From assembly GCA_903930535.1 (NCBI GenBank), contig CAIYYX010000170.1, forward strand, positions 62,001 through 126,000: a stretch of 64,000 nucleotides of DNA, given 5' to 3'. Under the pieces are notes generated by a model. It did no database searches, was not told the origin of the DNA, and worked only from the letters and a program-made list of their open reading frames with translations. A program made the position numbers and the translations under genes. Each line of letters begins with the position of its first letter. Within the stretch, counting starts at the first letter, position 1. The DNA comes from an uncultured Sterolibacterium sp. Its GTDB lineage: Bacteria > Pseudomonadota > Gammaproteobacteria > Burkholderiales > Rhodocyclaceae. This document shows, one piece after another, positions 1-64,000 of this stretch.

Positions 1-25
1 GCTCGCGCGTACTCAGGCGACGCAT
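1..25 (-). CDS. hisD: Histidinol dehydrogenase, first codons only (partial)
   Basis: Only the first eight codons lie in the window, from an ATG at 23-25 on the minus strand. They read MRRLSTRE, which fits the usual start of betaproteobacterial HisD (NAD-dependent oxidation of histidinol to histidine, last step of the pathway). The ATG lies 14 bases past the hisG stop on the same strand, and hisG-hisD is a common order. The call rests on eight residues plus context. A slightly upstream GTG start is also possible. Confidence 0.55.
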
Positions 26-39
26 GAGACTCACGCCCG

Positions 40-2235
<2,196 letters not shown>

Positions 2236-2243
2236 AATTGTTT

Positions 2244-2276
2244 TCCTTAAAACATCGTTATTTCAATTCGATTATA
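2244..2276 (-). promoter_or_regulatory. Probable promoter and RBS for ibaG-murA-hisG
   Basis: On the minus strand a perfect -10 hexamer TATAAT occupies 2271-2276, 35 bases before the ibaG ATG, and the Shine-Dalgarno AAGGA is at 2244-2248. No good -35 is visible at the expected distance, so the promoter may be weak or need an activator. It would let ibaG-murA-hisG be transcribed separately from the Mla/ABC genes upstream. Confidence 0.5.
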
Positions 2277-2278
2277 GG

Positions 2279-2345
2279 TCGGGCTTTCGAGGGAGACATC
2301 CGAACGGGTGTAGCCCGATATGTCGGCCTGCCACCATAAAGGTGG
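2279..2345. repeat. Two inverted repeats between the ABC permease and ibaG
   Basis: The first repeat has 7-base arms TCGGGCT (2279-2285) and AGCCCGA (2312-2318). The second is a short hairpin, CCACC-ATAAA-GGTGG, at 2331-2345, just after the permease stop. Neither is followed by a T-run on the minus strand, so these are not convincing intrinsic terminators. They may be transcript ends of another kind or part of the ibaG 5' control region. Confidence 0.35.
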
Positions 2346-2357
2346 TCCAGAGACGAC

Positions 2358-3113
2358 CTACGCTCTCAGCTTGTAGCCGCGCTTCAGCATGGTCAGGGTG
2401 AGCAGGAAGAGCAGCACAAAACAGCTGCCGACGATGGCGAGGCTTTTCCACGGCGAAACATCGGAGACGCCGAAGAAGCCGTAGCGGAAGCCGTCTATCA
2501 TGTAAAAAATGGGGTTGAAATGGGACACCTTCTGCCAGAACGGCGGCAGGGAATGAACCGAATAGAAGACGCCGGAGAGGAAGGTCAGCGGCATGATGAG
2601 GAAATTCTGAAAGGCCGCCAGCTGGTCGAACTTGTCCGCCCAGATGCCGGCGACGACGCCCAGGCTGCCTAGGATGGCGCCGCCCAAAAAGGCGAAGGCG
2701 AGAACCCAAAGGGGATTATTGAGGGACAGCGGTGCGAACCACATCGTCGCGGCGAGCACCCCGGCGCCTACGACGAGGCCGCGCACAATAGAGGCCAGCA
2801 CGTAGGCGGCATAAAATTCACGATAGGAGATCGGCGGCAGCAGAACGAAAATGATGTTGCCGGTGACCTTGGACTGGATCAACGAAGACGAGGTGTTGGC
2901 AAAGGCGTTCTGCAGCACCGACATCATCACCAGACCCGGCACCAGGAAGGCCGTATAGCTCACCGTCCCATAGACCCGCACATGGGACTCCAGAACATGG
3001 GAGAAAATCAGGAGATAGAGCAGCGCCGTCAGCACGGGTGCCGCGACGGTCTGGGTCGCCACCTTCCAGAAACGCAGAACTTCCTTGTAGAACAACGTGG
3101 TGAAGCCGTTCAT
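2358..3113 (-). CDS. ABC-2 type transporter permease
   Basis: Inner-membrane subunit of an ABC-2 exporter, 251 residues with about six hydrophobic segments. It belongs to the YadH/NodJ-like family (e.g. NTSSSLIQSKVTGNIIFVLLPP, then a conserved GIWADKFDQ loop). The ATG overlaps the stop of the ATPase gene upstream by 4 bases, so the pair is translated together. This pair sits between the Mla genes and bolA/murA in many betaproteobacteria. The substrate is unknown; the setting suggests lipid or envelope export, which is inference. Confidence 0.9.
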   Translation of the reverse strand: MNGFTTLFYKEVLRFWKVATQTVAAPVLTALLYLLIFSHVLESHVRVYGTVSYTAFLVPGLVMMSVLQNAFANTSSSLIQSKVTGNIIFVLLPPISYREFYAAYVLASIVRGLVVGAGVLAATMWFAPLSLNNPLWVLAFAFLGGAILGSLGVVAGIWADKFDQLAAFQNFLIMPLTFLSGVFYSVHSLPPFWQKVSHFNPIFYMIDGFRYGFFGVSDVSPWKSLAIVGSCFVLLFLLTLTMLKRGYKLRA

Positions 3114-4027
3114 AACATCATGTCCCCCTGCTGCCCCTGCATGACGCGGATGAACACTTCCTCGAGGTCAGGCTTGCCGATTTCCAGGTCTTCCAGACTG
3201 CAGCCGGCGGCACGCAGTTGTGCCAGTACCGGCTCGATGTCGGAAAATCGGTCGAATGAGAGCGACCAGATCCCGTCCTGTTCCGTGGCGCGGGCAGCGA
3301 GGACTGGTGGCAACGCAGCTCCGGCTCCGAGACGCAGGTGCAGAGCATGGCTGGCGAAGCGATTCAGCAGGTTGGCGGTGGTATCGAGAGCGACGACGCG
3401 GCCGGCCTGGAGCATGGCGATGCGGCTGCACAGGTTCTCAGCCTCCTCCAGATAGTGGGTGGTCAGCACGATGGTATGGCCGTCGCTGTTCAAGCGGCGG
3501 ATGAATTGCCACAGGGTCTTGCGCAATTCGACATCGACGCCGGCGGTCGGCTCGTCGAGCACGATCACCGGCGGCCGATGCACCAACGCCTGCGCCACCA
3601 GCACGCGCCGTTTCATGCCGCCCGAGAGCGTGCGCATATTGTCGTTCGCCTTCGATGTGAGATCGAGATTGGCGAGGATTTCATCGATCCAGTCGTCATT
3701 GTCGCGGATGCCGAAGTAACCCGACTGGATCTTCAAGGTCTCGCGCACGCTGAAGAAAGGATCGAACACCAGTTCCTGAGGCACCACGCCGAGCTGGCGG
3801 CGGGCATTGCGGTAGTCCGAGACCACATCGCACCCCATCACCTCGATGCGGCCGCTATCGACGCGCACCAGACCGGCCAGCGCCGAGATCAGCGTGGTCT
3901 TGCCGGCACCGTTGGGGCCGAGCAGACCGAAGAATTCACCTTGAAGGACGGTGAGATCAACGCCGGCGAGCGCCTCTACCGAGCCAAAACGCTTGGCGAC
4001 CTGATGAGCAGATATAGCGGTTTTCAT
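3110..4027 (-). CDS. ABC-2 exporter ATP-binding protein
   Basis: Nucleotide-binding subunit (305 residues) for the permease that follows. It shows Walker A GPNGAGKTT near residue 37, the signature LSGGMKRR, Walker B VIVLDEPTAGVD, and the H-loop TTHYLEEAE. The C-terminal 80 residues after the ATPase core match the extension seen in YadG/CcmA-type exporters. It lies 68 bases after mlaB, so it may be read from the Mla promoter or from its own. The substrate cannot be told from sequence. Confidence 0.92.
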   Translation of the reverse strand: MKTAISAHQVAKRFGSVEALAGVDLTVLQGEFFGLLGPNGAGKTTLISALAGLVRVDSGRIEVMGCDVVSDYRNARRQLGVVPQELVFDPFFSVRETLKIQSGYFGIRDNDDWIDEILANLDLTSKANDNMRTLSGGMKRRVLVAQALVHRPPVIVLDEPTAGVDVELRKTLWQFIRRLNSDGHTIVLTTHYLEEAENLCSRIAMLQAGRVVALDTTANLLNRFASHALHLRLGAGAALPPVLAARATEQDGIWSLSFDRFSDIEPVLAQLRAAGCSLEDLEIGKPDLEEVFIRVMQGQQGDMML

Positions 4028-4095
4028 GGGGAACTGCGGGAAATCCCGGATACGACGCCGACTTTATGAAGACTAAATTCGACGCAGGCGCCGGC

Positions 4096-4377
4096 TCAGA
4101 CGAGCGGCAATAATTCGGTAACGCCGTAGACTTCAGCCAATGTCAGCAGGTCCTGCGGCGGGTGGGCGATGCGTATGGTTTTGCCCAGGCGCTGTGCCTC
4201 GCGCAACCAGCCGAAGACGACGGCAATGCATGATGAATCGACCTCCGTGACCGCCGCGAGATCGAACACCGTCTCGGGATTGGCGAGCGAGGCACGGCCC
4301 GCAGCCAGGAGTGCGGTTGCGCCGGGCAACGTCATGGCGCCGGACACCTCGACGCTATCTCCGGCTTTGCGGATCAT
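4096..4377 (-). CDS. mlaB: MlaB STAS-domain protein
   Basis: A 93-residue cytoplasmic STAS-domain protein. In the MlaFEDB complex MlaB binds the ATPase MlaF and is needed for its stability and activity. The segment DLAAVTEVDSSCIAVVFGW matches the STAS loop with its conserved serine. Its ATG overlaps the mlaC stop as ATGA. It is the last gene of the mlaFEDACB run. Confidence 0.9.
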   Translation of the reverse strand: MIRKAGDSVEVSGAMTLPGATALLAAGRASLANPETVFDLAAVTEVDSSCIAVVFGWLREAQRLGKTIRIAHPPQDLLTLAEVYGVTELLPLV

Positions 4378-4997
4378 TTCTTCTCCGAAGTTGCGACGTT
4401 GCGGTTCTTCGTCTGCAAATACTTGACGAGCCCGTCGATGCCGCCATTGCGTACCTGGGCGGCAAAATCATCGCGATAGTTGATCACCAGGCTGATGCCG
4501 TCGACCTCGATGTCATACACCCTCCAGCCCTGCGGCAGCTTCTCGAGGTAGTAGTCGAGGGGGATGGGCTTGCCGCCAGGCTGCTTGATCTGGGTGCGCA
4601 CCTTGACGTCGGTTTCAGTGGCCGCCATCTTGAACGGCTTGTACTCGATGGCCTCGTCCTTGTACTCGGTCAGGGCCTTGGAATAGGTGCGCACCAGCAG
4701 CGTGCGAAACTCTTCTGTCAATACCTTCTGCTGAACAGGTGAGGCACCCCGCCAGTCCTTTGCCAGGGCAAGCTGGGTCATGTGAGTGAAATTGAAGTGC
4801 GGCAGGACCTTGGCCTCGAACAGTTCGATCGCCTTCTTGTAGTTTCCGGCCTGGATATCCTTGTCCCTGCGAACGATATCCAGCACCTCATTGGTGACGC
4901 TCTTGATCAGCACATCGGGTGCGCTTTGGCCTTGTGCTCCCGCGGCTGCGGGCAACAGGAGGGAAATGCCGAGCAGCAGCAAGCTGAACAACTTCAT
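4374..4997 (-). CDS. mlaC: Periplasmic phospholipid-binding protein MlaC
   Basis: A 207-residue periplasmic carrier that shuttles phospholipids between the outer-membrane MlaA–porin complex and the inner-membrane MlaFEDB complex. A clear signal peptide (about residues 1-21, ending AAGAQG) is followed by the Tol-tolerance/MlaC domain with PHFNFTHMTQLALAKDW and, further on, DYYLEKLPQGWRVYDIEVDG. Length and motifs are normal for the family. It lies between mlaA and mlaB in the same operon. Confidence 0.95.
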   Translation of the reverse strand: MKLFSLLLLGISLLLPAAAGAQGQSAPDVLIKSVTNEVLDIVRRDKDIQAGNYKKAIELFEAKVLPHFNFTHMTQLALAKDWRGASPVQQKVLTEEFRTLLVRTYSKALTEYKDEAIEYKPFKMAATETDVKVRTQIKQPGGKPIPLDYYLEKLPQGWRVYDIEVDGISLVINYRDDFAAQVRNGGIDGLVKYLQTKNRNVATSEKK

Positions 4998-5022
4998 TTG
5001 AGAACCTCTTATCAGATGATGA

Positions 5023-5739
5023 CTATTCTGTTTCTTTTTCGCGCGGCGGGCTGCCGTCGTAAATCAGATTGCGGCGGCGCTGCAAGTAGGCGTCACGGAT
5101 GTAGGAATAGCGATCAAGCGCCGCCTCCTCGACGATCTTGTCAGCGGAGAACAGTTCGACACGGTCGCTGACGATGCGCGTCGCCAGCAGGGAGTTGCGC
5201 GTGGGCACTCTGCTGATATTGGCGACCGCATCGCCTGCCACATCGACCGCCAGGCCGACGGAATCGCGCACCGTGCGCGGCCCGAAGAGCGGCAGCACCA
5301 CGTAGGCGCCGTTGCCGACGCCCCAGTAAGCGAGCGTCTGGCCGAAGTCCTCCTCGTGCTTGTCGATGCCCAGATCGGAGGCCACGTCCATGAAGCCCAG
5401 GACTCCGAGGGTGGTATTCACGAGAACCCGGCCGATGTCGTTGATGGCTTCCGGCACCTTGCCCTGCAACAGGTTGTTCAAGGCGATGAAGACGTCATCG
5501 ATATTCGAGAAAAAGTTCGTCACGCCGTTGCGCGCCGGTTGCGGCAGGACGGCTTCATAGCCTTGGGCCACAGGCTTGACGATGACCTTGTCGAGGCCGT
5601 CGTTGAAGGCGAACATGGCCCGGTTGAAGCCCTCGATCGGATCCTTGGGATTGCCTGAAGTGGCGCAACCGCCTAGCAGACAGGCCGCGGCCAATACCAG
5701 CAACGGGGTCGCGAGACGTTGCACATTCGATTTTCTCAC
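5023..5739 (-). CDS. mlaA: Outer-membrane lipoprotein MlaA (VacJ)
   Basis: A 238-residue lipoprotein that removes misplaced phospholipids from the outer leaflet of the outer membrane. The signal ends in a lipobox (LLGGC, Cys about 25). The mature part has family motifs DPIEGFNRAMFAFND, then LGVLGFMDVASDLG and FGQTLAYWGVGNGAY. The start is GTG at 5737-5739, with AAGGA 8 to 12 bases upstream. Its position inside the mla operon (F-E-D-A-C-B) is usual for betaproteobacteria, unlike E. coli where mlaA is separate. Confidence 0.95.
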   Translation of the reverse strand: MRKSNVQRLATPLLVLAAACLLGGCATSGNPKDPIEGFNRAMFAFNDGLDKVIVKPVAQGYEAVLPQPARNGVTNFFSNIDDVFIALNNLLQGKVPEAINDIGRVLVNTTLGVLGFMDVASDLGIDKHEEDFGQTLAYWGVGNGAYVVLPLFGPRTVRDSVGLAVDVAGDAVANISRVPTRNSLLATRIVSDRVELFSADKIVEEAALDRYSYIRDAYLQRRRNLIYDGSPPREKETE

Positions 5740-5768
5740 TGGCTCATCCTTTCAAATCGTGACAGATG

Positions 5769-6245
5769 TCACTTCTTCTTGCTGCCCGGCTCCTCGGCTG
5801 CCTTGTTGAACATGAACTGGCTAATGAGCTTCTCCAGCACCACGGCTGACTGGGTCTTCTTGACGAAATCGGCTTCCTTCAGCATCTCGGTCTCGCCACC
5901 GACCTCGAAACCGATGTACTGCTCGCCCAGCAGCCCCGAAGTATTGATCGTGGCAAAAGTGTCTTTGGGAAACTTGTACCGGGTATCCACCCTCATGGCG
6001 ACAACAGCGACGTAAGCCTCCGGATCGAACCTGATATCGGAGACACGGCCAACGACGACGCCGGAGCTTTTTATGGCCGCCCGCACCTTGAGGCCCCCAA
6101 TGTTATCAAATTTAGCCTGGAGCAGGTAAGTCTCGCCGACGTTGGTTGCGCCCAGATTACCCACTTTGAGCGCAAGGAAAAGCAGCGCTCCCAGGCCGAT
6201 GGCTACGAAAATGCCGACCCAAAGGTCGAGTGTTGCACGGTTCAT
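5769..6245 (-). CDS. mlaD: MCE-domain protein MlaD
   Basis: A 158-residue inner-membrane-anchored MCE protein. MlaD hexamers form the lipid channel on the periplasmic side of MlaFEDB. One N-terminal transmembrane helix (about residues 7-27) precedes the MCE domain (KVGNLGATNVGETYLLQAKF, later INTSGLLGEQYIGFEVGG). Its ATG overlaps the mlaE stop by one base. Length is typical for MlaD. Confidence 0.95.
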   Translation of the reverse strand: MNRATLDLWVGIFVAIGLGALLFLALKVGNLGATNVGETYLLQAKFDNIGGLKVRAAIKSSGVVVGRVSDIRFDPEAYVAVVAMRVDTRYKFPKDTFATINTSGLLGEQYIGFEVGGETEMLKEADFVKKTQSAVVLEKLISQFMFNKAAEEPGSKKK

Positions 6246-7054
6246 TATGCCCCCCGGAACATTAATGCGGTTAGGATGAAGTCGGCGGCCAAAACCGCCA
6301 GCGAGGAGGTCACCACGGTCCGAGTGGTCGCACCCGATACGCCTTCGGCGGTCGGGTCGGAATCGTAACCCTCAAACACCGCGATCCAGCTGATGATGAT
6401 GCCAAAAACGAAGCTCTTGATCACGCCGTTCATGATGTCTTCGCGAAAATCGACCGAAGCCTGCATCTGCGACCAGAACGATCCTTCGTCGACCCCGATC
6501 AGCTTCACGCCGACCAGATAGCCGCCGAATATGCCCATCGCCGAGAACAGCGCGGCCAGGACGGGCATGGAAATCACGCCTGCCCAGAAACGCGGGGCGA
6601 CGACCCGGGCGATCGGATTGACCGCCATCATTTCCATTGCGGAGAGTTGCTCCGTCGCCTTCATCAGGCCGATCTCGGCGGTGATGGCACTGCCGGCCCG
6701 GCTGGCGAAGAGGAGGGCGGCGACCACGGGCCCCAGTTCGCGCACCAAAGACAGCGCCACCAGAATGCCCAACGCCTCGCTCGAGCCATATCGCTGCAGG
6801 GTGTCGTAGCCCTGCAGCCCAAGCACCATACCGACGAAAAGGCCGGAGACCAGGATGATGATCAGGGACAGCACGCCGGCGAAATAGATCTCGCGTATGG
6901 TCAGATGGAAGCGGCGCAGCGCCGTTCCCGAGTAAACCAGAATCATCAGGAAGAAGCGGCTGGCAAAGCCCAAGCGCCAGATGCCGTTCACCACCCGATT
7001 GCCGAGGCCACTGATGAGTCTCACCAAGCGGCTGTTATTGGGCATTTCAGCCAT
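6245..7054 (-). CDS. mlaE: Phospholipid ABC transporter permease MlaE
   Basis: Inner-membrane permease of the Mla system, 269 residues with five to six hydrophobic segments. Family motifs include FVGMVLGLQGYDTLQRYGS, RELGPVVAALLFASRAGSA and ITAEIGLMKATEQLSAMEMM. Its start overlaps the mlaF 3' end by 8 bases; an internal ATG at 7043-7045 would remove the overlap. It works with MlaF, MlaD and MlaB, all encoded beside it. Confidence 0.95.
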   Translation of the reverse strand: MAEMPNNSRLVRLISGLGNRVVNGIWRLGFASRFFLMILVYSGTALRRFHLTIREIYFAGVLSLIIILVSGLFVGMVLGLQGYDTLQRYGSSEALGILVALSLVRELGPVVAALLFASRAGSAITAEIGLMKATEQLSAMEMMAVNPIARVVAPRFWAGVISMPVLAALFSAMGIFGGYLVGVKLIGVDEGSFWSQMQASVDFREDIMNGVIKSFVFGIIISWIAVFEGYDSDPTAEGVSGATTRTVVTSSLAVLAADFILTALMFRGA

Positions 7055-7874
7055 AGACCTTGGCCTGCTGGGTCATGATTTCCTCGCGGTAAGGCTGGGC
7101 AGGATAATGAAAAGGCACCGGGCCGTCCGCCTCGCCCCAGACAAACTGATGCACATAAGGCGCCTTGGAGGCCTTGATTTCCTCCACCGTACCCTCGGCG
7201 ACAATCCTGCCTTCTGAGACGAAATAGACGTAATCGACGATTTTAAGCGATTCCTGTACGTCGTGGGTGACGATGATGGAACTGGCGCCAAGCGCATCGT
7301 TCAGGCGGCGTATCAGTTCGCCGATGACGGACAGCGAAATCGGATCGAGGCCGGCGAAAGGCTCGTCATACATGATGAGCATGGGGTCGAGTGCGGTGGC
7401 CCGCGCCAGGGCGACGCGACGCGCCATGCCGCCGGACAGTTCCGATGGCATCAAATGGCGGGCGCCCAGAAGACCCACGGCGTGAAGCTTCATCAACACC
7501 AGGTCGTGGATCAACTGCTCAGAAAGATCGGTGTGTTCGCGCATCTGGAAGGCGACGTTGTCGAACACCGACATGTCGGTAAACAGCGCGCCGAACTGGA
7601 AAAGCATGCCCATGCGCCGGCGCAGTTGATAAAGCCCGTCGCTGTCCAGTTCATGGACTACCTGGCCGCCGACCCGCACTTCCCCGCTGGAGGGCTTCAA
7701 CTGGCCGCCGATCAGGCGCAGCGTGGTGGTCTTGCCGCAACCGCTCGCCCCCATGATCGCCACGACCTTGCCGCGCGGGATCTCCATGTTGATGCCGGAC
7801 AGTATCGTACGGCTGTCATAGGCGAAGCTGAGATCGCTGATTTTGACCAGGCTTTCGCCGGACTCACTTGACAC
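7047..7874 (-). CDS. mlaF: Phospholipid ABC transporter ATPase MlaF
   Basis: ATPase subunit of the Mla transporter (275 residues). It shows Walker A GASGCGKTT near residue 40, signature LSGGMARRVALARA, Walker B MIMYDEPFAGLDP and the H-loop VTHDVQE. The start is GTG (7872-7874); no in-frame ATG is close. It is the first gene of the operon and is divergent from the pilus genes, with 155 bases between them that must hold both promoters. No strong consensus promoter is obvious there. Confidence 0.94.
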   Translation of the reverse strand: MSSESGESLVKISDLSFAYDSRTILSGINMEIPRGKVVAIMGASGCGKTTTLRLIGGQLKPSSGEVRVGGQVVHELDSDGLYQLRRRMGMLFQFGALFTDMSVFDNVAFQMREHTDLSEQLIHDLVLMKLHAVGLLGARHLMPSELSGGMARRVALARATALDPMLIMYDEPFAGLDPISLSVIGELIRRLNDALGASSIIVTHDVQESLKIVDYVYFVSEGRIVAEGTVEEIKASKAPYVHQFVWGEADGPVPFHYPAQPYREEIMTQQAKVYG

Positions 7875-8029
7875 GAATTCGTCCCGTCAATGCGAAAGCT
7901 TGGTATTCTATCAGGAGATAGACGCTCATCTCGCGTAGAGACGCAAGCCTGTGGCCTTTTTGCCGCGCGCAAGCCAGACAGCCAAAGTTCACGGAACACA
8001 TAAAATCCCGGATACTGGACAGGATTGAC

Positions 8030-9376
8030 ATGTACCTCGACCACTACGGACTCAGCGAAGCGCCCTTCCGCATCACCGCGGACTCCGATGTGTTTTTTGC
8101 CGGGGCAAATCGCGGCCTCACCCTGGACGCCATGGTCTATGCCATCACCCACGACGAAGGCATCGTCAAGGTAAGCGGCGAGGTCGGCAGCGGCAAGACC
8201 ATGATGTGCCGCATGCTGATGCAGCGCCTGCCTCCACAGGTCGTCATCGTCTACCTGGCCAATCCCTCCCTTTCCCGCGACGACATCCTCTATGCCATCG
8301 CCGAAGAACTCAAGATCGCGGCCCCTGCCCTGCCCGCCAGCGCCATGCTGCGGATACTCCATGAGCATCTGATCAAGCTTTTTGCCGACGGCCGCCAGGT
8401 GGTGGTACTGATCGACGAGGCGCAAGCCATGCCGATCGAAACCCTCGAGGAAATCCGCCTGCTCTCCAACCTGGAGTCGCCCCGTCACAAGCTGCTGCAA
8501 CTGGTGCTTTTCGGCCAACCGGAACTCAATGCCATCCTTGCCCGCCCGGAAATGCGCCAACTCAAGGAACGCATCACCCATCACTTCGCGCTGGAACCGC
8601 TGCATCGCGGCGACGTCGCTGAATACCTGAACTTCCGTTTGCGCGCGGTGGGCTATCGCGGCCCGGAAATATTCGGCAGCGCCGCCGTCAAGCAAATCAC
8701 TGAAGCATCGTTGGGCATGACGCGTCGCATCAACATCCTCGCCGACAAGTCCCTGCTCGCCGCTTTCGCCGACAACACCCACCAGATCGCTCCGCGCCAT
8801 GTCCGTGCCGCCATTCGCGACTCCGAGTTCCGCCCCGACCGCCATCGCCGTGCCAAGCTGGCTATCCTTGTCGCCGCTCTCGCTCTGGGCGCCGCAGCCG
8901 TAGGCGCCTTCCTGCCCAAATCCGAGGAGCACGCGCAAGCAGTCAAGCCGGCAGCAGAAGCCGGCATCGCCATCGCGCCACTGCAGCGCCCGATCACTGT
9001 CGCGCCTCCTGCGAAGCCGCCGAGTCCGCTCCCGGCTGCGACAAAATCCCCGATCCTGGGCAGCCAGACGCGCGCCCGCATGGATGCGACGCGACAGTGG
9101 CTGGCAACTGCCGCCGACGACCGCTGGTTCCTCCAACTGCTCACGTCCGACATCAGCAGCCCGGACAAAATCGAAGACTTTGTCGCCGATGTGATACGCC
9201 AGATGGAAGAAAATCAGGTGCATGTCTACGTCGCCGAATCCAGCGGCAAGCAGCGTGTCGGGGTGATTTACGGCGACTATCCGTCGAGCGAGGCGGCATT
9301 GGCCGCAGCAAAGAAGTTCCCCGAGTCGCTGCGCAATCTCGAACCCTTCCCGCGCACGGTGAAACGGCTGCGCTAG
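8030..9376 (+). CDS. mshM: MshM/ExeA-like AAA ATPase with C-terminal SPOR-like domain
   Basis: A 448-residue ATPase of the ExeA/MshM/GspA family, which helps place or assemble the secretin through the cell wall. Residues 1-270 form the AAA domain: N-terminus MYLDHYGLSEAPFRI, Walker A GEVGSGKT near 47, Walker B VVVLIDEAQ near 128. A transmembrane helix lies at about 283-303 (LAILVAALALGAAAVGAFL). After a Pro/Ala linker, the last 80 residues (WFLQLL, VGVIYGDYPSSEAALAAA, FPRTVKRL) look like a SPOR peptidoglycan-binding domain. Known ExeA proteins use a different wall-binding domain there. It is first of the pilus genes. Confidence 0.85.
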   Translation: MYLDHYGLSEAPFRITADSDVFFAGANRGLTLDAMVYAITHDEGIVKVSGEVGSGKTMMCRMLMQRLPPQVVIVYLANPSLSRDDILYAIAEELKIAAPALPASAMLRILHEHLIKLFADGRQVVVLIDEAQAMPIETLEEIRLLSNLESPRHKLLQLVLFGQPELNAILARPEMRQLKERITHHFALEPLHRGDVAEYLNFRLRAVGYRGPEIFGSAAVKQITEASLGMTRRINILADKSLLAAFADNTHQIAPRHVRAAIRDSEFRPDRHRRAKLAILVAALALGAAAVGAFLPKSEEHAQAVKPAAEAGIAIAPLQRPITVAPPAKPPSPLPAATKSPILGSQTRARMDATRQWLATAADDRWFLQLLTSDISSPDKIEDFVADVIRQMEENQVHVYVAESSGKQRVGVIYGDYPSSEAALAAAKKFPESLRNLEPFPRTVKRLR

Positions 9377-9491
9377 CGCCTCTAGGGCACTTGTTCCCGC
9401 TCAATTACACGGCATTTATTTTCGCATGAGCTGACACTTGCCATAAACATGCTGTTGTCATAGTATGTGGTATGGAGGCACTGCCATCGCC

Positions 9492-11288
9492 ATGCCTATT
9501 CGACACTCTCCCATCGTTTTTCTCGCTGCCTCAGCCATACTGGCTCCTGCCTGCAGCAGTCTGCCTATTCAGCCGCCCAACTCAGGCCATCTGCGGGCCG
9601 AGAGTCTGCCAGTGCCCGTGCAAAACATCCCGCCGCCGGTAGAGCACATCGCCGCGCTTCCCAAGCCGCGGCCGATGGCAAAAACCGAGACCTATAGCGT
9701 CACGGTCAACAGTGTTCGGGTGCAGGAACTTCTTTTCGCGCTTGCCCGCGACGCCAATCTCAACATAGACATTCATCAGGGAATCACCGGCGCCGTAACC
9801 CTCAATGCCATAGACCAGACCCTGCCGCAAATCCTCAACCGCATTTCCAGGCAAACCGACATGCGCTGGGAACTCGATGGTGCCAATCTGGCCGTGATGC
9901 CCGACTCGCCTTACCTGCGCAACTATCGGGTCGATTACCTCAATATGTCGCGGGATGCGAACGGCAGCGTCAGCATCAGCACCCAGATCGGCACCACATC
10001 GGCCAATGTTTCCGCCACCAGTCCAGGCACGGTCGCTTCAGGCAGCAATATCTCCACCACCAAGATCGATAATTCCGCAAAGAATCGCTTCTGGGAATCT
10101 CTGGACAGGAATCTCAAGGAACTCCTGCACGAGACAGACAAAATCCTGCCTGAGGGTTCCAGCGAAACCGTCATCGAGAGAAGCGATCAGCAGGCAACGA
10201 CAGGCACCGGGGCCGCAACGCAAGCTAACGGCCGCAGCCGCGCCAACGCGCAGGCAAACATCGCCGGCAGCCCGAATCCGGCCGCATTGCAGCAGCAGGG
10301 AACCACCGTGGTGCGCCGGACCACCTTCAGAGAAGCGGCTTCCGTCATCACCAACGCCGAAGGAAACATCATCGTCGTCCGTGCCACCTCGCGCCAGCAC
10401 GAAAAGGTTCAGGAATTCCTCGATTTGATCATGGCGAGTGCCAGGCGGCAGGTGCTGGTCGAAGCAACCATTGCCGAAGTCCGCTTGAGCGACCAGTACC
10501 AGCAGGGCATCAACTGGCAGAGTCTGAGGACCTTGCGCAGTTCTCCGGCAACGGCCGGATTGTCCGTGGCCCAGAACCCGACGGGGCTGGATGCCTCGGG
10601 CAGGGTAGCCAACCCCTTCGCAGCGGCAGGAGCCGGCCTTTTGCTGAATTATGTCGCGCCAGGACTCGGAATTTCTTCGACCATCAGCCTATTGGAAACC
10701 TTCGGCAACGTGAGGGTCCTGTCGAGCCCGAAAATCAGCGTTCTGAACAACCAGACGGCGTTGCTGAAAGTGGTGAACAACGTCGTCTATTTCGAGATCC
10801 AAGCCACGACGAGCCAGGGCAATTTCTCCAGCATGACGACGGTCAGCACCACACCAAGGTCCGTCTCGGTTGGCTTGGTGATGACCGTGACGCCACAAAT
10901 CAGCGAAAACGGCACGGTGCTGCTCAATGTGCGGCCGAGCATCTCGCGCATCAATGGCTACAAGAGCGACCCTAATCCCAACATCCCCGCAGGCCTCTCA
11001 AACCTCGTTCCGGAAATCGAAACCCGGGAACTTGAGTCCCTGCTTCGCCTCAACAATGGAGAGATCGCCGTGATGGGCGGACTCATGCAGGACTCCATAG
11101 ACAACACGACTAACGAAGTCCCGGGGCTCTCCAGCATACCCCTCATCGGCAACCTCTTCAAACAGCGGAATAACACCAGCACCAAGACGGAACTGGTGAT
11201 CTTCCTGCGACCGTTGGTCATTCTCGATCCAAGCGTCAACGGCGATTACGCGGGATTCCGCGGCCAGTCGCCAGGAGCCTCACCATGA
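9492..11288 (+). CDS. mshL: MSHA-type pilus secretin
   Basis: Outer-membrane secretin that lets the pilus cross the outer membrane; 598 residues from the ATG at 9492. That start follows a GGAGG at 9474-9478 and gives a hydrophobic leader ending LAPAC, a weak lipobox. An upstream ATG at 9465 would add nine residues. The N-domain (about 70-150) precedes a Ser/Asn/Ala-rich low-complexity stretch (about 170-290). The secretin core follows (VRVLSSPKISVLNNQTALLKV, then VPGLSSIPLIGNLFKQ and ELVIFLRPLVI). It sits beside the MshM-like ATPase, as in Vibrio msh loci. Confidence 0.9.
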   Translation: MPIRHSPIVFLAASAILAPACSSLPIQPPNSGHLRAESLPVPVQNIPPPVEHIAALPKPRPMAKTETYSVTVNSVRVQELLFALARDANLNIDIHQGITGAVTLNAIDQTLPQILNRISRQTDMRWELDGANLAVMPDSPYLRNYRVDYLNMSRDANGSVSISTQIGTTSANVSATSPGTVASGSNISTTKIDNSAKNRFWESLDRNLKELLHETDKILPEGSSETVIERSDQQATTGTGAATQANGRSRANAQANIAGSPNPAALQQQGTTVVRRTTFREAASVITNAEGNIIVVRATSRQHEKVQEFLDLIMASARRQVLVEATIAEVRLSDQYQQGINWQSLRTLRSSPATAGLSVAQNPTGLDASGRVANPFAAAGAGLLLNYVAPGLGISSTISLLETFGNVRVLSSPKISVLNNQTALLKVVNNVVYFEIQATTSQGNFSSMTTVSTTPRSVSVGLVMTVTPQISENGTVLLNVRPSISRINGYKSDPNPNIPAGLSNLVPEIETRELESLLRLNNGEIAVMGGLMQDSIDNTTNEVPGLSSIPLIGNLFKQRNNTSTKTELVIFLRPLVILDPSVNGDYAGFRGQSPGASP

Positions 11289-11992
11289 GTCCGTTGCTGA
11301 GTGCAGCCAACTCCTGCAGAGCGAAGAAACTGCTGACGATAAGTCTAGCCACTGCTGTTCTGCTGCAATCGGCAGCGCTCGCTGAACCTGCCGGCCCGCT
11401 ATTCAACAAGACCACGAAGCTAAAGCACCATCCGGCGCTCCTTCGCGGCTACGAACTGTTCATGGCCGGAGACCTCGCCGCCGCACGCAGCGAATATGCG
11501 TCTCTGCTCCTGCTGGACTCCAGGAATCCCGATGCCCTCCAGGCCATGGCGGCCATCAGCCTGCGACAAGGGCAGCCCGAACTTGCCGGGGAATTCTTCC
11601 TGCGCGTTCTTGCGAGCGACCCCAGGAATGTCCTCGCCCAGGCCGGTCTGACCAGCCTCAAAGGCCAGTCAGACTCTATGCGCTCCCAGTCCCTTTTAAA
11701 AACACTGATCGCCGCCCAGCCTGATCGACCGGTGCTCCACTTCGCCCTTGGCAATCTGTACGCTGGCAGGGGCCTCTGGAACGAGGCCAGGCAGGCTTAC
11801 CTCAATGCGCTCAGAACCGAACCGGACAACCCCGACATTCTGTTCAACATCGCCGTCAGCCTCGATAGGCTGCACAAACCCGGACTCGCGCTGAACTATT
11901 ACCTCCGCGCCTGGGCCCTGGCGGATGAGCGCTCCTCTGGCTTCGCCAGGGAAATGCTCCTGGCGCGACTGCGTGAACCACGGCAAGACTGA
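11285..11992 (+). CDS. TPR protein, MshN-like
   Basis: A 235-residue protein with a signal peptide or N-terminal anchor (about residues 15-34, ending AALAEP). At least four TPR-like helical repeats follow (for example HPALLRGYELFMAGDLAAAR and PDNPDILFNIAVSLDRLHKP). Position between the secretin and the extension ATPase matches mshN, whose product is a TPR protein of unknown exact role in pilus assembly. The ATG overlaps the secretin stop as ATGA. The TPR call is firm; the MshN assignment is by context. Confidence 0.75.
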   Translation: MSPLLSAANSCRAKKLLTISLATAVLLQSAALAEPAGPLFNKTTKLKHHPALLRGYELFMAGDLAAARSEYASLLLLDSRNPDALQAMAAISLRQGQPELAGEFFLRVLASDPRNVLAQAGLTSLKGQSDSMRSQSLLKTLIAAQPDRPVLHFALGNLYAGRGLWNEARQAYLNALRTEPDNPDILFNIAVSLDRLHKPGLALNYYLRAWALADERSSGFAREMLLARLREPRQD

Positions 11993-11997
11993 ATCTC

Positions 11998-13707
11998 ATG
12001 TCGGAGGCGAACACATCAGCAAGGCGGGACCAGCCGATTGGGCAGACACTGATTAACCAGGGCGTCATCAGCGACGACCAGTTGCGCATCGCCTTGTTGG
12101 AACAAATGAAATTGAACCAGCCTGTCGGCAGGTTGCTGGTAACTCTGGGATTCGTCTCCGAAGCGACGCTGCGCGACGCGCTCTCCAGTTATCTGGGCAA
12201 GAGGACGATCACTCTCGCCCAGGTCATCATCGACCCTGCCGCGCTGCGGCTCGTGCCTTGCGAGGTCGCCAAGCGCTACCACTTGCTGCCGCTCGAATAT
12301 GTCGCCGCAGACCATAAACTCACTATCGCCATCTCCGACCCCAGCAACATCGTTGCCATAGATCGCCTGCGGGCGCTGATGCCCCACCAGACCGCAATCG
12401 AAACATTGCTCGCCGGAGAATCGGAAATTGCCTGCGCCATCGATCATTATTACGGCCATGACCTTTCAATCGATGGAATTCTTCATGAAATCGAAACAGG
12501 TGAAATAGACCACCGAAGCCTGGCGGCGACTTCAGATCAATACAACCAGCCAGTGGTGCGCTTGGTCGATGCCTTGCTGACAGATGCCGTCAAACATGCG
12601 GCCTCCGACATCCACTTCGAGCCGGAAGCCGGCTTTCTGCGTATACGCTACCGCATCGACGGGATACTGCGCCAGATCCGTTCCCTGCACAAATCCTACT
12701 GGCCGGCGATGGCGGTGCGGATCAAGGTCATGAGCGGCATGAACATCGCAGAAACGCGCGCGCCGCAGGATGGCCGGATTTATCTCAATGTCAGCGGCCA
12801 CCCTGTGGATTTCCGCGTCGCCGCACAGCCGACGCTGCACGGCGAGAATCTGGTGCTGCGCATCCTCGACCGGCAAAGAGGCATAGTGTCCCTCGACAGA
12901 CTTGGTCTCGATGAAGGACAACTCGATTTACTGAAGAGAATGATCAGCAGGCCTGAGGGCATCATCCTGGTCACAGGCCCAACCGGCAGCGGCAAGACAA
13001 CCACGCTTTACTCAATTCTCCAACACATCAGCGAGGAAGGCATCAATGTGATGACCCTCGAGGACCCTGTCGAATACCCCATGGCCATGATCCGGCAAAC
13101 CTCTGTGGCGGAGTCGGCCAAGCTCGACTTCGCCAACGGCATCCGCTCGATGATGCGGCAGGACCCTGACGTGATCCTGGTTGGCGAAATTCGCGACACC
13201 GATACGGCGAAAATGGCCTTCCGCGCAGCGATGACCGGTCACCAGGTCTACTCGACGCTGCACACCAACTCGGCAATCGGGGTCTTGCCCCGCCTGCTCG
13301 ACATAGGAATCCTGCCTGAAATCATGGCCGGCAACATCATCGGAATCATCGCCCAACGCCTTGTTCGCCGCCTCTGTCCGCATTGCCGAATACCGCATAG
13401 AGCGGAGCCGGACGAATGCCGACTGCTTTGCAGTGAGCCGCCGGCACCCATCATCTATCGCGCCACGGGCTGCGAGTCCTGCGAATTCATGGGTTACCGC
13501 GGCCGCATCGCCATCGTCGAACTGTTGCGCATGGACAGCGACATAGACGAACTCGTGGCCACGCACACCACCGCCGGAGAAATCCGCAAAGCCGCCATCG
13601 CCAAGGGCTTCCGCCCGCTCGCCGAAGATGGCTTGCGCCGCGTCCTGGACGGCACGACTTCTCTGGAAGAAGTGGCGAGGGTAATCGACTTGAGCGAGCG
13701 CAGGTGA
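11998..13707 (+). CDS. mshE: Pilus assembly ATPase, GspE/PilB/MshE type
   Basis: Cytoplasmic hexameric ATPase that powers pilin polymerisation; 569 residues. The N-terminal MshEN-type domain (residues 1-150, including IGQTLINQGVISDDQLRIAL) in MshE binds cyclic di-GMP. The ATPase core has DIHFEPE, Walker A GPTGSGKTTTLY near 327, the Asp box VMTLEDPVEY, Walker B PDVILVGEIRD and the His box GHQVYSTLHTN. A tetracysteine-type zinc site follows (CPHC then CESC). Since the window also encodes c-di-GMP proteins, c-di-GMP control of this pilus is plausible but not shown. Confidence 0.94.
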   Translation: MSEANTSARRDQPIGQTLINQGVISDDQLRIALLEQMKLNQPVGRLLVTLGFVSEATLRDALSSYLGKRTITLAQVIIDPAALRLVPCEVAKRYHLLPLEYVAADHKLTIAISDPSNIVAIDRLRALMPHQTAIETLLAGESEIACAIDHYYGHDLSIDGILHEIETGEIDHRSLAATSDQYNQPVVRLVDALLTDAVKHAASDIHFEPEAGFLRIRYRIDGILRQIRSLHKSYWPAMAVRIKVMSGMNIAETRAPQDGRIYLNVSGHPVDFRVAAQPTLHGENLVLRILDRQRGIVSLDRLGLDEGQLDLLKRMISRPEGIILVTGPTGSGKTTTLYSILQHISEEGINVMTLEDPVEYPMAMIRQTSVAESAKLDFANGIRSMMRQDPDVILVGEIRDTDTAKMAFRAAMTGHQVYSTLHTNSAIGVLPRLLDIGILPEIMAGNIIGIIAQRLVRRLCPHCRIPHRAEPDECRLLCSEPPAPIIYRATGCESCEFMGYRGRIAIVELLRMDSDIDELVATHTTAGEIRKAAIAKGFRPLAEDGLRRVLDGTTSLEEVARVIDLSERR

Positions 13708-14906
13708 TGACACTCTATGCCTACAAGGCAATGGATGTTTTCGGACGCCGGCTCCAGGGCCATATTGACGCGATCAATCTGGACGACCTGGAAATGCGGC
13801 TAAAGCATATGGGGCTGGACTTCATCAGAGGCACTCCGGTCAGCCACGGCAAGCCTTTCGAAAAGAATGTCAGCTTGCGGGAACTGATCCATTTCTGCTT
13901 CCATCTCGAACAGTTGACGCGCTCAGGAATTGCCATCATTGACAGCCTTATCGACCTGCGCGACAGCCTCGCACATAGCCGTTTCCGTGCGGTGGTCGCC
14001 AGCCTGACAGAGAGCGTGGAAGGCGGCAAGACCCTCTCTCAAGCCATGGGCGAGCACCCCCGCAGCTTCGACGAGGTTTTCACAAGCATGGTGCGCACCG
14101 GCGAGGAGAGCGGCAAGCTGCCGGACGTTCTCAAAAGCCTGGTCGATTCCCTCAAATGGCAGGACGAGATGACCTCGCACACCAGGAAGCTCATCCTCTA
14201 TCCGGCCTTTCTCGGCATTGTGGTGCTCGTTGTGACGCTCTTTTTGTTGACCACCCTCGTGCCCAAGATGGCTGGTTTTATCAGGAGCATGGGCCAGGAA
14301 CTGCCGCTGCAGACCCGGATATTGATTGCCTGTTCCGACTTCATCGTCAATTTCTGGATTCCATTGCTGTTCGCCCCCATCCTGGCTATCGTCGTCGTCA
14401 AGTTGCTGCTTGCAGTGAGCGCCGCGGCACGTTACCGCTGCGACGCCTTCAAACTTGGCATTCCTGTCTTTGGCGACATCCAGCGCAAAATCATTTTCTC
14501 CAGATTCGCCGCCGTCTTCGCCATGATGTATGGCTCGGGGATTTCCATCATAGACACCCTCCACACCTCAGAGAAGGTGGTCGGCAATGCCGTCATCAAG
14601 GCTAGCCTGGCGCGCGTAGGCCAGATGATAGTCGAGGGTCAGAATGTCTCTGCTGCATTCCAGAATGCCGGCCTGTTTCCGCCGCTGGTAATCCGGATGC
14701 TGCGCGTCGGAGAAAGCACCGGTGGACTCGATGCAGCCCTGCTCAATGTGAGTTATTTCTACAATCGCGACGTTCGCGAAGCCATAGAGCGCGCGCAAAT
14801 TCTGTTGGAACCGGTTTTGACGCTGGTGATTGGGCTGATTCTGGGCTGGGTGATGCTATCCGTGCTCGGTCCCATCTACGGCGTCATCACCCAGCTAAAA
14901 ACTTGA
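13704..14906 (+). CDS. mshG: Pilus inner-membrane platform protein, GspF/PilC/MshG type
   Basis: A 400-residue polytopic platform protein on which the assembly ATPase acts. It has the two tandem GspF domains (about 70-195 and 270-395), each with family motifs (HLEQLTRSGIAIIDSL; FAAVFAMMYGSGISIIDTL) and three membrane helices in total (about 170-190, 215-240, 370-395). Its start overlaps the ATPase stop (GATGA, 4 bases). Length is normal. The ATPase/platform pair is the motor core of the locus. Confidence 0.94.
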   Translation: MMTLYAYKAMDVFGRRLQGHIDAINLDDLEMRLKHMGLDFIRGTPVSHGKPFEKNVSLRELIHFCFHLEQLTRSGIAIIDSLIDLRDSLAHSRFRAVVASLTESVEGGKTLSQAMGEHPRSFDEVFTSMVRTGEESGKLPDVLKSLVDSLKWQDEMTSHTRKLILYPAFLGIVVLVVTLFLLTTLVPKMAGFIRSMGQELPLQTRILIACSDFIVNFWIPLLFAPILAIVVVKLLLAVSAAARYRCDAFKLGIPVFGDIQRKIIFSRFAAVFAMMYGSGISIIDTLHTSEKVVGNAVIKASLARVGQMIVEGQNVSAAFQNAGLFPPLVIRMLRVGESTGGLDAALLNVSYFYNRDVREAIERAQILLEPVLTLVIGLILGWVMLSVLGPIYGVITQLKT

Positions 14907-14921
14907 AGCGGCTGACCTCCC

Positions 14922-16412
14922 ATGTCGCAGCGAATCGCCCTATTCCTCGATGCCAACCAGCTGACAGCCTATGGCTGGAGTTCTGGCAGGCTCAGCGCTG
15001 AAGGCCGGTTCGCCGCCGATGGTCACGGGCTCGAGGCCTTTGCCCAGTATCTTGTGCGACAGCGGCACAGCCTTTTCTATCTCTTGGCCGAGGTCTTCGA
15101 CGAAGCCTTCCGGCTCGACGATATCCCCTGCGTCCGGGGTAATGATCGCTGCGCCCTGCTCGCACGCAAGCTGGACCAGATCTTCCATGACACGCCCCTC
15201 AATCTCGCCCTTTCGCTCGGCCGCGAGGGCACTGGCCGGCGCGACGAGAAGATGTTATTTGCCGGACTCACCAGACCCCAGCAGTTCGAACCCTGGCTGG
15301 CCTCGCTAAGAGAGCAGGAAGGGCGGCTCGCAGGGATTTACTCGATACCGCTGCTCGCAGGGGCGCTTGCTGCTGATCTGGCGGCGAACTCAGGTGTCGG
15401 GTCAGGGCCGATGCTGCTGGTGACGCTGACCTCAGGCGGCCTGCGCCAGAGCTTTTTCAATGATGGCAGCTTGCGCTTTTCACGACTGACGCCCCTGCCT
15501 TCGGCAAGTATGGAACAAAGCGCCGGCGCTTGCGCAAGGGAGGCAGAAAGCACTTACCACTATCTCGTCGGGCAACGCCAAATTTCGCGTGGCACGCCTC
15601 TGACCACGCTGGTGCTGGCGCATCCGGAAGAGATCAGCGTATTCAGGAATCATTGCCGCGACTCGGAAGATGTCCGCTTCGGATTCATAGACCTACTCCG
15701 CGAAGCAGAGAAATCGGGACTCAAATCCATTCCCGGCAATTCGCAAAGCGAGGCCCTGTTTCTGCACCTGATGGTAAAGCATCGGCCACACGTCCAGTTC
15801 GCTCACGACAAAGAGCGCCGCTTCTTCCAACTGTGGCAGATTGGTTCTGCGCTGAAATCGGGCGGGGCACTGATTCTTCTTGGCTGCCTGCTGTTCTCGG
15901 GAATGCAGTCCCTTGAAGGCTATCGGCTCGATGGCGAAACCAGGCTGGTCAGATTTCAATCCGAAGGCAATAGGCAACGTTACGCAACCATCATGGCTGC
16001 GCAGCCGCCACTACCGGCCAGCATCGACAGGCTGAGTACATTGATTTCCCGCTACGATGACCTGGAAAAGCGATCCGCCTCACTGGAACCGATGTTTCGT
16101 CGCATCAGCCACGCCCTCCAGGGCTCGCCCGGCATACAGATCAACCGCATCGAATGGCGGATAGACGCCGGCCCCGCCGTTATCTCAGATGTATACGCCC
16201 AGTTGCCATCCGACCTCGGTCACGATAAGAGAGCACATCTAACCGCCATACAGGCTTTCAAAGCAGATCTTGGCAAAGACGTCGCAACGGAAACGCACAT
16301 TCTCAAGATGCCGTTTGACACCGCTCCGGAAAAGTCCCTGAAGGGCAGCCACGATATCGCTGCCAGTGACGACACCACGAGCTTCTCGCTACGCCTCCTG
16401 GAAAAGCCCTGA
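14922..16412 (+). CDS. MshI/GspL-like pilus biogenesis protein
   Basis: A 496-residue protein. Residues 1-290 look like the divergent actin-like cytoplasmic domain of MshI/PilM/GspL proteins (start MSQRIALFLDANQLTAYGW). A single transmembrane helix is at about 310-328 (GGALILLGCLLFSGMQSL), and a periplasmic coiled-coil and ferredoxin-like part follows, as in GspL or a PilM-PilN fusion. It probably bridges the motor to the periplasmic alignment complex. Primary similarity is low, so the call rests on layout and on position after the platform gene. Confidence 0.7.
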   Translation: MSQRIALFLDANQLTAYGWSSGRLSAEGRFAADGHGLEAFAQYLVRQRHSLFYLLAEVFDEAFRLDDIPCVRGNDRCALLARKLDQIFHDTPLNLALSLGREGTGRRDEKMLFAGLTRPQQFEPWLASLREQEGRLAGIYSIPLLAGALAADLAANSGVGSGPMLLVTLTSGGLRQSFFNDGSLRFSRLTPLPSASMEQSAGACAREAESTYHYLVGQRQISRGTPLTTLVLAHPEEISVFRNHCRDSEDVRFGFIDLLREAEKSGLKSIPGNSQSEALFLHLMVKHRPHVQFAHDKERRFFQLWQIGSALKSGGALILLGCLLFSGMQSLEGYRLDGETRLVRFQSEGNRQRYATIMAAQPPLPASIDRLSTLISRYDDLEKRSASLEPMFRRISHALQGSPGIQINRIEWRIDAGPAVISDVYAQLPSDLGHDKRAHLTAIQAFKADLGKDVATETHILKMPFDTAPEKSLKGSHDIAASDDTTSFSLRLLEKP

Positions 16413-16415
16413 ATC

Positions 16416-16991
16416 ATGAAACTGGCCGACCTGGATCACCTGCGCTGGAGCATCCTGTTCTCCCTGCTGCTCGCCTTGCCTGGCGTCATAGCCGTGATTC
16501 TGGCAATCCGCTTCATGAATGCAAGTCTTGAAGAACATCGCCAGGCACAGAGCGAGAGAACGACCATCCAGCGCAGGTTTGCGCAGGTGGGATTCGATGG
16601 AAAGTTGCTAGAGAGGAAACTCGCCCGCTACAGAGAGCTGTTGGGGCATGGCTACATCGGCCAGGAGCAACGTCTGGAGTGGATCGAAGAGATCGCCAGC
16701 ATAAGCAAGCAGCGCCATCTTCTTGACTTGCGCTATGAACTGTCGCCCCAGCAACCGCTCGATATTGCCCGGGGCGATGCTTACGTTGCTTCTTCCAGCA
16801 ACATGAAGCTGCAAATGCAATTGCTGCATGAAGAGGATCTGATCAACTTCCTCGCCGACCTAAGCGCTCGAGTGCATGCCTACATCCGCATCAACAGCTG
16901 CAGAGTCGAACGCCTGCCATTGAGTGCAGGCGAGGGCAGGCTCCAGGCGGATTGTTCGCTCGACTGGATCACCTTCAGGGAAAAGCCATGA
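16416..16991 (+). CDS. MshJ/PilO-like inner-membrane protein
   Basis: A 191-residue protein with one N-terminal transmembrane helix (about residues 13-33), a charged coiled-coil segment (about 36-75) and a small C-terminal domain. This is the layout of MshJ, PilO and GspM, which pair with the preceding GspL/MshI-type protein in the periplasm. It starts three bases after the preceding stop. No catalytic motif is visible. The assignment is by architecture and gene order. Confidence 0.65.
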   Translation: MKLADLDHLRWSILFSLLLALPGVIAVILAIRFMNASLEEHRQAQSERTTIQRRFAQVGFDGKLLERKLARYRELLGHGYIGQEQRLEWIEEIASISKQRHLLDLRYELSPQQPLDIARGDAYVASSSNMKLQMQLLHEEDLINFLADLSARVHAYIRINSCRVERLPLSAGEGRLQADCSLDWITFREKP

Positions 16992-17356
16992 CCAAGCAGA
17001 CACTACCCACTATTTCCGGGCATGTCACACAGTTCCCTGCTCTGCTCTTCGTCCTGCTCGCCGCCGCGCTTCCAGCCAAGGGCGAAGCGCTGGGCCGGCT
17101 CTTTTTCACTCCCGCAGAGCGCGCAGCCCTTGACCGTCAGCGCTTGCTCGGCGCCCAGGAAGTCCAGGCGGAGCAAGCCGCAACGCTCAGCATCAACGGC
17201 ATCGTGCGTTCATCAGGCGGCACAACCACCGTCTGGATCAACGGCATCCCGCAGGACGGCAACAGCCTGCGCACCGGCAAGTCCGGAAATCCGGCAAACG
17301 GCTGGAACAAGAAAGGTCTGGGCAATGGCCTCATTCTCATCAACCCGGGACGATAA
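16988..17356 (+). CDS. MshK-like small periplasmic protein
   Basis: A 122-residue protein read from the ATG at 16988, which overlaps the preceding stop as ATGA. An N-terminal signal-like segment (about 14-34, ending AKGEAL) precedes RLFFTPAERAALDRQR and a C-terminal part with NGIVRSSGGTTTVWINGIP. That last motif is shared by MshK-type and GspC/PilP-like proteins, which contact the secretin. Gene order (after I and J) supports MshK. Function beyond that is unknown. Confidence 0.65.
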   Translation: MTKQTLPTISGHVTQFPALLFVLLAAALPAKGEALGRLFFTPAERAALDRQRLLGAQEVQAEQAATLSINGIVRSSGGTTTVWINGIPQDGNSLRTGKSGNPANGWNKKGLGNGLILINPGR

Positions 17357-17378
17357 ACTCCTGACCCCCTATTCGATC

Positions 17379-18761
17379 ATGTTCACCTTATCCCCGCAGC
17401 AAGGCTTCGCCTTGCTCATGATGCTCATGCTGCTCCTTATGGGGGCGCTGTTACTGGCCCCATTGACTCCCGCAAGACTGCAGGCAGAAAGAGAGCAGCT
17501 GACTGCCACCTCCTTGGCGCGGGCGAAAGAGGCATTGATCGCTTATGCGGTCAGCTATGGCGACAAGCATCCCAACAAGGTGCCAGGCTACCTACCCTGC
17601 CCGGAAACGGCGACCCCGGCCACCCCCGCCGACGAAGGCAGTGCAGAAAGTTCCTGCGCCGCCAAGAACATCAGCGTCATCGGAAAGTTTCCTTGGAAGA
17701 CGCTGGGACTAGGCCCTCTGCGCGACGGATACGGCGAGTGCCTTTGGTATGCCGTATCGGGAAGCCACAAGAACAATCCTCCTACGGAGATGATGAACTG
17801 GGATACGACTGGATGGCTGTCCATTCTCTCCCCGGATGGGGCCGGCTTCATCGTCGGGGACTCGCCAGACAATCGTGCCGCCGCCGTCATTTTCGCGCCC
17901 GGAGCGGTTACTGGAAGTCAAAACCGCAGTGCGGTTGCGAATGCTGCTGTCTGCGGCGGCAACTACAATCCGGGCAATTATCTCGAGGCGTCAGGAGCAG
18001 CAAACAATGCTGTCGTTTCGGCAGTCGCCAATGCCCTTTCCGTTTTCATCTCGGCGGGCTTCGATAACGGCGTCAATGACCGTTATCTGGCCATTACCCC
18101 ACAGGAGATTTTCGCTGCGATCGAAAAGCGCTCGGACTTCTCCGCCACGATAGGAAGTTTCACCGGGAAAGTCGGCAACTGTATCGCCGCTTATGGATCT
18201 CGGAACGCCGGCGGTTCGGGCGACAAGCGCTTGCCCTGGCCAGCTCCCATCGCTCTGGCCGACTATCTGGCCAATGCCAGCTACGATGACGACATCGACA
18301 GGCTCTCGGGCCGCCTGCCCTACAGGGTCAATAACTCGAAAACCAGGACAGCCAATGGCATGACAGGGACCAATCTGGTGATTGGCGTCAATTGCCCGGG
18401 ACCCTGGTCGGCTTTGGACGACGAGTGGTACAAAAACTGGAAGGATCATCTTTTCTACGCGCTGGGCGGGGCATTCGGACCGGGGGCGGCCACCCCCAGC
18501 ATCTGCCCAAGCTGTCTTTCTGCCAACGGCATCGGCTCCTACGCCGCCATTGTCCTGTTCGCCGGGAAAAAACTTGCCGGCCAGAAACGCATCAGCCTCG
18601 CGGACAAGGCAGCGATCTCCAATTATCTCGAAGACCGTAACAGCGCCAACGACCCGAACGCCGGAGGAAACTCCGACTACAGGAACAGCCCAGCGACAGC
18701 GGGCTTGAACGATTTGCTCTACTGCATAGACAGCGGACTGAGTGTGGCGCCATGTCCATGA
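17379..18761 (+). CDS. Large prepilin-like protein lacking Glu5
   Basis: A 460-residue protein from the ATG at 17379. Its N-terminus SPQQGFALLMMLMLLLMG has a prepilin-type G|F cleavage site and hydrophobic helix, but the residue at mature position 5 is Met instead of the usual Glu, as in GspK- or PilX-like minor pilins. The globular part has LPCPET near residue 75 and FPWKTLGLG near 115, which recur in the next gene. Its size suggests a tip or adhesin-like minor pilin; that is inference. It ends in an ATGA overlap with the next pilin. Confidence 0.7.
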   Translation: MFTLSPQQGFALLMMLMLLLMGALLLAPLTPARLQAEREQLTATSLARAKEALIAYAVSYGDKHPNKVPGYLPCPETATPATPADEGSAESSCAAKNISVIGKFPWKTLGLGPLRDGYGECLWYAVSGSHKNNPPTEMMNWDTTGWLSILSPDGAGFIVGDSPDNRAAAVIFAPGAVTGSQNRSAVANAAVCGGNYNPGNYLEASGAANNAVVSAVANALSVFISAGFDNGVNDRYLAITPQEIFAAIEKRSDFSATIGSFTGKVGNCIAAYGSRNAGGSGDKRLPWPAPIALADYLANASYDDDIDRLSGRLPYRVNNSKTRTANGMTGTNLVIGVNCPGPWSALDDEWYKNWKDHLFYALGGAFGPGAATPSICPSCLSANGIGSYAAIVLFAGKKLAGQKRISLADKAAISNYLEDRNSANDPNAGGNSDYRNSPATAGLNDLLYCIDSGLSVAPCP

Positions 18762-19477
18762 AACATCCATGCGCCGGATTTTCCCTGACCGAGTTGGCAA
18801 TTGTCCTGCTCATAGCCGCCTTGCTGGTCGGGGGCATGCTGATGCCTATTTCGGCGCAGATGGACTTGCGAAACTCCGGCGAAACCAGAAGGCAACTCGA
18901 TGAGATCAGGGAGGCCTTGCTCGGCTTTGCGGCAGTCAATGGACGTTTGCCCTGTCCTGACACCGACACGGATCCCACGGCCGCCGGATATGGCGTCGAG
19001 GAAGCTAGTTGCACTGCCGATGCCGCGGACGAAAGCTACCTGCCCTGGAAAACACTGGGCGTCAGTGAGTTCGACTCCTGGGGCAGCCCCTGGCGGAACC
19101 CCGGCTTGCCGCGAAAAGGTCTCTGGCGCTATCGCATTGAACGCAAGTACGCGGACGCCGCAACCCTGCGCCAGCGCATTCTGCTGCCCGGCGTCTCCAC
19201 CTGCAACAGCACCGATCCATTTCCCGATGATTGCCTCAGGATCAAAAATGCCGCCGGAGTAGCATTGAATGCCGATACCGAGAGGCCAGTCGCCATTGTT
19301 TTCTCTGTAGGCGCCAGCAATCAGCCGGACGGGGAAAACACCAGTTTTGAAGCCAACAAGACAGGCAACCCCACATATCAGGCCAGCGAGCGCACGGCAA
19401 ACTTCGACGACATCCTGGTCTGGGTTTCGCGTTCAACGCTGGCTGGCCGAATGCTTGCAGCCGGCAGGTTGCCATAG
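18758..19477 (+). CDS. Prepilin-like protein with LPCP/LPWKTLG domain
   Basis: A 239-residue type IV prepilin-like protein. The leader KHPCAG is short and basic, followed by FSLTELAIVLLIAALLVGG with Glu5 in place. The globular domain has RLPCPDTDTD near residue 64 and LPWKTLGV near 93, matching the larger pilin before it, then several Cys residues and a DDILVWVSRSTLAGRM end. The ATG at 18758 gives an exact ATGA overlap with the previous stop; an ATG at 18752 would add two residues. Confidence 0.8.
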   Translation: MKHPCAGFSLTELAIVLLIAALLVGGMLMPISAQMDLRNSGETRRQLDEIREALLGFAAVNGRLPCPDTDTDPTAAGYGVEEASCTADAADESYLPWKTLGVSEFDSWGSPWRNPGLPRKGLWRYRIERKYADAATLRQRILLPGVSTCNSTDPFPDDCLRIKNAAGVALNADTERPVAIVFSVGASNQPDGENTSFEANKTGNPTYQASERTANFDDILVWVSRSTLAGRMLAAGRLP

Positions 19478-19504
19478 GCCTATTCTGCAGAGAAGGAGTC
19501 AATC

Positions 19505-20200
19505 ATGCGCCGCCAACAAAAAGGCTTCACCCTCGTCGAGATCGCCATCGTGCTGGTCATCATCGGCCTTTTGTTGGGCGGTGTGCTCAAGGGACAGGAG
19601 TTGATCAACAGCGCGAAGGTGAAGAACTTCGCCAACGACTTCCGCAATATTCCTCTTTTGATCTACGGCTACCAGGACAAGTACCGGGCCCTGCCGGGCG
19701 ACCAGACGCAGTCTGCGCTGGATGTCCAGTTTCCTCCCGCCAGCACGGCGGCAGCCTGTGCTCCCGGCGCTGCCGGGCATTGCGTAGCCGGCAATGGCGT
19801 CATCGACGGCACATGGGATTCCTCGGCCATTAGCGACGAGAGCTTCGTCTTCTGGCAGCATGTCCGCTTGGCCGGCCTGGCCTCGGGCGCAACCGTGCCG
19901 GCCAACAGCACCCCCTATCGGCCCAGCAACGCCGATGGCGGATACATCGGCATCGAAAGCGCCGGCGCCCACTACATTCTCAACAACGATGGCGCCTCCT
20001 TCCTCCAGGGCACTTATCTGCTCTGCTCAGCGGGCATTCTCGGCAAGTTTGCCAAGCAGCTCGATACCCTGATGGACGACGGCGATACCCAGACGGGTTC
20101 GATGCGTACGGTGTCTGCCAGCCACGCGCGCGGACAAAAGGCAATCGCCAGCGCCCAGGTGGATGATGCCGGCGGCTACACCGTCTGCATGGGCTTTTAA
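19505..20200 (+). CDS. Type IV prepilin, candidate major pilin
   Basis: A 231-residue prepilin with a textbook leader and helix: MRRQQKG then FTLVEIAIVLVIIGLLLGG, Glu5 present. After the helix comes KYRALPGDQTQ, common in pilins of betaproteobacteria and magnetococci. It has the best ribosome site of the locus (AAGGAG at 19493-19498, six bases before ATG) and the most canonical N-terminus, so it is the best candidate for the major subunit. It is last in the locus and meets the antiporter gene tail to tail, with a 4-base overlap of ends. Confidence 0.85.
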   Translation: MRRQQKGFTLVEIAIVLVIIGLLLGGVLKGQELINSAKVKNFANDFRNIPLLIYGYQDKYRALPGDQTQSALDVQFPPASTAAACAPGAAGHCVAGNGVIDGTWDSSAISDESFVFWQHVRLAGLASGATVPANSTPYRPSNADGGYIGIESAGAHYILNNDGASFLQGTYLLCSAGILGKFAKQLDTLMDDGDTQTGSMRTVSASHARGQKAIASAQVDDAGGYTVCMGF

Positions 20201-22170
20201 GCGCCGCGCAACAGCAATTCCTCCGCAGCGGCAACCGCCGCCGGCACGCCCAGCAGCACCGCGATGTCCCCGGCCTCGAGAAGGGTCTCGGGGCCGGGCT
20301 CGACGCGGCGGATGTTTTTGCGGCGGATGGCCGAGACCGTCACACCAAGCTCTGCCAACGCCAGTTCGCCCAGTTTGCGGCCAATGGCGCGGGCGCCCTC
20401 GGTCAACACCACGGTGTGCAAGCGCGGCTGTTCGGCATCTGAGAGCTGTTCGTTGCTGTCGGAAGCGCCGTGAAAAAATCCGCGCAGCAGGACATAGCGT
20501 TGTTCGCGCATCTCGCGCAGGCGCTTGATCACGCGATGCAGCGGCACACCGAGCAGGGCAAGGGCATGGGTCGCCAGCATCACGCTCGACTCCAGCGCCT
20601 CGGGCACCACTTCGGCCGCACCGGCGGCGGCGAAGCGCTCGACATCCCTTTCCTCGGCGGCGCGCACCACCACCGGCAACCCCGGCCGCAAGTCATGCGC
20701 GTGGTGCAGCACGCGCAGCGCCAGGTGCGGATCGTTCGAGGTCACCACAACCACGTCGGCGCGCGCAATGCCTGCGGCGACCAGCGTCTCGCGATGCGCC
20801 GCATCGCCATAGACCACCGGATCGCCGGCTGCCGCCGCCTCGCGCACGCGCTCCGGATCGAGGTCGAGTGCGACGAAGGAGACGTTCTCCTGCTCCAGGA
20901 ATCGCGCCAGATGCTGGCCGGTGCGACCGTAGCCGCAGAGGATGGCGTGCTTGTTGCTGCTCATGCTGCGGGCGGCGATCTGCGTCAGCACCAGGGAACG
21001 CATCAGCCATTCAGAGGCGACGAAGCGCAACACGATTTTGTCACTGAAGTGGATCAAAAGCGGCGAGAGCAGAAGAGAGAGCACCACGGACGCCAGCACG
21101 ATCTGAGTCGCGGCATCCGTGATCAGTTGTTCGTGCATCACTTGCGCCAGCAGCACGAAACCGAATTCGCCGCCGGCACAAAGCCATAGTCCCGTGCGCA
21201 AGGCCGTCCCCGTCGAGGCACCGACCAAACGCGCCAGTCCGATGGCGATGGCGAGCTTGATCAACAGCAGGCCCGACAGGACGCCTGCCACCAGCAGGAA
21301 ATGGCGCCCGACGAGCATGGGATCGAGGACCATGCCGACGGTGATGAAGAACAGGCCCAGCAGAACATCGCGGAAGGGTTTGATGTCCTGCTCGACCTGG
21401 AAGCGGTACTCTGTTTCGGAAATCAGCATGCCGGCCAGAAAAGCCCCCAGCGCCAAGGACAGGCCGGCCAGTTCGGTGAGAAAGGACAGGCCCAGGGTGA
21501 TCAGCAAGACATTGAGCATGAACAGTTCGGCTGACTTGCGCCGGGCGACGACGGTGAACCATGCCCGCATCACACGCTGCCCCAGGATCAGCACTACAAC
21601 GAGAACAATCACCCCCTTGAGCGCTGCGTCGAACATCAGCCTCGGCAGGGACTCCATCTCGCCGGCCAAAGCGGGCAGCAGGATCAGGAGAGGCACCACG
21701 GCCAGATCCTGAAAAAGCAGCACGCCCATGACCTGCCTGCCGTGGGCGGAATCCAGTTCCCTGCGCTCGGCCAGGAGTTTGCTCGCCACCGCCGTCGACG
21801 ACATCGCCAGCGCTCCGCCAAGCGCCACGCCGCCTTGCCACGACAGCCCCAACATCAAGGCCACGGGCAGGATCACCGCCATGGTCAAGAGAACCTGCGC
21901 AAGACCCAGGACGAAGACCAGGCGCTTCATGGTGTACAACCGCGGCAGCGAAAATTCGAGGCCAATGGTAAACATCAGGAATACCACACCGAATTCCGCG
22001 AGATGGCGGGTTCCCTCCGTGTCCGGCAGAAGCTTCAAGGCATGCGGGCCGATCGCGGCGCCGACCAGCAGATAGCCCAGAAGCGATGGCACGCCAAGCC
22101 AGCGGAACAAGGTCACCACCAGCACAGCGGAGGCCAGGAGCAGCAGGACGAGTTGCAGTGTGGTGGCCAT
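20197..22170 (-). CDS. kefB: Monovalent cation:proton antiporter, KefB type
   Basis: A 657-residue CPA2-family K+/H+ antiporter. Residues 1-380 hold about twelve membrane helices including LGYLLVGAAIGPHAL and SSTAVASKLLAERREL. A TrkA-N (RCK) domain follows at about 410-530 (AILCGYGRTGQHLARFLEQ), then a TrkA-C domain at about 570-655. The RCK motif GYGRTGQ is intact, so nucleotide control is expected. It is transcribed towards the pilus genes and away from kdsD. Regulation by glutathione, as in KefB/KefC, is not evident from sequence. Confidence 0.9.
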   Translation of the reverse strand: MATTLQLVLLLLASAVLVVTLFRWLGVPSLLGYLLVGAAIGPHALKLLPDTEGTRHLAEFGVVFLMFTIGLEFSLPRLYTMKRLVFVLGLAQVLLTMAVILPVALMLGLSWQGGVALGGALAMSSTAVASKLLAERRELDSAHGRQVMGVLLFQDLAVVPLLILLPALAGEMESLPRLMFDAALKGVIVLVVVLILGQRVMRAWFTVVARRKSAELFMLNVLLITLGLSFLTELAGLSLALGAFLAGMLISETEYRFQVEQDIKPFRDVLLGLFFITVGMVLDPMLVGRHFLLVAGVLSGLLLIKLAIAIGLARLVGASTGTALRTGLWLCAGGEFGFVLLAQVMHEQLITDAATQIVLASVVLSLLLSPLLIHFSDKIVLRFVASEWLMRSLVLTQIAARSMSSNKHAILCGYGRTGQHLARFLEQENVSFVALDLDPERVREAAAAGDPVVYGDAAHRETLVAAGIARADVVVVTSNDPHLALRVLHHAHDLRPGLPVVVRAAEERDVERFAAAGAAEVVPEALESSVMLATHALALLGVPLHRVIKRLREMREQRYVLLRGFFHGASDSNEQLSDAEQPRLHTVVLTEGARAIGRKLGELALAELGVTVSAIRRKNIRRVEPGPETLLEAGDIAVLLGVPAAVAAAEELLLRGA

Positions 22171-22205
22171 GTGGCGATGGAAGCGGGGGGAAGGATGGCG
22201 TTTGT

Positions 22206-22211
22206 TATAAT
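22206..22211 (+). promoter_or_regulatory. -10 element upstream of kdsD
   Basis: A perfect TATAAT lies 28 bases before the kdsD ATG. No good -35 is seen 16-18 bases further up. It sits in the 68-base gap between the divergent kefB and kdsD and is the best candidate for driving kdsD-kdsC-lptC-lptA. Confidence 0.45.
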
Positions 22212-22238
22212 CTTCTCAATCATAACTGCATACCGACC

Positions 22239-23243
22239 ATGAGCCAAACAGGCGATCCCAGCAGCGACTTGCGCGCGCTCAGCATGGCGCGACGCGTCCT
22301 GCAAATCGAGGCGGAGGCAATCGTCGCCTTGAGCGAACGCTTGGGTGACGGGCTGGGTCAAGACTTTCTGCGCGCAATCGAACTCATACTGAACTGCCGC
22401 GGCCGGGTCATCGTCAGCGGTATCGGCAAGTCCGGCCATGTCGGCCGCAAGATCGCAGCGACTCTCGCCAGCACCGGCACACCGTCTTACTTCGTGCATG
22501 CGGCTGAAGCCGTGCATGGCGATCTTGGCATGATCGCGAAGGGCGACGTGCTGATCGCCCTCTCCTATTCCGGCGAGAACGACGAACTGCTCACCATCGT
22601 GCCGCATGTCAAGCGCCAGGGCGCCCGGCTCATCGCCATCACGGGCGACCCCCTGTCCCCGCTGGCGAAGGAGGCTGATGTGCATCTTGACGCCAGCGTC
22701 AGGGAGGAAGCCTGCCCACTCAATCTCGCCCCCACCGCCAGCACCACGGCGGCGCTGGCGCTTGGTGACGCCCTGGCCGTAGCACTCCTGGACGCGCGTG
22801 GATTCTCTTCCTCCGACTTCGCCCGCTCCCATCCCGGCGGCGCGCTCGGCCGCCGCCTCCTGACCCATGTCGCTGACGTGATGCGTCCGGCAGCTAAGGT
22901 GCCCAAGGTTTATGTCACCACGCCGGTGCTTGAGGCAATTCTCGCCATCTCCAAGGGCGGCATGGGCATGACCGCTGTCTTCGCGGCCGACCAGAGGCTG
23001 GCCGGAATATTCACCGACGGCGACCTGCGCCGAGCCATGGAGCGGCTAGGCGACCTGCGCGACATCTCCGTCGAGGTGGTCATGACAGTGAAGCCGCGCA
23101 CCATTTCTCCCGGACGACTCGCTGTCGAGGCAGTACAACTGATGGAGGAGCACAAGATCAATCAGCTCCTGGTGACGGACGACGACGGCGGGCTTTGCGG
23201 CGCCCTCAATATGCACGACTTGTTTCGCGCCAAGGTGGTTTGA
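22239..23243 (+). CDS. kdsD: D-arabinose 5-phosphate isomerase
   Basis: Converts ribulose 5-phosphate to arabinose 5-phosphate, the first step of Kdo synthesis for lipopolysaccharide. It is 334 residues from the ATG at 22239. An SIS domain (about 40-170; VIVSGIGKSGHVGRKIAATL and SYSGENDEL) precedes two CBS domains (about 210-334; TDGDLRRAMERLGD). A longer reading from 22086 is unlikely, because it would start inside kefB and before the -10. Its stop overlaps the kdsC ATG by one base. Confidence 0.95.
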   Translation: MSQTGDPSSDLRALSMARRVLQIEAEAIVALSERLGDGLGQDFLRAIELILNCRGRVIVSGIGKSGHVGRKIAATLASTGTPSYFVHAAEAVHGDLGMIAKGDVLIALSYSGENDELLTIVPHVKRQGARLIAITGDPLSPLAKEADVHLDASVREEACPLNLAPTASTTAALALGDALAVALLDARGFSSSDFARSHPGGALGRRLLTHVADVMRPAAKVPKVYVTTPVLEAILAISKGGMGMTAVFAADQRLAGIFTDGDLRRAMERLGDLRDISVEVVMTVKPRTISPGRLAVEAVQLMEEHKINQLLVTDDDGGLCGALNMHDLFRAKVV

Positions 23244-23776
23244 TGCGTGCCACGGTCCAAGCCAGAAATCTCAGGCTGATGGCCTTCGATGTCGACGGCG
23301 TACTGACGGACGGCACACTCTATTACACGGCGCAGGGCGACGAGATGAAGGCATTCAACGCGCTCGACGGTCACGGCCTGAAGATGCTTGCCGAAGCCGG
23401 CATTCGCCTTGCCATCATCACCGGCCGAACTTCCCGCGCCGTCGAATTGCGCGCGCAGAATCTCGGCATCGCGTTATTGCTGCAGGGTGTCGCCGACAAG
23501 CGCGGCGCCATGCAAACCCTTCTGCAGCAGCAGGGCCTGGGCTTCGCCGAGGCGGGTTACATGGGCGACGATGTGGTCGATCTGCCATTGCTCTGCGCCT
23601 GCGGTTTTTCCGCCACGGTGCGAAGTGGCCACACGCTGGTTCAAGGTCGCGTCGATTATGTCGCCCGCGCCGCCGCCGGCCACGGCGCAGTTCGCGAAGT
23701 CTGCGAGTTCATCCTCGCCGCGCAAGATAAACTCGACGCAGCCATGGCCCCTTATCTTCCGAAAGCCCCGGAATAA
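23243..23776 (+). CDS. kdsC: 3-deoxy-D-manno-octulosonate 8-phosphate phosphatase
   Basis: HAD-superfamily phosphatase that makes free Kdo from Kdo 8-phosphate. It is 177 residues, usual for the family. The HAD motif I is DVDGVLTDG near residue 16, motif II is IITGR, and the late motif is MGDDVVDLPLL with its acidic pair. The ATG at 23243 shares a base with the kdsD stop, and its own stop overlaps the lptC start, so kdsD-kdsC-lptC are translationally linked. Confidence 0.95.
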   Translation: MRATVQARNLRLMAFDVDGVLTDGTLYYTAQGDEMKAFNALDGHGLKMLAEAGIRLAIITGRTSRAVELRAQNLGIALLLQGVADKRGAMQTLLQQQGLGFAEAGYMGDDVVDLPLLCACGFSATVRSGHTLVQGRVDYVARAAAGHGAVREVCEFILAAQDKLDAAMAPYLPKAPE

Positions 23777-24354
23777 TGAAACATCCTAGCGCCAGCCTGC
23801 TGCCGCTGATACTGCTGGGCCTTCTGGCAGCGCTCACATTCTGGCTTGAGCGCGCCACCCAGATCGACAATGAGAAACACGACGGCAAAGGGCGCCACGA
23901 CCCCGACTTCATTGTCGATAACTTTACCGTGCGCCGTTTCAATCCCGGCGGCGGGCTGCAATATGTGCAGACGGCGCAGAAAATGCTACATTACACCGAT
24001 GACGACAGCACGGAAGTCACAGCGCCGGCATTGAGATACATCAGCGAGAGGCAACATACCAGAGTCACCGCCCGTCTAGCCTGGCTCGGTCCATCCGGCA
24101 AGGAAATCCGCCTGAACGATGACGTGCGCATGGTGCGCGAGGCTACGGCAGACAACCCGGAGTTGGTAGTGACGACTTCAGAAATGTTTGTATATCCCGA
24201 TGATGAACTTGCCCGCGGCGACAAGCCTGTCACTATCACGGAAGGCCGGAGCATCATCCATGGTACCGGCTTCGAAGCCGACAACCGCGCACACCTTTTC
24301 AAGCTGATGGGCAGGGTGCACGGCATTATTTACAAAAAGACTGACACGCCATGA
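23776..24354 (+). CDS. lptC: LPS export protein LptC
   Basis: Bitopic inner-membrane protein of the Lpt bridge that passes LPS from LptBFG to LptA. It is 192 residues with an N-terminal helix (about 9-23, LLPLILLGLLAALTFWL) and a periplasmic beta-jellyroll with PDFIVDNFTVRRF and, later, NDDVRMVREAT. Its position after kdsC and before lptA is the standard arrangement. Its ends overlap those of its neighbours by 1 and 4 bases. Confidence 0.93.
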   Translation: MKHPSASLLPLILLGLLAALTFWLERATQIDNEKHDGKGRHDPDFIVDNFTVRRFNPGGGLQYVQTAQKMLHYTDDDSTEVTAPALRYISERQHTRVTARLAWLGPSGKEIRLNDDVRMVREATADNPELVVTTSEMFVYPDDELARGDKPVTITEGRSIIHGTGFEADNRAHLFKLMGRVHGIIYKKTDTP

Positions 24355-24953
24355 AACCCAGCGCCGGACTGATTAGCCTTGTCACCCTCCTGTTCATCGC
24401 ACAGCCGGCCCTGGCTGAACGTGCCGACCGCGACAAACCGGTCAACCTCGAGGCCGACCGCATCACTGTCGATGACGTCAAGAGGGTGCATATCTTCGAG
24501 GGGAACGTTCAGCTGATTCAAGGCACGCTGATTATCCGCACCGAGAAGTTGGTGGTGACCCAGGATGGCGAAGGTTTCCAGAAGGGGGTAGCCTTCGGGG
24601 GCGAAGCCGGCCTTGCGCGCTTTCGCCAGAGGCGCGAAGGCAGGGATGAATATGTCGAGGGAGAGGCCGAGCGCATCGAGCACGACGGCAAGGCAGAGAA
24701 GACCCAGTTTTTCCTGCGCGCCCATGTCAAGAGCGGGCAGGACGAGGTCCGGGGCCAGTACATATCCTACGACGGCAAGAGCGAGAATTATCTTGTCACC
24801 AGCGGTCCCGGTGGCACCGTCGCCCCGACGGTTCCCGGCAAGGATAGCCGCGTACGCGCAGTGATCCAGCCCAAGAAGAGCAGCTCCGAGCCCCGGCCAG
24901 CGGGCGAGGCTGCGCCGCTCAAAACCGCGCCGGAAATCGGCGGCAAACAATAG
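24351..24953 (+). CDS. lptA: LPS transport periplasmic protein LptA
   Basis: Periplasmic component of the LPS transport bridge, 200 residues. A signal peptide (about 1-21, ending PALAE) precedes the OstA/LptA jellyroll (KPVNLEADRITVDD, IFEGNVQLIQGTLIIRTEKL). The C-terminal tail is Lys/Pro/Ala-rich. In most proteobacteria lptB and often rpoN follow; here the next gene, 8 bases on, encodes an enoyl-CoA hydratase, so the usual cluster is broken. Confidence 0.93.
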   Translation: MKPSAGLISLVTLLFIAQPALAERADRDKPVNLEADRITVDDVKRVHIFEGNVQLIQGTLIIRTEKLVVTQDGEGFQKGVAFGGEAGLARFRQRREGRDEYVEGEAERIEHDGKAEKTQFFLRAHVKSGQDEVRGQYISYDGKSENYLVTSGPGGTVAPTVPGKDSRVRAVIQPKKSSSEPRPAGEAAPLKTAPEIGGKQ

Positions 24954-24961
24954 GAACCCTC

Positions 24962-25738
24962 ATGGCTTTTGAGAACATCCTCGTCGAGACAATAGGCAAA
25001 GTTGGCCTGATCACGCTCAACCGGCCCAAGGCCATGAATGCCCTCAATGATGCTTTGATTGACGAGGTCGGCGCCGCCCTCGACGACTTTGAAGCCAATG
25101 AAACGATAGGCTGCATCGTCATCACCGGCTCGGAAAAAGCCTTTGCCGCCGGCGCCGACATCGCCGCAATGAAGGAATGGGGCTATGTGGAGGTCTACAA
25201 GGCCAACTACATCAGCCGCAACTGGGATCGCATAGGGCGCTGTCGCAAACCCATCATCGCCGCGGTTGCCGGCTTCGCCCTGGGCGGTGGTTGCGAACTG
25301 GCGATGATGTGCGATTTCATCATCGCCGCGGAAAGCGCAAAATTCGGTCAGCCTGAGGTCAAGCTCGGACTTCTTCCAGGCGCCGGCGGCACCCAGCGCC
25401 TGCCACGCGCCGTAGGCAAGGCGAAAGCCATGGACATGTGTCTCACTACGCGATTAATGGACGCCGCAGAAGCCGAGCGCGCCGGTCTTGTCTCGCGCAT
25501 CGTGCCGTCAGACAGGCTTCTTGAAGAGGCCCTCGCCGCCGCAGCGACCATCGCAGAATTTTCGCTGCCGGTGTTGATGGCCATCAAGGAGTCGGTCAAC
25601 CGCGCCTTCGAATCCTCGCTCGCCGAGGGGATTCTGTTCGAGCGCCGCACCTTCCACGCTTCCTTCGCGCTCAGCGATGCCAGGGAAGGCATGTCGGCCT
25701 TCGTGGACAAGCGCAAGCCGGGCTTCAAGAACCGCTGA
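24962..25738 (+). CDS. Enoyl-CoA hydratase
   Basis: A 258-residue crotonase-family protein, most similar in motif content to short-chain enoyl-CoA hydratases of fatty-acid or amino-acid breakdown. It has the oxyanion-hole segments KAFAAGADIAAM and GFALGGGCELAMMCD, the catalytic-region motif FGQPEVKLGLLPGAGGTQRL and a normal C-terminal trimerisation helix. It lies only 8 bases after lptA, so it is probably co-transcribed with LPS genes, though no functional link is evident. Exact substrate length cannot be told. Confidence 0.9.
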   Translation: MAFENILVETIGKVGLITLNRPKAMNALNDALIDEVGAALDDFEANETIGCIVITGSEKAFAAGADIAAMKEWGYVEVYKANYISRNWDRIGRCRKPIIAAVAGFALGGGCELAMMCDFIIAAESAKFGQPEVKLGLLPGAGGTQRLPRAVGKAKAMDMCLTTRLMDAAEAERAGLVSRIVPSDRLLEEALAAAATIAEFSLPVLMAIKESVNRAFESSLAEGILFERRTFHASFALSDAREGMSAFVDKRKPGFKNR

Positions 25739-25761
25739 ATTTGTCTCGATTTGGCGCCAGG

Positions 25762-26637
25762 TTAGCGTTTCAGTGCAATGGCAACTCCGGCGACTGCCAG
25801 CGCCATGCCTGCCACGGCGGGCATGGCGAGACGCTCACCGAACATCGCCCAGGCCATCAGTGCCGTAGTCGGCGGCGTCAGATAAAAGAGGGTCGCTACG
25901 CGAGTCGCTGCGCCGCGCCGGATCAATAGGTGCAGCAAAGAGACCGCACCGACAGAGAGCACCAGCACCAGCCACCCCAGCGCAAACAGAAAGCTACCTT
26001 CCCAGTTAACCTGCATCGTCTCGAAAGTAAGCGCTAACGGCATTACCACGACGGCGCTCGCCGCGAATTGCAGCAGAGAACCGCTCCATAAATCCATCTG
26101 CCCGCAAAAGCGCTTCTGGTAGAGGGTGCCGAAGGTGATGCTGGCCAAGGCCAGCAAGGCGAAGCCGAAGCCGAGGAGGGAGAAGCCAGACAACGAGAAT
26201 CTGCCTGACAGCACTAGCGCCACCCCGGCGAAACCCAGCACCAGCCCAGACCACTGCCGCATACCAACGCGTTCGCCTAGCATGCGGGCACTGAAAAGTC
26301 CGGTCAACAGGGGTTGCATGCCTACGATCAGGGCAGTCAAACCGGCCGGCAATCCTAAGTGGATGGCGCTAAACACGCCGCCTAGGTAGCCGCCCTGAAG
26401 CAATACCCCGGCAATCATGATATGCCCTGCATGCTTTGCATCCACCGGCCAAGGTCTGCGCAAGGCCAGGACTATGCCCAGGAGCAGGAGGCAAGTGGCG
26501 GAAAAGCGCAGCAGCAGGAAGGTGAAAGGTTCGGCATCCGCCAAACCGAGCTTGGTGCCGATGAAACCGGTACTCCACAGCAGGACGAACAAACCCGGCA
26601 GCAAATTCTGGAACCATGCGGCCATCCGCTCAGCCAT
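25762..26637 (-). CDS. EamA/DMT-family permease
   Basis: An inner-membrane permease with ten hydrophobic segments arranged as two EamA repeats (for example LFVLLWSTGFIGTKLGLA near the start and LTPPTTALMAWAMFGERL in the second half). It is 291 residues from the ATG at 26637. An upstream ATG at 26679 and a downstream ATG at 26625 are also in frame, and none has a clear Shine-Dalgarno. Substrates of this family vary (amino acids, metabolites), so no substrate is assigned. An inverted repeat and the phasin promoter lie in the divergent gap. Confidence 0.85.
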   Translation of the reverse strand: MAERMAAWFQNLLPGLFVLLWSTGFIGTKLGLADAEPFTFLLLRFSATCLLLLGIVLALRRPWPVDAKHAGHIMIAGVLLQGGYLGGVFSAIHLGLPAGLTALIVGMQPLLTGLFSARMLGERVGMRQWSGLVLGFAGVALVLSGRFSLSGFSLLGFGFALLALASITFGTLYQKRFCGQMDLWSGSLLQFAASAVVVMPLALTFETMQVNWEGSFLFALGWLVLVLSVGAVSLLHLLIRRGAATRVATLFYLTPPTTALMAWAMFGERLAMPAVAGMALAVAGVAIALKR

Positions 26638-26702
26638 GACGGCAGTGCAACATCTGCTCCTTGGCGACGACCCTTCCATCCCTGACGGAACAATCCAACA
26701 CT

Positions 26703-26728
26703 ATGTTAATGGATAGTAAAATTAACAT
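26703..26728. promoter_or_regulatory. 26-bp inverted repeat, candidate operator
   Basis: Perfect 8-base arms ATGTTAAT (26703-26710) and ATTAACAT (26721-26728) are separated by 10 bases. It lies in the gap between the EamA permease and phasin genes. On the minus strand a TACTAT hexamer falls inside it, so a protein bound here could control the permease. It is about 34 bases upstream of the phasin -35. Confidence 0.45.
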
Positions 26729-26761
26729 TTACGGATATTGGTGCGCTGCAACATAAATATC

Positions 26762-26789
26762 TTGACATTGGGGAATTCGCTCTTATAAT
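26762..26789 (+). promoter_or_regulatory. Strong sigma-70 promoter of the phasin gene
   Basis: A consensus -35 TTGACA at 26762-26767 and a consensus -10 TATAAT at 26784-26789 are separated by 16 bases. This predicts a start near 26796 and a 5' leader of about 80 bases. TGC-rich segments flank it (26741-26752 and 26797-26809). PhaR repressors bind TGC-rich sites in other species; binding here is inferred. Confidence 0.85.
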
Positions 26790-26876
26790 GGACTCATGCT
26801 GCATTGCAATATATGCGGCGCAAGACCGAATATAACGTCACAACCGCCCATTGTAATTTAACTCAAGGAGCAAAAC

Positions 26877-27425
26877 ATGTTCGCCACCCCTGAAAAGCTC
26901 GCCAGCAGCAACAAAGCCAACGTTGAATCCTTTCTGACCCTGGCCAATACCGCCTTCGCCAGCGCCGAGCGCTTTGCCGCCCTGAATCTGAATACCGCCC
27001 GCGCCTTCCTCGAAGACGGCATGTCCAATGTCAAGACCCTGCTCAGCGCCAAGGACATGCAGGATCTGATGAACCTGCAAACCACCCTGGCCCAACCGAG
27101 CGTCGAGAAAGCCATTGCCTACTCCCGCAGCGTCTATGAGATCGCGACCCAGACCCAGGAAGAAGTCTCCAAGATCGTCGAGTCTCAGTTCGCAGAAGTG
27201 AACAAGAATGTTGCCTCGACCCTTGACAATGTGGCCAAGAACGCCCCTGCCGGTTCGGACGTCGCCGTCGCTGCCGTCAAGTCTGTCATCGCTGCCGCCA
27301 ACTCGGCTTATGACAGCATGAGCAAGGCTGCCAAGCAAGTCGCCGAGATCGCCGAAACCAATATGGCCACCGCCTCCAGCGCCACTGTCAAGGCAGTCGG
27401 GGTCAAGGGCAAGAAGGCTGCGTAA
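26877..27425 (+). CDS. phaP: Phasin (polyhydroxyalkanoate granule protein)
   Basis: A 182-residue all-helical protein of the phasin_2 family that coats polyhydroxyalkanoate granules. The start FATPEKLASSNKANVESFLTLANTAF and the long Ala-rich amphipathic helices (SAERFAALNLNTARAFLEDG) are typical. A strong ribosome site (AAGGAG just upstream), consensus promoter and strong terminator make it a stand-alone, highly expressed gene. It implies that the organism makes PHA, although no synthase gene is in the window. Confidence 0.93.
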   Translation: MFATPEKLASSNKANVESFLTLANTAFASAERFAALNLNTARAFLEDGMSNVKTLLSAKDMQDLMNLQTTLAQPSVEKAIAYSRSVYEIATQTQEEVSKIVESQFAEVNKNVASTLDNVAKNAPAGSDVAVAAVKSVIAAANSAYDSMSKAAKQVAEIAETNMATASSATVKAVGVKGKKAA

Positions 27426-27443
27426 ATAGTCACGCTGTCTGAC

Positions 27444-27475
27444 ACAAACCCCGGCCGAGGCCGGGGTTTGTTTTT
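27444..27475 (+). terminator. Intrinsic terminator of phaP
   Basis: Perfect 13-base arms (27444-27456 and 27459-27471, core CCCCGGCC/GGCCGGGG) are followed by a T-run to 27475. It begins 18 bases after the phaP stop. It is also just downstream of the convergent oxidoreductase gene, but has no T-run in that direction. Confidence 0.93.
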
Positions 27476-27485
27476 GTGCAGTAGC

Positions 27486-29117
27486 TCACACCGTCTCGGG
27501 CTCCATGCGTATCGCCCCGCACGGGCACTCGGTTGCGCATAGGCCGCAACCCTTGCAATAGTCGAAGTTGAAGAGGAAGCGTTTGCCGGGGCCGAGTTTG
27601 ATCACGGCATTGTCGGGGCAGACGCCGTAGCAGTTGTCGCACTCGAAACAGTTACCGCATGACAGGCAGCGGCGCGCCTCGAACAGGGCATTGCCCTCGT
27701 CGAGATCGCCCAGTACCTCCTCGAAGGTGGACTGGCGGCGGATGATGTCCAGAACGGGCTGCACCGTCTTTGGCGCATCGGCGTAATACCAGGTGTTAAG
27801 ACGGCTGAAAGTGGCGAGTTCATGCTTCTCGCGCGCGACCGGGACTTCCCCGCGCAGCCAGGCATCGATGCTTTTGGCCGACTTCTTGCCATGGCCGACG
27901 GCGTCAGTCACCGTGCGCTCGGAGGGGACCATGTCGCCGCCAGCGAATATGCCCGGATGGCCGGTCATCATGTTGCAGTCCACCGTCACCATGCCGTTGT
28001 CGACCGTAAGTCCTGGCAGTTTGTCGAGCAATGCCAGGTCGACATCCTGCCCCAGCGCCAGCACCAGGGAATCGGCCGCGATCTTCTCATACTCGCCAGT
28101 GGGTTGGGGGAATCCGTTCTCGTCCAGCGCCATCTTTTCCACCGTGAATGACGCTTCTCCCGCCTCCTTGATGGTGGTCAGCCATTTCATCATGACGCCT
28201 TCGGCGAGCGCCTCCTCGACTTCGGATTCATGGGCGGGCATTTTTTCGCGGGTGCGCCGATAGACGACGATGGCCTCTTCCGCCCCCATGCGTTTGGCGC
28301 TCCTGGCTACATCGATGGCCGTATTGCCGCCGCCGACGACGACGACGCGGCGGCCGAGCAGGGGTTTCTCCTCGCTTTCCATGCCGCGTAACACCGACAC
28401 CGCATCGAGGATGCGATTGGCGTCGCCGGCGGGAATGTAGGCGCGCTTGGCAAGATGGGCTCCGACGCCGAGGAAGGCTGCATCGAAGCCTCCCTCTCGC
28501 ATCGTCGAGAGCATGTCGTCAACCCGAGTGTTCAACCGTATGGTCACACCCATCGTTTCCAGGCGTTCTACTTCGGCATCGAGCACGGAACGCGGCAAGC
28601 GGTACTTGGGAATACCGAAGCGCATCATGCCGCCGGCGAAAGGTCCGGCCTCGAATATGGTCGCACGATGACCGAGCAGCGTCAGGTGGTAGGCTGCCGC
28701 CAGGCCGGCCGGCCCCGCCCCCACTACGAGGACATGTTTCCCCGAGAGTGGCGCCGCGACCTCGATCTTCCATCCCCGCCTGATCGCCTCGTCACCGAGA
28801 AAGCGCTCCACGGCGTGGATATTCACCGCCTCGTCGAGTTGGCCGCGATTGCAGGCCGACTCACAGCTGTGATAGCAGACCCGCCCCATGACGGCGGGCA
28901 GGGGATTGTCCTTCATCAGCTCGCGCCAGGCCGACTCGTAATCGCCCGCTTCGGCATGGAAAAGCCAGCCCTGGATGTTCTCTCCCGCTGGACAGGTATG
29001 GTTGCAAGGCGGCAGGCGATCAACATAGACGGGGCGCGCGGTTCGCCATGAGCCGGTGCGATTGGCCAGGCTGGAGCCGACATCAAGGGTGATGGCAAAG
29101 GGTTTGTTGATGTTCAT
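27486..29117 (-). CDS. 2-oxoacid oxidoreductase FAD/NAD(P)-binding subunit with fused ferredoxin domain
   Basis: A 543-residue electron-transfer subunit like PadH of phenylglyoxylate:NAD+ oxidoreductase, related to GltD/NfnB. The N-terminal Fe-S region has CNHTCPAGENIQGW and GRVCYHSCESACNR. A Rossmann FAD site (VLVVGAGPAGLAAAY, about 130) and NAD(P) site (VVVVGGGNTAIDVARSAKR, about 270) follow. The C-terminal 65 residues hold two 4Fe-4S clusters (CLSCGNCFECDNC, CKGCGLCATECPCG), equivalent to the separate delta subunit of PadF type. The start is set by an ATGA overlap with the beta-subunit stop. Confidence 0.88.
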   Translation of the reverse strand: MNINKPFAITLDVGSSLANRTGSWRTARPVYVDRLPPCNHTCPAGENIQGWLFHAEAGDYESAWRELMKDNPLPAVMGRVCYHSCESACNRGQLDEAVNIHAVERFLGDEAIRRGWKIEVAAPLSGKHVLVVGAGPAGLAAAYHLTLLGHRATIFEAGPFAGGMMRFGIPKYRLPRSVLDAEVERLETMGVTIRLNTRVDDMLSTMREGGFDAAFLGVGAHLAKRAYIPAGDANRILDAVSVLRGMESEEKPLLGRRVVVVGGGNTAIDVARSAKRMGAEEAIVVYRRTREKMPAHESEVEEALAEGVMMKWLTTIKEAGEASFTVEKMALDENGFPQPTGEYEKIAADSLVLALGQDVDLALLDKLPGLTVDNGMVTVDCNMMTGHPGIFAGGDMVPSERTVTDAVGHGKKSAKSIDAWLRGEVPVAREKHELATFSRLNTWYYADAPKTVQPVLDIIRRQSTFEEVLGDLDEGNALFEARRCLSCGNCFECDNCYGVCPDNAVIKLGPGKRFLFNFDYCKGCGLCATECPCGAIRMEPETV

Positions 29118-30115
29118 GACGCCCCGCCTTCCACGAGGCCGTACTTGCGTATATTGCGGTCGGCCAGCGCCTGCAGCCTGGCGACGATGGCCAGTTCCGG
29201 TAGCGGTTGGAAAAGATGGGCGAAACGTTTCTGCGGCTTGAGATATTCCTCCACCGGGGTTTTTCTGCGTATAGTCAAACGGCTGGTGAGTTCTCCCCAT
29301 TCGGCTTCGAATACCGGAAACAGCCCGGTCTCTTTGGCCAGACGCGCCATGCGTATTGTGTCGTGGGAAGCCGTGCCCCAGCCGAGCGGGCAGGGCACGA
29401 GAATGTGGATGTAACGCGCTCCCTGAATCTCCATGGCACGACGGACCTTGGCTTCGAGGTCGCGCAAGTCGGCAACGGTGGCCGTCGCCACATAGGGAAT
29501 ACCGTGGGCCATGGCGATCTCCGGCAGATTCTTGCCCTGGCCGAAGACGTTTCCCGGAGAGCCCCCCACGACAGGTGTCGTCGCAGTTCTGGCCGCCGGC
29601 GGCGTCGCCGAAGAGCGCTGGCCGCCGGTGTTCATGTAGCCCTCGTTGTCGTAACAGATGTAGAGCACATCGTCGTTGCGCTCAAACATCCCCGAGAGGC
29701 AGCCAAAGCCGATGTCGGTGGTTCCGCCGTCGCCACCCTGCGCCACCACGCGCACTTTCTTTTGTTGCTTGACCTTCAGCGCAGCGGCCACGCCGGTGGC
29801 GACCGCAGCGGCATTGCCGAACAGCGAGTGGATCCACGGAATCTGCCAGGATGTCTCTGGATAAGGCGTCGAAAAAACTTCCAGGCAACCCGTGGCATTG
29901 ACCGCGATGAGTTGCCCGTCGGCAGCCTCCATCGCCGCGTCAATGGCGTAGCGTGCGCCCAGCGCCTCGCCGCAACCCTGACAGGCACGGTGGCCGGAGT
30001 TGAGGGCGTTGGTGCGCGCCATGTCTGCCTGCACCGAACGTTGTTCCGGGTCGAGCAGACGATTGCCGACGGTGAATGTGCCGGTCTGATAGAACTTGAT
30101 CGCCTGAAATGCCAT
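29114..30115 (-). CDS. 2-oxoacid:acceptor oxidoreductase beta subunit (TPP-binding)
   Basis: A 333-residue catalytic subunit binding thiamine diphosphate. The TPP/Mg motif is GDGGTTDIGFG with the later NEGYMNTGGQRSS. The N-terminal Cys motif RACQGCGEALGARY and a later CPLGWG loop are as in PorB/PadI proteins. The start ATG at 30115 is chosen because it gives 10 bases of spacing after the alpha subunit and matches the family N-terminus. Substrate could be pyruvate, phenylglyoxylate or another 2-oxoacid. Confidence 0.9.
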   Translation of the reverse strand: MAFQAIKFYQTGTFTVGNRLLDPEQRSVQADMARTNALNSGHRACQGCGEALGARYAIDAAMEAADGQLIAVNATGCLEVFSTPYPETSWQIPWIHSLFGNAAAVATGVAAALKVKQQKKVRVVAQGGDGGTTDIGFGCLSGMFERNDDVLYICYDNEGYMNTGGQRSSATPPAARTATTPVVGGSPGNVFGQGKNLPEIAMAHGIPYVATATVADLRDLEAKVRRAMEIQGARYIHILVPCPLGWGTASHDTIRMARLAKETGLFPVFEAEWGELTSRLTIRRKTPVEEYLKPQKRFAHLFQPLPELAIVARLQALADRNIRKYGLVEGGAS

Positions 30116-30125
30116 GGCATCTTCC

Positions 30126-31376
30126 CTATAAACGCGCGGCGACCACACCCAGATCGCGCAGGATGCTCTCGGCGATCGGTCCTGAACGACGCATGGACCG
30201 TTCGCGCTCCAGCACTCTTTCGACGAGACCCTGGTCGAGATCGAGGAAGGTCAAATGTTCGAGACGCTCGGCATGGGCCTCGGCAAACAGCCGGTGCAAG
30301 GAGGCCTTGGTGATGGCCCGCCCGCCGAGGCCGGCGATCACTGTATAGCCGTGAATATTGAGATGGGAGAGCGCCATGCGCACATTCGTAGACAGTATGC
30401 CGCCGATGCCGACGGCAAGGCTTTTCTCCAGGATGACGACGCGCTTTGCCTCCTGCAATGCCGCCCGAATTTCGGTCAGCGGGAAGGGTCGGAAGGCCTT
30501 GATCGCGAGAGCCCCGATGCTGACGCCAAGATCTCGCATCTCATCGACCACGTCCTTGATGGTGCCCAGCACCGAACCCATGGCCACCACAATGGTTTCG
30601 GCACCCTCGCAGCGGTAGGAGCGCACCAGCCCGCCGGAGTCGCGGCCGAAAATTTCCGCAAACTCTGCGGCAAATTCCGGAATCAGGCTGAGCGCCTGCA
30701 ACTGCTTGGCATGGGCGAGATAACGCACCTCCGAGAAAGCCTCCGGGCCAACCATGGCGCCGATGGACACAGGCTCAGCGGGATCGAGCATCTGGCGCGG
30801 AGCATAGGTCGGCAGGAAGGCGTCCACCTGTTTCTGGGTCGGGATGTCTACGCGTTCGAAGGCATGGGTCAGGATGAACCCGTCCATGCACACCATGACC
30901 GGCAATGAGAGTTCCTCGGCCAGGCGAAAGGCCTGGATGTGCAGATCGATTGCCTCCTGGTTGGTCTCGGCGAAAAGCTGGAGCCAGCCGGCATCGCGCA
31001 AGGCCATGGCGTCGGAATGATCGTTCCAGATATTGATGGGCGCGCCGATTGCCCGGTTGGCGATGGTCATGACGATGGGCAAGCCCAGGCCGGCGGCATT
31101 GTAGACGGCTTCTGCCATGAAAAGCAGCCCCTGGCTCGCGGTCGCGGTGTATGCCCGCGCACCCGTGGCGGAGGCGCCGATGGCCACCGACATGGCGGCG
31201 AACTCGGATTCGACATTGACGAACTCGCAGTCCTGCAACTCCCCTCCCTTGACCATGGCGCCGAGCGCCTCGACGATATGCGTCTGCGGCGAAATCGGAT
31301 AGGCGCAGATGACTTCGGGCCGGCACAAGGCCACGGCTTCAGCGACGGCGCGGGAACCCTCGATCTGCTTAAGCAT
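30126..31376 (-). CDS. 2-oxoacid:acceptor oxidoreductase alpha subunit
   Basis: A 416-residue PorA/PadG-type subunit with the pyrimidine-binding TPP domain (ICAYPISPQTHIVEALG; EFAAMSVAIGASATGARAYT; ASQGLLFMAEAVYNAAGLGL) and the transketolase C-terminal-like domain (VVAMGSVLGTIKDVVDEMRD, then IKAFRPFPLTEI). The ATG at 31376 overlaps the gamma-subunit stop region by 8 bases. With the beta and gamma subunits it makes the oxidative decarboxylation core producing an acyl-CoA. Confidence 0.92.
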   Translation of the reverse strand: MLKQIEGSRAVAEAVALCRPEVICAYPISPQTHIVEALGAMVKGGELQDCEFVNVESEFAAMSVAIGASATGARAYTATASQGLLFMAEAVYNAAGLGLPIVMTIANRAIGAPINIWNDHSDAMALRDAGWLQLFAETNQEAIDLHIQAFRLAEELSLPVMVCMDGFILTHAFERVDIPTQKQVDAFLPTYAPRQMLDPAEPVSIGAMVGPEAFSEVRYLAHAKQLQALSLIPEFAAEFAEIFGRDSGGLVRSYRCEGAETIVVAMGSVLGTIKDVVDEMRDLGVSIGALAIKAFRPFPLTEIRAALQEAKRVVILEKSLAVGIGGILSTNVRMALSHLNIHGYTVIAGLGGRAITKASLHRLFAEAHAERLEHLTFLDLDQGLVERVLERERSMRRSGPIAESILRDLGVVAARL

Positions 31377-31971
31377 GGAAAGACTCCAGGGCGAGCGACT
31401 TGATGACGCCGTCAAATGCTTCGCTGGCAGCGGCGATATTGGCGGCTGCCACCTTGGGCGGGAACTTGTCACGAATGGCGCTGATCACTGAAGCCAGATG
31501 CATCATCCCGCTGATCGCCGCGAAGCCCCCCAGTAGCGGCACATTGGGTACCGGCCGGCCGACATGCCTCAGCGCCAGGTCCGTGGCGGGCACGGTGCAT
31601 AGGCGTCTGGGATCGAAGTCCTTGATGAAGTCGCCCAGGCCGAGATCGGCGAAGCCCAGGGTGGAGTTGATCAGAATGTATGCGCCAGGCGGCACCCCGC
31701 TGAACAAGTCCACCTGATGTAGCAGTGTCGGATCCTGGATGATGAGGGCATCGGGATGCATCACCGGCTCCCTTAGCCGGATCTCGCGGTCCGAGATGCG
31801 GCAGAATGCGACCACAGGTGCGCCCGTGCGCTCGGAACCAAAGCTGGGGAAAGCCTGGGCATGCCTTCCCTCGCGGAAGGCGGCATCGGCCAGCAGTTCT
31901 GCCGCAGATACCACGCCCTGCCCACCGCGGCCATGGATTCTGACCTCGAATACCATGCCTCTCTTATCCAT
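31369..31971 (-). CDS. 2-oxoacid:acceptor oxidoreductase gamma subunit
   Basis: A 200-residue PorC/PadE-type subunit. The typical start of the domain, FEVRIHGRGGQGVVSAAELLA, is followed by QAFPSFGSERTGAPVVAFCRI. It is the first gene of the four-gene operon, order gamma-alpha-beta-flavoprotein. An in-frame ATG at 31956 is an alternative start five residues in. No separate small ferredoxin gene is present, because that domain is fused to the last subunit. Confidence 0.92.
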   Translation of the reverse strand: MDKRGMVFEVRIHGRGGQGVVSAAELLADAAFREGRHAQAFPSFGSERTGAPVVAFCRISDREIRLREPVMHPDALIIQDPTLLHQVDLFSGVPPGAYILINSTLGFADLGLGDFIKDFDPRRLCTVPATDLALRHVGRPVPNVPLLGGFAAISGMMHLASVISAIRDKFPPKVAAANIAAASEAFDGVIKSLALESFHA

Positions 31972-32076
31972 GCTGTCTCTGTAAATTGTCCAGGCGAGAA
32001 AGTATGAAAAAATGATAGGCCGACTTTGTTAAAAATAGCTGATGTAGGTCAACTCCTGCCGACAAAGGACGCCGCG

Positions 32077-32847
32077 CTATTGCTGCGTAGCAGCAAGCTC
32101 TTCCCACTGAAAACCGATGTGCGACACTTCTGCTTTGATCTCGACCATGGCGGCAGCCACCTGTGCCGGATCGCCGCGCACGCCGAGTTCGATATGGCGG
32201 CGCCTGACGGCATCACCGAAGGAGGGCAGGCTGAACACGGTCAGTCCATTGTGAATCGCCTCGACATGGCGCATCAAGGCGAGCAATGCGCCTTCGTTGC
32301 CCTCCCAGACGATGATCGCCTGTTCCGCCTCCGCCACAAGATGGAAGCGCTCACGGTAATAGTTGTCGAGCACCCATTCGAGCATGGGATGGGCCATCTG
32401 CGGAAAACCCGGGAAGAAGTGGTGATGATTGAGCGAAAAACCCGGGATGCGGTTGAAAGGATTCGGGATGATGCGGCTGCCGGCCGGGAACTCCCCCAGT
32501 TGCAGCCTGTCCGGGGTCGCCTCGGTGCCTGACTCCGCGAAGCGGGCGCGAATCTCGGTCTCTGCCTCGGGATGCAGGACCACCTGCACGCCGGCCGCGG
32601 CGGCGGCGGCCTGGCGGGTATGGTCATCCGGGGTGACGCCGATGCCGCCGAAACAGAACACCACATCTTCCGACTTGAGAGAAAGGGACAGCGTGTCGGT
32701 GAGGCGGCGGCGGTCGTCGGCGAGGTAGAGGCTCCAATCGAGATGCAGGCCGCGAAGCGCCAAGAGTTCTATGGTCTTGGCAAAATGCCTGTCTGTCCTC
32801 TTGCCGCGGATGATTTCGTCGCCGATGATGATTGCGCCGAAGCCCAT
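32077..32847 (-). CDS. MoCF-domain (CinA N-terminal-like) protein
   Basis: A 256-residue protein of the molybdopterin-binding/CinA N-terminal family. The N-terminus GAIIIGDEIIRGKRTDRH and the loop CFGGIGVTPDDHTRQA match the MoCF fold; the downstream NPFNRIPGFSLNHHHFFPGFPQM is typical of stand-alone members. It lacks the C-terminal amidase domain of full CinA, so nicotinamide-nucleotide deamidation is not implied. GGAGAA lies just before the ATG, and it starts 10 bases after hrpA. Its function is unknown. Confidence 0.8.
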   Translation of the reverse strand: MGFGAIIIGDEIIRGKRTDRHFAKTIELLALRGLHLDWSLYLADDRRRLTDTLSLSLKSEDVVFCFGGIGVTPDDHTRQAAAAAAGVQVVLHPEAETEIRARFAESGTEATPDRLQLGEFPAGSRIIPNPFNRIPGFSLNHHHFFPGFPQMAHPMLEWVLDNYYRERFHLVAEAEQAIIVWEGNEGALLALMRHVEAIHNGLTVFSLPSFGDAVRRRHIELGVRGDPAQVAAAMVEIKAEVSHIGFQWEELAATQQ

Positions 32848-32857
32848 GATCTTCTCC

Positions 32858-35800
32858 TCAATGGTGGTGCTCTCTCGACTCCCAGGTCTTGGCGAGACGT
32901 TTCACCGATACCGGTGTCGGCGTGCGCAGTTCCTGGGCGAATAATGACACACGCAGCTCTTCCAGAAGCCAGCGGAATTCTTCCAGGAAAGGGTCGCTGA
33001 CTCCCGCCTTCATGCGTGCGGCGCGTTCGCGCTCGAAGGGTTTGGCGAGCCTTGCCCATTCTGCCATCGCCGCTGCGTCTCTGCTCGGGTCGATGCGCAG
33101 TTTTTCCAGGCGCAAGGAGGCAGCCTTGAGATAGCGCGGGAAGTGCTGCAAGCGCTCGAAGGGCGTGGCCAGGACGAAGCCCTTGTCGAGCAGGGCGTGG
33201 CACTGTGCGGTCACGTCGGCGGCGGCGGCGGGAAAAGCCTTGGCAAGCCCCAGCTTTTTCTGCAAGGCCGCATGTTCCGACAGGATGATGCCGACCAGCC
33301 GCGCCAGTTCCTGAGCCACCAGCGTGATGCGCGTCTTGGCAGAGACCAGACGCTCTGCGAACTCCGCCGCCGTCTGCGGCAAGGGGCTCATCATGCAGCT
33401 TCGCTCCAGGGTCGCGGCGAGCAACTGCTCCTGCAATTCGCTCTCGGTGAACAGGTTCATGAATTGCAGCGCCATGTCGCGCAGGCCGAGGTTCTTCTGG
33501 ATGTATTTCAGCGGCTCCTTCAGGCCCAAAGCGAACAGCCGGCGCAGGCCGGCGCGATGCTGCTGTTGCGCCTTCTCGGGGGTGTCGAAGACGCGCAGGG
33601 CGACCGTTTCATGTTCGTCCACCAGGGCCGGAAACCCGACCACGCTGCGCCCGGAGACGGTGATCTCCAATAGCGTGGGCAGATCGCCGAAGCTCCAGGA
33701 GGTCAGTCCGCGCAGCTCACCCTCGGCCCCCTCGGCGGCTGCGCTGCCGGGTTTGCCAAAGTCTGCTTGCGCGAAGCTTTGTTCGACGCGGCTGCCGAAG
33801 CCAGCCCGCAGCTCCGCAAGGGATCGTGACATGGACAGGGTGCCGCCGTGTTCGTCCATCAGCCGGTAGTTCATGGATAGATGCGGGCGTAACTCGCCCG
33901 GTCTGAAAGCGTCGAGCGGCAGTTTCATCGCCAACTTTTCCTCGACAGCGCGGGTCAGTGCCCGCACCAGAGGTTCTTCGAGATCATGAGCCTGCCCGCA
34001 AAAATCTTCGGAGAAACCATCGAGCGGCATCAGACGGCTTCTGACCCTGGCCGGCAGGGTCTTCAAAAGCTGTCTCACCTTTTCCTCGAGGAGGCCAGGA
34101 ACAAGCCATTCGCAGCGCGTGGCCGAGATCTGGTTCACGCTCACCAGGGGCAGCGACAGTGTGACGCCATCGTCGGCCGCCCCCGGGTCATGATGGTAGG
34201 AGAGCTTCTGTATCTGGCCGTGGAATTCAAGATGGTGAGGAAAGGCATCGGTGGTGATGCCGGAAGCCTCGTGTCGCATCAATTGCTCGCGCTCGAGAAA
34301 CAGCAACCGGGACCCCTCACGCTCGGCGTCGCGGCGCCAAGAGTCGAATGCGGCGATGGTGGTGATTTCCCGAGGAATCTTTGCCTCGTAGAAAGCGAAA
34401 ATCAGTTCCTCGTCCACCAGCACGTCAGGACGTCGCGACTTGTGCTCGAGCGCTTCGATCTCACCAATGAGCTTGCGGTTGTGCTGGAAAAACTTCGCGC
34501 GGCGGGAGAAATCCTCATGCACTTCCCCTGCAACCAGCGCCCCGCGTATGAAGAGTTCGTGCGCCAGGCTCTCTTCGCTGGGGAGTTTTCCGAACTGAAC
34601 CCTGCGCTTGGCATAAAGCAGGAGGCCGTGAAGCGTCGCGCGCTCCCAGGCCACCACCTGGCCGGAAGATTTCTCCCAGTGGGGCTCATAGACATGGCGC
34701 CGGACAAGATGGGATCCGACCCGCTCCAGCCACTCGGGTTCTATCTTTGCCAGGCAGCGGGCAAAGAGACGCGAGGTTTCCACCAGTTCGGCAGCCATGA
34801 CCCAGCGTCCGGCCTTCTTGGCGAGAGTGGAGCCCGGATGGAGATGAAACTTGATGCCGTGTGCGCCGAGATAATGTCCCTCGTCCTCGCTTTTCAGGCC
34901 GACGTGACCGAGCAGGCCCGAGAGCAGCGCCTGATGGATCGCGTCAAAGGAGGCAGGCAATTCATTCTCCTTCCAGCCATGCTCGGCGCTGACGGCGTGG
35001 AGCTGGCCGTGGATGTCGCGCCACTCGCGCAGTCGCAGCCAGGAAATGAAGTTCTGCCGGCACCAGGCCCGCTGCTTGGGAACAGACTCGTGGCTCCAAA
35101 CCTGGTCTGCGGCGGCCCAGAGCTTGAGGTAAAAAAGAAACTCGGACTTCTCGTCTTTCCATTTTGCGTGCGCCTGGTCGGCGCTCGCCGCGTGCTCGGT
35201 CGGCCTGTCCCGGGCATCCTGCACCGACAGGGCGGCGGCGATGATCAGCACTTCGCGCAAGCATCCCTGATCGCGACCACTGATAATCATGCGGCCGATT
35301 TTTGGATCGAGAGGAAGCTTGGCCAACTCCCGGCCGACTGCGGTCAGTTGCTTGCCAAGGTCAACCGCGCCCAGCTCCTCGAGCAACTGGTAGCCGTCGA
35401 CAATCATCCTCGGCAGGGGCGGTTGCAGGAAGGGGAATTCCTCGACGCCGCCCAGATTCAGCGACTTCATGCGCAGGATCACCCCGGCCAGCGATGAGCG
35501 CAAAATCTCCGGATCCGTGTAGGGCGGACGTTTGGCGAAATCCTCCTCGGCATAGAGGCGGAAACAAATGCCTGAGGACACGCGCCCGCAACGGCCGGCT
35601 CGCTGGTTGGCGGAGGCCTGGGATATGGACTCGACCTGCAACTGTTCCACCTTGTTGCGATGCGAGTAGCGTTTGATGCGGGCCAGGCCGGTATCCACCA
35701 CGTAGCGGATGCCCGGCACGGTGAGCGAGGTCTCTGCGACATTGGTCGCCAGAATCACGCGCCTGCCCTGATGGGACTGAAAGACGCGGGACTGCTCCTG

Positions 35801-36745
35801 CGCCGACTGGCGCGCGAACAGGGAGAGAATCTCGGTGCCGGGCGGGTGATGCTTGCGCAAGGCTTCCGCCGCCTCGCGTATCTCGCGCTCACCTGGCAGG
35901 AAGACCAGCACGTCACCGGGTCCGGTTCGATGCGCTTCAGCCACCGCATCAACGATGGCGTCGTTGATGTCGCGGTCCTCGCGCTGGGCGAAGGGCCGCC
36001 CCGAGCCCGGCGCAGCGCTGGACTGCGAGCTACGCGAGCCTGCCTCACCCCCTTCCCGGGGAAGGGGGCGGGGAGGAAGGTCTATTGGTCTCCAGCGCAT
36101 CTCGATGGGGTAAAGACGGCCGGAAACCTCGAACACGGGAGCACCATCGAAATGATTGGAGAAACGCTCTGCGTCGAGCGTGGCCGAGGTGACGATGACT
36201 TTCAGGTCGGGCCGCTCAGGCAAGATCTGCTTGAGATGGCCAAGCAGGAACTCGATGTTCACACTGCGCTCGTGCGCTTCGTCGAGAATGATGGTGTCGT
36301 ATTGGCGCAGCCGCGGGTCGCCCTGAGTCTCCGCCAACAGGATGCCGTCGGTCATCAGTTTGATATAAGTGTCGTTTGATACGCGGTCGGTGAAGCGGAT
36401 CTTGTACACGACATAGCGGCCCAACTCGCTTTTCAGTTCCTGGCTGATGCGCGCCGCGGTGGCGCGCGCGGCGATGCGCCGCGGCTGGGTATGGCCGATC
36501 AGACCGGCACAGCCACGGCCGAGCTCGAGGCAGATCTTGGGAAGCTGGGTGGTCTTGCCCGAACCCGTCTCGCCGCAGACAATGACCACCTGATTCTTCT
36601 CTATGGCACGGGCGATCTCGGCCCGGCGTGCCGTGACCGGCAATTCTTCATCGTAATAAATGGCTGGTCGGCCTGCGAGCCGGGCGGCGAGGTGTGTAGC
36701 ATTGCGCGCCTCCGCCGCAGCCGCAGCCTGGCGTGCCGGCTTCAT
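32858..36745 (-). CDS. hrpA: ATP-dependent RNA helicase HrpA
   Basis: A 1295-residue DEAH-box helicase, normal length for HrpA. Motif I is [13 protein letters not shown] near residue 58, motif II is DEAH ([10 protein letters not shown] near 153), and motif III is VTSATLD; motif VI (QRAGRCGR) is near 385. The HA2/OB region and the long HrpA-specific C-terminal part follow. Residues about 222-253 ([10 protein letters not shown] and after) are an in-frame insertion between the Walker-domain strands and the helicase C domain. They are encoded by a dispersed GC-rich repeat. Its ATG overlaps the crcB stop. Confidence 0.95.
36045..36080 (+). repeat. Dispersed GC-rich repeat inside hrpA
   Basis: A 36-base near-palindromic element (core CCCCCTTCCCGGGGAAGGGG) read in frame by hrpA as PLPREGG. 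The same element occurs in opposite orientation at 56367-56402, with 30 of 36 bases equal by hand alignment. It is flanked in hrpA by further non-family codons, so the inserted unit may be near 90 bases. Confidence 0.7.
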
Positions 36746-37125
36746 TTGGAGAACTGCTGTACGCTCAGAATGCCGAGAACTGTCATCAGGAGCGAACCGA
36801 ACAGATGCAGCGAGACCGTACCCGCCGCCCAGAGATACTGGGCGCGCTGGAGAAGCGCGACGACTTCCGCGGAGAAGCTGGAAAAGGTGGTGAGCCCACC
36901 GAGGAAGCCTGTGATGATGAGGAGTTTGACCTCGGGCGGCAGATCGGCGTTGATATGGAACACCGCCACAGCGACCCCGACCAGATAGCCACCGATCAGG
37001 TTGGCCGCCAAAGTGCCCAGGGGAACGGTGGGAAAAAGCGGATTCAGCATCAGCCCCAATCCCCAGCGCAGCCAGGCGCCTAGCGCGGCACCCGCGCCGA
37101 CGGCGGCGAATGCGGACCCGTTCAT
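36742..37125 (-). CDS. crcB: Fluoride exporter CrcB/Fluc
   Basis: A small dual-topology fluoride channel with four hydrophobic segments, 127 residues from the ATG at 37125. Motifs are [12 protein letters not shown], the pore-lining [12 protein letters not shown] with the family Asn, and [16 protein letters not shown]. An ATG at 37143 would add six residues; neither start has a clear Shine-Dalgarno. It is the first gene of crcB-hrpA-MoCF. I looked for a fluoride riboswitch upstream and saw none. Confidence 0.9.
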
Positions 37126-37209
37126 CGCGGGATGGGCATGCATGCGTTCATGCAGCGCATTTTACACCTCGGGGCAGAGGGCTTTGCCGTTAAAATAAGC
37201 GTTTTCGCA

Positions 37210-38979
37210 ATGCCCACCGCCATGTCCGCCGACCACATCGCCGCCACCTCCAACTTCATTCGCAGCATCATCGAGTCCGATCTCGCCGCCGCCAAGTATG
37301 TCGCCCGCCGCTGGTCCGGCCGGCCCGGTCCGGCCAAGTTGCAGGCAGGTGCCGCACCCGATGCTGCGAAGATTCGTACCCGCTTTCCGCCGGAGCCAAA
37401 CGGCTATCTTCATTACGGTCACGCCAAAAGCATCTGTCTCAACTTCGGCCTGGCGCGCGACTATGGCGGCGTCTGCCATCTGCGCTTCGACGACACCAAC
37501 CCGACCAAGGAAGAACAGGAGTATGTAGACTCCATCATCGATGCGGTCCATTGGCTGGGCTTCGACTGGGGCGAGAATCTCTACTATGCCTCCGACTATT
37601 TCGACTGGCTCTACGAATTCGCCGAAGCCCTGATAGCGGCCGGGTCGGCCTATGTGGATAGTCTTTCCGCAGAAGAGATCCGCGAGCACCGCGGCACCCT
37701 GACCGAGCGCGGCAGAAACTCGCCCTACCGCGATCGCCCGGTGGCCGAGAATCTCGATCTGTTCCGACGCATGAAGTCCGGCGAATTTGCCGACGGCGCC
37801 CATGTCCTGAGGCTCAAGATCGACATGGGCTCGCCCAACATCAACCTGCGTGACCCGATCGCCTACCGCGTCCGTCACGCCAACCATCACCGTACCGGCG
37901 ACAAGTGGTGCATCTACCCGATGTATGACTACACGCATGGAATTTCTGACGCGCTGGAGAACATCACCCACTCGGTATGCACGCTGGAATTCGAGGATCA
38001 TAGACCGCTCTACGACTGGCTCGACGAGAAGCTCGGGGCCATGGGTTTGCTCAACCTGCCGCTGCCGCACCAATACGAATTCTCCAGACTCAACCTGACT
38101 TATGTCGTGCTCTCCAAGCGCAGGCTGATCCAACTGGTCGAGGAAGGCCATACCGATGGCTGGGACGACCCGCGCATGCCCACCCTGGTCGGCGCCCGCC
38201 GCCGCGGCTTCACGCCTTCTGGCTTTCGTTTGTTCGCAGAACGCATCGGGGTCTCAAAGTCGGACTCCTGGATAGACATGAGCCTGCTCGAAGACTGCAT
38301 GCGCGAAGAGCTCAATGAAAGCGCGCAGCGCCGCATTGCCGTTCTCGATCCGATAAAACTGGTCATCGACAACTATCCCGAAGATCAGGAAGAAACCTGC
38401 CATGCCCCTAACCACCCTTTGAAGCCGGAGCTTGGCAAGCGTGAAATAACTTTCTCGAAGGAGCTCTGGATAGAACGCGAAGACTTCATGGAAGTGCCGG
38501 CAAAGGGCTACCACCGCCTCTACCCCGGCAATATGGTGCGGCTGCGCTATGGCTTCGTGGTCAAGTGCCTGGGAGCACAGCGCGATGCTGAAGGCAGGGT
38601 GGTCACAGTGCATTGCGAATACCTGCCCGACTCGAAGTCCGGCTCACCGGGTTCGGACAACTACAAGGTCAAGGGCAACCTGCACTGGGTCTCGGCGCGT
38701 CACGCCTACCACGCCGAGGTGCGCCTCTACGACCGGCTCTTTTCCCGTCCTAATCCGGGAGCAGGAGGAGAGGATTATCTCGCCGACCTCAACCCCGAGA
38801 GCAAGAAGGTCATCACCGCTTATCTCGAGTCGGCCCTGAAAGCAGCACTGCCCGAAGAAAGTTTCCAGTTCGAGCGCCACGGCTACTTCGTCACAGACCG
38901 CGTTGATTCAAAGGAAGGAAACCCGGTGTTCAACCGGACAGTAACTCTCAGGGACTCCTGGGCCAAGTCCGGCGCATAG
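37210..38979 (+). CDS. glnS: Glutaminyl-tRNA synthetase
   Basis: Charges tRNA-Gln with glutamine. It is a class I synthetase of 589 residues from the ATG at 37210 (an ATG at 37222 is equally possible). The HIGH motif appears as YLHYGHAKS and the KMSKS motif as VVLSKRR. Two beta-barrel anticodon-binding domains complete the C-terminus ([19 protein letters not shown]). The segment between the N-terminal helix and RFPPEPNGY is about 24 residues longer than in E. coli, rich in Ala, Pro and Gly. Confidence 0.96.
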
Positions 38980-39051
38980 TGCCGTTCACAAGGTGACATT
39001 AGGTCCAGGATGTACTACAAAGAGAATTCCTCTGACAACGGCGAGCATGTC

Positions 39052-39396
39052 ATGACCTGGATCACCTTACGCCAGCAAGCGCGACAACTGGGCTTCGACC
39101 TTTCCTACCGCAGCCTCCCGGCGCCGGGAGGCGGCTATATTCCTGAGCTGACATCGCCTCCTGAAAATGAAGGACCCTGGCTTTGCGTCGGCAGTTATGA
39201 GCATGTGGCCGCGCTATGGCTGCATCCCGTGACCGACGAAGCCAGATGTCTGTCGCATGAAAGCGTCACCGCGCTGCTTGAGAATTGCGATCCCTTCGTC
39301 GAATCCGTCGGCAATTACGATACGGATTTTTTTGCCGCCTGTGAGCCGGGACGGGCCGCGGCCGATCATCCCGAACACGGCAAGATGCCTGCCTGA
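39052..39396 (+). CDS. Small protein of unknown function
   Basis: A 114-residue acidic protein read from the ATG at 39052; an ATG at 39010 would add 14 residues. No signal peptide, membrane segment or known motif is recognised. It starts MTWITLRQQARQLGFDLSYR and contains WLCVGSYEHVAALWLHP. GC-rich third positions and conserved-looking Trp/Pro content suggest a real gene. It stands alone between glnS and the HD-GYP gene. Confidence 0.55.
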   Translation: MTWITLRQQARQLGFDLSYRSLPAPGGGYIPELTSPPENEGPWLCVGSYEHVAALWLHPVTDEARCLSHESVTALLENCDPFVESVGNYDTDFFAACEPGRAAADHPEHGKMPA

Positions 39397-39411
39397 CTCT
39401 GGATAGTTCAT

Positions 39412-39429
39412 CAGGCAACCATCTGCCTG
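39412..39429. repeat. Short inverted repeat after the unknown gene
   Basis: Arms CAGGCA (39412-39417) and TGCCTG (39424-39429) with a 6-base loop lie 16 bases after the stop at 39396. There is no T-run, so it is at most a weak terminator. Confidence 0.3.
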
Positions 39430-39553
39430 TTCATCCAGTTGCCCTCACCGCGCCCAGCCTTCATCACGACTGGACGGGTCGATAAGATATGCTTGCGCGA
39501 TGCGCCGGGCTACCGTATGTTTAGCATCTCAGGCCGTCTCGAAGCGAGCTTAC

Positions 39554-40654
39554 ATGGACATCGACAAGTTAGTAAACCCTTATATACCTGACCGCCAGGC
39601 CCTGCAGGAGTATATCGACGACCTGAGCGAACAGATCCCGCTCATAGAGAAGAACATCGCTGGTCTCAAGCGCGCACCCCAGGATGCTTTGCTGATAGCC
39701 GAGTTGTTCCGAGCTCTGCATAACGTCAAGGGCAACGCCGCGATGTGCAAAGTCGAGATCGGCGTGGCTATCACCCATCCGGTAGAGACTCTGATGGTGC
39801 GGCTAAGAAACAGGGAGATAGGATTTTCCGACCTGTTCGCCGAAGCGCTCCTGCTCGCCATGGACCGGCTCGAACTCTCCCTCGAGGCACTGGTCAGCAA
39901 TCGCCCCCTCACCCAGTTGAGGCTGGTCGAACTCATAGGCGGATTGGAGAACCTGGCCCAGGCTGATGCCGTTACCCTCGACGAACGCTCGGCGAAGTTA
40001 ATCGAGGCGGTCACCGGTTTCCTGCCCGCCGCCGCAAACCGCGGGGTCAAGCCACGCGCCTCCGAGATCACCCGCAGTCACGAGAATGTCGCCGCCGATC
40101 TGCGCTTCTTCCGCTCGCTGGCGCTGCAATTCGAGGCCCGCTCGCCTCTGTTTAATGGCCGCAGCCAGCGTTTGCTGCACTTCGCGCTGGAGACAAACCA
40201 GACTGCAGGCAACCCCGTCGACCCGGCTCAATTGGAAGCGGCCATCTACATGCACGATATCGGCATGATGTTCCTGCCTGAGTCCGTTTGGCTCAAGTTG
40301 GGCAAACTCTCGGAGGAAGACAAAATTCTGCTGCAAAGCCATGCCGCCCTCGGCGCGGGTCTGCTCGAACGCATGGAGGGCTGGCAAGCCGCCGCAGAAA
40401 TGGTCGCGCAACACCACGAGATGCACGACGGCGGCGGTTATCCGAAGAAGTTCAGCGGGGAGGAGATCTGCGCCGGCGCGAAAATCCTGGCGATCGTCGA
40501 CACCTTCGAGGCCGTCACCCTGAAGCACAGCCACCGTGGCCAGTCGCGCTCAATCATCCGCGCCATCGCCGAGGTCAACGCCTGCGACAACCAGTTCGCC
40601 CCGGAATGGATACTGCCCTTCAACGCCGTGATCCGGCGCATGGTAGAGGCTTAG
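39554..40654 (+). CDS. Hpt-like plus HD-GYP protein
   Basis: A 366-residue protein. Residues about 10-110 resemble a histidine phosphotransfer domain, with LHNVKGNAAM placing the candidate phospho-His at residue 56. Residues about 175-360 form an HD-GYP domain: HD at 234-235 and HHEMHDGGGYP at 287-297. HD-GYP enzymes hydrolyse cyclic di-GMP to pGpG/GMP. The usual HDIGK motif is HDIGM here, so the conserved Lys is missing. The ATG at 39554 is chosen because the preceding 18 codons do not look like the family and have no RBS; an RBS for 39554 is also weak. Confidence 0.8.
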   Translation: MDIDKLVNPYIPDRQALQEYIDDLSEQIPLIEKNIAGLKRAPQDALLIAELFRALHNVKGNAAMCKVEIGVAITHPVETLMVRLRNREIGFSDLFAEALLLAMDRLELSLEALVSNRPLTQLRLVELIGGLENLAQADAVTLDERSAKLIEAVTGFLPAAANRGVKPRASEITRSHENVAADLRFFRSLALQFEARSPLFNGRSQRLLHFALETNQTAGNPVDPAQLEAAIYMHDIGMMFLPESVWLKLGKLSEEDKILLQSHAALGAGLLERMEGWQAAAEMVAQHHEMHDGGGYPKKFSGEEICAGAKILAIVDTFEAVTLKHSHRGQSRSIIRAIAEVNACDNQFAPEWILPFNAVIRRMVEA

Positions 40655-40683
40655 TCAGCCGTTTCAACGGCTAACTAAGCCTC
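40646..40683. repeat. 38-base hairpin over the HD-GYP stop codon
   Basis: Outer arms GAGGCTTAGT (40646-40655) and ACTAAGCCTC (40674-40683) and inner arms AGCCG/CGGCT (40657-40661, 40668-40672) pair with only one internal mismatch on each side and a 6-base loop. It includes the TAG stop of the HD-GYP gene. No T-run follows on either strand, so it may protect mRNA ends or act as a Rho-linked or bidirectional stop between convergent genes. Confidence 0.65.
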
Positions 40684-40791
40684 GCAAAGTATACGTACAA
40701 GTACCCTCTGGGGCATAAAGGGAGGCTTCCCCTTGTATATCCCCCAACTCGCCACAATCCCTGCCAGCCCCCAAGATACCAGGGCAAGCTT

Positions 40792-41136
40792 TTAGCTTAA
40801 TCCCAGGAGTTCGACCTCGAACACGAGCGTGGCATTGGGCGGAATCACTCCGCCTGCGCCTGCCGCGCCATAGCCAAGCTGCGGCGGGATGGTGAGCTTG
40901 CGCACGCCCCCGATTCTCATCCCCAGCACGCCTTCGTCCCAACCGGCAATCACCCAGCGACTGCCCAGCGGAAACTCGAATGGCTCGTTGCGGGTTCTGC
41001 TTGAATCGAACTCACTGCCATCGTCAAGCCAACCGGTGTAATGAACCGAAACGGTCTGGCCTGTACCTGCTTCGTCGCCGCTGCCGACGCTGATGTCCTC
41101 GATGACGAGACCGCTTTCCGTGGTGATCTGGCTCAT
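40792..41136 (-). CDS. FKBP-type peptidyl-prolyl cis-trans isomerase
   Basis: A 114-residue single-domain FKBP that speeds prolyl isomerisation in the cytoplasm; no signal peptide is present. The core has [18 protein letters not shown], then [12 protein letters not shown], then [19 protein letters not shown] and ending FEVELL. All active-site aromatic positions expected from small FKBPs appear present. It is convergent with the HD-GYP gene and lies downstream of the GGDEF-EAL gene. Confidence 0.94.
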
Positions 41137-41170
41137 TTGACTATCCCTGCCTTAAGCTGAAAAAAAAGAA

Positions 41171-43795
41171 TTATGCACCAAGTCCCAGCGCCGCCGGTTT
41201 GAAGAGTTGCGGCGAAGCTTCCGGCGGCATGGGATCGGAGAAAATGCCGCCCTGAAAATTACGGCAGCCGAGGTTCATGAGAGCGGCGAGTTGGCTATCC
41301 GAATCCACTCCCTCGACAAGCACCTTGCGGCCGAGGGCGCTCGCCAGGGCGAAGATGGCTGCGACCATGGCAGAGTCCTCGCGATTGTCGCCAAGATCTC
41401 GAACCAGGCTCCTGGGAATGTGAATCGAGTGCCCGGGGAAGCGCTTGAGATAGGTCAAGCTGGAGTAGCCTGTGCCAAAGCCATCGATTGCCAGCCTCAC
41501 CCCCATATCGGCGAGTTGCCTAAGCTTTGTCAGGTTTTCCTCGACATCTAGCAGCAATGTCGATTCAGCTATCCTGAGTTCGAGCAGTGCGGGTGGCTGG
41601 GCGGTTTCCTTGATGATGGCGCCTATGCTTGCGACCAGTTCCTTCTGACGAAATTGCAGCCGAGAGACAGGGACTGACACCGGCAGGCAGGGATAGCCCT
41701 GCGCCTGCCATTCGCCATTCTGGCGGCAGGCCTGCCTCAGTATCCAATCGCCGAGTGGCAGGATCAGGCCAGTTTCCTCCGCCAGGGGCATGAACTCACC
41801 GGCCTCGATCAAGCCCGCCTCCGGATCCTGCCAGCAAACCAGCGCAGCCATGCCGCACACGAGCTTGCGCTGGTAATCGATTTGCGGCTGGAAATGAAGC
41901 AGGAACTGATTGCTCTCGAGTGCGGCACGCAGCTTGTGTTCGAGATTGAAGGATTGCATCGCCTGCTCGTTCATCTTCGCCGTGAAGAACTGGAAGTTGT
42001 TGCGGCCGCTCGCCTTGGCGTGGTACATCGCCGTGTCGGCGTTCTTCATGAGTTCATAAGCCTCGCTGCCGTCTTCGGGGAAAATGCTGATGCCGATGGA
42101 AGGCGTGGCATGCAACTGATGCCCTTCCAGTGTCGCGGCTGTGGCCAGTGCGGCGATGATTTTTTCCGCCACCAGCGCCGCGTCGTCGGGACGCTCGATC
42201 TCGTGCAGCACCACCACGAACTCGTCGCCGCCGAGCCGCGACACTGTATCGACGGCGCGCACCACCTGGCGCAAATGGTCGGCGACATGCTTGAGGAGCA
42301 GGTCGCCGACAGCATGGCCGAGGGTGTCATTGATGTTCTTGAACCTGTCGAGGTCGAGGAACATCACCGCCAGCCGCTGGCGCGATCGTCCCGCGTGGGT
42401 CAGCGCCTGATCAAGACGGTCATGAAGCAGGCTGCGGTTGGGTAGACCCGTCAGCGCATCATGATGCGCCAGGTGCCAGACACGCTGCTCCGCCTGCAGG
42501 CGTTCGAAAATCTCATCCTGCAACTGCACATTGGTGGTGGCCAGTTCGGCGGTTCGCTCCACCACGCGCCGCTCCAGTTCGTCGCGGGCGCGCAGCAGCG
42601 CCTCTTCTGCCTGGTGACGCTCAGTCACGTCCTCGAGGATCCAGATCAGGTCAAGGCCGGCGCCGGGAGAGTCGGTCTTGCGCCCGGTGGCGCGCAACCA
42701 GAATAGACTGCCGTCCTTGCGCCGCAGGCGCAGCTCGCTGACATTGGTATTGCCTTGTCGGATCGCCTCGTAAGCGCGCGCGCCGAAGTCGTCGTATTCG
42801 CCGACAGTCGGAAAGAGCAACAAGGTCGAGTTTCCGACAAGCTCCCCTTCGGGGTAACCAAACATGTCTTCGAGGCGATGGTTGCAGCGCTGAATGACGC
42901 GGTTTCTGACAAACAGGATGGCAACCGCGGCATTGTTGAATATCATCTCCTGCTCTTCGAGCGCAGCGCGGATACGCTCTTCGGCAAGCTTCTTCTCGGT
43001 GATGTCCTCGATCAGACAGACCGAGCCCAAGACCGGCTGACTCTGGTCGAAGGCGCGCGCAAACAGGCGTCCCCAGAAGGAGGATCCGTCCTTGCGGCGA
43101 AAAAGCTGCTCGCGCCGATGCATATTGCCCTGCGCCAGGTCTGAATAGGAGTCCGCGCCGAAGCCGACATAGTCCTCCTCCGAGAAATACCAGGGCCGGG
43201 TGGACTGCCCGACCATCTCTCCCGGGCTATAGCCGAACAGTTCTTCCATGCGGCCGTTGCAGCGGACCATCTTGCGCTCGCGCAAGACGACAATGCCGAT
43301 CAGTGCCGTCTCGAAGATCGCTCCCAACTCCCGGATGGACTGCTCCAGCGCCTGGCGAATCATCCGGTCTTCGGTGGCATCCTCGATGATCCAGATGGTG
43401 CTGTCCTGGGGGTTCCCCGGATCGATGGCCTTGGCCGAAACACGGCACCAGAAAAGCGAGCCATCCTTGCGCTTGAACTCGGCCTCGGTATGAAAGGCCG
43501 AACCCGCATTCAGGGCAGGCACAGCAGCGTGGCCGATCTGCTCATAAATTTCTGCGGAAGGATAAAGGTCCACGCCGGACAGTCTAATGAACTCGTCCTG
43601 CGCATAACCGAACATCTCGGCACAGAGTGCATTGCTTGCCACCAGCTTGCGATTGCGCGAGAAAAGAATGCCGACCGTGGCATTGTCCAGGATAGCCTGC
43701 TGCTCGAGCAGGATCGTGCGCAGCTCGCCCGCGCTGAGATGGTCTAGGCCTGCTTGCGCTGCCTTGGGCATTGCGGATCTATCCTGCGCAACCAT
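41171..43795 (-). CDS. PAS-PAS-PAS-GGDEF-EAL protein with degenerate EAL
   Basis: An 874-residue signalling protein from the ATG at 43795. It has three PAS domains (about 35-150, 160-275, 285-395), a GGDEF domain with intact GGDEF at 522-526 and an RAVD I-site five residues before its RL flank. A C-terminal EAL domain covers about 610-865. The EAL motif reads AAL (650-652), the substrate Arg is Cys (ALVCW), LELEI is LELRI, the DDFGTG motif is DGFGTG and the KIDR motif is HIPR. So cyclase activity is expected and phosphodiesterase activity is not. It starts one base after the upstream reductase gene. Confidence 0.88.
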   Translation of the reverse strand: MVAQDRSAMPKAAQAGLDHLSAGELRTILLEQQAILDNATVGILFSRNRKLVASNALCAEMFGYAQDEFIRLSGVDLYPSAEIYEQIGHAAVPALNAGSAFHTEAEFKRKDGSLFWCRVSAKAIDPGNPQDSTIWIIEDATEDRMIRQALEQSIRELGAIFETALIGIVVLRERKMVRCNGRMEELFGYSPGEMVGQSTRPWYFSEEDYVGFGADSYSDLAQGNMHRREQLFRRKDGSSFWGRLFARAFDQSQPVLGSVCLIEDITEKKLAEERIRAALEEQEMIFNNAAVAILFVRNRVIQRCNHRLEDMFGYPEGELVGNSTLLLFPTVGEYDDFGARAYEAIRQGNTNVSELRLRRKDGSLFWLRATGRKTDSPGAGLDLIWILEDVTERHQAEEALLRARDELERRVVERTAELATTNVQLQDEIFERLQAEQRVWHLAHHDALTGLPNRSLLHDRLDQALTHAGRSRQRLAVMFLDLDRFKNINDTLGHAVGDLLLKHVADHLRQVVRAVDTVSRLGGDEFVVVLHEIERPDDAALVAEKIIAALATAATLEGHQLHATPSIGISIFPEDGSEAYELMKNADTAMYHAKASGRNNFQFFTAKMNEQAMQSFNLEHKLRAALESNQFLLHFQPQIDYQRKLVCGMAALVCWQDPEAGLIEAGEFMPLAEETGLILPLGDWILRQACRQNGEWQAQGYPCLPVSVPVSRLQFRQKELVASIGAIIKETAQPPALLELRIAESTLLLDVEENLTKLRQLADMGVRLAIDGFGTGYSSLTYLKRFPGHSIHIPRSLVRDLGDNREDSAMVAAIFALASALGRKVLVEGVDSDSQLAALMNLGCRNFQGGIFSDPMPPEASPQLFKPAALGLGA

Positions 43796-43796
43796 T

Positions 43797-44672
43797 TCAG
43801 TTGCGCCTGCAGGATGCTTCGGCGACGCGCAGCAAGACCGCTGCATCCATACGACCCCAGCCCATTCCCATCAGGGCATTCAACTGCTGCCCCACCTGCG
43901 CCGCAATCGGCAACGGGCAGCCCAGGCGATGCGCCTCGTCCAGAAGAATGCCAAAGTCCTTGTGATGCAGCCGTGCCTCGACGCCCGCGGCAAAGTCGCG
44001 CTTCACCATGCGGGCGCCGAACACATCCAGAACGCGCGAGGCGGCGGAACCCGCTGCGAGCGCAGCGTGCACCCGCGCCGGATCGACGCCTTCGGCAGCG
44101 GCCAAACAAAGCGCCTCGGCGCTCGCGGCAATCGCCGCCACCATCACCATCTGGTTGCAGGCCTTTGCCACCTGCCCCGCACCCTGTCCCCCGACATGCA
44201 CTATGGTCTTGCCGAGGAGTTCAAACAATGGCCTCACACGATCCAGATCTGCCGCGCTGCCACCGACCATGATAGACAGGGTGGCATTCTGCGCCCCGAC
44301 CGGCCCGCCCGAGACCGGCGCGTCAAGCATGCCCATGCCTTTTCCCGCCAGCCGCACCGCGATATCGCGACTCGTTTCCGGTGCGATGGTGCTCATATCG
44401 ACATGGATCGCCCCCGCAGCGAGGCCATGTATCAATCCATCCTGCCCGAGAGCGAGCCTTGCGACATCCTCGCCCGCTGTGACCATCGTGAATACGATCT
44501 CTGCCTGCTGCGCCAGTTCGGCCGGGCTGGCGTAGGCCACCGCACCCGCCTCCACGAGCGGCGCCATGCTTTGCGGCCTTCTCCCCCACACCGCCAGTTC
44601 GTGACCGGCACGCAGCAAGTGTTCCGCCATCGGCCGCCCCATGGCACCCAGACCGATGAAACCGAGCTTCAC
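43797..44672 (-). CDS. 3-hydroxyisobutyrate dehydrogenase-family reductase (copy 2)
   Basis: A 291-residue NAD(P)-dependent beta-hydroxyacid dehydrogenase. The Rossmann motif GFIGLGAMGRPMAEHLLRAG, substrate loop DAPVSGGPVGAQNATLSIMVGG and catalytic-Lys motif GQVAKACNQ are intact. Tartronate semialdehyde reductase (GarR/GlxR) or 3-hydroxyisobutyrate dehydrogenase are both possible. It overlaps the preceding paralogue by 4 bases (ATGA); the two are tandem duplicates of equal length but clearly diverged. Confidence 0.88.
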   Translation of the reverse strand: MKLGFIGLGAMGRPMAEHLLRAGHELAVWGRRPQSMAPLVEAGAVAYASPAELAQQAEIVFTMVTAGEDVARLALGQDGLIHGLAAGAIHVDMSTIAPETSRDIAVRLAGKGMGMLDAPVSGGPVGAQNATLSIMVGGSAADLDRVRPLFELLGKTIVHVGGQGAGQVAKACNQMVMVAAIAASAEALCLAAAEGVDPARVHAALAAGSAASRVLDVFGARMVKRDFAAGVEARLHHKDFGILLDEAHRLGCPLPIAAQVGQQLNALMGMGWGRMDAAVLLRVAEASCRRN

Positions 44673-45544
44673 TCCTGGCCGCTCATTTTTTCCAGCAGCT
44701 TCAAAACGGAAATCGAGTCTTCCTCGCCCATACCCGACCCGACCAGGGCATTGAACATCTGCGCTGTCGCCGCTGCGCTGGGCAGCATCAGACCGAGGCT
44801 ATGCGCCTCTCCCATGACGATGCGCAAATCCTTCTGATGCATCCAGGCCTTGAAGCCCGGCTTGAAGTTGCGATCGAGCATCCGCTGGCCATGGTTTTCG
44901 AGGATCTTGCTGTAGGCAAAGCCGCCCATGAGCGCCTCGCGCACGCGCGCCGGATCGACGCCACTCTTCCTGGCGAAATTGAACGCTTCCGCCACCGCCG
45001 CGACGCCGACTCCGGTGAGGATCTGATTGCATGCCTTGGCCACCTGCCCCGCGCCCGATCCGCCGATCAGCGTCACCGACTTGCCGAGCTTCTCGAACAG
45101 CGGTTTGACCTTCTCGAAAACATCGGCCTCGCCCCCGACCATGATGGTCAGCGCGGCATTGATGGCGCCCGTCTCGCCGCCGGACACCGGCGCATCGAGA
45201 AAACTCATGCCGCGTTCTTTCAGCTTGGCCGCGATATCCCGTGCCGCGGTCGGGGCGATGGTGCTCATGTCGGCCACGATCATTCCCTTGGCAGCGCCCT
45301 CCACGATGCCGCCTTCGCCCAGTACGACTTGCGCCACGTCGGGTGCGTCGGCCACCATGGTGAATACGATTTCGGCGTGTTTCGCCACTTCAGAGGCGCT
45401 GATATGCGCCCGGGCATTGACCTCGCGGAAAGGCTCGAGCGAAGCCGGACGGCGCGCCCACAAATGCAGATCATGACCGGCGCGCGCCAGATGCAATGCC
45501 ATGGGCCGCCCCATCAGGCCGAGTCCGATGAATCCTATTTTCAT
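44669..45544 (-). CDS. 3-hydroxyisobutyrate dehydrogenase-family reductase (copy 1)
   Basis: A 291-residue paralogue of the next gene, with GFIGLGLMGRPMALHLARAG, DAPVSGGETGAINAALTIMVGG and GQVAKACNQ. The GETGA form of the substrate loop is common in tartronate semialdehyde reductases (glyoxylate breakdown), whereas the second copy has GPVGA, so the substrates may differ. A D-2-hydroxyacid dehydrogenase with a possible glyoxylate/hydroxypyruvate role occurs about 11 kb away. Assignment within the family is uncertain. Confidence 0.88.
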   Translation of the reverse strand: MKIGFIGLGLMGRPMALHLARAGHDLHLWARRPASLEPFREVNARAHISASEVAKHAEIVFTMVADAPDVAQVVLGEGGIVEGAAKGMIVADMSTIAPTAARDIAAKLKERGMSFLDAPVSGGETGAINAALTIMVGGEADVFEKVKPLFEKLGKSVTLIGGSGAGQVAKACNQILTGVGVAAVAEAFNFARKSGVDPARVREALMGGFAYSKILENHGQRMLDRNFKPGFKAWMHQKDLRIVMGEAHSLGLMLPSAAATAQMFNALVGSGMGEEDSISVLKLLEKMSGQE

Positions 45545-45576
45545 GTTATTCCCCTCTCGTTATAACCGTGAGCCCT

Positions 45577-46188
45577 TCACGCCGCCGCCCCGACCGCCTT
45601 CTTGATCAATGGCAGCAGATGCTCTGGCAACTTGATTTTTGCCAGCGCAGCCTCGCGGCCGGCCGGCGACATTTTCTTCCAGGTCTTCTGCAGAATGTCT
45701 ATCCACTTGGCCTCGTCGTACTCCGGGTGCTTGGCAGCGAAGTCGGCGAGATAATGTTCGAGAAATACCAGATCGACCACGTCCTCAAGCATCTGGGTTT
45801 CCGGATCGGCCTTGATGCCTTGCTTGCTGACTATGGACTTGACCCGCTCTATCAGTTCATCGCCGCAACCTGTCTGCTGCATCAACTTGCCCGCAGTTTC
45901 GGCGTGGAATTTATAAAGGGCGGTGCGCCACTGTTTGTAGCCGACAGGCGTTGGGGGATAGTCGCTGCGCGGAATTTTCCAGCGCTGGATATGCTGTGCG
46001 CGCACGGCCAGCCTGACCGCCGCAGAGGCAGCGGGGGCATAACGGCCAAGCATCTCGCTCATGCGCCGGGCGTAGAGCAGTTCTTTCGGATGCTGTTCGC
46101 CCTCAACCGTTTGCAAATTCGGGTCTTGTGCGTTAGCGGCATCGAACAATGCGATAGCGCGGTCATAGCGCCCGGATTCGGCATTCAT
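45577..46188 (-). CDS. DUF4202 domain protein
   Basis: A 203-residue protein matching the DUF4202 family as I recall it: an N-terminal YDRAIALFDAANAQDPN, then YARRMSEMLGRYAP and AQHIQRWKIPRSDYP, then YKQWRTALYKFHAE with several His and acidic residues like an HD-type metal site. Function is unknown. A -10 hexamer TATAAT lies 28 bases upstream (46216-46221). The two reductases follow after 32 bases and may be co-transcribed. Confidence 0.8.
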   Translation of the reverse strand: MNAESGRYDRAIALFDAANAQDPNLQTVEGEQHPKELLYARRMSEMLGRYAPAASAAVRLAVRAQHIQRWKIPRSDYPPTPVGYKQWRTALYKFHAETAGKLMQQTGCGDELIERVKSIVSKQGIKADPETQMLEDVVDLVFLEHYLADFAAKHPEYDEAKWIDILQKTWKKMSPAGREAALAKIKLPEHLLPLIKKAVGAAA

Positions 46189-46215
46189 CGGTTCCCCCTT
46201 GTGCTCAGCCCGGGC

Positions 46216-46221
46216 ATTATA
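46216..46221 (-). promoter_or_regulatory. -10 element upstream of the DUF4202 gene
   Basis: Minus-strand TATAAT 28 bases before the ATG, with no convincing -35. It lies in the gap that also contains the terminator of the RND operon's opposite side. Confidence 0.4.
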
Positions 46222-46299
46222 GACTCAGCCTGCGCGCGCAGCGCCTGCGCCATGATTGTCCAAGTGAGCCAACCCTCATTATGCCCCGATCATTCATAA

Positions 46300-46320
46300 A
46301 AAACGCCGCAAAGCGGCGTT
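46300..46320 (-). terminator. Intrinsic terminator of the RND-DUF2892 operon
   Basis: Arms AACGCCGC and GCGGCGTT with a 3-base loop are followed on the minus strand by a run of T (AAAAAA on the plus strand at about 46298-46303). It lies about 20 bases after the DUF2892 stop. The plus strand also reads TTTTCTT after the stem, so it may work both ways. Confidence 0.88.
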
Positions 46321-46340
46321 TTCTTGAGGACGAGTTGGAC

Positions 46341-46565
46341 TCAGGCGCAATTGGTTCCCGTAGTTTCCTTGACGCCCAATTTTTTCAAGAGGAGGTCCAG
46401 TGGGCAGAACCTGGTGAAGCCGCTCTGGAATAGATTGAAACCGACGAAGAGGGTAAAGAACAACCAGTATTTGTTTATGAACAGAGGACTGGTCTCGATG
46501 CCCAGCGCTAGAGAAAGCATGACGAAGAATCCGGCAACGATACGAACGATTTGATTGACTGTCAT
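46341..46565 (-). CDS. DUF2892 small membrane protein
   Basis: A 74-residue protein with two membrane helices (about 8-25 and 32-48) and the DUF2892 end FNLFQSGFTRFCPLDLLLKKLG followed by a C-terminal Cys (TGTNCA). The same domain forms the membrane part of rhodanese YgaP, and such genes are often under sulfide/persulfide-responsive ArsR regulators. Here it follows the RND pump by 33 bases and is last in that operon. The conserved Cys in FCPLD may take part in sulfur chemistry; this is inference. Confidence 0.85.
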   Translation of the reverse strand: MTVNQIVRIVAGFFVMLSLALGIETSPLFINKYWLFFTLFVGFNLFQSGFTRFCPLDLLLKKLGVKETTGTNCA

Positions 46566-46598
46566 AGGTTTTCCTTTGCAAAGTTGTGAAGGTTGAAA

Positions 46599-49500
46599 TC
46601 AGTGAGTATTTGCCGCAGCGATGCGGCCGCGCATGACGGCAAAATAGAGCACGGGAATTACCACCAGGGTCAGCACGGTGGAGACGAGGATGCCAAAAAT
46701 CAGGGAGAGTGCGAGGCCATTGAAGATCGGGTCGTCGAGGATAAACAAGGCGCCCAGCATGGCCGCCAGTCCCGTCAGCACGATGGGCTTGGAGCGCACC
46801 ACCGCAGACTGGATCACCGCCTCGGGGAAGGGGATGCCCTCCGCCACCTGCTCGTTGATGAAATCGACGAGGAGAATGGAGTTCCTGACAATAATGCCCG
46901 CCAGCGCGATCATGCCTATCATTGAGGTGGCGGTGAACTGGCTTCCCGCCAGCGCATGGCCGGGCATCACCCCGATGAGGGTAAGGGGGATGGGCGCCAT
47001 GATGATGAGCGGCACCAGATACGACTTGAACTGCGCCACCACCAGGAGATAGATCAGAACCAGGCCCACCGCATAAGCCAGCCCCATGTCGCGGAAAGTC
47101 TCATAGGTGACCTGCCACTCGCCGTCCCATTTCAAGCTGTAACCGGCGTAGGGATCCTTCGGCTGCCTGACGAAATACTCGTCCAGCTTGCCACCCAGCC
47201 CTTTTACCCCTTCGAGCGGCATGTCCAGCGTCTTGGTCCGAATGTCGAACATGCCATAGAGGGGCGAGTCGAGCTTGCCGCCCATGTCGCCGACGACATA
47301 GACAACGGGCAATAGATCCTTGTGGTAGATCACCTGATCGCGCAGGCCGCTCCTCACCTCGGCCAGTTCAGAGACCGGGATAAGCTTGCCTGTGCGCGAG
47401 CGCACGCGCAGCTTCAATAATTGGTCGATCGAATTCTGTTTCTCCGCGGGCAAGGTGATGCGCACTGGAATTTCGTACTTGGCCTCACCCTCATGCACCG
47501 GCGTCACATCTTCCCCGGAGAGCCCCAGGCCCACCACCTCGACGATGTCCTTCTGCGCCACGCCGGCCAGGGCGGCCTTGCTCTGCGAAACCCGCAGCAC
47601 CATTTTTGGCGCAGGCGCATCGACGCTGTCGTCGACGCCGATGATGTCGGCAGTGCCCTCGAACTGCGCTCTTATCTGTTTCGCCACACTGATCTGTCCC
47701 GCGTAATCCGGGCCGTAGACCTCGGCCACGATGGGCGAGAGCACAGGCGGTCCCGGGGGCACTTCCACCACCTTGACGTTGCCGCCGTATTTCCTGGCGA
47801 TAGCGGTCACAGCGGGGCGAATCGCCACCGCCACCTCATGGCTCTGGCGCTTGCGCTGGTGCTTGTCGACCAGATTCACCTGAATGTCGCCCATCTCGGG
47901 GTTCGCGCGCAGATAATACTGGCGCACCAGACCGTTGAAGTTGATCGGACTGGCTGTACCGGCATAGGATTGGTAATCGGTCACTTCCTCAACCGTGGCG
48001 AGGTAGCCGCCGATTTCGCGCAGCACCTTGGCCGTCTCTTCGAGCGGGGTGCCGACCGGCATATCGAGCACGACCTGGAATTCGCTCTTGTTGTCGAAAG
48101 GCAGCATCTTCATCACCACGAGTTCTACCGCCACCAGGGCACCCGAGAGAAGAATCGCCGCGAACACGCCCAGCCAAAGCTTGCGCCGCGCGCTTTTTCC
48201 CGTCTGTTCATGGAGGAAAGGGGTCAATCCCCGGCGGAAAAACCGCTCCAGCCTGCCGGCGGTCTTGACTTCGCCGGCAGCGTGGGAGACCTTCCCGGCG
48301 AGCAGTTGCAGCGCCAGCCAAGGCGTGATGACGAAGGCAATCGCCAGGGAGATGAACATGCCCATCGAGGCATTGATCGGGATCGGACTCATATAGGGTC
48401 CCATGAGCCCGGTGACGAAGGCCATGGGCAACAGCGCAGCGATCACCGTGAAGGTGGCGAGTATGGTCGGACTGCCGACCTCGTCTACAGCCGCCGGGAT
48501 GATTTGCCATAGATGCTTCCCGGGTTCGCGCGTGTGCCAGCGATGAATGTTCTCGACGACCACGATGGCATCGTCGACCAGGATGCCGATGGAAAATATC
48601 AGGGCGAACAGCGACACCCGGTTCAGGGTGAAGCCCCAGGCCCAGGAGGCGAACAGCGTCGCCGCCAGGGTGAGGGTCACCGCCGCGCCGACGATGACCG
48701 CTTCACGCCAGCCCAGTGCGAACAACACCAGCAAGATGACGAAGGCGGTGGCGAAGACCAACTTGCCAATCAGTTTCTGCGCCTTGTCGGTCGCCGTCTC
48801 GCCGTAGTTGCGGGTAACGGTAAACTCCACGCCATCTGGGATGACCGTGCCCTTCAGACTATTGGCACGGGCGATCACCGCTTCGGCAACGTCGGCGGCA
48901 TTGACCCCGGGTTTCTTGGAAACGGCAAGCGTCACCGCGGGATACTCGCCGGTGGCGTCAGTATGCTTGCTCTTGGCCGCCGCCGCATTTGCCTTACCCG
49001 CGCCGAACCAGACGTAACGCGATGGCTGGTCAGGGCCATCTATGATCTGGGCCACATCGGCCATGAAAACTGGCTTGCCCTCGTGCACGCCGACGACCAG
49101 GCGCTTCACGTCGGCGGCATTCTCGATGTAGGTGCCGGTCTGGACCAGGACCTCCCTGTTGCCCGAGACCAGGCTGCCTGAAGGTTGAGAGGCATTCGAC
49201 AGTTGCAAAGCCGCCTTGAGTTCCTGCGCGGTGACGCCGAAGGCATTCATCCTGTCGCTGTCCATGACGACGCGAATGACGTGCCCCGGACCACCAATGG
49301 TGGAGATATCGCGCGTGCCGGGAACACGCTTCAGTTCTATTTCGGCGGCACGCGACACCTGCTGCAGTTCGAAGGCGCTCTTGCCCTCAAGTCCGCCGGA
49401 GTCGGCGCTCCAGAAGGTGAGCGCGACGATGGGCACGTCGTCAATGCCTTTCGGCTTGATGATGGGATCGAGGACGCCGAGATTGGGGGATACCCAATCG

Positions 49501-49856
49501 CGGTGGGAGTTGATGGTGTCGTAGAGACGCACCAGCGCCTGGATCGCATCTTCGCCGACGACATATTGCACGGTGATGACGGCCATGCCCGGCCGGGACA
49601 CCGAATAGACATGCTCGATGCCCGAGATACGGGAGAGGACCTGCTCTGCCGGGCGCGCGACCAGTGCTTCGACATCCTTGGCCGAGGCGCCGGGGAAAGG
49701 AATGAAAACATTCGCCATGGTGACGTTGATCTGCGGCTCTTCTTCCCGCGGCGTCACGAGCAGGGCAAAGGCGCCCAGGAGCAGCGCGATCAACGCGATC
49801 AAGGGCGTCATCGAGTGGCGCAGAAAAAATTCGGCGATACGCCCGGAGATACCCAT
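46599..49856 (-). CDS. RND efflux transporter permease
   Basis: A 1085-residue inner-membrane RND permease of the AcrB-like superfamily, with twelve membrane helices and two large periplasmic loops. The proton-relay motif GILVDDAIVVVENIH in helix 4 keeps the Asp pair, and the N-terminus has PREEEPQINVTMANVFIPFPG, common in a subgroup of uncharacterised pumps often called the AcrB/AcrD/AcrF family. No outer-membrane channel gene is nearby, so it must borrow one. The adaptor gene precedes it by three bases. Confidence 0.93.
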   Translation of the reverse strand: MGISGRIAEFFLRHSMTPLIALIALLLGAFALLVTPREEEPQINVTMANVFIPFPGASAKDVEALVARPAEQVLSRISGIEHVYSVSRPGMAVITVQYVVGEDAIQALVRLYDTINSHRDWVSPNLGVLDPIIKPKGIDDVPIVALTFWSADSGGLEGKSAFELQQVSRAAEIELKRVPGTRDISTIGGPGHVIRVVMDSDRMNAFGVTAQELKAALQLSNASQPSGSLVSGNREVLVQTGTYIENAADVKRLVVGVHEGKPVFMADVAQIIDGPDQPSRYVWFGAGKANAAAAKSKHTDATGEYPAVTLAVSKKPGVNAADVAEAVIARANSLKGTVIPDGVEFTVTRNYGETATDKAQKLIGKLVFATAFVILLVLFALGWREAVIVGAAVTLTLAATLFASWAWGFTLNRVSLFALIFSIGILVDDAIVVVENIHRWHTREPGKHLWQIIPAAVDEVGSPTILATFTVIAALLPMAFVTGLMGPYMSPIPINASMGMFISLAIAFVITPWLALQLLAGKVSHAAGEVKTAGRLERFFRRGLTPFLHEQTGKSARRKLWLGVFAAILLSGALVAVELVVMKMLPFDNKSEFQVVLDMPVGTPLEETAKVLREIGGYLATVEEVTDYQSYAGTASPINFNGLVRQYYLRANPEMGDIQVNLVDKHQRKRQSHEVAVAIRPAVTAIARKYGGNVKVVEVPPGPPVLSPIVAEVYGPDYAGQISVAKQIRAQFEGTADIIGVDDSVDAPAPKMVLRVSQSKAALAGVAQKDIVEVVGLGLSGEDVTPVHEGEAKYEIPVRITLPAEKQNSIDQLLKLRVRSRTGKLIPVSELAEVRSGLRDQVIYHKDLLPVVYVVGDMGGKLDSPLYGMFDIRTKTLDMPLEGVKGLGGKLDEYFVRQPKDPYAGYSLKWDGEWQVTYETFRDMGLAYAVGLVLIYLLVVAQFKSYLVPLIIMAPIPLTLIGVMPGHALAGSQFTATSMIGMIALAGIIVRNSILLVDFINEQVAEGIPFPEAVIQSAVVRSKPIVLTGLAAMLGALFILDDPIFNGLALSLIFGILVSTVLTLVVIPVLYFAVMRGRIAAANTH

Positions 49857-49859
49857 CGT

Positions 49860-50852
49860 TTACTTTTCCCCGCGCTTGACGATACCCGCCTTGACCGGAT
49901 CGAGCGCGACACTTTCGCCGGCCGAGAGTCCGGCCAGCACTTCCAGATCGCCTCCGGCCACAGCCTCTCCCAGCCGAATCTGGCGCAGCTGTGCCATGCC
50001 CTTTTCATCGACAACGTAGGCCGCGGTCACCTCGCCCCGGCGCAGCACGGCGGCAGCCGGCAGCAGCAGTTTTTTCGCCTTGCCAATAAGGAAATGTACG
50101 CGCACGAACATGCCCGGAATGGCCCCCTCGAGATTCTCCGGCAGGTAGGCGCGAGCCTGCACGACATGAGTATTGGCGTCAGCCGTCGGCAGCAACTCGA
50201 CCCTGACGGCATCGACCCACTTGCCGGTCTCCGGGAACTCGATCTTGGCGCGTGGCGTCTGCTTCACCTCGGCCAGTTTGTACTGCGGAATGCTGGCGAT
50301 GACGCGCAGGTTCCTGGGGTCGAAGACACTGACCAGCGGCCTCCCGGGAATCGCCATCTCACCGGGTTCGGCAAGGCGCTGCGCGACGACGCCGGCGAAC
50401 GGCGCGGTGATAATGGAAAAACTGCTGACGGTTCCGGCCTGCCCGGCGCCGGCGCTGGCAGCTTTGAAATCGGCCTCTGCCTTGTCGAGAGCCGCTTGGC
50501 TGACGAACTTCTGGGCAAACAGGTTTTGCGTGCGTTCGAAGTTGGCGCGGGCAACGGCAAGTTGCGCCTTGGCGCCCGCCAGCACTTCTTCAGCCTCGCG
50601 CGCATCGATGCGCATCAGCACTTGTCCGCTCTTGACCCTGCTGCCGGCATCGACGCGCGCATCCAGTATCCGCCCTTGCACCTGAGCGGCGACAGTGGCC
50701 TGCCTCACGGCCTCCACCATCGCCTCGGCAGGGTAGCTTAACTGGACCTCGCGCAGTTCGACCTGGCGGGTGGCCAGGACAGGCTGCGCCCAGGAAGAGG
50801 TGATGGCCGGCGCCAAGGCAGATAGGAGGAGCAGTACACGCATGGGATTCAT
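49860..50852 (-). CDS. RND efflux periplasmic adaptor
   Basis: A 330-residue membrane-fusion protein. A signal peptide (about 1-22, ending TSSWAQP) is followed by the lipoyl/hairpin parts (VAAQVQGRILDARVDAGSRVKSGQVL; coiled-coil about 95-145) and the beta-barrel region (FAGVVAQRLAEPGEMAIPGRPL). It feeds substrates to the RND permease encoded next. It has no good Shine-Dalgarno, and the predicted transcript starts almost at the ATG, so translation may be leaderless. An in-frame ATG at 50843 is an alternative. Confidence 0.9.
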   Translation of the reverse strand: MNPMRVLLLLSALAPAITSSWAQPVLATRQVELREVQLSYPAEAMVEAVRQATVAAQVQGRILDARVDAGSRVKSGQVLMRIDAREAEEVLAGAKAQLAVARANFERTQNLFAQKFVSQAALDKAEADFKAASAGAGQAGTVSSFSIITAPFAGVVAQRLAEPGEMAIPGRPLVSVFDPRNLRVIASIPQYKLAEVKQTPRAKIEFPETGKWVDAVRVELLPTADANTHVVQARAYLPENLEGAIPGMFVRVHFLIGKAKKLLLPAAAVLRRGEVTAAYVVDEKGMAQLRQIRLGEAVAGGDLEVLAGLSAGESVALDPVKAGIVKRGEK

Positions 50853-50856
50853 GGTG

Positions 50857-50888
50857 TATTAGTATATGCTAATATTTAATTATTGCAA
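50857..50888 (-). promoter_or_regulatory. Promoter with embedded 18-bp palindromic operator
   Basis: The palindrome TATTAGTATATGCTAATA (50857-50874) has perfect 6-base arms. On the minus strand it contains a -10 TATACT (50861-50866), with a -35 TTGCAA at 50883-50888, spacing 16. Start of transcription is expected about 50853-50855, right at the adaptor ATG. The AT-rich palindrome resembles operators of ArsR-family BigR/YgaV repressors. No regulator gene is adjacent. Confidence 0.65.
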
Positions 50889-50949
50889 GTGCTTCTTCTG
50901 GGCCGATCGCGGCACAAGTGCCCTGGGTTGCCTTCGGCAACTACGGGCA

Positions 50950-51315
50950 CTAGGGAAACTGCTTTAAAGCGTATTCCGCAATCGCCTCGACCACGCCCGG
51001 CGCCTCGCCTATGGGCGCCGCCACACGAATGATCAAGCCGGGATGGTTGGTCCTGGCCGTCTCCAGCAGCGCCGGCAGATCGCGCTTGGTGTGCCCGGTC
51101 TGCGCCATGAACATCGGCACGATGGCAATGTCGAGAATACCGCCCGCGACAAGCTCAGAGATGGCTTGCGGCAGTTGCGGCGCGATGAATTCGAGAAAGG
51201 CTGCCTCGACACGGACGACCCGGCTCTTCGCCCGCATACAATCGCGGATGGCCAGAATGGGCAACGCCCATTCCGGGTTGCGCGCGCCGTGCGCGAACAG
51301 AATGACCCCCTTCAT
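50950..51315 (-). CDS. cbiX: Sirohydrochlorin chelatase-like CbiX (short)
   Basis: A 121-residue single-domain chelatase of the CbiX(S) type. FAHGARNPEW near residue 7 and GHTKRDLP near 75 supply the two His residues expected to insert metal into sirohydrochlorin. It may serve siroheme or cobalamin synthesis; no other gene of those pathways is in the window. The ATG at 51315 overlaps the MFS stop (ATGA), so the earlier ATG at 51342 is not needed. Confidence 0.85.
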   Translation of the reverse strand: MKGVILFAHGARNPEWALPILAIRDCMRAKSRVVRVEAAFLEFIAPQLPQAISELVAGGILDIAIVPMFMAQTGHTKRDLPALLETARTNHPGLIIRVAAPIGEAPGVVEAIAEYALKQFP

Positions 51316-52562
51316 ACAGACTCCCTCCAGATATTGCGGCAACCGGTCTCACGCATCAGCAGAGTCGCCAGGCAGCCCGCCGCCGCCGCACCGGCCATCA
51401 GCAGCATGCCCAAGCGATAGTCAGCGGCGACATAAACCCTGACGCCGTTTTCCAACACCCCGCTCCAACTCCGATCCATCGCCCAACCGACCAGGGGCTG
51501 CAGTATGGCCGGTCCCAGGAAGACGCCGACATTCACCACGCTGATCGCCATGCCAGAGAGCTGCGGCGGATTGACCTCCTTGGCGCAAGACCAGGAGAGG
51601 GTAAAGCTCGAAGTCAACATGCCCATCAGCAGACAGAAGGGGTAGCTTGCCGCAAGAGGCAGCGAGACGCCGAAAATCCAGACCAGCCAACCCAGCGCAT
51701 AGAGCAGGCTGCCCGCAACCATGATGGGCTTGCGCCGTTCTAGCATGTCGGAAATCTTTCCCAGGACGGCAGAACCCACGGCGAAGCCCAAGAAATAGAG
51801 ACTGATATGGTTAGAGGCAGCCGCCCGCGTCATGCCCTGCACCTGGGTGAAAAAGGGCACAGCCCAAAGACCGGCGAAGGCGAAGAAACTGCCGGAAATG
51901 CCGAGGGCCACGAAGAAGCCCGGCCAGGTGGCGCGGTTCTTCAGCACAGTCACAAAGCCCGAAAGCCAGGCGGTGCGGGCAATGCCAGTATCTGACCTTG
52001 CCTTCTCAGGGCCATCGCTCACCAGGAAGAAACTGGCCGCGCCGATCGCCAGGGACAGCATACCGACAGCGACGAATATCTCCCGCCAGGAGGCGATCTG
52101 GGTGAGGGCGGAAAGCGGTGCGCCGGCCAGGATGGAACCGAGATTGCCGATCAACATGCACACGCCGGTGAGCGTAGCGAAGCGGCTCTCCTCATACCAG
52201 GCGGCGATGAGCTTGAGCATGGCGATGAAAGTCACCGACACGCCCAGGCCGACCAGTGTGCGACCGAGGAAGGCTAGCTCGAAAGAAGGCGACAGCCCGA
52301 ACAACAGCGATCCACAACCCGCCACCAGGCCGCCAACAAACAGGATTTTGCGCGGTCCCAGGGTGTCGGCGAGGATGCCCGTGGGCAACTGCATCAAGGT
52401 GTAAATATAAAAATAAGTGGCCGCCAGACTGCCCAGCGAAGCGGCGCCGAGTTGGAAACTCGTCGCCAGATCCTGGGCAAGCGCGGCGGGGGCTACGCGG
52501 TGGAAGAACGACAGCATATAGGCCGCAACGGCCAGGCCCAGGGCAATCCCGCGCCGATTCAT
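51312..52562 (-). CDS. MFS transporter
   Basis: A 416-residue permease with twelve hydrophobic segments. The loop motif between helices 2 and 3 is GILADTLGPRKILF, the MFS signature; the N-terminus has AAYMLSFFHRVAPAAL. It resembles uncharacterised MFS proteins of the nitrate/oxalate-formate side of the superfamily. Genes around it (antiporter and lut operon) suggest an organic-acid substrate, which is inference. It begins 6 bases after the antiporter stop. Confidence 0.88.
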   Translation of the reverse strand: MNRRGIALGLAVAAYMLSFFHRVAPAALAQDLATSFQLGAASLGSLAATYFYIYTLMQLPTGILADTLGPRKILFVGGLVAGCGSLLFGLSPSFELAFLGRTLVGLGVSVTFIAMLKLIAAWYEESRFATLTGVCMLIGNLGSILAGAPLSALTQIASWREIFVAVGMLSLAIGAASFFLVSDGPEKARSDTGIARTAWLSGFVTVLKNRATWPGFFVALGISGSFFAFAGLWAVPFFTQVQGMTRAAASNHISLYFLGFAVGSAVLGKISDMLERRKPIMVAGSLLYALGWLVWIFGVSLPLAASYPFCLLMGMLTSSFTLSWSCAKEVNPPQLSGMAISVVNVGVFLGPAILQPLVGWAMDRSWSGVLENGVRVYVAADYRLGMLLMAGAAAAGCLATLLMRETGCRNIWRESV

Positions 52563-52568
52563 GGCCGC

Positions 52569-53873
52569 TCAGTGTGCTGCGGCAGTCGTCGCGGCTGGTG
52601 GCACCTTGTGCGGCGCATCGGGATGCCAGCCGAGCAACGCCAGCATGACGAAGAAACCGATGACGTAGGCGAGCGCCACATGCCAGCCATGACGCAGCCA
52701 CAGGCGCACCGACTTGGCTTCGGGATACATATTGGCCAGGGCCACACCGGCTGATGAGCCGAACCAGATCATCGAGCCGCCAAAGCCCACGGCATAAGCC
52801 AGAAAGCCCCAGTCGAAGCCACCCTGTTTCAGCGCCAGGGCGGTGAGCGGGATATTGTCGAAGACGGCAGAGACGAAACCCAGGCCCAGCGCAGTCTGCC
52901 AGGAGGCGGCGGGCAGATGCTCGACCGGCATCATCGAGGCGCAGGTTACCAGGGAGAGCAGGAAGATCGTACCCTTGAAGGTCTCGGGAAGCACTTCCCA
53001 ATCCGGCCGGCGCAGGCCGACCGTGATCAGGATGGCCAGCCACACCGCCACGCCGATGAAGGGGAAGCTATCGGAGAAAGCCTTATATTCGAGATTCACC
53101 ACCAGATTGGCGGCCATGGCAAAGACCAGGATCAGGGCGACGATGGCTACCCTGGCCCAGTCGACGCGGGTATGGTGGTGGGCATCCTTGAGTATCGGCG
53201 AATAGGCGTGCTGCTGCTTGGCAGCGATGACACCGCAAATGCACAGCGCCACCACGGCGGCAGCATAAGCCTCGAAGACGCTCGCGGGACTCACGCCGTC
53301 TATCCACATCATGGTCGTGGTCGTGTCGCCGACCACGCTGCCCGAGCCACCGGCGTTTGACGCGGCAACTATGGCGGCGAGATAGCCGATATGTACCTTG
53401 GCCTTGAACAACTGGTGCGCCATCGCCCCGCCGATCAAGGCAGCCGCGATGTTGTCGAGGAAACTGGAAATCACGAACACCATGATCAGGAGAACGAAGC
53501 CGCCCTTCCAGTCGTCGGGCAGATATTTCGGCAGCACCACCGGGATATGGCTTTTCTCGAAATGGCGCGAGAGCAACGCAAAACCCATCAGGAGACAAAA
53601 CAGATTGGCCAGCATCACCCACTCATGGCCAAGATGACCGAGCAGACCGGCAGCCCCACCTCCTGCCTTGAAGCCCGTGAACGCCAGTTTGTAGAGCGTG
53701 ATGGAACCTAGTCCAATCAGGCCGACATAAAGTGTCTTGTTGTGGAACAGCATGACGCCAAGAAGCGTCAGGGCGAACAGGATGAATTCCAGAGGGACAT
53801 TGGCGACAGACAGGCCTGCGGCATAAGCCGGCACTGCCACAAAGCACAGCATGGCAAAAATAAAACGTCTCAC
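52569..53873 (-). CDS. IT-superfamily (NhaD/CitM-like) antiporter
   Basis: A 434-residue inner-membrane transporter with a signal-like first helix (ending PAYAAG) and about eleven more. Motifs FLDNIAAALIGGAMAHQLF, ASNAGGSGSVVGDTTTTMMW and FDNIPLTALAL are the paired pore motifs of NhaD/ArsB/citrate transporters. It could move Na+/H+ or a di/tricarboxylate. The start is GTG at 53871-53873 with GAGGAG upstream. The 3' neighbour is the MFS gene, 6 bases away. Confidence 0.85.
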   Translation of the reverse strand: MRRFIFAMLCFVAVPAYAAGLSVANVPLEFILFALTLLGVMLFHNKTLYVGLIGLGSITLYKLAFTGFKAGGGAAGLLGHLGHEWVMLANLFCLLMGFALLSRHFEKSHIPVVLPKYLPDDWKGGFVLLIMVFVISSFLDNIAAALIGGAMAHQLFKAKVHIGYLAAIVAASNAGGSGSVVGDTTTTMMWIDGVSPASVFEAYAAAVVALCICGVIAAKQQHAYSPILKDAHHHTRVDWARVAIVALILVFAMAANLVVNLEYKAFSDSFPFIGVAVWLAILITVGLRRPDWEVLPETFKGTIFLLSLVTCASMMPVEHLPAASWQTALGLGFVSAVFDNIPLTALALKQGGFDWGFLAYAVGFGGSMIWFGSSAGVALANMYPEAKSVRLWLRHGWHVALAYVIGFFVMLALLGWHPDAPHKVPPAATTAAAH

Positions 53874-53913
53874 CCGTTATCTCCTCTCAGTTGGACTCAG
53901 TTGGATTTTGTCG

Positions 53914-54018
53914 CTACCTGCCGCGGACGATGATTATATGCACACGGTAGGGCCCGTGGGCGCCGAGCACAATGGTCTGCTCAATATCTCCGGTGCGCGA
54001 GGGGCCGGAGATGAAACT
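53914..54018 (-). pseudogene. Truncated second copy of the lutC 3' end
   Basis: This 105-base stretch matches 54730-54834 (the 3' end of lutC) at about 89% by hand alignment. The minus-strand reading gives SGPSRTGDIEQTIVLGAHG and continues to the same TAG stop as lutC. There is no in-frame start, and the homology stops abruptly near 54018, so only the last 35 codons remain. It lies 38 bases after the DUF4926 stop. Confidence 0.85.
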
Positions 54019-54055
54019 GAGTGCGAGTCATGTCCCAGAACCAGACAGAGAGAAT

Positions 54056-54286
54056 CTAGGCGGCGATGCGCTCACGCGCATGTGGGATATCACACCGACC
54101 CGCTTCACGAACCTGTCGAGCTTCAAGCGTTTCAACAGTCAGAGTGCCACCATCCAGCGTCATGAATTCAACCTCATAGGCCGCGCCTTGCCGATGCACA
54201 TGCACGACAACACCAACATCCCCGGCTTGCAGTCCAGCGGCAGCAATATCTTCAGTCAAAATCACAGATGCATGTTCGTTAATCAT
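54056..54286 (-). CDS. DUF4926 protein
   Basis: A 76-residue protein that fits DUF4926: SVILTEDIAAAGLQAGDVGVV, then GAAYEVEFMTLDGGTLTV, then a charged tail. DUF4926 is a small SH3-like domain often found beside DUF6883 or in toxin–antitoxin-like pairs. Here the ATG shares a base with the stop of the DUF6883 gene (TGATG). Its function is not known. The pair sits between two copies of the lutC tail and is less GC-rich than the flanks, which suggests later arrival. Confidence 0.75.
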   Translation of the reverse strand: MINEHASVILTEDIAAAGLQAGDVGVVVHVHRQGAAYEVEFMTLDGGTLTVETLEARQVREAGRCDIPHARERIAA

Positions 54287-54621
54287 CAGGCCTCCTTGAT
54301 AGGGTGTGCTGTAATCAGCCGGGGCGTTTCAGAATCAACTTCCAATATCCAAACAGAGCGAATTATGGGCCGTCTGCCGCCGGGCGTTTGCAGCTCGCCA
54401 TCTACACTGTAGCGCGTACCATAGGGCGAATCAACCGCGGATGCTACTGGATTGGACGTGGCCTGCCGCTTGATTGCAGCGGCGAGTTCAGGCCATGCTT
54501 CCGGCTGAAACCCGAAACCTAGAAAGAACGTGGCTTTACCCCGGCCATTTGCGTGGCTCAACAGATAATCAAAGAGCTTCGCCTCATCAACGCGAAGGTT
54601 TTGAATAAACGGCAAATCCAT
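54286..54621 (-). CDS. DUF6883 protein
   Basis: A 111-residue protein resembling DUF6883: EAKLFDYLLSHANGRGKATFF, FGFQPEAWPELAAAIKRQ, YGTRYSVDGELQTPGGRRP, then SVWILEVDSETPRLITAHP. Such proteins are encoded with DUF4926 in many bacteria and phage-like loci and are suspected toxin partners; no activity is known to me. A candidate catalytic residue cannot be named with confidence. It is transcribed after lutC with 108 bases between, in which nothing else is seen. Confidence 0.72.
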   Translation of the reverse strand: MDLPFIQNLRVDEAKLFDYLLSHANGRGKATFFLGFGFQPEAWPELAAAIKRQATSNPVASAVDSPYGTRYSVDGELQTPGGRRPIIRSVWILEVDSETPRLITAHPIKEA

Positions 54622-54729
54622 TGTCCACTACTCGCTTCAAGTCACATCAAAAAGTCCCGATCTTTATCGCGCTCAGCTTCTCGGTCTTGTATAAGATTCA
54701 TGCAATTGCCCTGCCTGAAACCCTTGCCC

Positions 54730-55383
54730 CTACTGGCCGTGAACGATAATGATATGCACACGGTAGGGCCCGTGGGCGCCAAGCACAATGGTCTGCTCTA
54801 TGTCGCCGGTGCGCGAGGGGCCGGAAATGAAATTGACGGCACGCGGCAGTTCCTTGAGTTCGGCGCGCAGAAGACCCCATGCCTCTTCCATGCCGGCAAC
54901 AATGCGCGCGGCGGGCACGATGGCGATATGGGTCTCGGGCAGCAGGCTCAAGGCCGCCGGCGTAGCGGGTGAAGAACAAAGCAGCAGCGAACCAGTCTCC
55001 GCCACAGCGCAATAACAGCCGGTGATGCCGACCAGATCGGCGCCAGAGACATGACGCATGGAGACATCGAGACCGGCCTCGCGCCAGGCCAGACCGCCCA
55101 GTTCCGGCCAGCACACCGCCTGCGTCGGCAGTTCATGACGCGCGAGATAGCGGGCGATGGTCAAAGGCAGCTCCGCCAGCATCGCCACTTCCTCTATCGT
55201 GGAAGACTGGGCTTCAGACTTCTGCTTGAAACGCTCCATCAAGTCAGCCACGGCCGGCGGCCGCGGGCCGGGCTTTCTGGCTGCAAGATAGGCCTCCATC
55301 GCGGCAATGCCGGTTTCGGCATTGCCGGCATTGCGGCCTAGCTTGGTGCGGATGCGGCCGAGGATATTTTCGCGGGAATTCAT
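54730..55383 (-). CDS. lutC: Lactate utilisation protein C (LUD domain)
   Basis: A 217-residue LUD-domain protein, third component of the LutABC L-lactate oxidation complex. It has LVGITGCYCAVAETGSLLLC in the middle, then SLLPETHIAIVPAARIV and the C-terminal SGPSRTGDIEQTIVLGAHGP. Its 3' end is duplicated as a fragment at 53914-54018. It is separated from lutAB by a hydroxyacid dehydrogenase gene, 16 bases away. Confidence 0.92.
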   Translation of the reverse strand: MNSRENILGRIRTKLGRNAGNAETGIAAMEAYLAARKPGPRPPAVADLMERFKQKSEAQSSTIEEVAMLAELPLTIARYLARHELPTQAVCWPELGGLAWREAGLDVSMRHVSGADLVGITGCYCAVAETGSLLLCSSPATPAALSLLPETHIAIVPAARIVAGMEEAWGLLRAELKELPRAVNFISGPSRTGDIEQTIVLGAHGPYRVHIIIVHGQ

Positions 55384-55399
55384 TTCGTCCTTTCCGTGC

Positions 55400-56356
55400 T
55401 CATGCCACCCGATTCCTGGGCGAGCCTCTTACATAGGCTTCGATGTTGTCTGTCAGTTGATCGGCAAGGGTCTGCATCGCCCGATCGGAAGCCCAACCGA
55501 CATGCGGGGTCAGGATGAAGTTGGGCAGCGAGAGCACCTCAGGATCCAGCAACGGGTTTGCTTCGCGCGGCGGCTCACGGCTGAGCACATCGAAACCTGC
55601 ACCACCGATGCGCCCGGCCTTGAGGGCGGCCGCCAGCGCCGCCTCATCCACCAGACCGCCTCTTGCGGTGTTGATAAGCAGGACCCCCGGCTTCATGGCG
55701 GCAAGCTCTGCAGCACCTATCATGCCGCGCGTCTGATTGGAGAGCGGGCAATGCAGGGACACCACATCCGCCTCCCTGATCAGTTGCTCGAATGCCACAT
55801 AGCCCGGCCTGACAACCGCAGCCCCTTTATGTTCTCCCCAGAGCACGCGCATGCCGAAGGCCTCGGCCAGACGCGCCACGCCTTGTCCCAAGGAGCCGCG
55901 GCCGAACAAACCAAGGGTACTGCCGTGGAGATCGCGGATCGGATGGTCGAAAAAGCAGAACATCGGCGCAGTTTGCCATCTGCCGGCTTTGACATCGGCC
56001 CTGTAGGGAAGGAGTTGCCGCCGCAGCGCCAGAATCAACATCATCGCGTGCTCGGGCACCGCATGCTCCGCATAACCGCGGATATTGCTGACGACGATGC
56101 CGTGGCTGCGGCACCAGTCGAGGTCGAGATTGTCCGTGCCGGTCGCTGCACCGGCGATCATCTTGAGATCGGGCAGTCGCGCCAGGATTTCGCCGGAGAG
56201 TACCACCTTGTTGGTGATTGCTATCGTGGCATTCTTGAGCCTGTGATAAATATCCTCGGACAAGGTCAAGGGATATTCTTCCCAGACATGAGGAAAATCC
56301 GGCCGCCGAAGCTCTGCCCGGATCGAGTCGCGCTCAAGAAAAACTATTCGCTCCAT
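55400..56356 (-). CDS. D-2-hydroxyacid dehydrogenase (hydroxypyruvate reductase-like)
   Basis: A 318-residue NAD(P)-dependent D-2-hydroxyacid dehydrogenase. The Rossmann motif is LGLFGRGSLGQGVARLA, the catalytic Arg region is LLINTARGGLVDEAAL, and the catalytic His region is FILTPHVGWASDRAM. Motifs such as AGAATGTDNLD fit HprA-type hydroxypyruvate/glyoxylate reductases. The ATG at 56356 is chosen, because upstream codons are a repeat. Being inside the lut cluster, it may act on a D-hydroxyacid, interconverting with lactate metabolism. Confidence 0.88.
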   Translation of the reverse strand: MERIVFLERDSIRAELRRPDFPHVWEEYPLTLSEDIYHRLKNATIAITNKVVLSGEILARLPDLKMIAGAATGTDNLDLDWCRSHGIVVSNIRGYAEHAVPEHAMMLILALRRQLLPYRADVKAGRWQTAPMFCFFDHPIRDLHGSTLGLFGRGSLGQGVARLAEAFGMRVLWGEHKGAAVVRPGYVAFEQLIREADVVSLHCPLSNQTRGMIGAAELAAMKPGVLLINTARGGLVDEAALAAALKAGRIGGAGFDVLSREPPREANPLLDPEVLSLPNFILTPHVGWASDRAMQTLADQLTDNIEAYVRGSPRNRVA

Positions 56357-56366
56357 ATGTGGTGGG

Positions 56367-56402
56367 CCTTCCCCCCGCCCCCCTTCCCGCGGCAGGGGGT
56401 GA
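56367..56402 (-). repeat. Dispersed GC-rich repeat upstream of the hydroxyacid dehydrogenase
   Basis: Second copy of the 36-base element in hrpA, in opposite orientation (30 of 36 bases equal by hand). It lies between lutB and the dehydrogenase gene, only 10 bases from the latter's ATG, so it forms part of that mRNA's 5' region. Its near-palindromic GC core could form a hairpin. Confidence 0.65.
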
Positions 56403-56424
56403 CGCTTGTTCGCTGCGCTCCCCA

Positions 56425-57861
56425 TCATTTGGCTGCGCCGCCTTGGGGCGGCCCTGCGACGGCGCGGCGCACGTAAAGCTCGCGGAAGGTCTTGCCTTCG
56501 GGTGCAGGGAAATCGCGTCCCAGCGTCCACTCCGGGACCAGGCCTAAGATGCGGATGCGGTCCTCGCCGCCGGCCAGCCATTTCAGATAGCGCACGCCCA
56601 GCTTCGTGCCCAGGGCATAAAGCGCAGGATGCCTGGCCATCCAGGCCCAGGCCTTGAGCGCCAGGCGCTCGGAGAGCGGTCGCAGGCGACGTTCAATCTG
56701 CTTCTCGCGCAGGCGGCGCAGCAAATCCGGCAGGGGAATCTTCACCGGACAGACGACACCGCACTGGTTGCAAAGCGTTGCTGCCTGCGGCAAGTCGATG
56801 GCATTCTCCAACCCGGCAAAGAGCGGTGTGAGCACCGAGCCCATGGGCCCGGGATAAACCCAGCCGTATGCCTGGCCGCCGACGGCCTGGTAAACGGGGC
56901 AATGGTTCATGCAGGCGCCGCAGCGAATGCAGCGAAGCATCTCGGCAAACTCGCCCCCGACCATGTCTGCCCGGCCGCTGTCGACCAGCACGAAATACAT
57001 GTGCTCGGGACCGTCTTGATCTCCCGTTTGTTTCTTGCCGGTGAGCAGGGAAAAGTAGTTGGATATCGACTGGCCTGTCGCCGAGCGCGGCAACAGGCGC
57101 ATCAGGGTGGCAAGATCCTCCAGGGTCGGAACCACCTTCTCGATGCCGGTGACGACCACATGCACCGGCGGCAGAGTGGTCACCATGCGGCCGTTGCCTT
57201 CGTTGGTGACGAGCGCCACGGAACCGGTCTCTGCGATCAGGAAATTGCCGCCTGAGATGCCCATGTCGGCCGAGAGAAAGTGGGGGCGAAGCACTTCGCG
57301 CGCCTCGCGCGTCATCATTTGGATGTCTGTCAGCGCCGGCCGGCCGTGCGTCCTGGCGAACAGGGTGGAGATCTCCTCCTTGTTCTTGTGGAACACCGGC
57401 GCGATGATATGCGAAGGCGGCTCGTTGTCATTGATCTGCAGAATGTATTCGCCGAGGTCCGTCTCCACCGGTTGAATGCCCGCGGCCTCCAGCGCCTGGT
57501 TGAGGCCGGCCTCCTCGGACAGCATGGACTTCGATTTCGTGACCTTCTTGACGCCATGGCGGCGGGCGATGTCGACCACCCGCTGACACACTTCGGCGTT
57601 GTCCTTCGCCCACAGCACGGTCGCGCCGCGCCTAGTTGCCTCCTGCTCGAATTTCTCCAACCAGAGATCGAGGTCGGCCAGAGAGCGGTCGCGCAGATTC
57701 TTGGCAGCCTCCCGTGTCGCTTCGAAATCGTCGAGTTCTGCGAGAGCGCTGATGCGCGAGTCAATGAACTTGCTCTTCGCCCTTTTCAGATTTTCCTGAA
57801 GCACTACGTCGGCCAGCTTCTGCCCGGCACGCGCCTTGAAATTCATCGAGCGGATTTCCAT
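56425..57861 (-). CDS. lutB: Lactate utilisation protein B (Fe-S, LUD domain)
   Basis: A 478-residue protein. The LUD part (about 60-290; KKVTKSKSMLSEEAGLNQAL, LSADMGISGGNFLIAETGS) precedes two 4Fe-4S motifs (CIRCGACMNHCP about 305; TLCNQCGVVCPVKIPL about 360) and the C-terminal DUF3390-like part. It carries electrons in the LutABC lactate dehydrogenase. The ATG at 57861 shares one base with the lutA stop; a second ATG five residues later is possible. Confidence 0.95.
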   Translation of the reverse strand: MEIRSMNFKARAGQKLADVVLQENLKRAKSKFIDSRISALAELDDFEATREAAKNLRDRSLADLDLWLEKFEQEATRRGATVLWAKDNAEVCQRVVDIARRHGVKKVTKSKSMLSEEAGLNQALEAAGIQPVETDLGEYILQINDNEPPSHIIAPVFHKNKEEISTLFARTHGRPALTDIQMMTREAREVLRPHFLSADMGISGGNFLIAETGSVALVTNEGNGRMVTTLPPVHVVVTGIEKVVPTLEDLATLMRLLPRSATGQSISNYFSLLTGKKQTGDQDGPEHMYFVLVDSGRADMVGGEFAEMLRCIRCGACMNHCPVYQAVGGQAYGWVYPGPMGSVLTPLFAGLENAIDLPQAATLCNQCGVVCPVKIPLPDLLRRLREKQIERRLRPLSERLALKAWAWMARHPALYALGTKLGVRYLKWLAGGEDRIRILGLVPEWTLGRDFPAPEGKTFRELYVRRAVAGPPQGGAAK

Positions 57862-58586
57862 CAGAGATCTCCGGCGAGTATCTCGGCGACGTGCAGCACA
57901 CGTGTCTTCTCGTCGCCCATGCGGCGAAGCTTGCCCTCGATGTTGAGCATGCAGCCCAGATCGCCGAGCACGACGGCATCGACGTCGGCGGCAAGAATTC
58001 CTGCGCACTTTTTCTCGGCGATCGCCGCCGAGATCTCGCCAAACTTGACCGAGAAGGCGCCGCCGAAACCGCAGCACTCTTCGGCGCCTGGCATCTCTGA
58101 TAAGGCGACGCCGGGCATCTTCGCCAGCAGGGCGCGCGGTTGCGCTTTGACGCCGAGTTCGCGCAGGCCGGCGCAGGAATCGTGATAAGTGATGCGTCCC
58201 TGGAAATCCCCGGGGACACGCTCGAGCCTGGCGATATTGACCAGGAAATCGGTGAGTTCATAGGTCTTGGCCGAGAGCTTTTCCATTCGGCAAGTCAGCC
58301 CAGGTTCGTCCTTGGCAAGATCGGCGTAATCGACGCGGATCATGCCGGCACAGGAACCGGAAGGGACAACGACATAGTCGCAGGCTTCGAATTCAGCCAA
58401 GACCTTTTTCGCCAGGGCCAGGGCGCTCGCGCGGTCCCCGGAATTGTAGCCAGGTTGGCCGCAACAGGTCTGCGTCGCCGGCACCACCACCTCGCAACCC
58501 GCCGCCTCGAGCAGCCTGATGGCGGAGAATCCGATGCGCGGCCGCATCAGATCAACGAGACAGGTCACGAACAGGCCGACGCGCAT
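57861..58586 (-). CDS. lutA: Lactate utilisation protein A
   Basis: A 241-residue protein with two CCG domains (PATQTCCGQPGYNSG about 37; PGAEECCGFGGAFSVKFG about 165) and further Cys-rich motifs (SGSCAGM, HDSCAGL), which bind Fe-S clusters. It is the first gene of the lut operon. The ATG at 58586 follows a GGTGGGGA. A longer start at 58643 would run into the divergent promoter region. Confidence 0.94.
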   Translation of the reverse strand: MRVGLFVTCLVDLMRPRIGFSAIRLLEAAGCEVVVPATQTCCGQPGYNSGDRASALALAKKVLAEFEACDYVVVPSGSCAGMIRVDYADLAKDEPGLTCRMEKLSAKTYELTDFLVNIARLERVPGDFQGRITYHDSCAGLRELGVKAQPRALLAKMPGVALSEMPGAEECCGFGGAFSVKFGEISAAIAEKKCAGILAADVDAVVLGDLGCMLNIEGKLRRMGDEKTRVLHVAEILAGDL

Positions 58587-58688
58587 GGACTCCCCACCTT
58601 TTATCCCCGCGGCAAATGAGTCGCCGGATGGGGTAGATTTCACGATCTGATATAGTATTCCGATCTTTGCAGCAGCGAAAGCAATCTA
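58587..58688. promoter_or_regulatory. Divergent control region, lutA / IclR
   Basis: This 102-base gap separates lutA from the IclR gene. It contains a TATAGT at 58651-58656 (plus) with no clear -35, and an AT-rich centre GATATAGTATTC. IclR proteins usually bind such divergent gaps. I do not see a clear palindromic site. Confidence 0.35.
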
Positions 58689-59471
58689 GTGACGCAGTCC
58701 AAGCAGCCCGAGACTAAGAGCCCCATCCAGGTCATCGAGCGCATGATGAAGCTGCTCGATGTGCTCTCCTACTACCACGATCCGGTCAGCCTGAAGCAAC
58801 TGGCTCTGGAAACCGGACTGCATCCATCCACCGCCCACCGCATTCTCGCCGCCATGAGCGCAAATGGTTTTGTCGAGCGCGCCGATCCCGGCACCTATCA
58901 ACTCGGCATCCGCCTCTTAGAACTGGGCAATCTCGTCAAATCGCGCATCAATATCCGCGACTCGGCGATGCCGCTGATGCAGCGCCTGCACAGGGAAATC
59001 GGGGAGAGCATCAATCTGGGCGTTCGCCAAGGCGACGAGATCGTCTATGTCGAACGTACCTCGAGCGGACGCTCCTCGGTACGCGTCGTTCACCTTGTCG
59101 GCGCGCGCGCGCCGCTGCATGTGACCGCCGTGGGCAAGCTTTTCCTGGTCGAGGACGGACTCCAGAAGGTTCGCGAATACGCCAAGCGCACCGCTCTGCC
59201 CGGATTCACGCCGACCTCCTTGACGACGCTGCCGCAACTCGAGCGCGAACTCGAACGCGTGCGCCGTCATGGCGTCGCCTTCGACAACGAGGAAATCGAA
59301 CAGGGCCTGCGCTGCATCGCAGCGCCCATCCGAGATGATTCAGGCGAACTGGTGGCCGGGCTTTCGGTGTCCGCTCCGGCCGAGCGTCACAACCCGGACT
59401 GGGTGCCCATCGTGCGGCAAACGGCCGACGAGATTTCCGCCGCGATCGGCTACGTCAAACCGGAGAAGTAG
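58689..59471 (+). CDS. IclR-family transcriptional regulator
   Basis: A 260-residue regulator. An N-terminal helix-turn-helix (about 13-75; VSLKQLALETGLHPSTAHRIL) precedes the IclR effector domain (about 85-255; GARAPLHVTAVGKLFLVEDG, RGVAFDNEE-like VAFDNEEIEQGLRCIAAP). The start is GTG at 58689. It is divergent from lutABC and is the likely local regulator of lactate utilisation, though LldR (GntR) is the usual one in other bacteria. Confidence 0.92.
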   Translation: MTQSKQPETKSPIQVIERMMKLLDVLSYYHDPVSLKQLALETGLHPSTAHRILAAMSANGFVERADPGTYQLGIRLLELGNLVKSRINIRDSAMPLMQRLHREIGESINLGVRQGDEIVYVERTSSGRSSVRVVHLVGARAPLHVTAVGKLFLVEDGLQKVREYAKRTALPGFTPTSLTTLPQLERELERVRRHGVAFDNEEIEQGLRCIAAPIRDDSGELVAGLSVSAPAERHNPDWVPIVRQTADEISAAIGYVKPEK

Positions 59472-59546
59472 CGGGCCTCGGCGTCGGGCCGCGTCCGCAG
59501 GAAGTGAGCCAGGGTCACCCCTTTCTTCGGGGCAAGGCAGGGAATT

Positions 59547-59565
59547 CGGCGAGCACGGCTCGCCG
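59547..59565. repeat. Inverted repeat between convergent genes
   Basis: Arms CGGCGAG (59547-59553) and CTCGCCG (59559-59565) with a 5-base loop lie between the IclR gene and pbpG, which converge. No T-run follows, so terminator function is uncertain. Confidence 0.4.
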
Positions 59566-59604
59566 CCAGTCGAGCGACGGAGCGAAGGCTCAGGGGCAGC
59601 CCGG

Positions 59605-60522
59605 CTAGCCTGCAGCCAGGCGCTGCGCCGCCGAGGCGTGCTCGACCCAGCGCTTGATGCGGTTGGCGTCGCCGATGCGCGTCGACTTCCCCATCGAGTC
59701 GAGCAGCACGATGATGGTCGGCTTCTTGTTCAGCCAGGCCTGCATCACCAGGCATTTCCCGGCCTCGTTGATAAAGCCGGTCTTGGACAGGCCGATGTCC
59801 CAGGAGGCGCTCTTCACCAGACTATTGGTATTGCGAAAGAGTTGCGCTCGGCCATGCACCGCAACCTGGTATTCGGTGCTCGTGGTAAACCTGCGGATCA
59901 AAGGGTATTGATGCGCCGCGGCGACTAACTTGACCAGATCGCGGGCGCTGGAGACATTTCTGGCGGTGAGGCCGGTGGGGTCGTCAAAGTGGGTCTGGAT
60001 GAGCCCAAGTTCCTGCGCCTTGAAATTCATCGCCGCAACAAAGGCTTCGCGCCCGCCCGGATAATGCCGCGACAGGGCTGAGGCGGCGCGGTTTTCCGAG
60101 GACATCAGCGCCAGGTGCATCATGTCTTCACGCGCCAGCGGGGTCCCGACCCTGAGGCGGGAACGCGTGCCGCGGAGCGTGTCGACATCTTCATCACTGA
60201 TGCTGAGCATCTCTTCCATGTCCGGCTGGGCGTCAAGCGCCACCATCGCGGTCATGAGCTTGGTGATGGAAGCGATCGGCAGGACGGCACCCGGGTTCTT
60301 TTCAAACAGGATGGCGCCCGTAGACTGGTCCATGACCAGAGCCGTCGCAGACTTCAGCGCCAGCCCTTCGGTTTCCTGCAGCGCTGTTCTTCTGACGTGT
60401 TTTTTTACATGCTTGTGCTTCTTGACGGCATCCGGCTTCTTCTTCTGCGCCGTTTCCGCAATACCCTGACCCGCGCCAATGGCTAGGCCAAGCGCCACAA
60501 GCAGCATCACCATCTTCTTCAT
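59605..60522 (-). CDS. pbpG: D-alanyl-D-alanine endopeptidase (PBP7-like)
   Basis: A 305-residue periplasmic S11 peptidase that cuts DD-crosslinks in peptidoglycan. Signal peptide (about 1-22, ending GIAE) and a Lys/His-rich linker precede the penicillin-binding fold with SxxK as SITK near 86, SxN as SEN near 143 and KTG as LSKTG near 248. It lacks the C-terminal amphipathic anchor of DacA/DacC, consistent with PbpG. It stands alone. Confidence 0.93.
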   Translation of the reverse strand: MKKMVMLLVALGLAIGAGQGIAETAQKKKPDAVKKHKHVKKHVRRTALQETEGLALKSATALVMDQSTGAILFEKNPGAVLPIASITKLMTAMVALDAQPDMEEMLSISDEDVDTLRGTRSRLRVGTPLAREDMMHLALMSSENRAASALSRHYPGGREAFVAAMNFKAQELGLIQTHFDDPTGLTARNVSSARDLVKLVAAAHQYPLIRRFTTSTEYQVAVHGRAQLFRNTNSLVKSASWDIGLSKTGFINEAGKCLVMQAWLNKKPTIIVLLDSMGKSTRIGDANRIKRWVEHASAAQRLAAG

Positions 60523-60618
60523 ATGCTTGTTCTCCCAAACCGAGCTACGGGCTGGCTGACAGTTTAGCAGCGAATAGCCCTGCCGCCAATAGTCAACAAC
60601 GGCATTATTACAGAATAA

Positions 60619-61788
60619 TTAAGTGGTTGTGTCAGATTGTTGATGTCCAGTCTCAAGAAAAGCGAGGACTTCATCGCGGCGCGCCAGGGTGTCATGGCGG
60701 CCGAGATCGATCAGTGCGCGGGTGTAGGACTTCTCGAACAGCAGGTAGCTGGTCAGCGCCCCGCCGTTCTTGTTCATTGCCCCGATGCCGCCCAGCAGGG
60801 CACGAACCGGCCAGGGCAGGCTCTTGGCATGACTGGCGGCCAGGTGGTCCAGACGCTCGGACGGGGCGATCACCAGGACATCGATGGGCCGCAGCGACAC
60901 TCCCTGCTCCCGCCTGATTTCTTCCGGAATCAGGGTCAGCGTCTTGTTGATGCGACTCGTTCGCTCGAGGTCGGCCCACAAACTGTCGAGGAATATGCTG
61001 GATAAGGCATGTCCGGCAATCTGCGCCAGCGAGGGATAAGCACCGTCTGCTTCGCGGAAGGCTTCGGGAGTGGTCAGGCGGCCTGCGCCGATGACCAGTA
61101 TCTTGTCGGCGCCGAGATGGATGGCAGGCGAAATCGGCGCCACCTGGCGCATCGAGCCGTCGCCGAAATATTCTCGATGCAGCTTGACCGCCGGAAATAT
61201 GAAGGGAATCGCGCTCGATGCCAGCAAGTGGTCGACGCCAAGTTGGACATGAGCACCGAAACGTTGCGAGCGCTGCCATGGCTCGAGGTCGGGCCGCCCC
61301 TCAAAGAAGGTGACGCTTTGGCCCGAGGAATAACCGGAACAGGTAATGCTGATCGAATGCAGTTCGCGATTCGCTATCGCACCCTTGATGCGGGAAAAGT
61401 CGATATGTCGCGTGACCAACTGCCGCAAGGGTGCGTTATCGAGCAGGGCATTGGGGCTTTTTTTCACCAGCCAACCCATGGCAAACGCTGCGAGCCATCG
61501 TACTGCCGTGCCACCCATGCCGATGGCGTCAGCGCGATACACGTCGCCGGCGCGAAAGTTGCGCCAAAGATGAAGCAACTGCCCGACACCGGCGCCGAAA
61601 TTGTCAGTCCTGGTCGCCAGGTAGGCGGCATTGAGAGCGCCGGCAGAGGTGCCGCAGATGATGGGGAATGGATTTTTCTTCTTGTCCGACAGCAGATCGC
61701 GTATCGCCGCCAGTACGCCGACCTGGTAAGCGGCGCGCGCCCCGCCCCCGGTCAATATCAGAGCAGTCTTTGTCCCCGCTGCAGGCAT
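60619..61788 (-). CDS. Patatin-like phospholipase
   Basis: A 389-residue patatin-family lipase. The oxyanion motif is LTGGGARAAYQVGVL (residues about 12-26), the nucleophile elbow is CGTSAGALNAAYL with the Ser at about 47, and the catalytic Asp is in YFGDGSMRQ near 213. The ATG at 61788 shares one base with the maeB stop. Bacterial patatins hydrolyse phospholipids; no signal peptide is seen, so this is probably cytoplasmic or membrane-associated, perhaps linked to granule or membrane lipid turnover. Confidence 0.88.
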   Translation of the reverse strand: MPAAGTKTALILTGGGARAAYQVGVLAAIRDLLSDKKKNPFPIICGTSAGALNAAYLATRTDNFGAGVGQLLHLWRNFRAGDVYRADAIGMGGTAVRWLAAFAMGWLVKKSPNALLDNAPLRQLVTRHIDFSRIKGAIANRELHSISITCSGYSSGQSVTFFEGRPDLEPWQRSQRFGAHVQLGVDHLLASSAIPFIFPAVKLHREYFGDGSMRQVAPISPAIHLGADKILVIGAGRLTTPEAFREADGAYPSLAQIAGHALSSIFLDSLWADLERTSRINKTLTLIPEEIRREQGVSLRPIDVLVIAPSERLDHLAASHAKSLPWPVRALLGGIGAMNKNGGALTSYLLFEKSYTRALIDLGRHDTLARRDEVLAFLETGHQQSDTTT

Positions 61789-64000
61789 CAGGGCTTGGCT
61801 CTTGACTGCTCTGTCGCGGCTTCCACGGAAAGCAGCGCCGTCATGTTCACGATGCGCCTGACCGTCGCGGTCGGCGTCAGGATGTGCACCGGCCGGGCAG
61901 CGCCCAGCAGCAACGGGCCGACGGTGAGGCCGTCGCCGGCCGCGGTCTTGAGCAGATTGAAGGCGATGTTTGCGGCATCCAGGGTCGGCATGATGAGCAG
62001 GTTTGCCTGGCCCTTCAACGGCGAGTTTGGGAATACCTTGTGACGAATCTCTTCGGAAAGAGCCGCATCGCCATGCATCTCGCCATCGACTTCGAGGTGC
62101 GGCGCCCGTTCCTGGAGAAGCACCAGCGCCCGACGCATCTTGATGGCGGTCGGGGTGTCGTCGGTGCCGAAACTCGAATGCGAAAGCAGTGCGACCTTGG
62201 GCTGAAGACCGAAGCGTTTCACTTCCTCGGCGGCGAGCAAGGTCATCTCGGCCAGTTGCTCGGCGGTGGGATCGTAGTTCACATAGGTGTCGCCAATGAA
62301 CAGCGTGCGATTGGGCAGGATCAGCATGTTCATCGCGTAGAAGCTGCCCACCCCCGGGGAAAGGCCGATCACATTGGCGATATAGCGCAGATGCTGGGAG
62401 TGACTGCCGAAAGTGCCGCAAATCATTCCCTCCGCGTAATCATGTCTGATCAGGAGCGCACCGATCAGCGTCGTGCGACGGCGCGCCTCGCGCTTGGCAT
62501 ACTCGATGCTCACGCCCTTGCGCGCCATGATGTTGTAGTAATCGCTCCAGAAATCGCGATAGCGCGGATCGGAATCAGGATTGACCAGTTCAAAATGTTC
62601 GCCGGGGCGGATACGCAGACCAAACTTGGCGATGCGCATATCGACCACACCCGGCCGACCGATCAGGATAGGCCGGGCAAGACCCTCGTCAACGACGGTC
62701 TGAACGGCGCGCAGCACGCGCTCTTCCTCGCCCTCGCAAAAGACGATGCGCTGCGGCTTCCTCTTCGCGGCGCTGAAAATCGGCCGCATCTGCAGGCCGG
62801 AGTGGTAGACGAACTCATTCAACTGCTCGCGATAGGCGTCGAGGTCAGCCAGGGGCCGGGTCGCCACGCCCGATTCCATGGCGGCACGGGCCACCGCAGG
62901 CGCGATCCGGACGATCAGGCGCGGGTCGAACGGGCTGGGGATGAGGAAATCCGGACCGAACTTGATATCCTCGCCGCCCAAGGCCGTGACCATGATGTCG
63001 GATTGCTCGGCATGGGCCAGATCGGCGATGGCATGCACGGCAGCGAGTTTCATGGGCTCGTTGATGGTGGTGGCGCCGACATCCAGGGCCCCGCGGAAGA
63101 TGAAGGGGAAACAGAGGACATTGTTGACCTGATTCGGGTAGTCGGAGCGCCCGGTCGCGATGATGGCGTCTGGGCGCACCGCCTTCGCCTCTGCCGGCAG
63201 AATCTCCGGTACCGGGTTGGCGAGCGCCAGGATCAACGGCTGTGCCGCCATGGTCTTGACCATTTCAGGCTTGAGCACCCCCCCTGCAGAAACGCCGAGG
63301 AAAATATCGGTATCCGGCATGACATCGCCCAGCGTGCGCGCTTCCGTGGCCCGCGCATACCTCGCCTTGGATGGATCGAGCTTGGCATCGCGACCGACAT
63401 ACACCACCCCCTTGCTATCGGTGATGAAAATGTTCTTTGGGTCGAGGCCGAGGCTCACCAGAAGGTCGAGACAGGCGATAGCGGCCGCGCCTGCACCTGA
63501 GCAGACCAGCTTGACCTCCTCGATCTTCTTGCCGACCACGCGCAGCCCATTCAATATCGCGGCACCGGCGATAATCGCTGTGCCGTGCTGATCGTCATGA
63601 AAGACTGGGATCTTGAGCCGTTCGCGCAAATGCTTCTCGACGTAGAAACACTCCGGTGCCTTGATGTCCTCGAGATTGATGCCGCCGAAGGTGGGCTCTA
63701 GCGAGGCGATGATGTCCACCAACTTTTCCGGGTCGGTCTCGTTGATCTCGAGGTCGAATACATCTATGCCGGCGAATTTCTTGAACAGCACGCCCTTGCC
63801 TTCCATTACCGGCTTGCCGGCGAGCGCGCCGATGTTGCCCAAGCCGAGCACGGCGGTGCCGTTGGTGATGACGGCGACCAGATTGCCGCGCGAAGTGTAT
63901 TTGTAGGAATTGGCGGGGTCGGCGACGATTTCGTCGCAGGCTGCGGCAACACCGGGAGTATAGGCCAGCGCCAGGTCCTGTGCATTGGTCACGGACTTGG
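61788..64000 (-). CDS. maeB: NADP-dependent malic enzyme with phosphotransacetylase domain (partial)
   Basis: Malate to pyruvate conversion with NADP+. The gene runs off the window's right edge; at least 737 residues are present and only the first few tens are missing. The malic enzyme domains ([46 protein letters not shown] with its Asp pair, and the NADP site [16 protein letters not shown]) are followed by the PTA-like domain (about 415-730; [10 protein letters not shown]), which in MaeB is regulatory. Its stop overlaps the patatin ATG by one base. Confidence 0.95.

Follow-up and report, generated by a model that had tools for sequence, protein, structure and literature searches.

The window, a stretch of 64,000 nucleotides from a contig of an uncultured Sterolibacterium sp., hosts on its reverse strand a gene encoding a protein (hereafter the window protein) in which three PAS domains are followed by a GGDEF and an EAL domain (Table 1). 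The internal ATG at Met18 is also plausible as start codon, since it sits just past the stop of the upstream gene at 43797. In a Pfam scan the three PAS stretches claimed in the original prediction were recovered, and the GGDEF and EAL domains scored well above cut-offs. Substrate and metal motifs of the GGDEF domain are intact, and so is the RxxD inhibitory site, present as RAVD, again as predicted; the GGDEF signature, earlier numbered 522-526, corresponds to residues 539-543. No MASE1 domain was found in the Pfam scan, only about 40 residues lie ahead of the first PAS domain, and there is no obvious transmembrane stretch in the protein, the best 19-residue hydropathy being 1.8, within the EAL domain.

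The gene lies between an FKBP-type isomerase gene, which adjoins it in 7 of the 10 stretches compared from relatives, and a pair of dehydrogenase genes, one of which adjoins it in 8 of the 10. The two dehydrogenase genes (43797-45544, reverse strand) are related and adjacent members of the 3-hydroxyisobutyrate / tartronate-semialdehyde reductase family, and at least one is kept in those 8 stretches. A tRNA synthetase and a gene encoding Hpt and HD domains are also present in three of the four same-genus stretches. The latter gene, found near the cyclase gene at 39500-40654 on the forward strand of the window, encodes Hpt and HD_5 domains with an HHExxDGxGYP motif, by which we take the product to be HD-GYP-like, and possibly a c-di-GMP phosphodiesterase. 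Hpt-HD_5 genes reside near the cyclase gene also at loci L136, L138, L139 and L145; a scan of these four for the motif returned it for L145 only.

Table 1. Features of the cyclase locus, in window coordinates
Feature	Coordinates	Strand	Residues	Remarks
PAS-PAS-PAS-GGDEF-EAL(degenerate) gene	41171..43846	-		891 aa from ATG 43846
Alternative start ATG (Met18)	43795	-	18	874 aa; possible true start
PAS1	43352..43717	-	about 44-165	Pfam, boundaries hand-set
PAS2	42983..43351	-	about 166-288	Pfam, boundaries hand-set
PAS3	42602..42982	-	about 289-415	Pfam, boundaries hand-set
GGDEF domain, intact	41996..42469	-	460-617	Pfam 175 bits
RAVD inhibitory site (I-site), intact	42248..42259	-	530-533	
GGDEF motif, intact	42218..42232	-	539-543	
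EAL domain, active site lost	41231..41935	-	638-872	Pfam 197 bits
AALVC for EALxR	41834..41848	-	667-671	
P726 for metal-ligand Asn	41669..41671	-	726	
R758 for metal-ligand Glu	41573..41575	-	758	LELRI for LELEI
D788 kept, G789 for second Asp of DDFGTG	41480..41485	-	788-789	
H809-I-P811 for K-I-D	41414..41422	-	809-811	
E845 kept, D848 for second Glu of EGVE	41303..41314	-	845-848	
FKBP-type peptidyl-prolyl isomerase	40792..41136	-		neighbour gene
3-hydroxyisobutyrate-dehydrogenase-like gene	43797..44672	-		neighbour gene
Second dehydrogenase, tartronate-semialdehyde-reductase-like	44669..45544	-		score slightly below NCBIfam cut-off

Erosion of the EAL active site

Nine substitutions alter the EAL half of the window protein at active-site positions: E667A, R671C, N726P, E758R, T760A, D789G, K809H, D811P and E848D. 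All the changes listed in the original prediction (AAL, Cys for Arg, LELRI, DG, His/Pro, Asp for Glu) are real; N726P, which removes a metal-ligand Asn, and T760A are further losses. H809, P811 and D848 presumably occupy the positions of K316, D318 and E355 of RocR. Residues named for catalysis, substrate and metal binding in RocR (PMC7911125) are E175, Q161, R179, N233, E265, D295, D296 and E352. Five of these eight are replaced in the window protein (E175 by A, R179 by C, N233 by P, E265 by R, D296 by G), including four of the six metal ligands (E175, N233, E265, D296) and the substrate R179; three (Q161, D295, E352) are kept, which falls short of what defines a catalytic EAL phosphodiesterase. 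The domain had been described as fully degenerate. The loss of the active site stands, the word "fully" does not, because Q653 (RocR Q161), L669, E761, D788 (D295), E845 (E352) and Q865 are retained.

The joint loss of several catalytic and metal positions, claimed at the outset, exceeds chance. Of 92 EAL positions invariant in nine orthologs, 24 differ in the window protein; taking each ortholog in turn as the odd one out, 1 to 13 changes were counted per 93-105 positions. By the same test, only 4 of 176 positions differ in the PAS domains, linker and GGDEF domain. Changes are concentrated at the active site, where 8 of 13 columns conserved at 95% or more are altered, versus 4 of 30 other columns (p=0.0025), on a broad residue list drawn up partly when the finding was already known. 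For the eight literature residues alone the contrast is weak (5 of 8 versus 6 of 23 columns conserved at 98% or more, p=0.09). Some positions off the active-site list, invariant in 114 EAL domains, have changed as well (P682A, F814L, A844V); the 114 are the alignment minus the query, L013, L008 and L017, the last being a duplicate of L043 by scores.

That the EAL domain still works as a phosphodiesterase, with metal ligands supplied by neighbouring positions, is very improbable. Two acidic ligands, D788 and E845, are left, but to judge from the alignment E667, N726, E758 and D789 are all gone, and the predicted structure superposes on standard EAL domains. An assembly or sequencing artefact is just as hard to believe. 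The source assembly is fragmented (289 contigs), but six of the nine changed codons are two bases away from the codons of the same-genus ortholog L014, the changes are spread across 182 codons of open frame, the closest relatives of the EAL domain are still the orthologs, and gene order is conserved.

Distribution of the loss among homologs

The best whole-protein matches of the window protein among 60 relatives are in G003, G004 and G001 (73%) and G002 (66%), all genomes of the same genus; beyond these, family members are found down to about 53% identity over nearly full length. All four same-genus orthologs (L014-L017; L043 is apparently the same record as L017) have intact EAL sites. Out of 122 loci, 118 could be scored (L009-L012 gave no match), and removal of L013 and L008, which are the query's own locus, left 116 homologs, none of which features the loss pattern of the window protein. 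Isolated departures were noted: in L020 and L053 the second E of EGVE is D or S, and in L101, L121 and L122 the Asp of KID is A. The only departure at the literature residues among the 116 homologs is that of L074, where D296 is replaced by N and E352 by Q.

The search was widened to 395 family genomes, an even draw from a larger group, and gave 64 non-self matches. The 64 homologs examined are 63 of these plus L209 (G006); the match in G543 was omitted, as it stops at residue 634 and does not reach the core of the EAL domain. In three of the 64 the sequence breaks off within the EAL domain, in L210 and L211 at contig ends and in L196 at a TAG, so that 61 cover it; L201, L203 and L207 (44-47% identity) are probably not orthologs. 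The GGDEF domain is kept in all 64, and the EAL domain is intact in 60 of 61, the exception being L182. Among the 60, consensus residues are found at all 15 positions in 56, two have the second E as D, and two have EVL. L196 (G514:C132:12364-14211) is an ortholog in which the EAL motif reads EA-stop and the remaining EAL domain is intact, because of either a nonsense mutation or an assembly error.

The window protein belongs to an orthologous group of PAS3-GGDEF-EAL proteins in its family, in which both catalytic sites are intact in nearly all members examined. Since the same-genus orthologs and 60 of 61 family homologs are intact, the loss of its EAL site is confined to its own lineage.

Selection and fold of the EAL half

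Amino-acid branch lengths leading to the window protein are 0.20, 0.16 and 0.12 substitutions per site for the three PAS domains in order, 0.10 for GGDEF and 0.56 for EAL. Speed alone is not diagnostic, since the EAL domains of L043 and L018 are also fast (0.55 and 0.53) and their sites are intact. Selection was assessed by a joint codon model (own script, 7 sequences, shared branch lengths, 14 active-site codons). At the active-site codons omega is 0.564 on the branch of the window protein versus 0.004 in the background (p=7e-12), and 0.564 does not differ from 1 (p=0.15). Outside the active site the EAL domain has omega 0.183 versus 0.092 (p=0.0009), still far below 1 (2dl=75). GGDEF is unchanged (0.046 versus 0.052, p=0.68); the PAS value is lower than background (0.067 versus 0.115, p=0.014), and is left uninterpreted. 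With L016 or L043 as foreground, omega is 0 at the active site and about 0.11 in the rest. With about 3 neutral substitutions per codon the branch of the window protein is a long one, which makes these omegas rough and lets them average the periods before and after the loss. Per-domain fits with free branch lengths gave no significant difference for the EAL domain, either entire (0.133 versus 0.087, p=0.23) or minus the active site (0.104 versus 0.090, p=0.69); the reason is that the free branch length rose to 4.6-5.3 in EAL, compared with about 2.5 for GGDEF and PAS. We prefer the joint fit, as a single gene has a single branch, yet the separate fits still count against it. The EAL body outside the active site is under purifying selection, partly relaxed, on the branch of the window protein.

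The same figures can be read differently. The EAL domain might be a useless passenger left to drift, the apparent constraint being a residue of the time before the loss. The doubling of omega in the remaining EAL domain, and the changes at invariant positions off the active-site list, are in line with such decay. In contrast, a single neutral fraction for the entire EAL domain, as a uniform neutral period would produce, is rejected with 14 sites (p=0.00018) and with the 8 literature sites (p=0.0035). Rejection does not depend on the tree: L043 groups with the outgroups in the main topology and with L014-L016 in the IQ-TREE protein tree (supports 64-70), and on the latter p is 0.00025 and 0.0043, respectively. 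Moreover, the EAL domain crossed a long branch with neither stop nor frameshift, and 26 of the 30 non-active-site columns conserved at 95% or more are intact. We regard passenger decay as rather unlikely.

The original prediction that the fold is retained in spite of the catalytic loss is supported by sequence and model. In an AlphaFold model residues 444-885 have a mean pLDDT of 90.5, and the EAL half superposes on the crystal structure of the MucR EAL domain with an rmsd of 1.4 A, on MorA with 1.7-1.8 A, and, taking the best entries, on the EAL domains of LapD (3pjt) and FimX (3hv8) with 2.1 and 2.4 A. The underlying alignment (59 of 79 usable homologs plus the query) is made almost entirely of intact EAL domains and the model leans to their fold, so that these values indicate compatibility with the EAL fold, not proof of it.

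It had also been suggested that the domain became a c-di-GMP sensor. In a receptor of the LapD/FimX type the EAL domain would no longer cut c-di-GMP, but bind it and signal to GGDEF. Matched by spacing and motif, the retained Q653, E845 and Q865 correspond to Q463, E653 and Q673 in the FimX contact list of PMC7288161. However, the pocket Arg at position 671 (R179 in RocR, R481 in FimX by motif and spacing) is Cys, and A682 replaces a Pro invariant in the 114 EAL domains, maybe P491 of FimX, the register being uncertain by one. All eight LapD-like homologs, drawn from 143 genomes, keep the Arg and the equivalents of N726 and E758 (RocR R179, N233 and E265), and the window protein has lost all three; none of the eight exceeds the NCBIfam LapD cut-off, hence they are LapD-like only. 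The intact GGDEF domain also speaks against a receptor of this type, which we consider improbable. The same genome encodes one of the eight LapD-like homologs (L155, G000:C241:996-2951; 517 bits to NCBIfam LapD, below cut-off) with a receptor-type EAL domain, in which the motif is EIL, the Arg is kept, and DQ replaces DD.

Known parallels and a second loss

E. coli DgcE (YegE) offers the best parallel; LapD and FimX are less apt. According to PMC6510439, DgcE carries a MASE1 domain, three PAS domains, an active GGDEF domain and an EAL domain devoid of key residues. This EAL domain is reported to be inhibitory; when it is deleted, output goes up and larger oligomers become more stable, and the authors suggest that it interferes with productive oligomerisation. 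The window protein likewise has three PAS domains, an intact GGDEF domain and a recognisable EAL domain stripped of catalytic residues. It differs in lacking the N-terminal membrane MASE1 domain, and in that the EAL domain of DgcE is more eroded at key positions. Scoring 277 bits against a cut-off of 1135 with NCBIfam PRK09776 ("diguanylate cyclase"), which we take to be the YegE family, the window protein is of a DgcE-like kind, not a DgcE ortholog.

LapD and FimX share with the window protein a degenerate EAL domain with the fold kept, but the GGDEF domain of LapD is degenerate too (RGGEF, according to PMC3032553, which compares FimX). The NCBIfam LapD score of the window protein is 126 bits against a cut-off of 1020. 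The closest solved GGDEF-EAL tandem modules (4rnh, 5m3c; 44-46% identity) belong to MorA and to PA0575, presumably RmcA, but in the alignments both have intact EAL active-site motifs. The E. coli proteins BluF and RflP (degenerate EAL) and CsrD (degenerate GGDEF-EAL), as listed in PMC5635695, similarly use the EAL fold without the full catalytic set; the EAL domain of each, however, has no intact GGDEF domain beside it, and the surviving key residues are unlike those of the window protein.

The reading that we favour, at a probability of roughly 60%, is that the window protein is a PAS-controlled diguanylate cyclase in which a non-catalytic EAL domain has been retained as a structural or regulatory part. 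In this lineage the phosphodiesterase site was given up, while selection continued to act on the GGDEF cyclase and the PAS sensors and, with less stringency, on the EAL body. Phosphodiesterase activity is presumably zero and the cyclase probably active, in a soluble protein. The EAL domain would regulate it as a dimerisation or (auto)inhibitory module setting GGDEF pairing, by analogy with what has been proposed for DgcE.

L182 (G407:C134:10514-13051), from another genus, resides in the same gene neighbourhood as the window gene. It has S for the Asn, K for E265, DE for DD (D296), Q for K316 and A for E352; the EAL motif, the substrate Arg R179 and Q161 are retained. The six homologs with EAL domains closest to that of L182, all from its own genus, have intact sites, so this loss is independent of that in the window lineage. 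With L182 as foreground (8 sequences; a tree with supports of 25-58 at most inner nodes) omega is 0.435 versus 0.006 at the active site, and 0.286 versus 0.077 in the rest of the EAL domain (p=6e-10), well below 1; on the same branch neither GGDEF (p=0.09) nor PAS (p=0.12) shows a significant change. For the entire EAL domain the test does not reject a single neutral fraction, of about 0.25 (p=0.24 and 0.13 with 14 and 8 sites, respectively): uniform decay over about a quarter of the branch fits equally, and the EAL domain of L182 may be in plain decay, a point in favour of the passenger hypothesis. This lowers our confidence that selection has converted a conserved two-site sensor into a one-way cyclase on at least two independent occasions, the EAL body being kept as an allosteric part. 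We regard such repeated conversion as a tentative idea, with the odds rather against it.

Proteins with one live and one dead catalytic domain are a kind already known; the comparative context is here unusually good. A literature search on catalytically dead EAL domains beside GGDEF retrieved nothing relevant, and we do not claim that recurrent loss is absent from print. Many GGDEF-EAL proteins have one dead domain, and the manner and timing of the change from enzyme to regulator have been a matter of guesswork, based on heavily eroded examples like DgcE. Intact same-genus orthologs in the same gene context, along with an independent second loss, make proteins from before and after the change directly comparable. 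If the repeated conversion is true, two end states would be represented, a scaffold in the window lineage, where the binding Arg is lost, and a possible receptor in L182, where it is kept.
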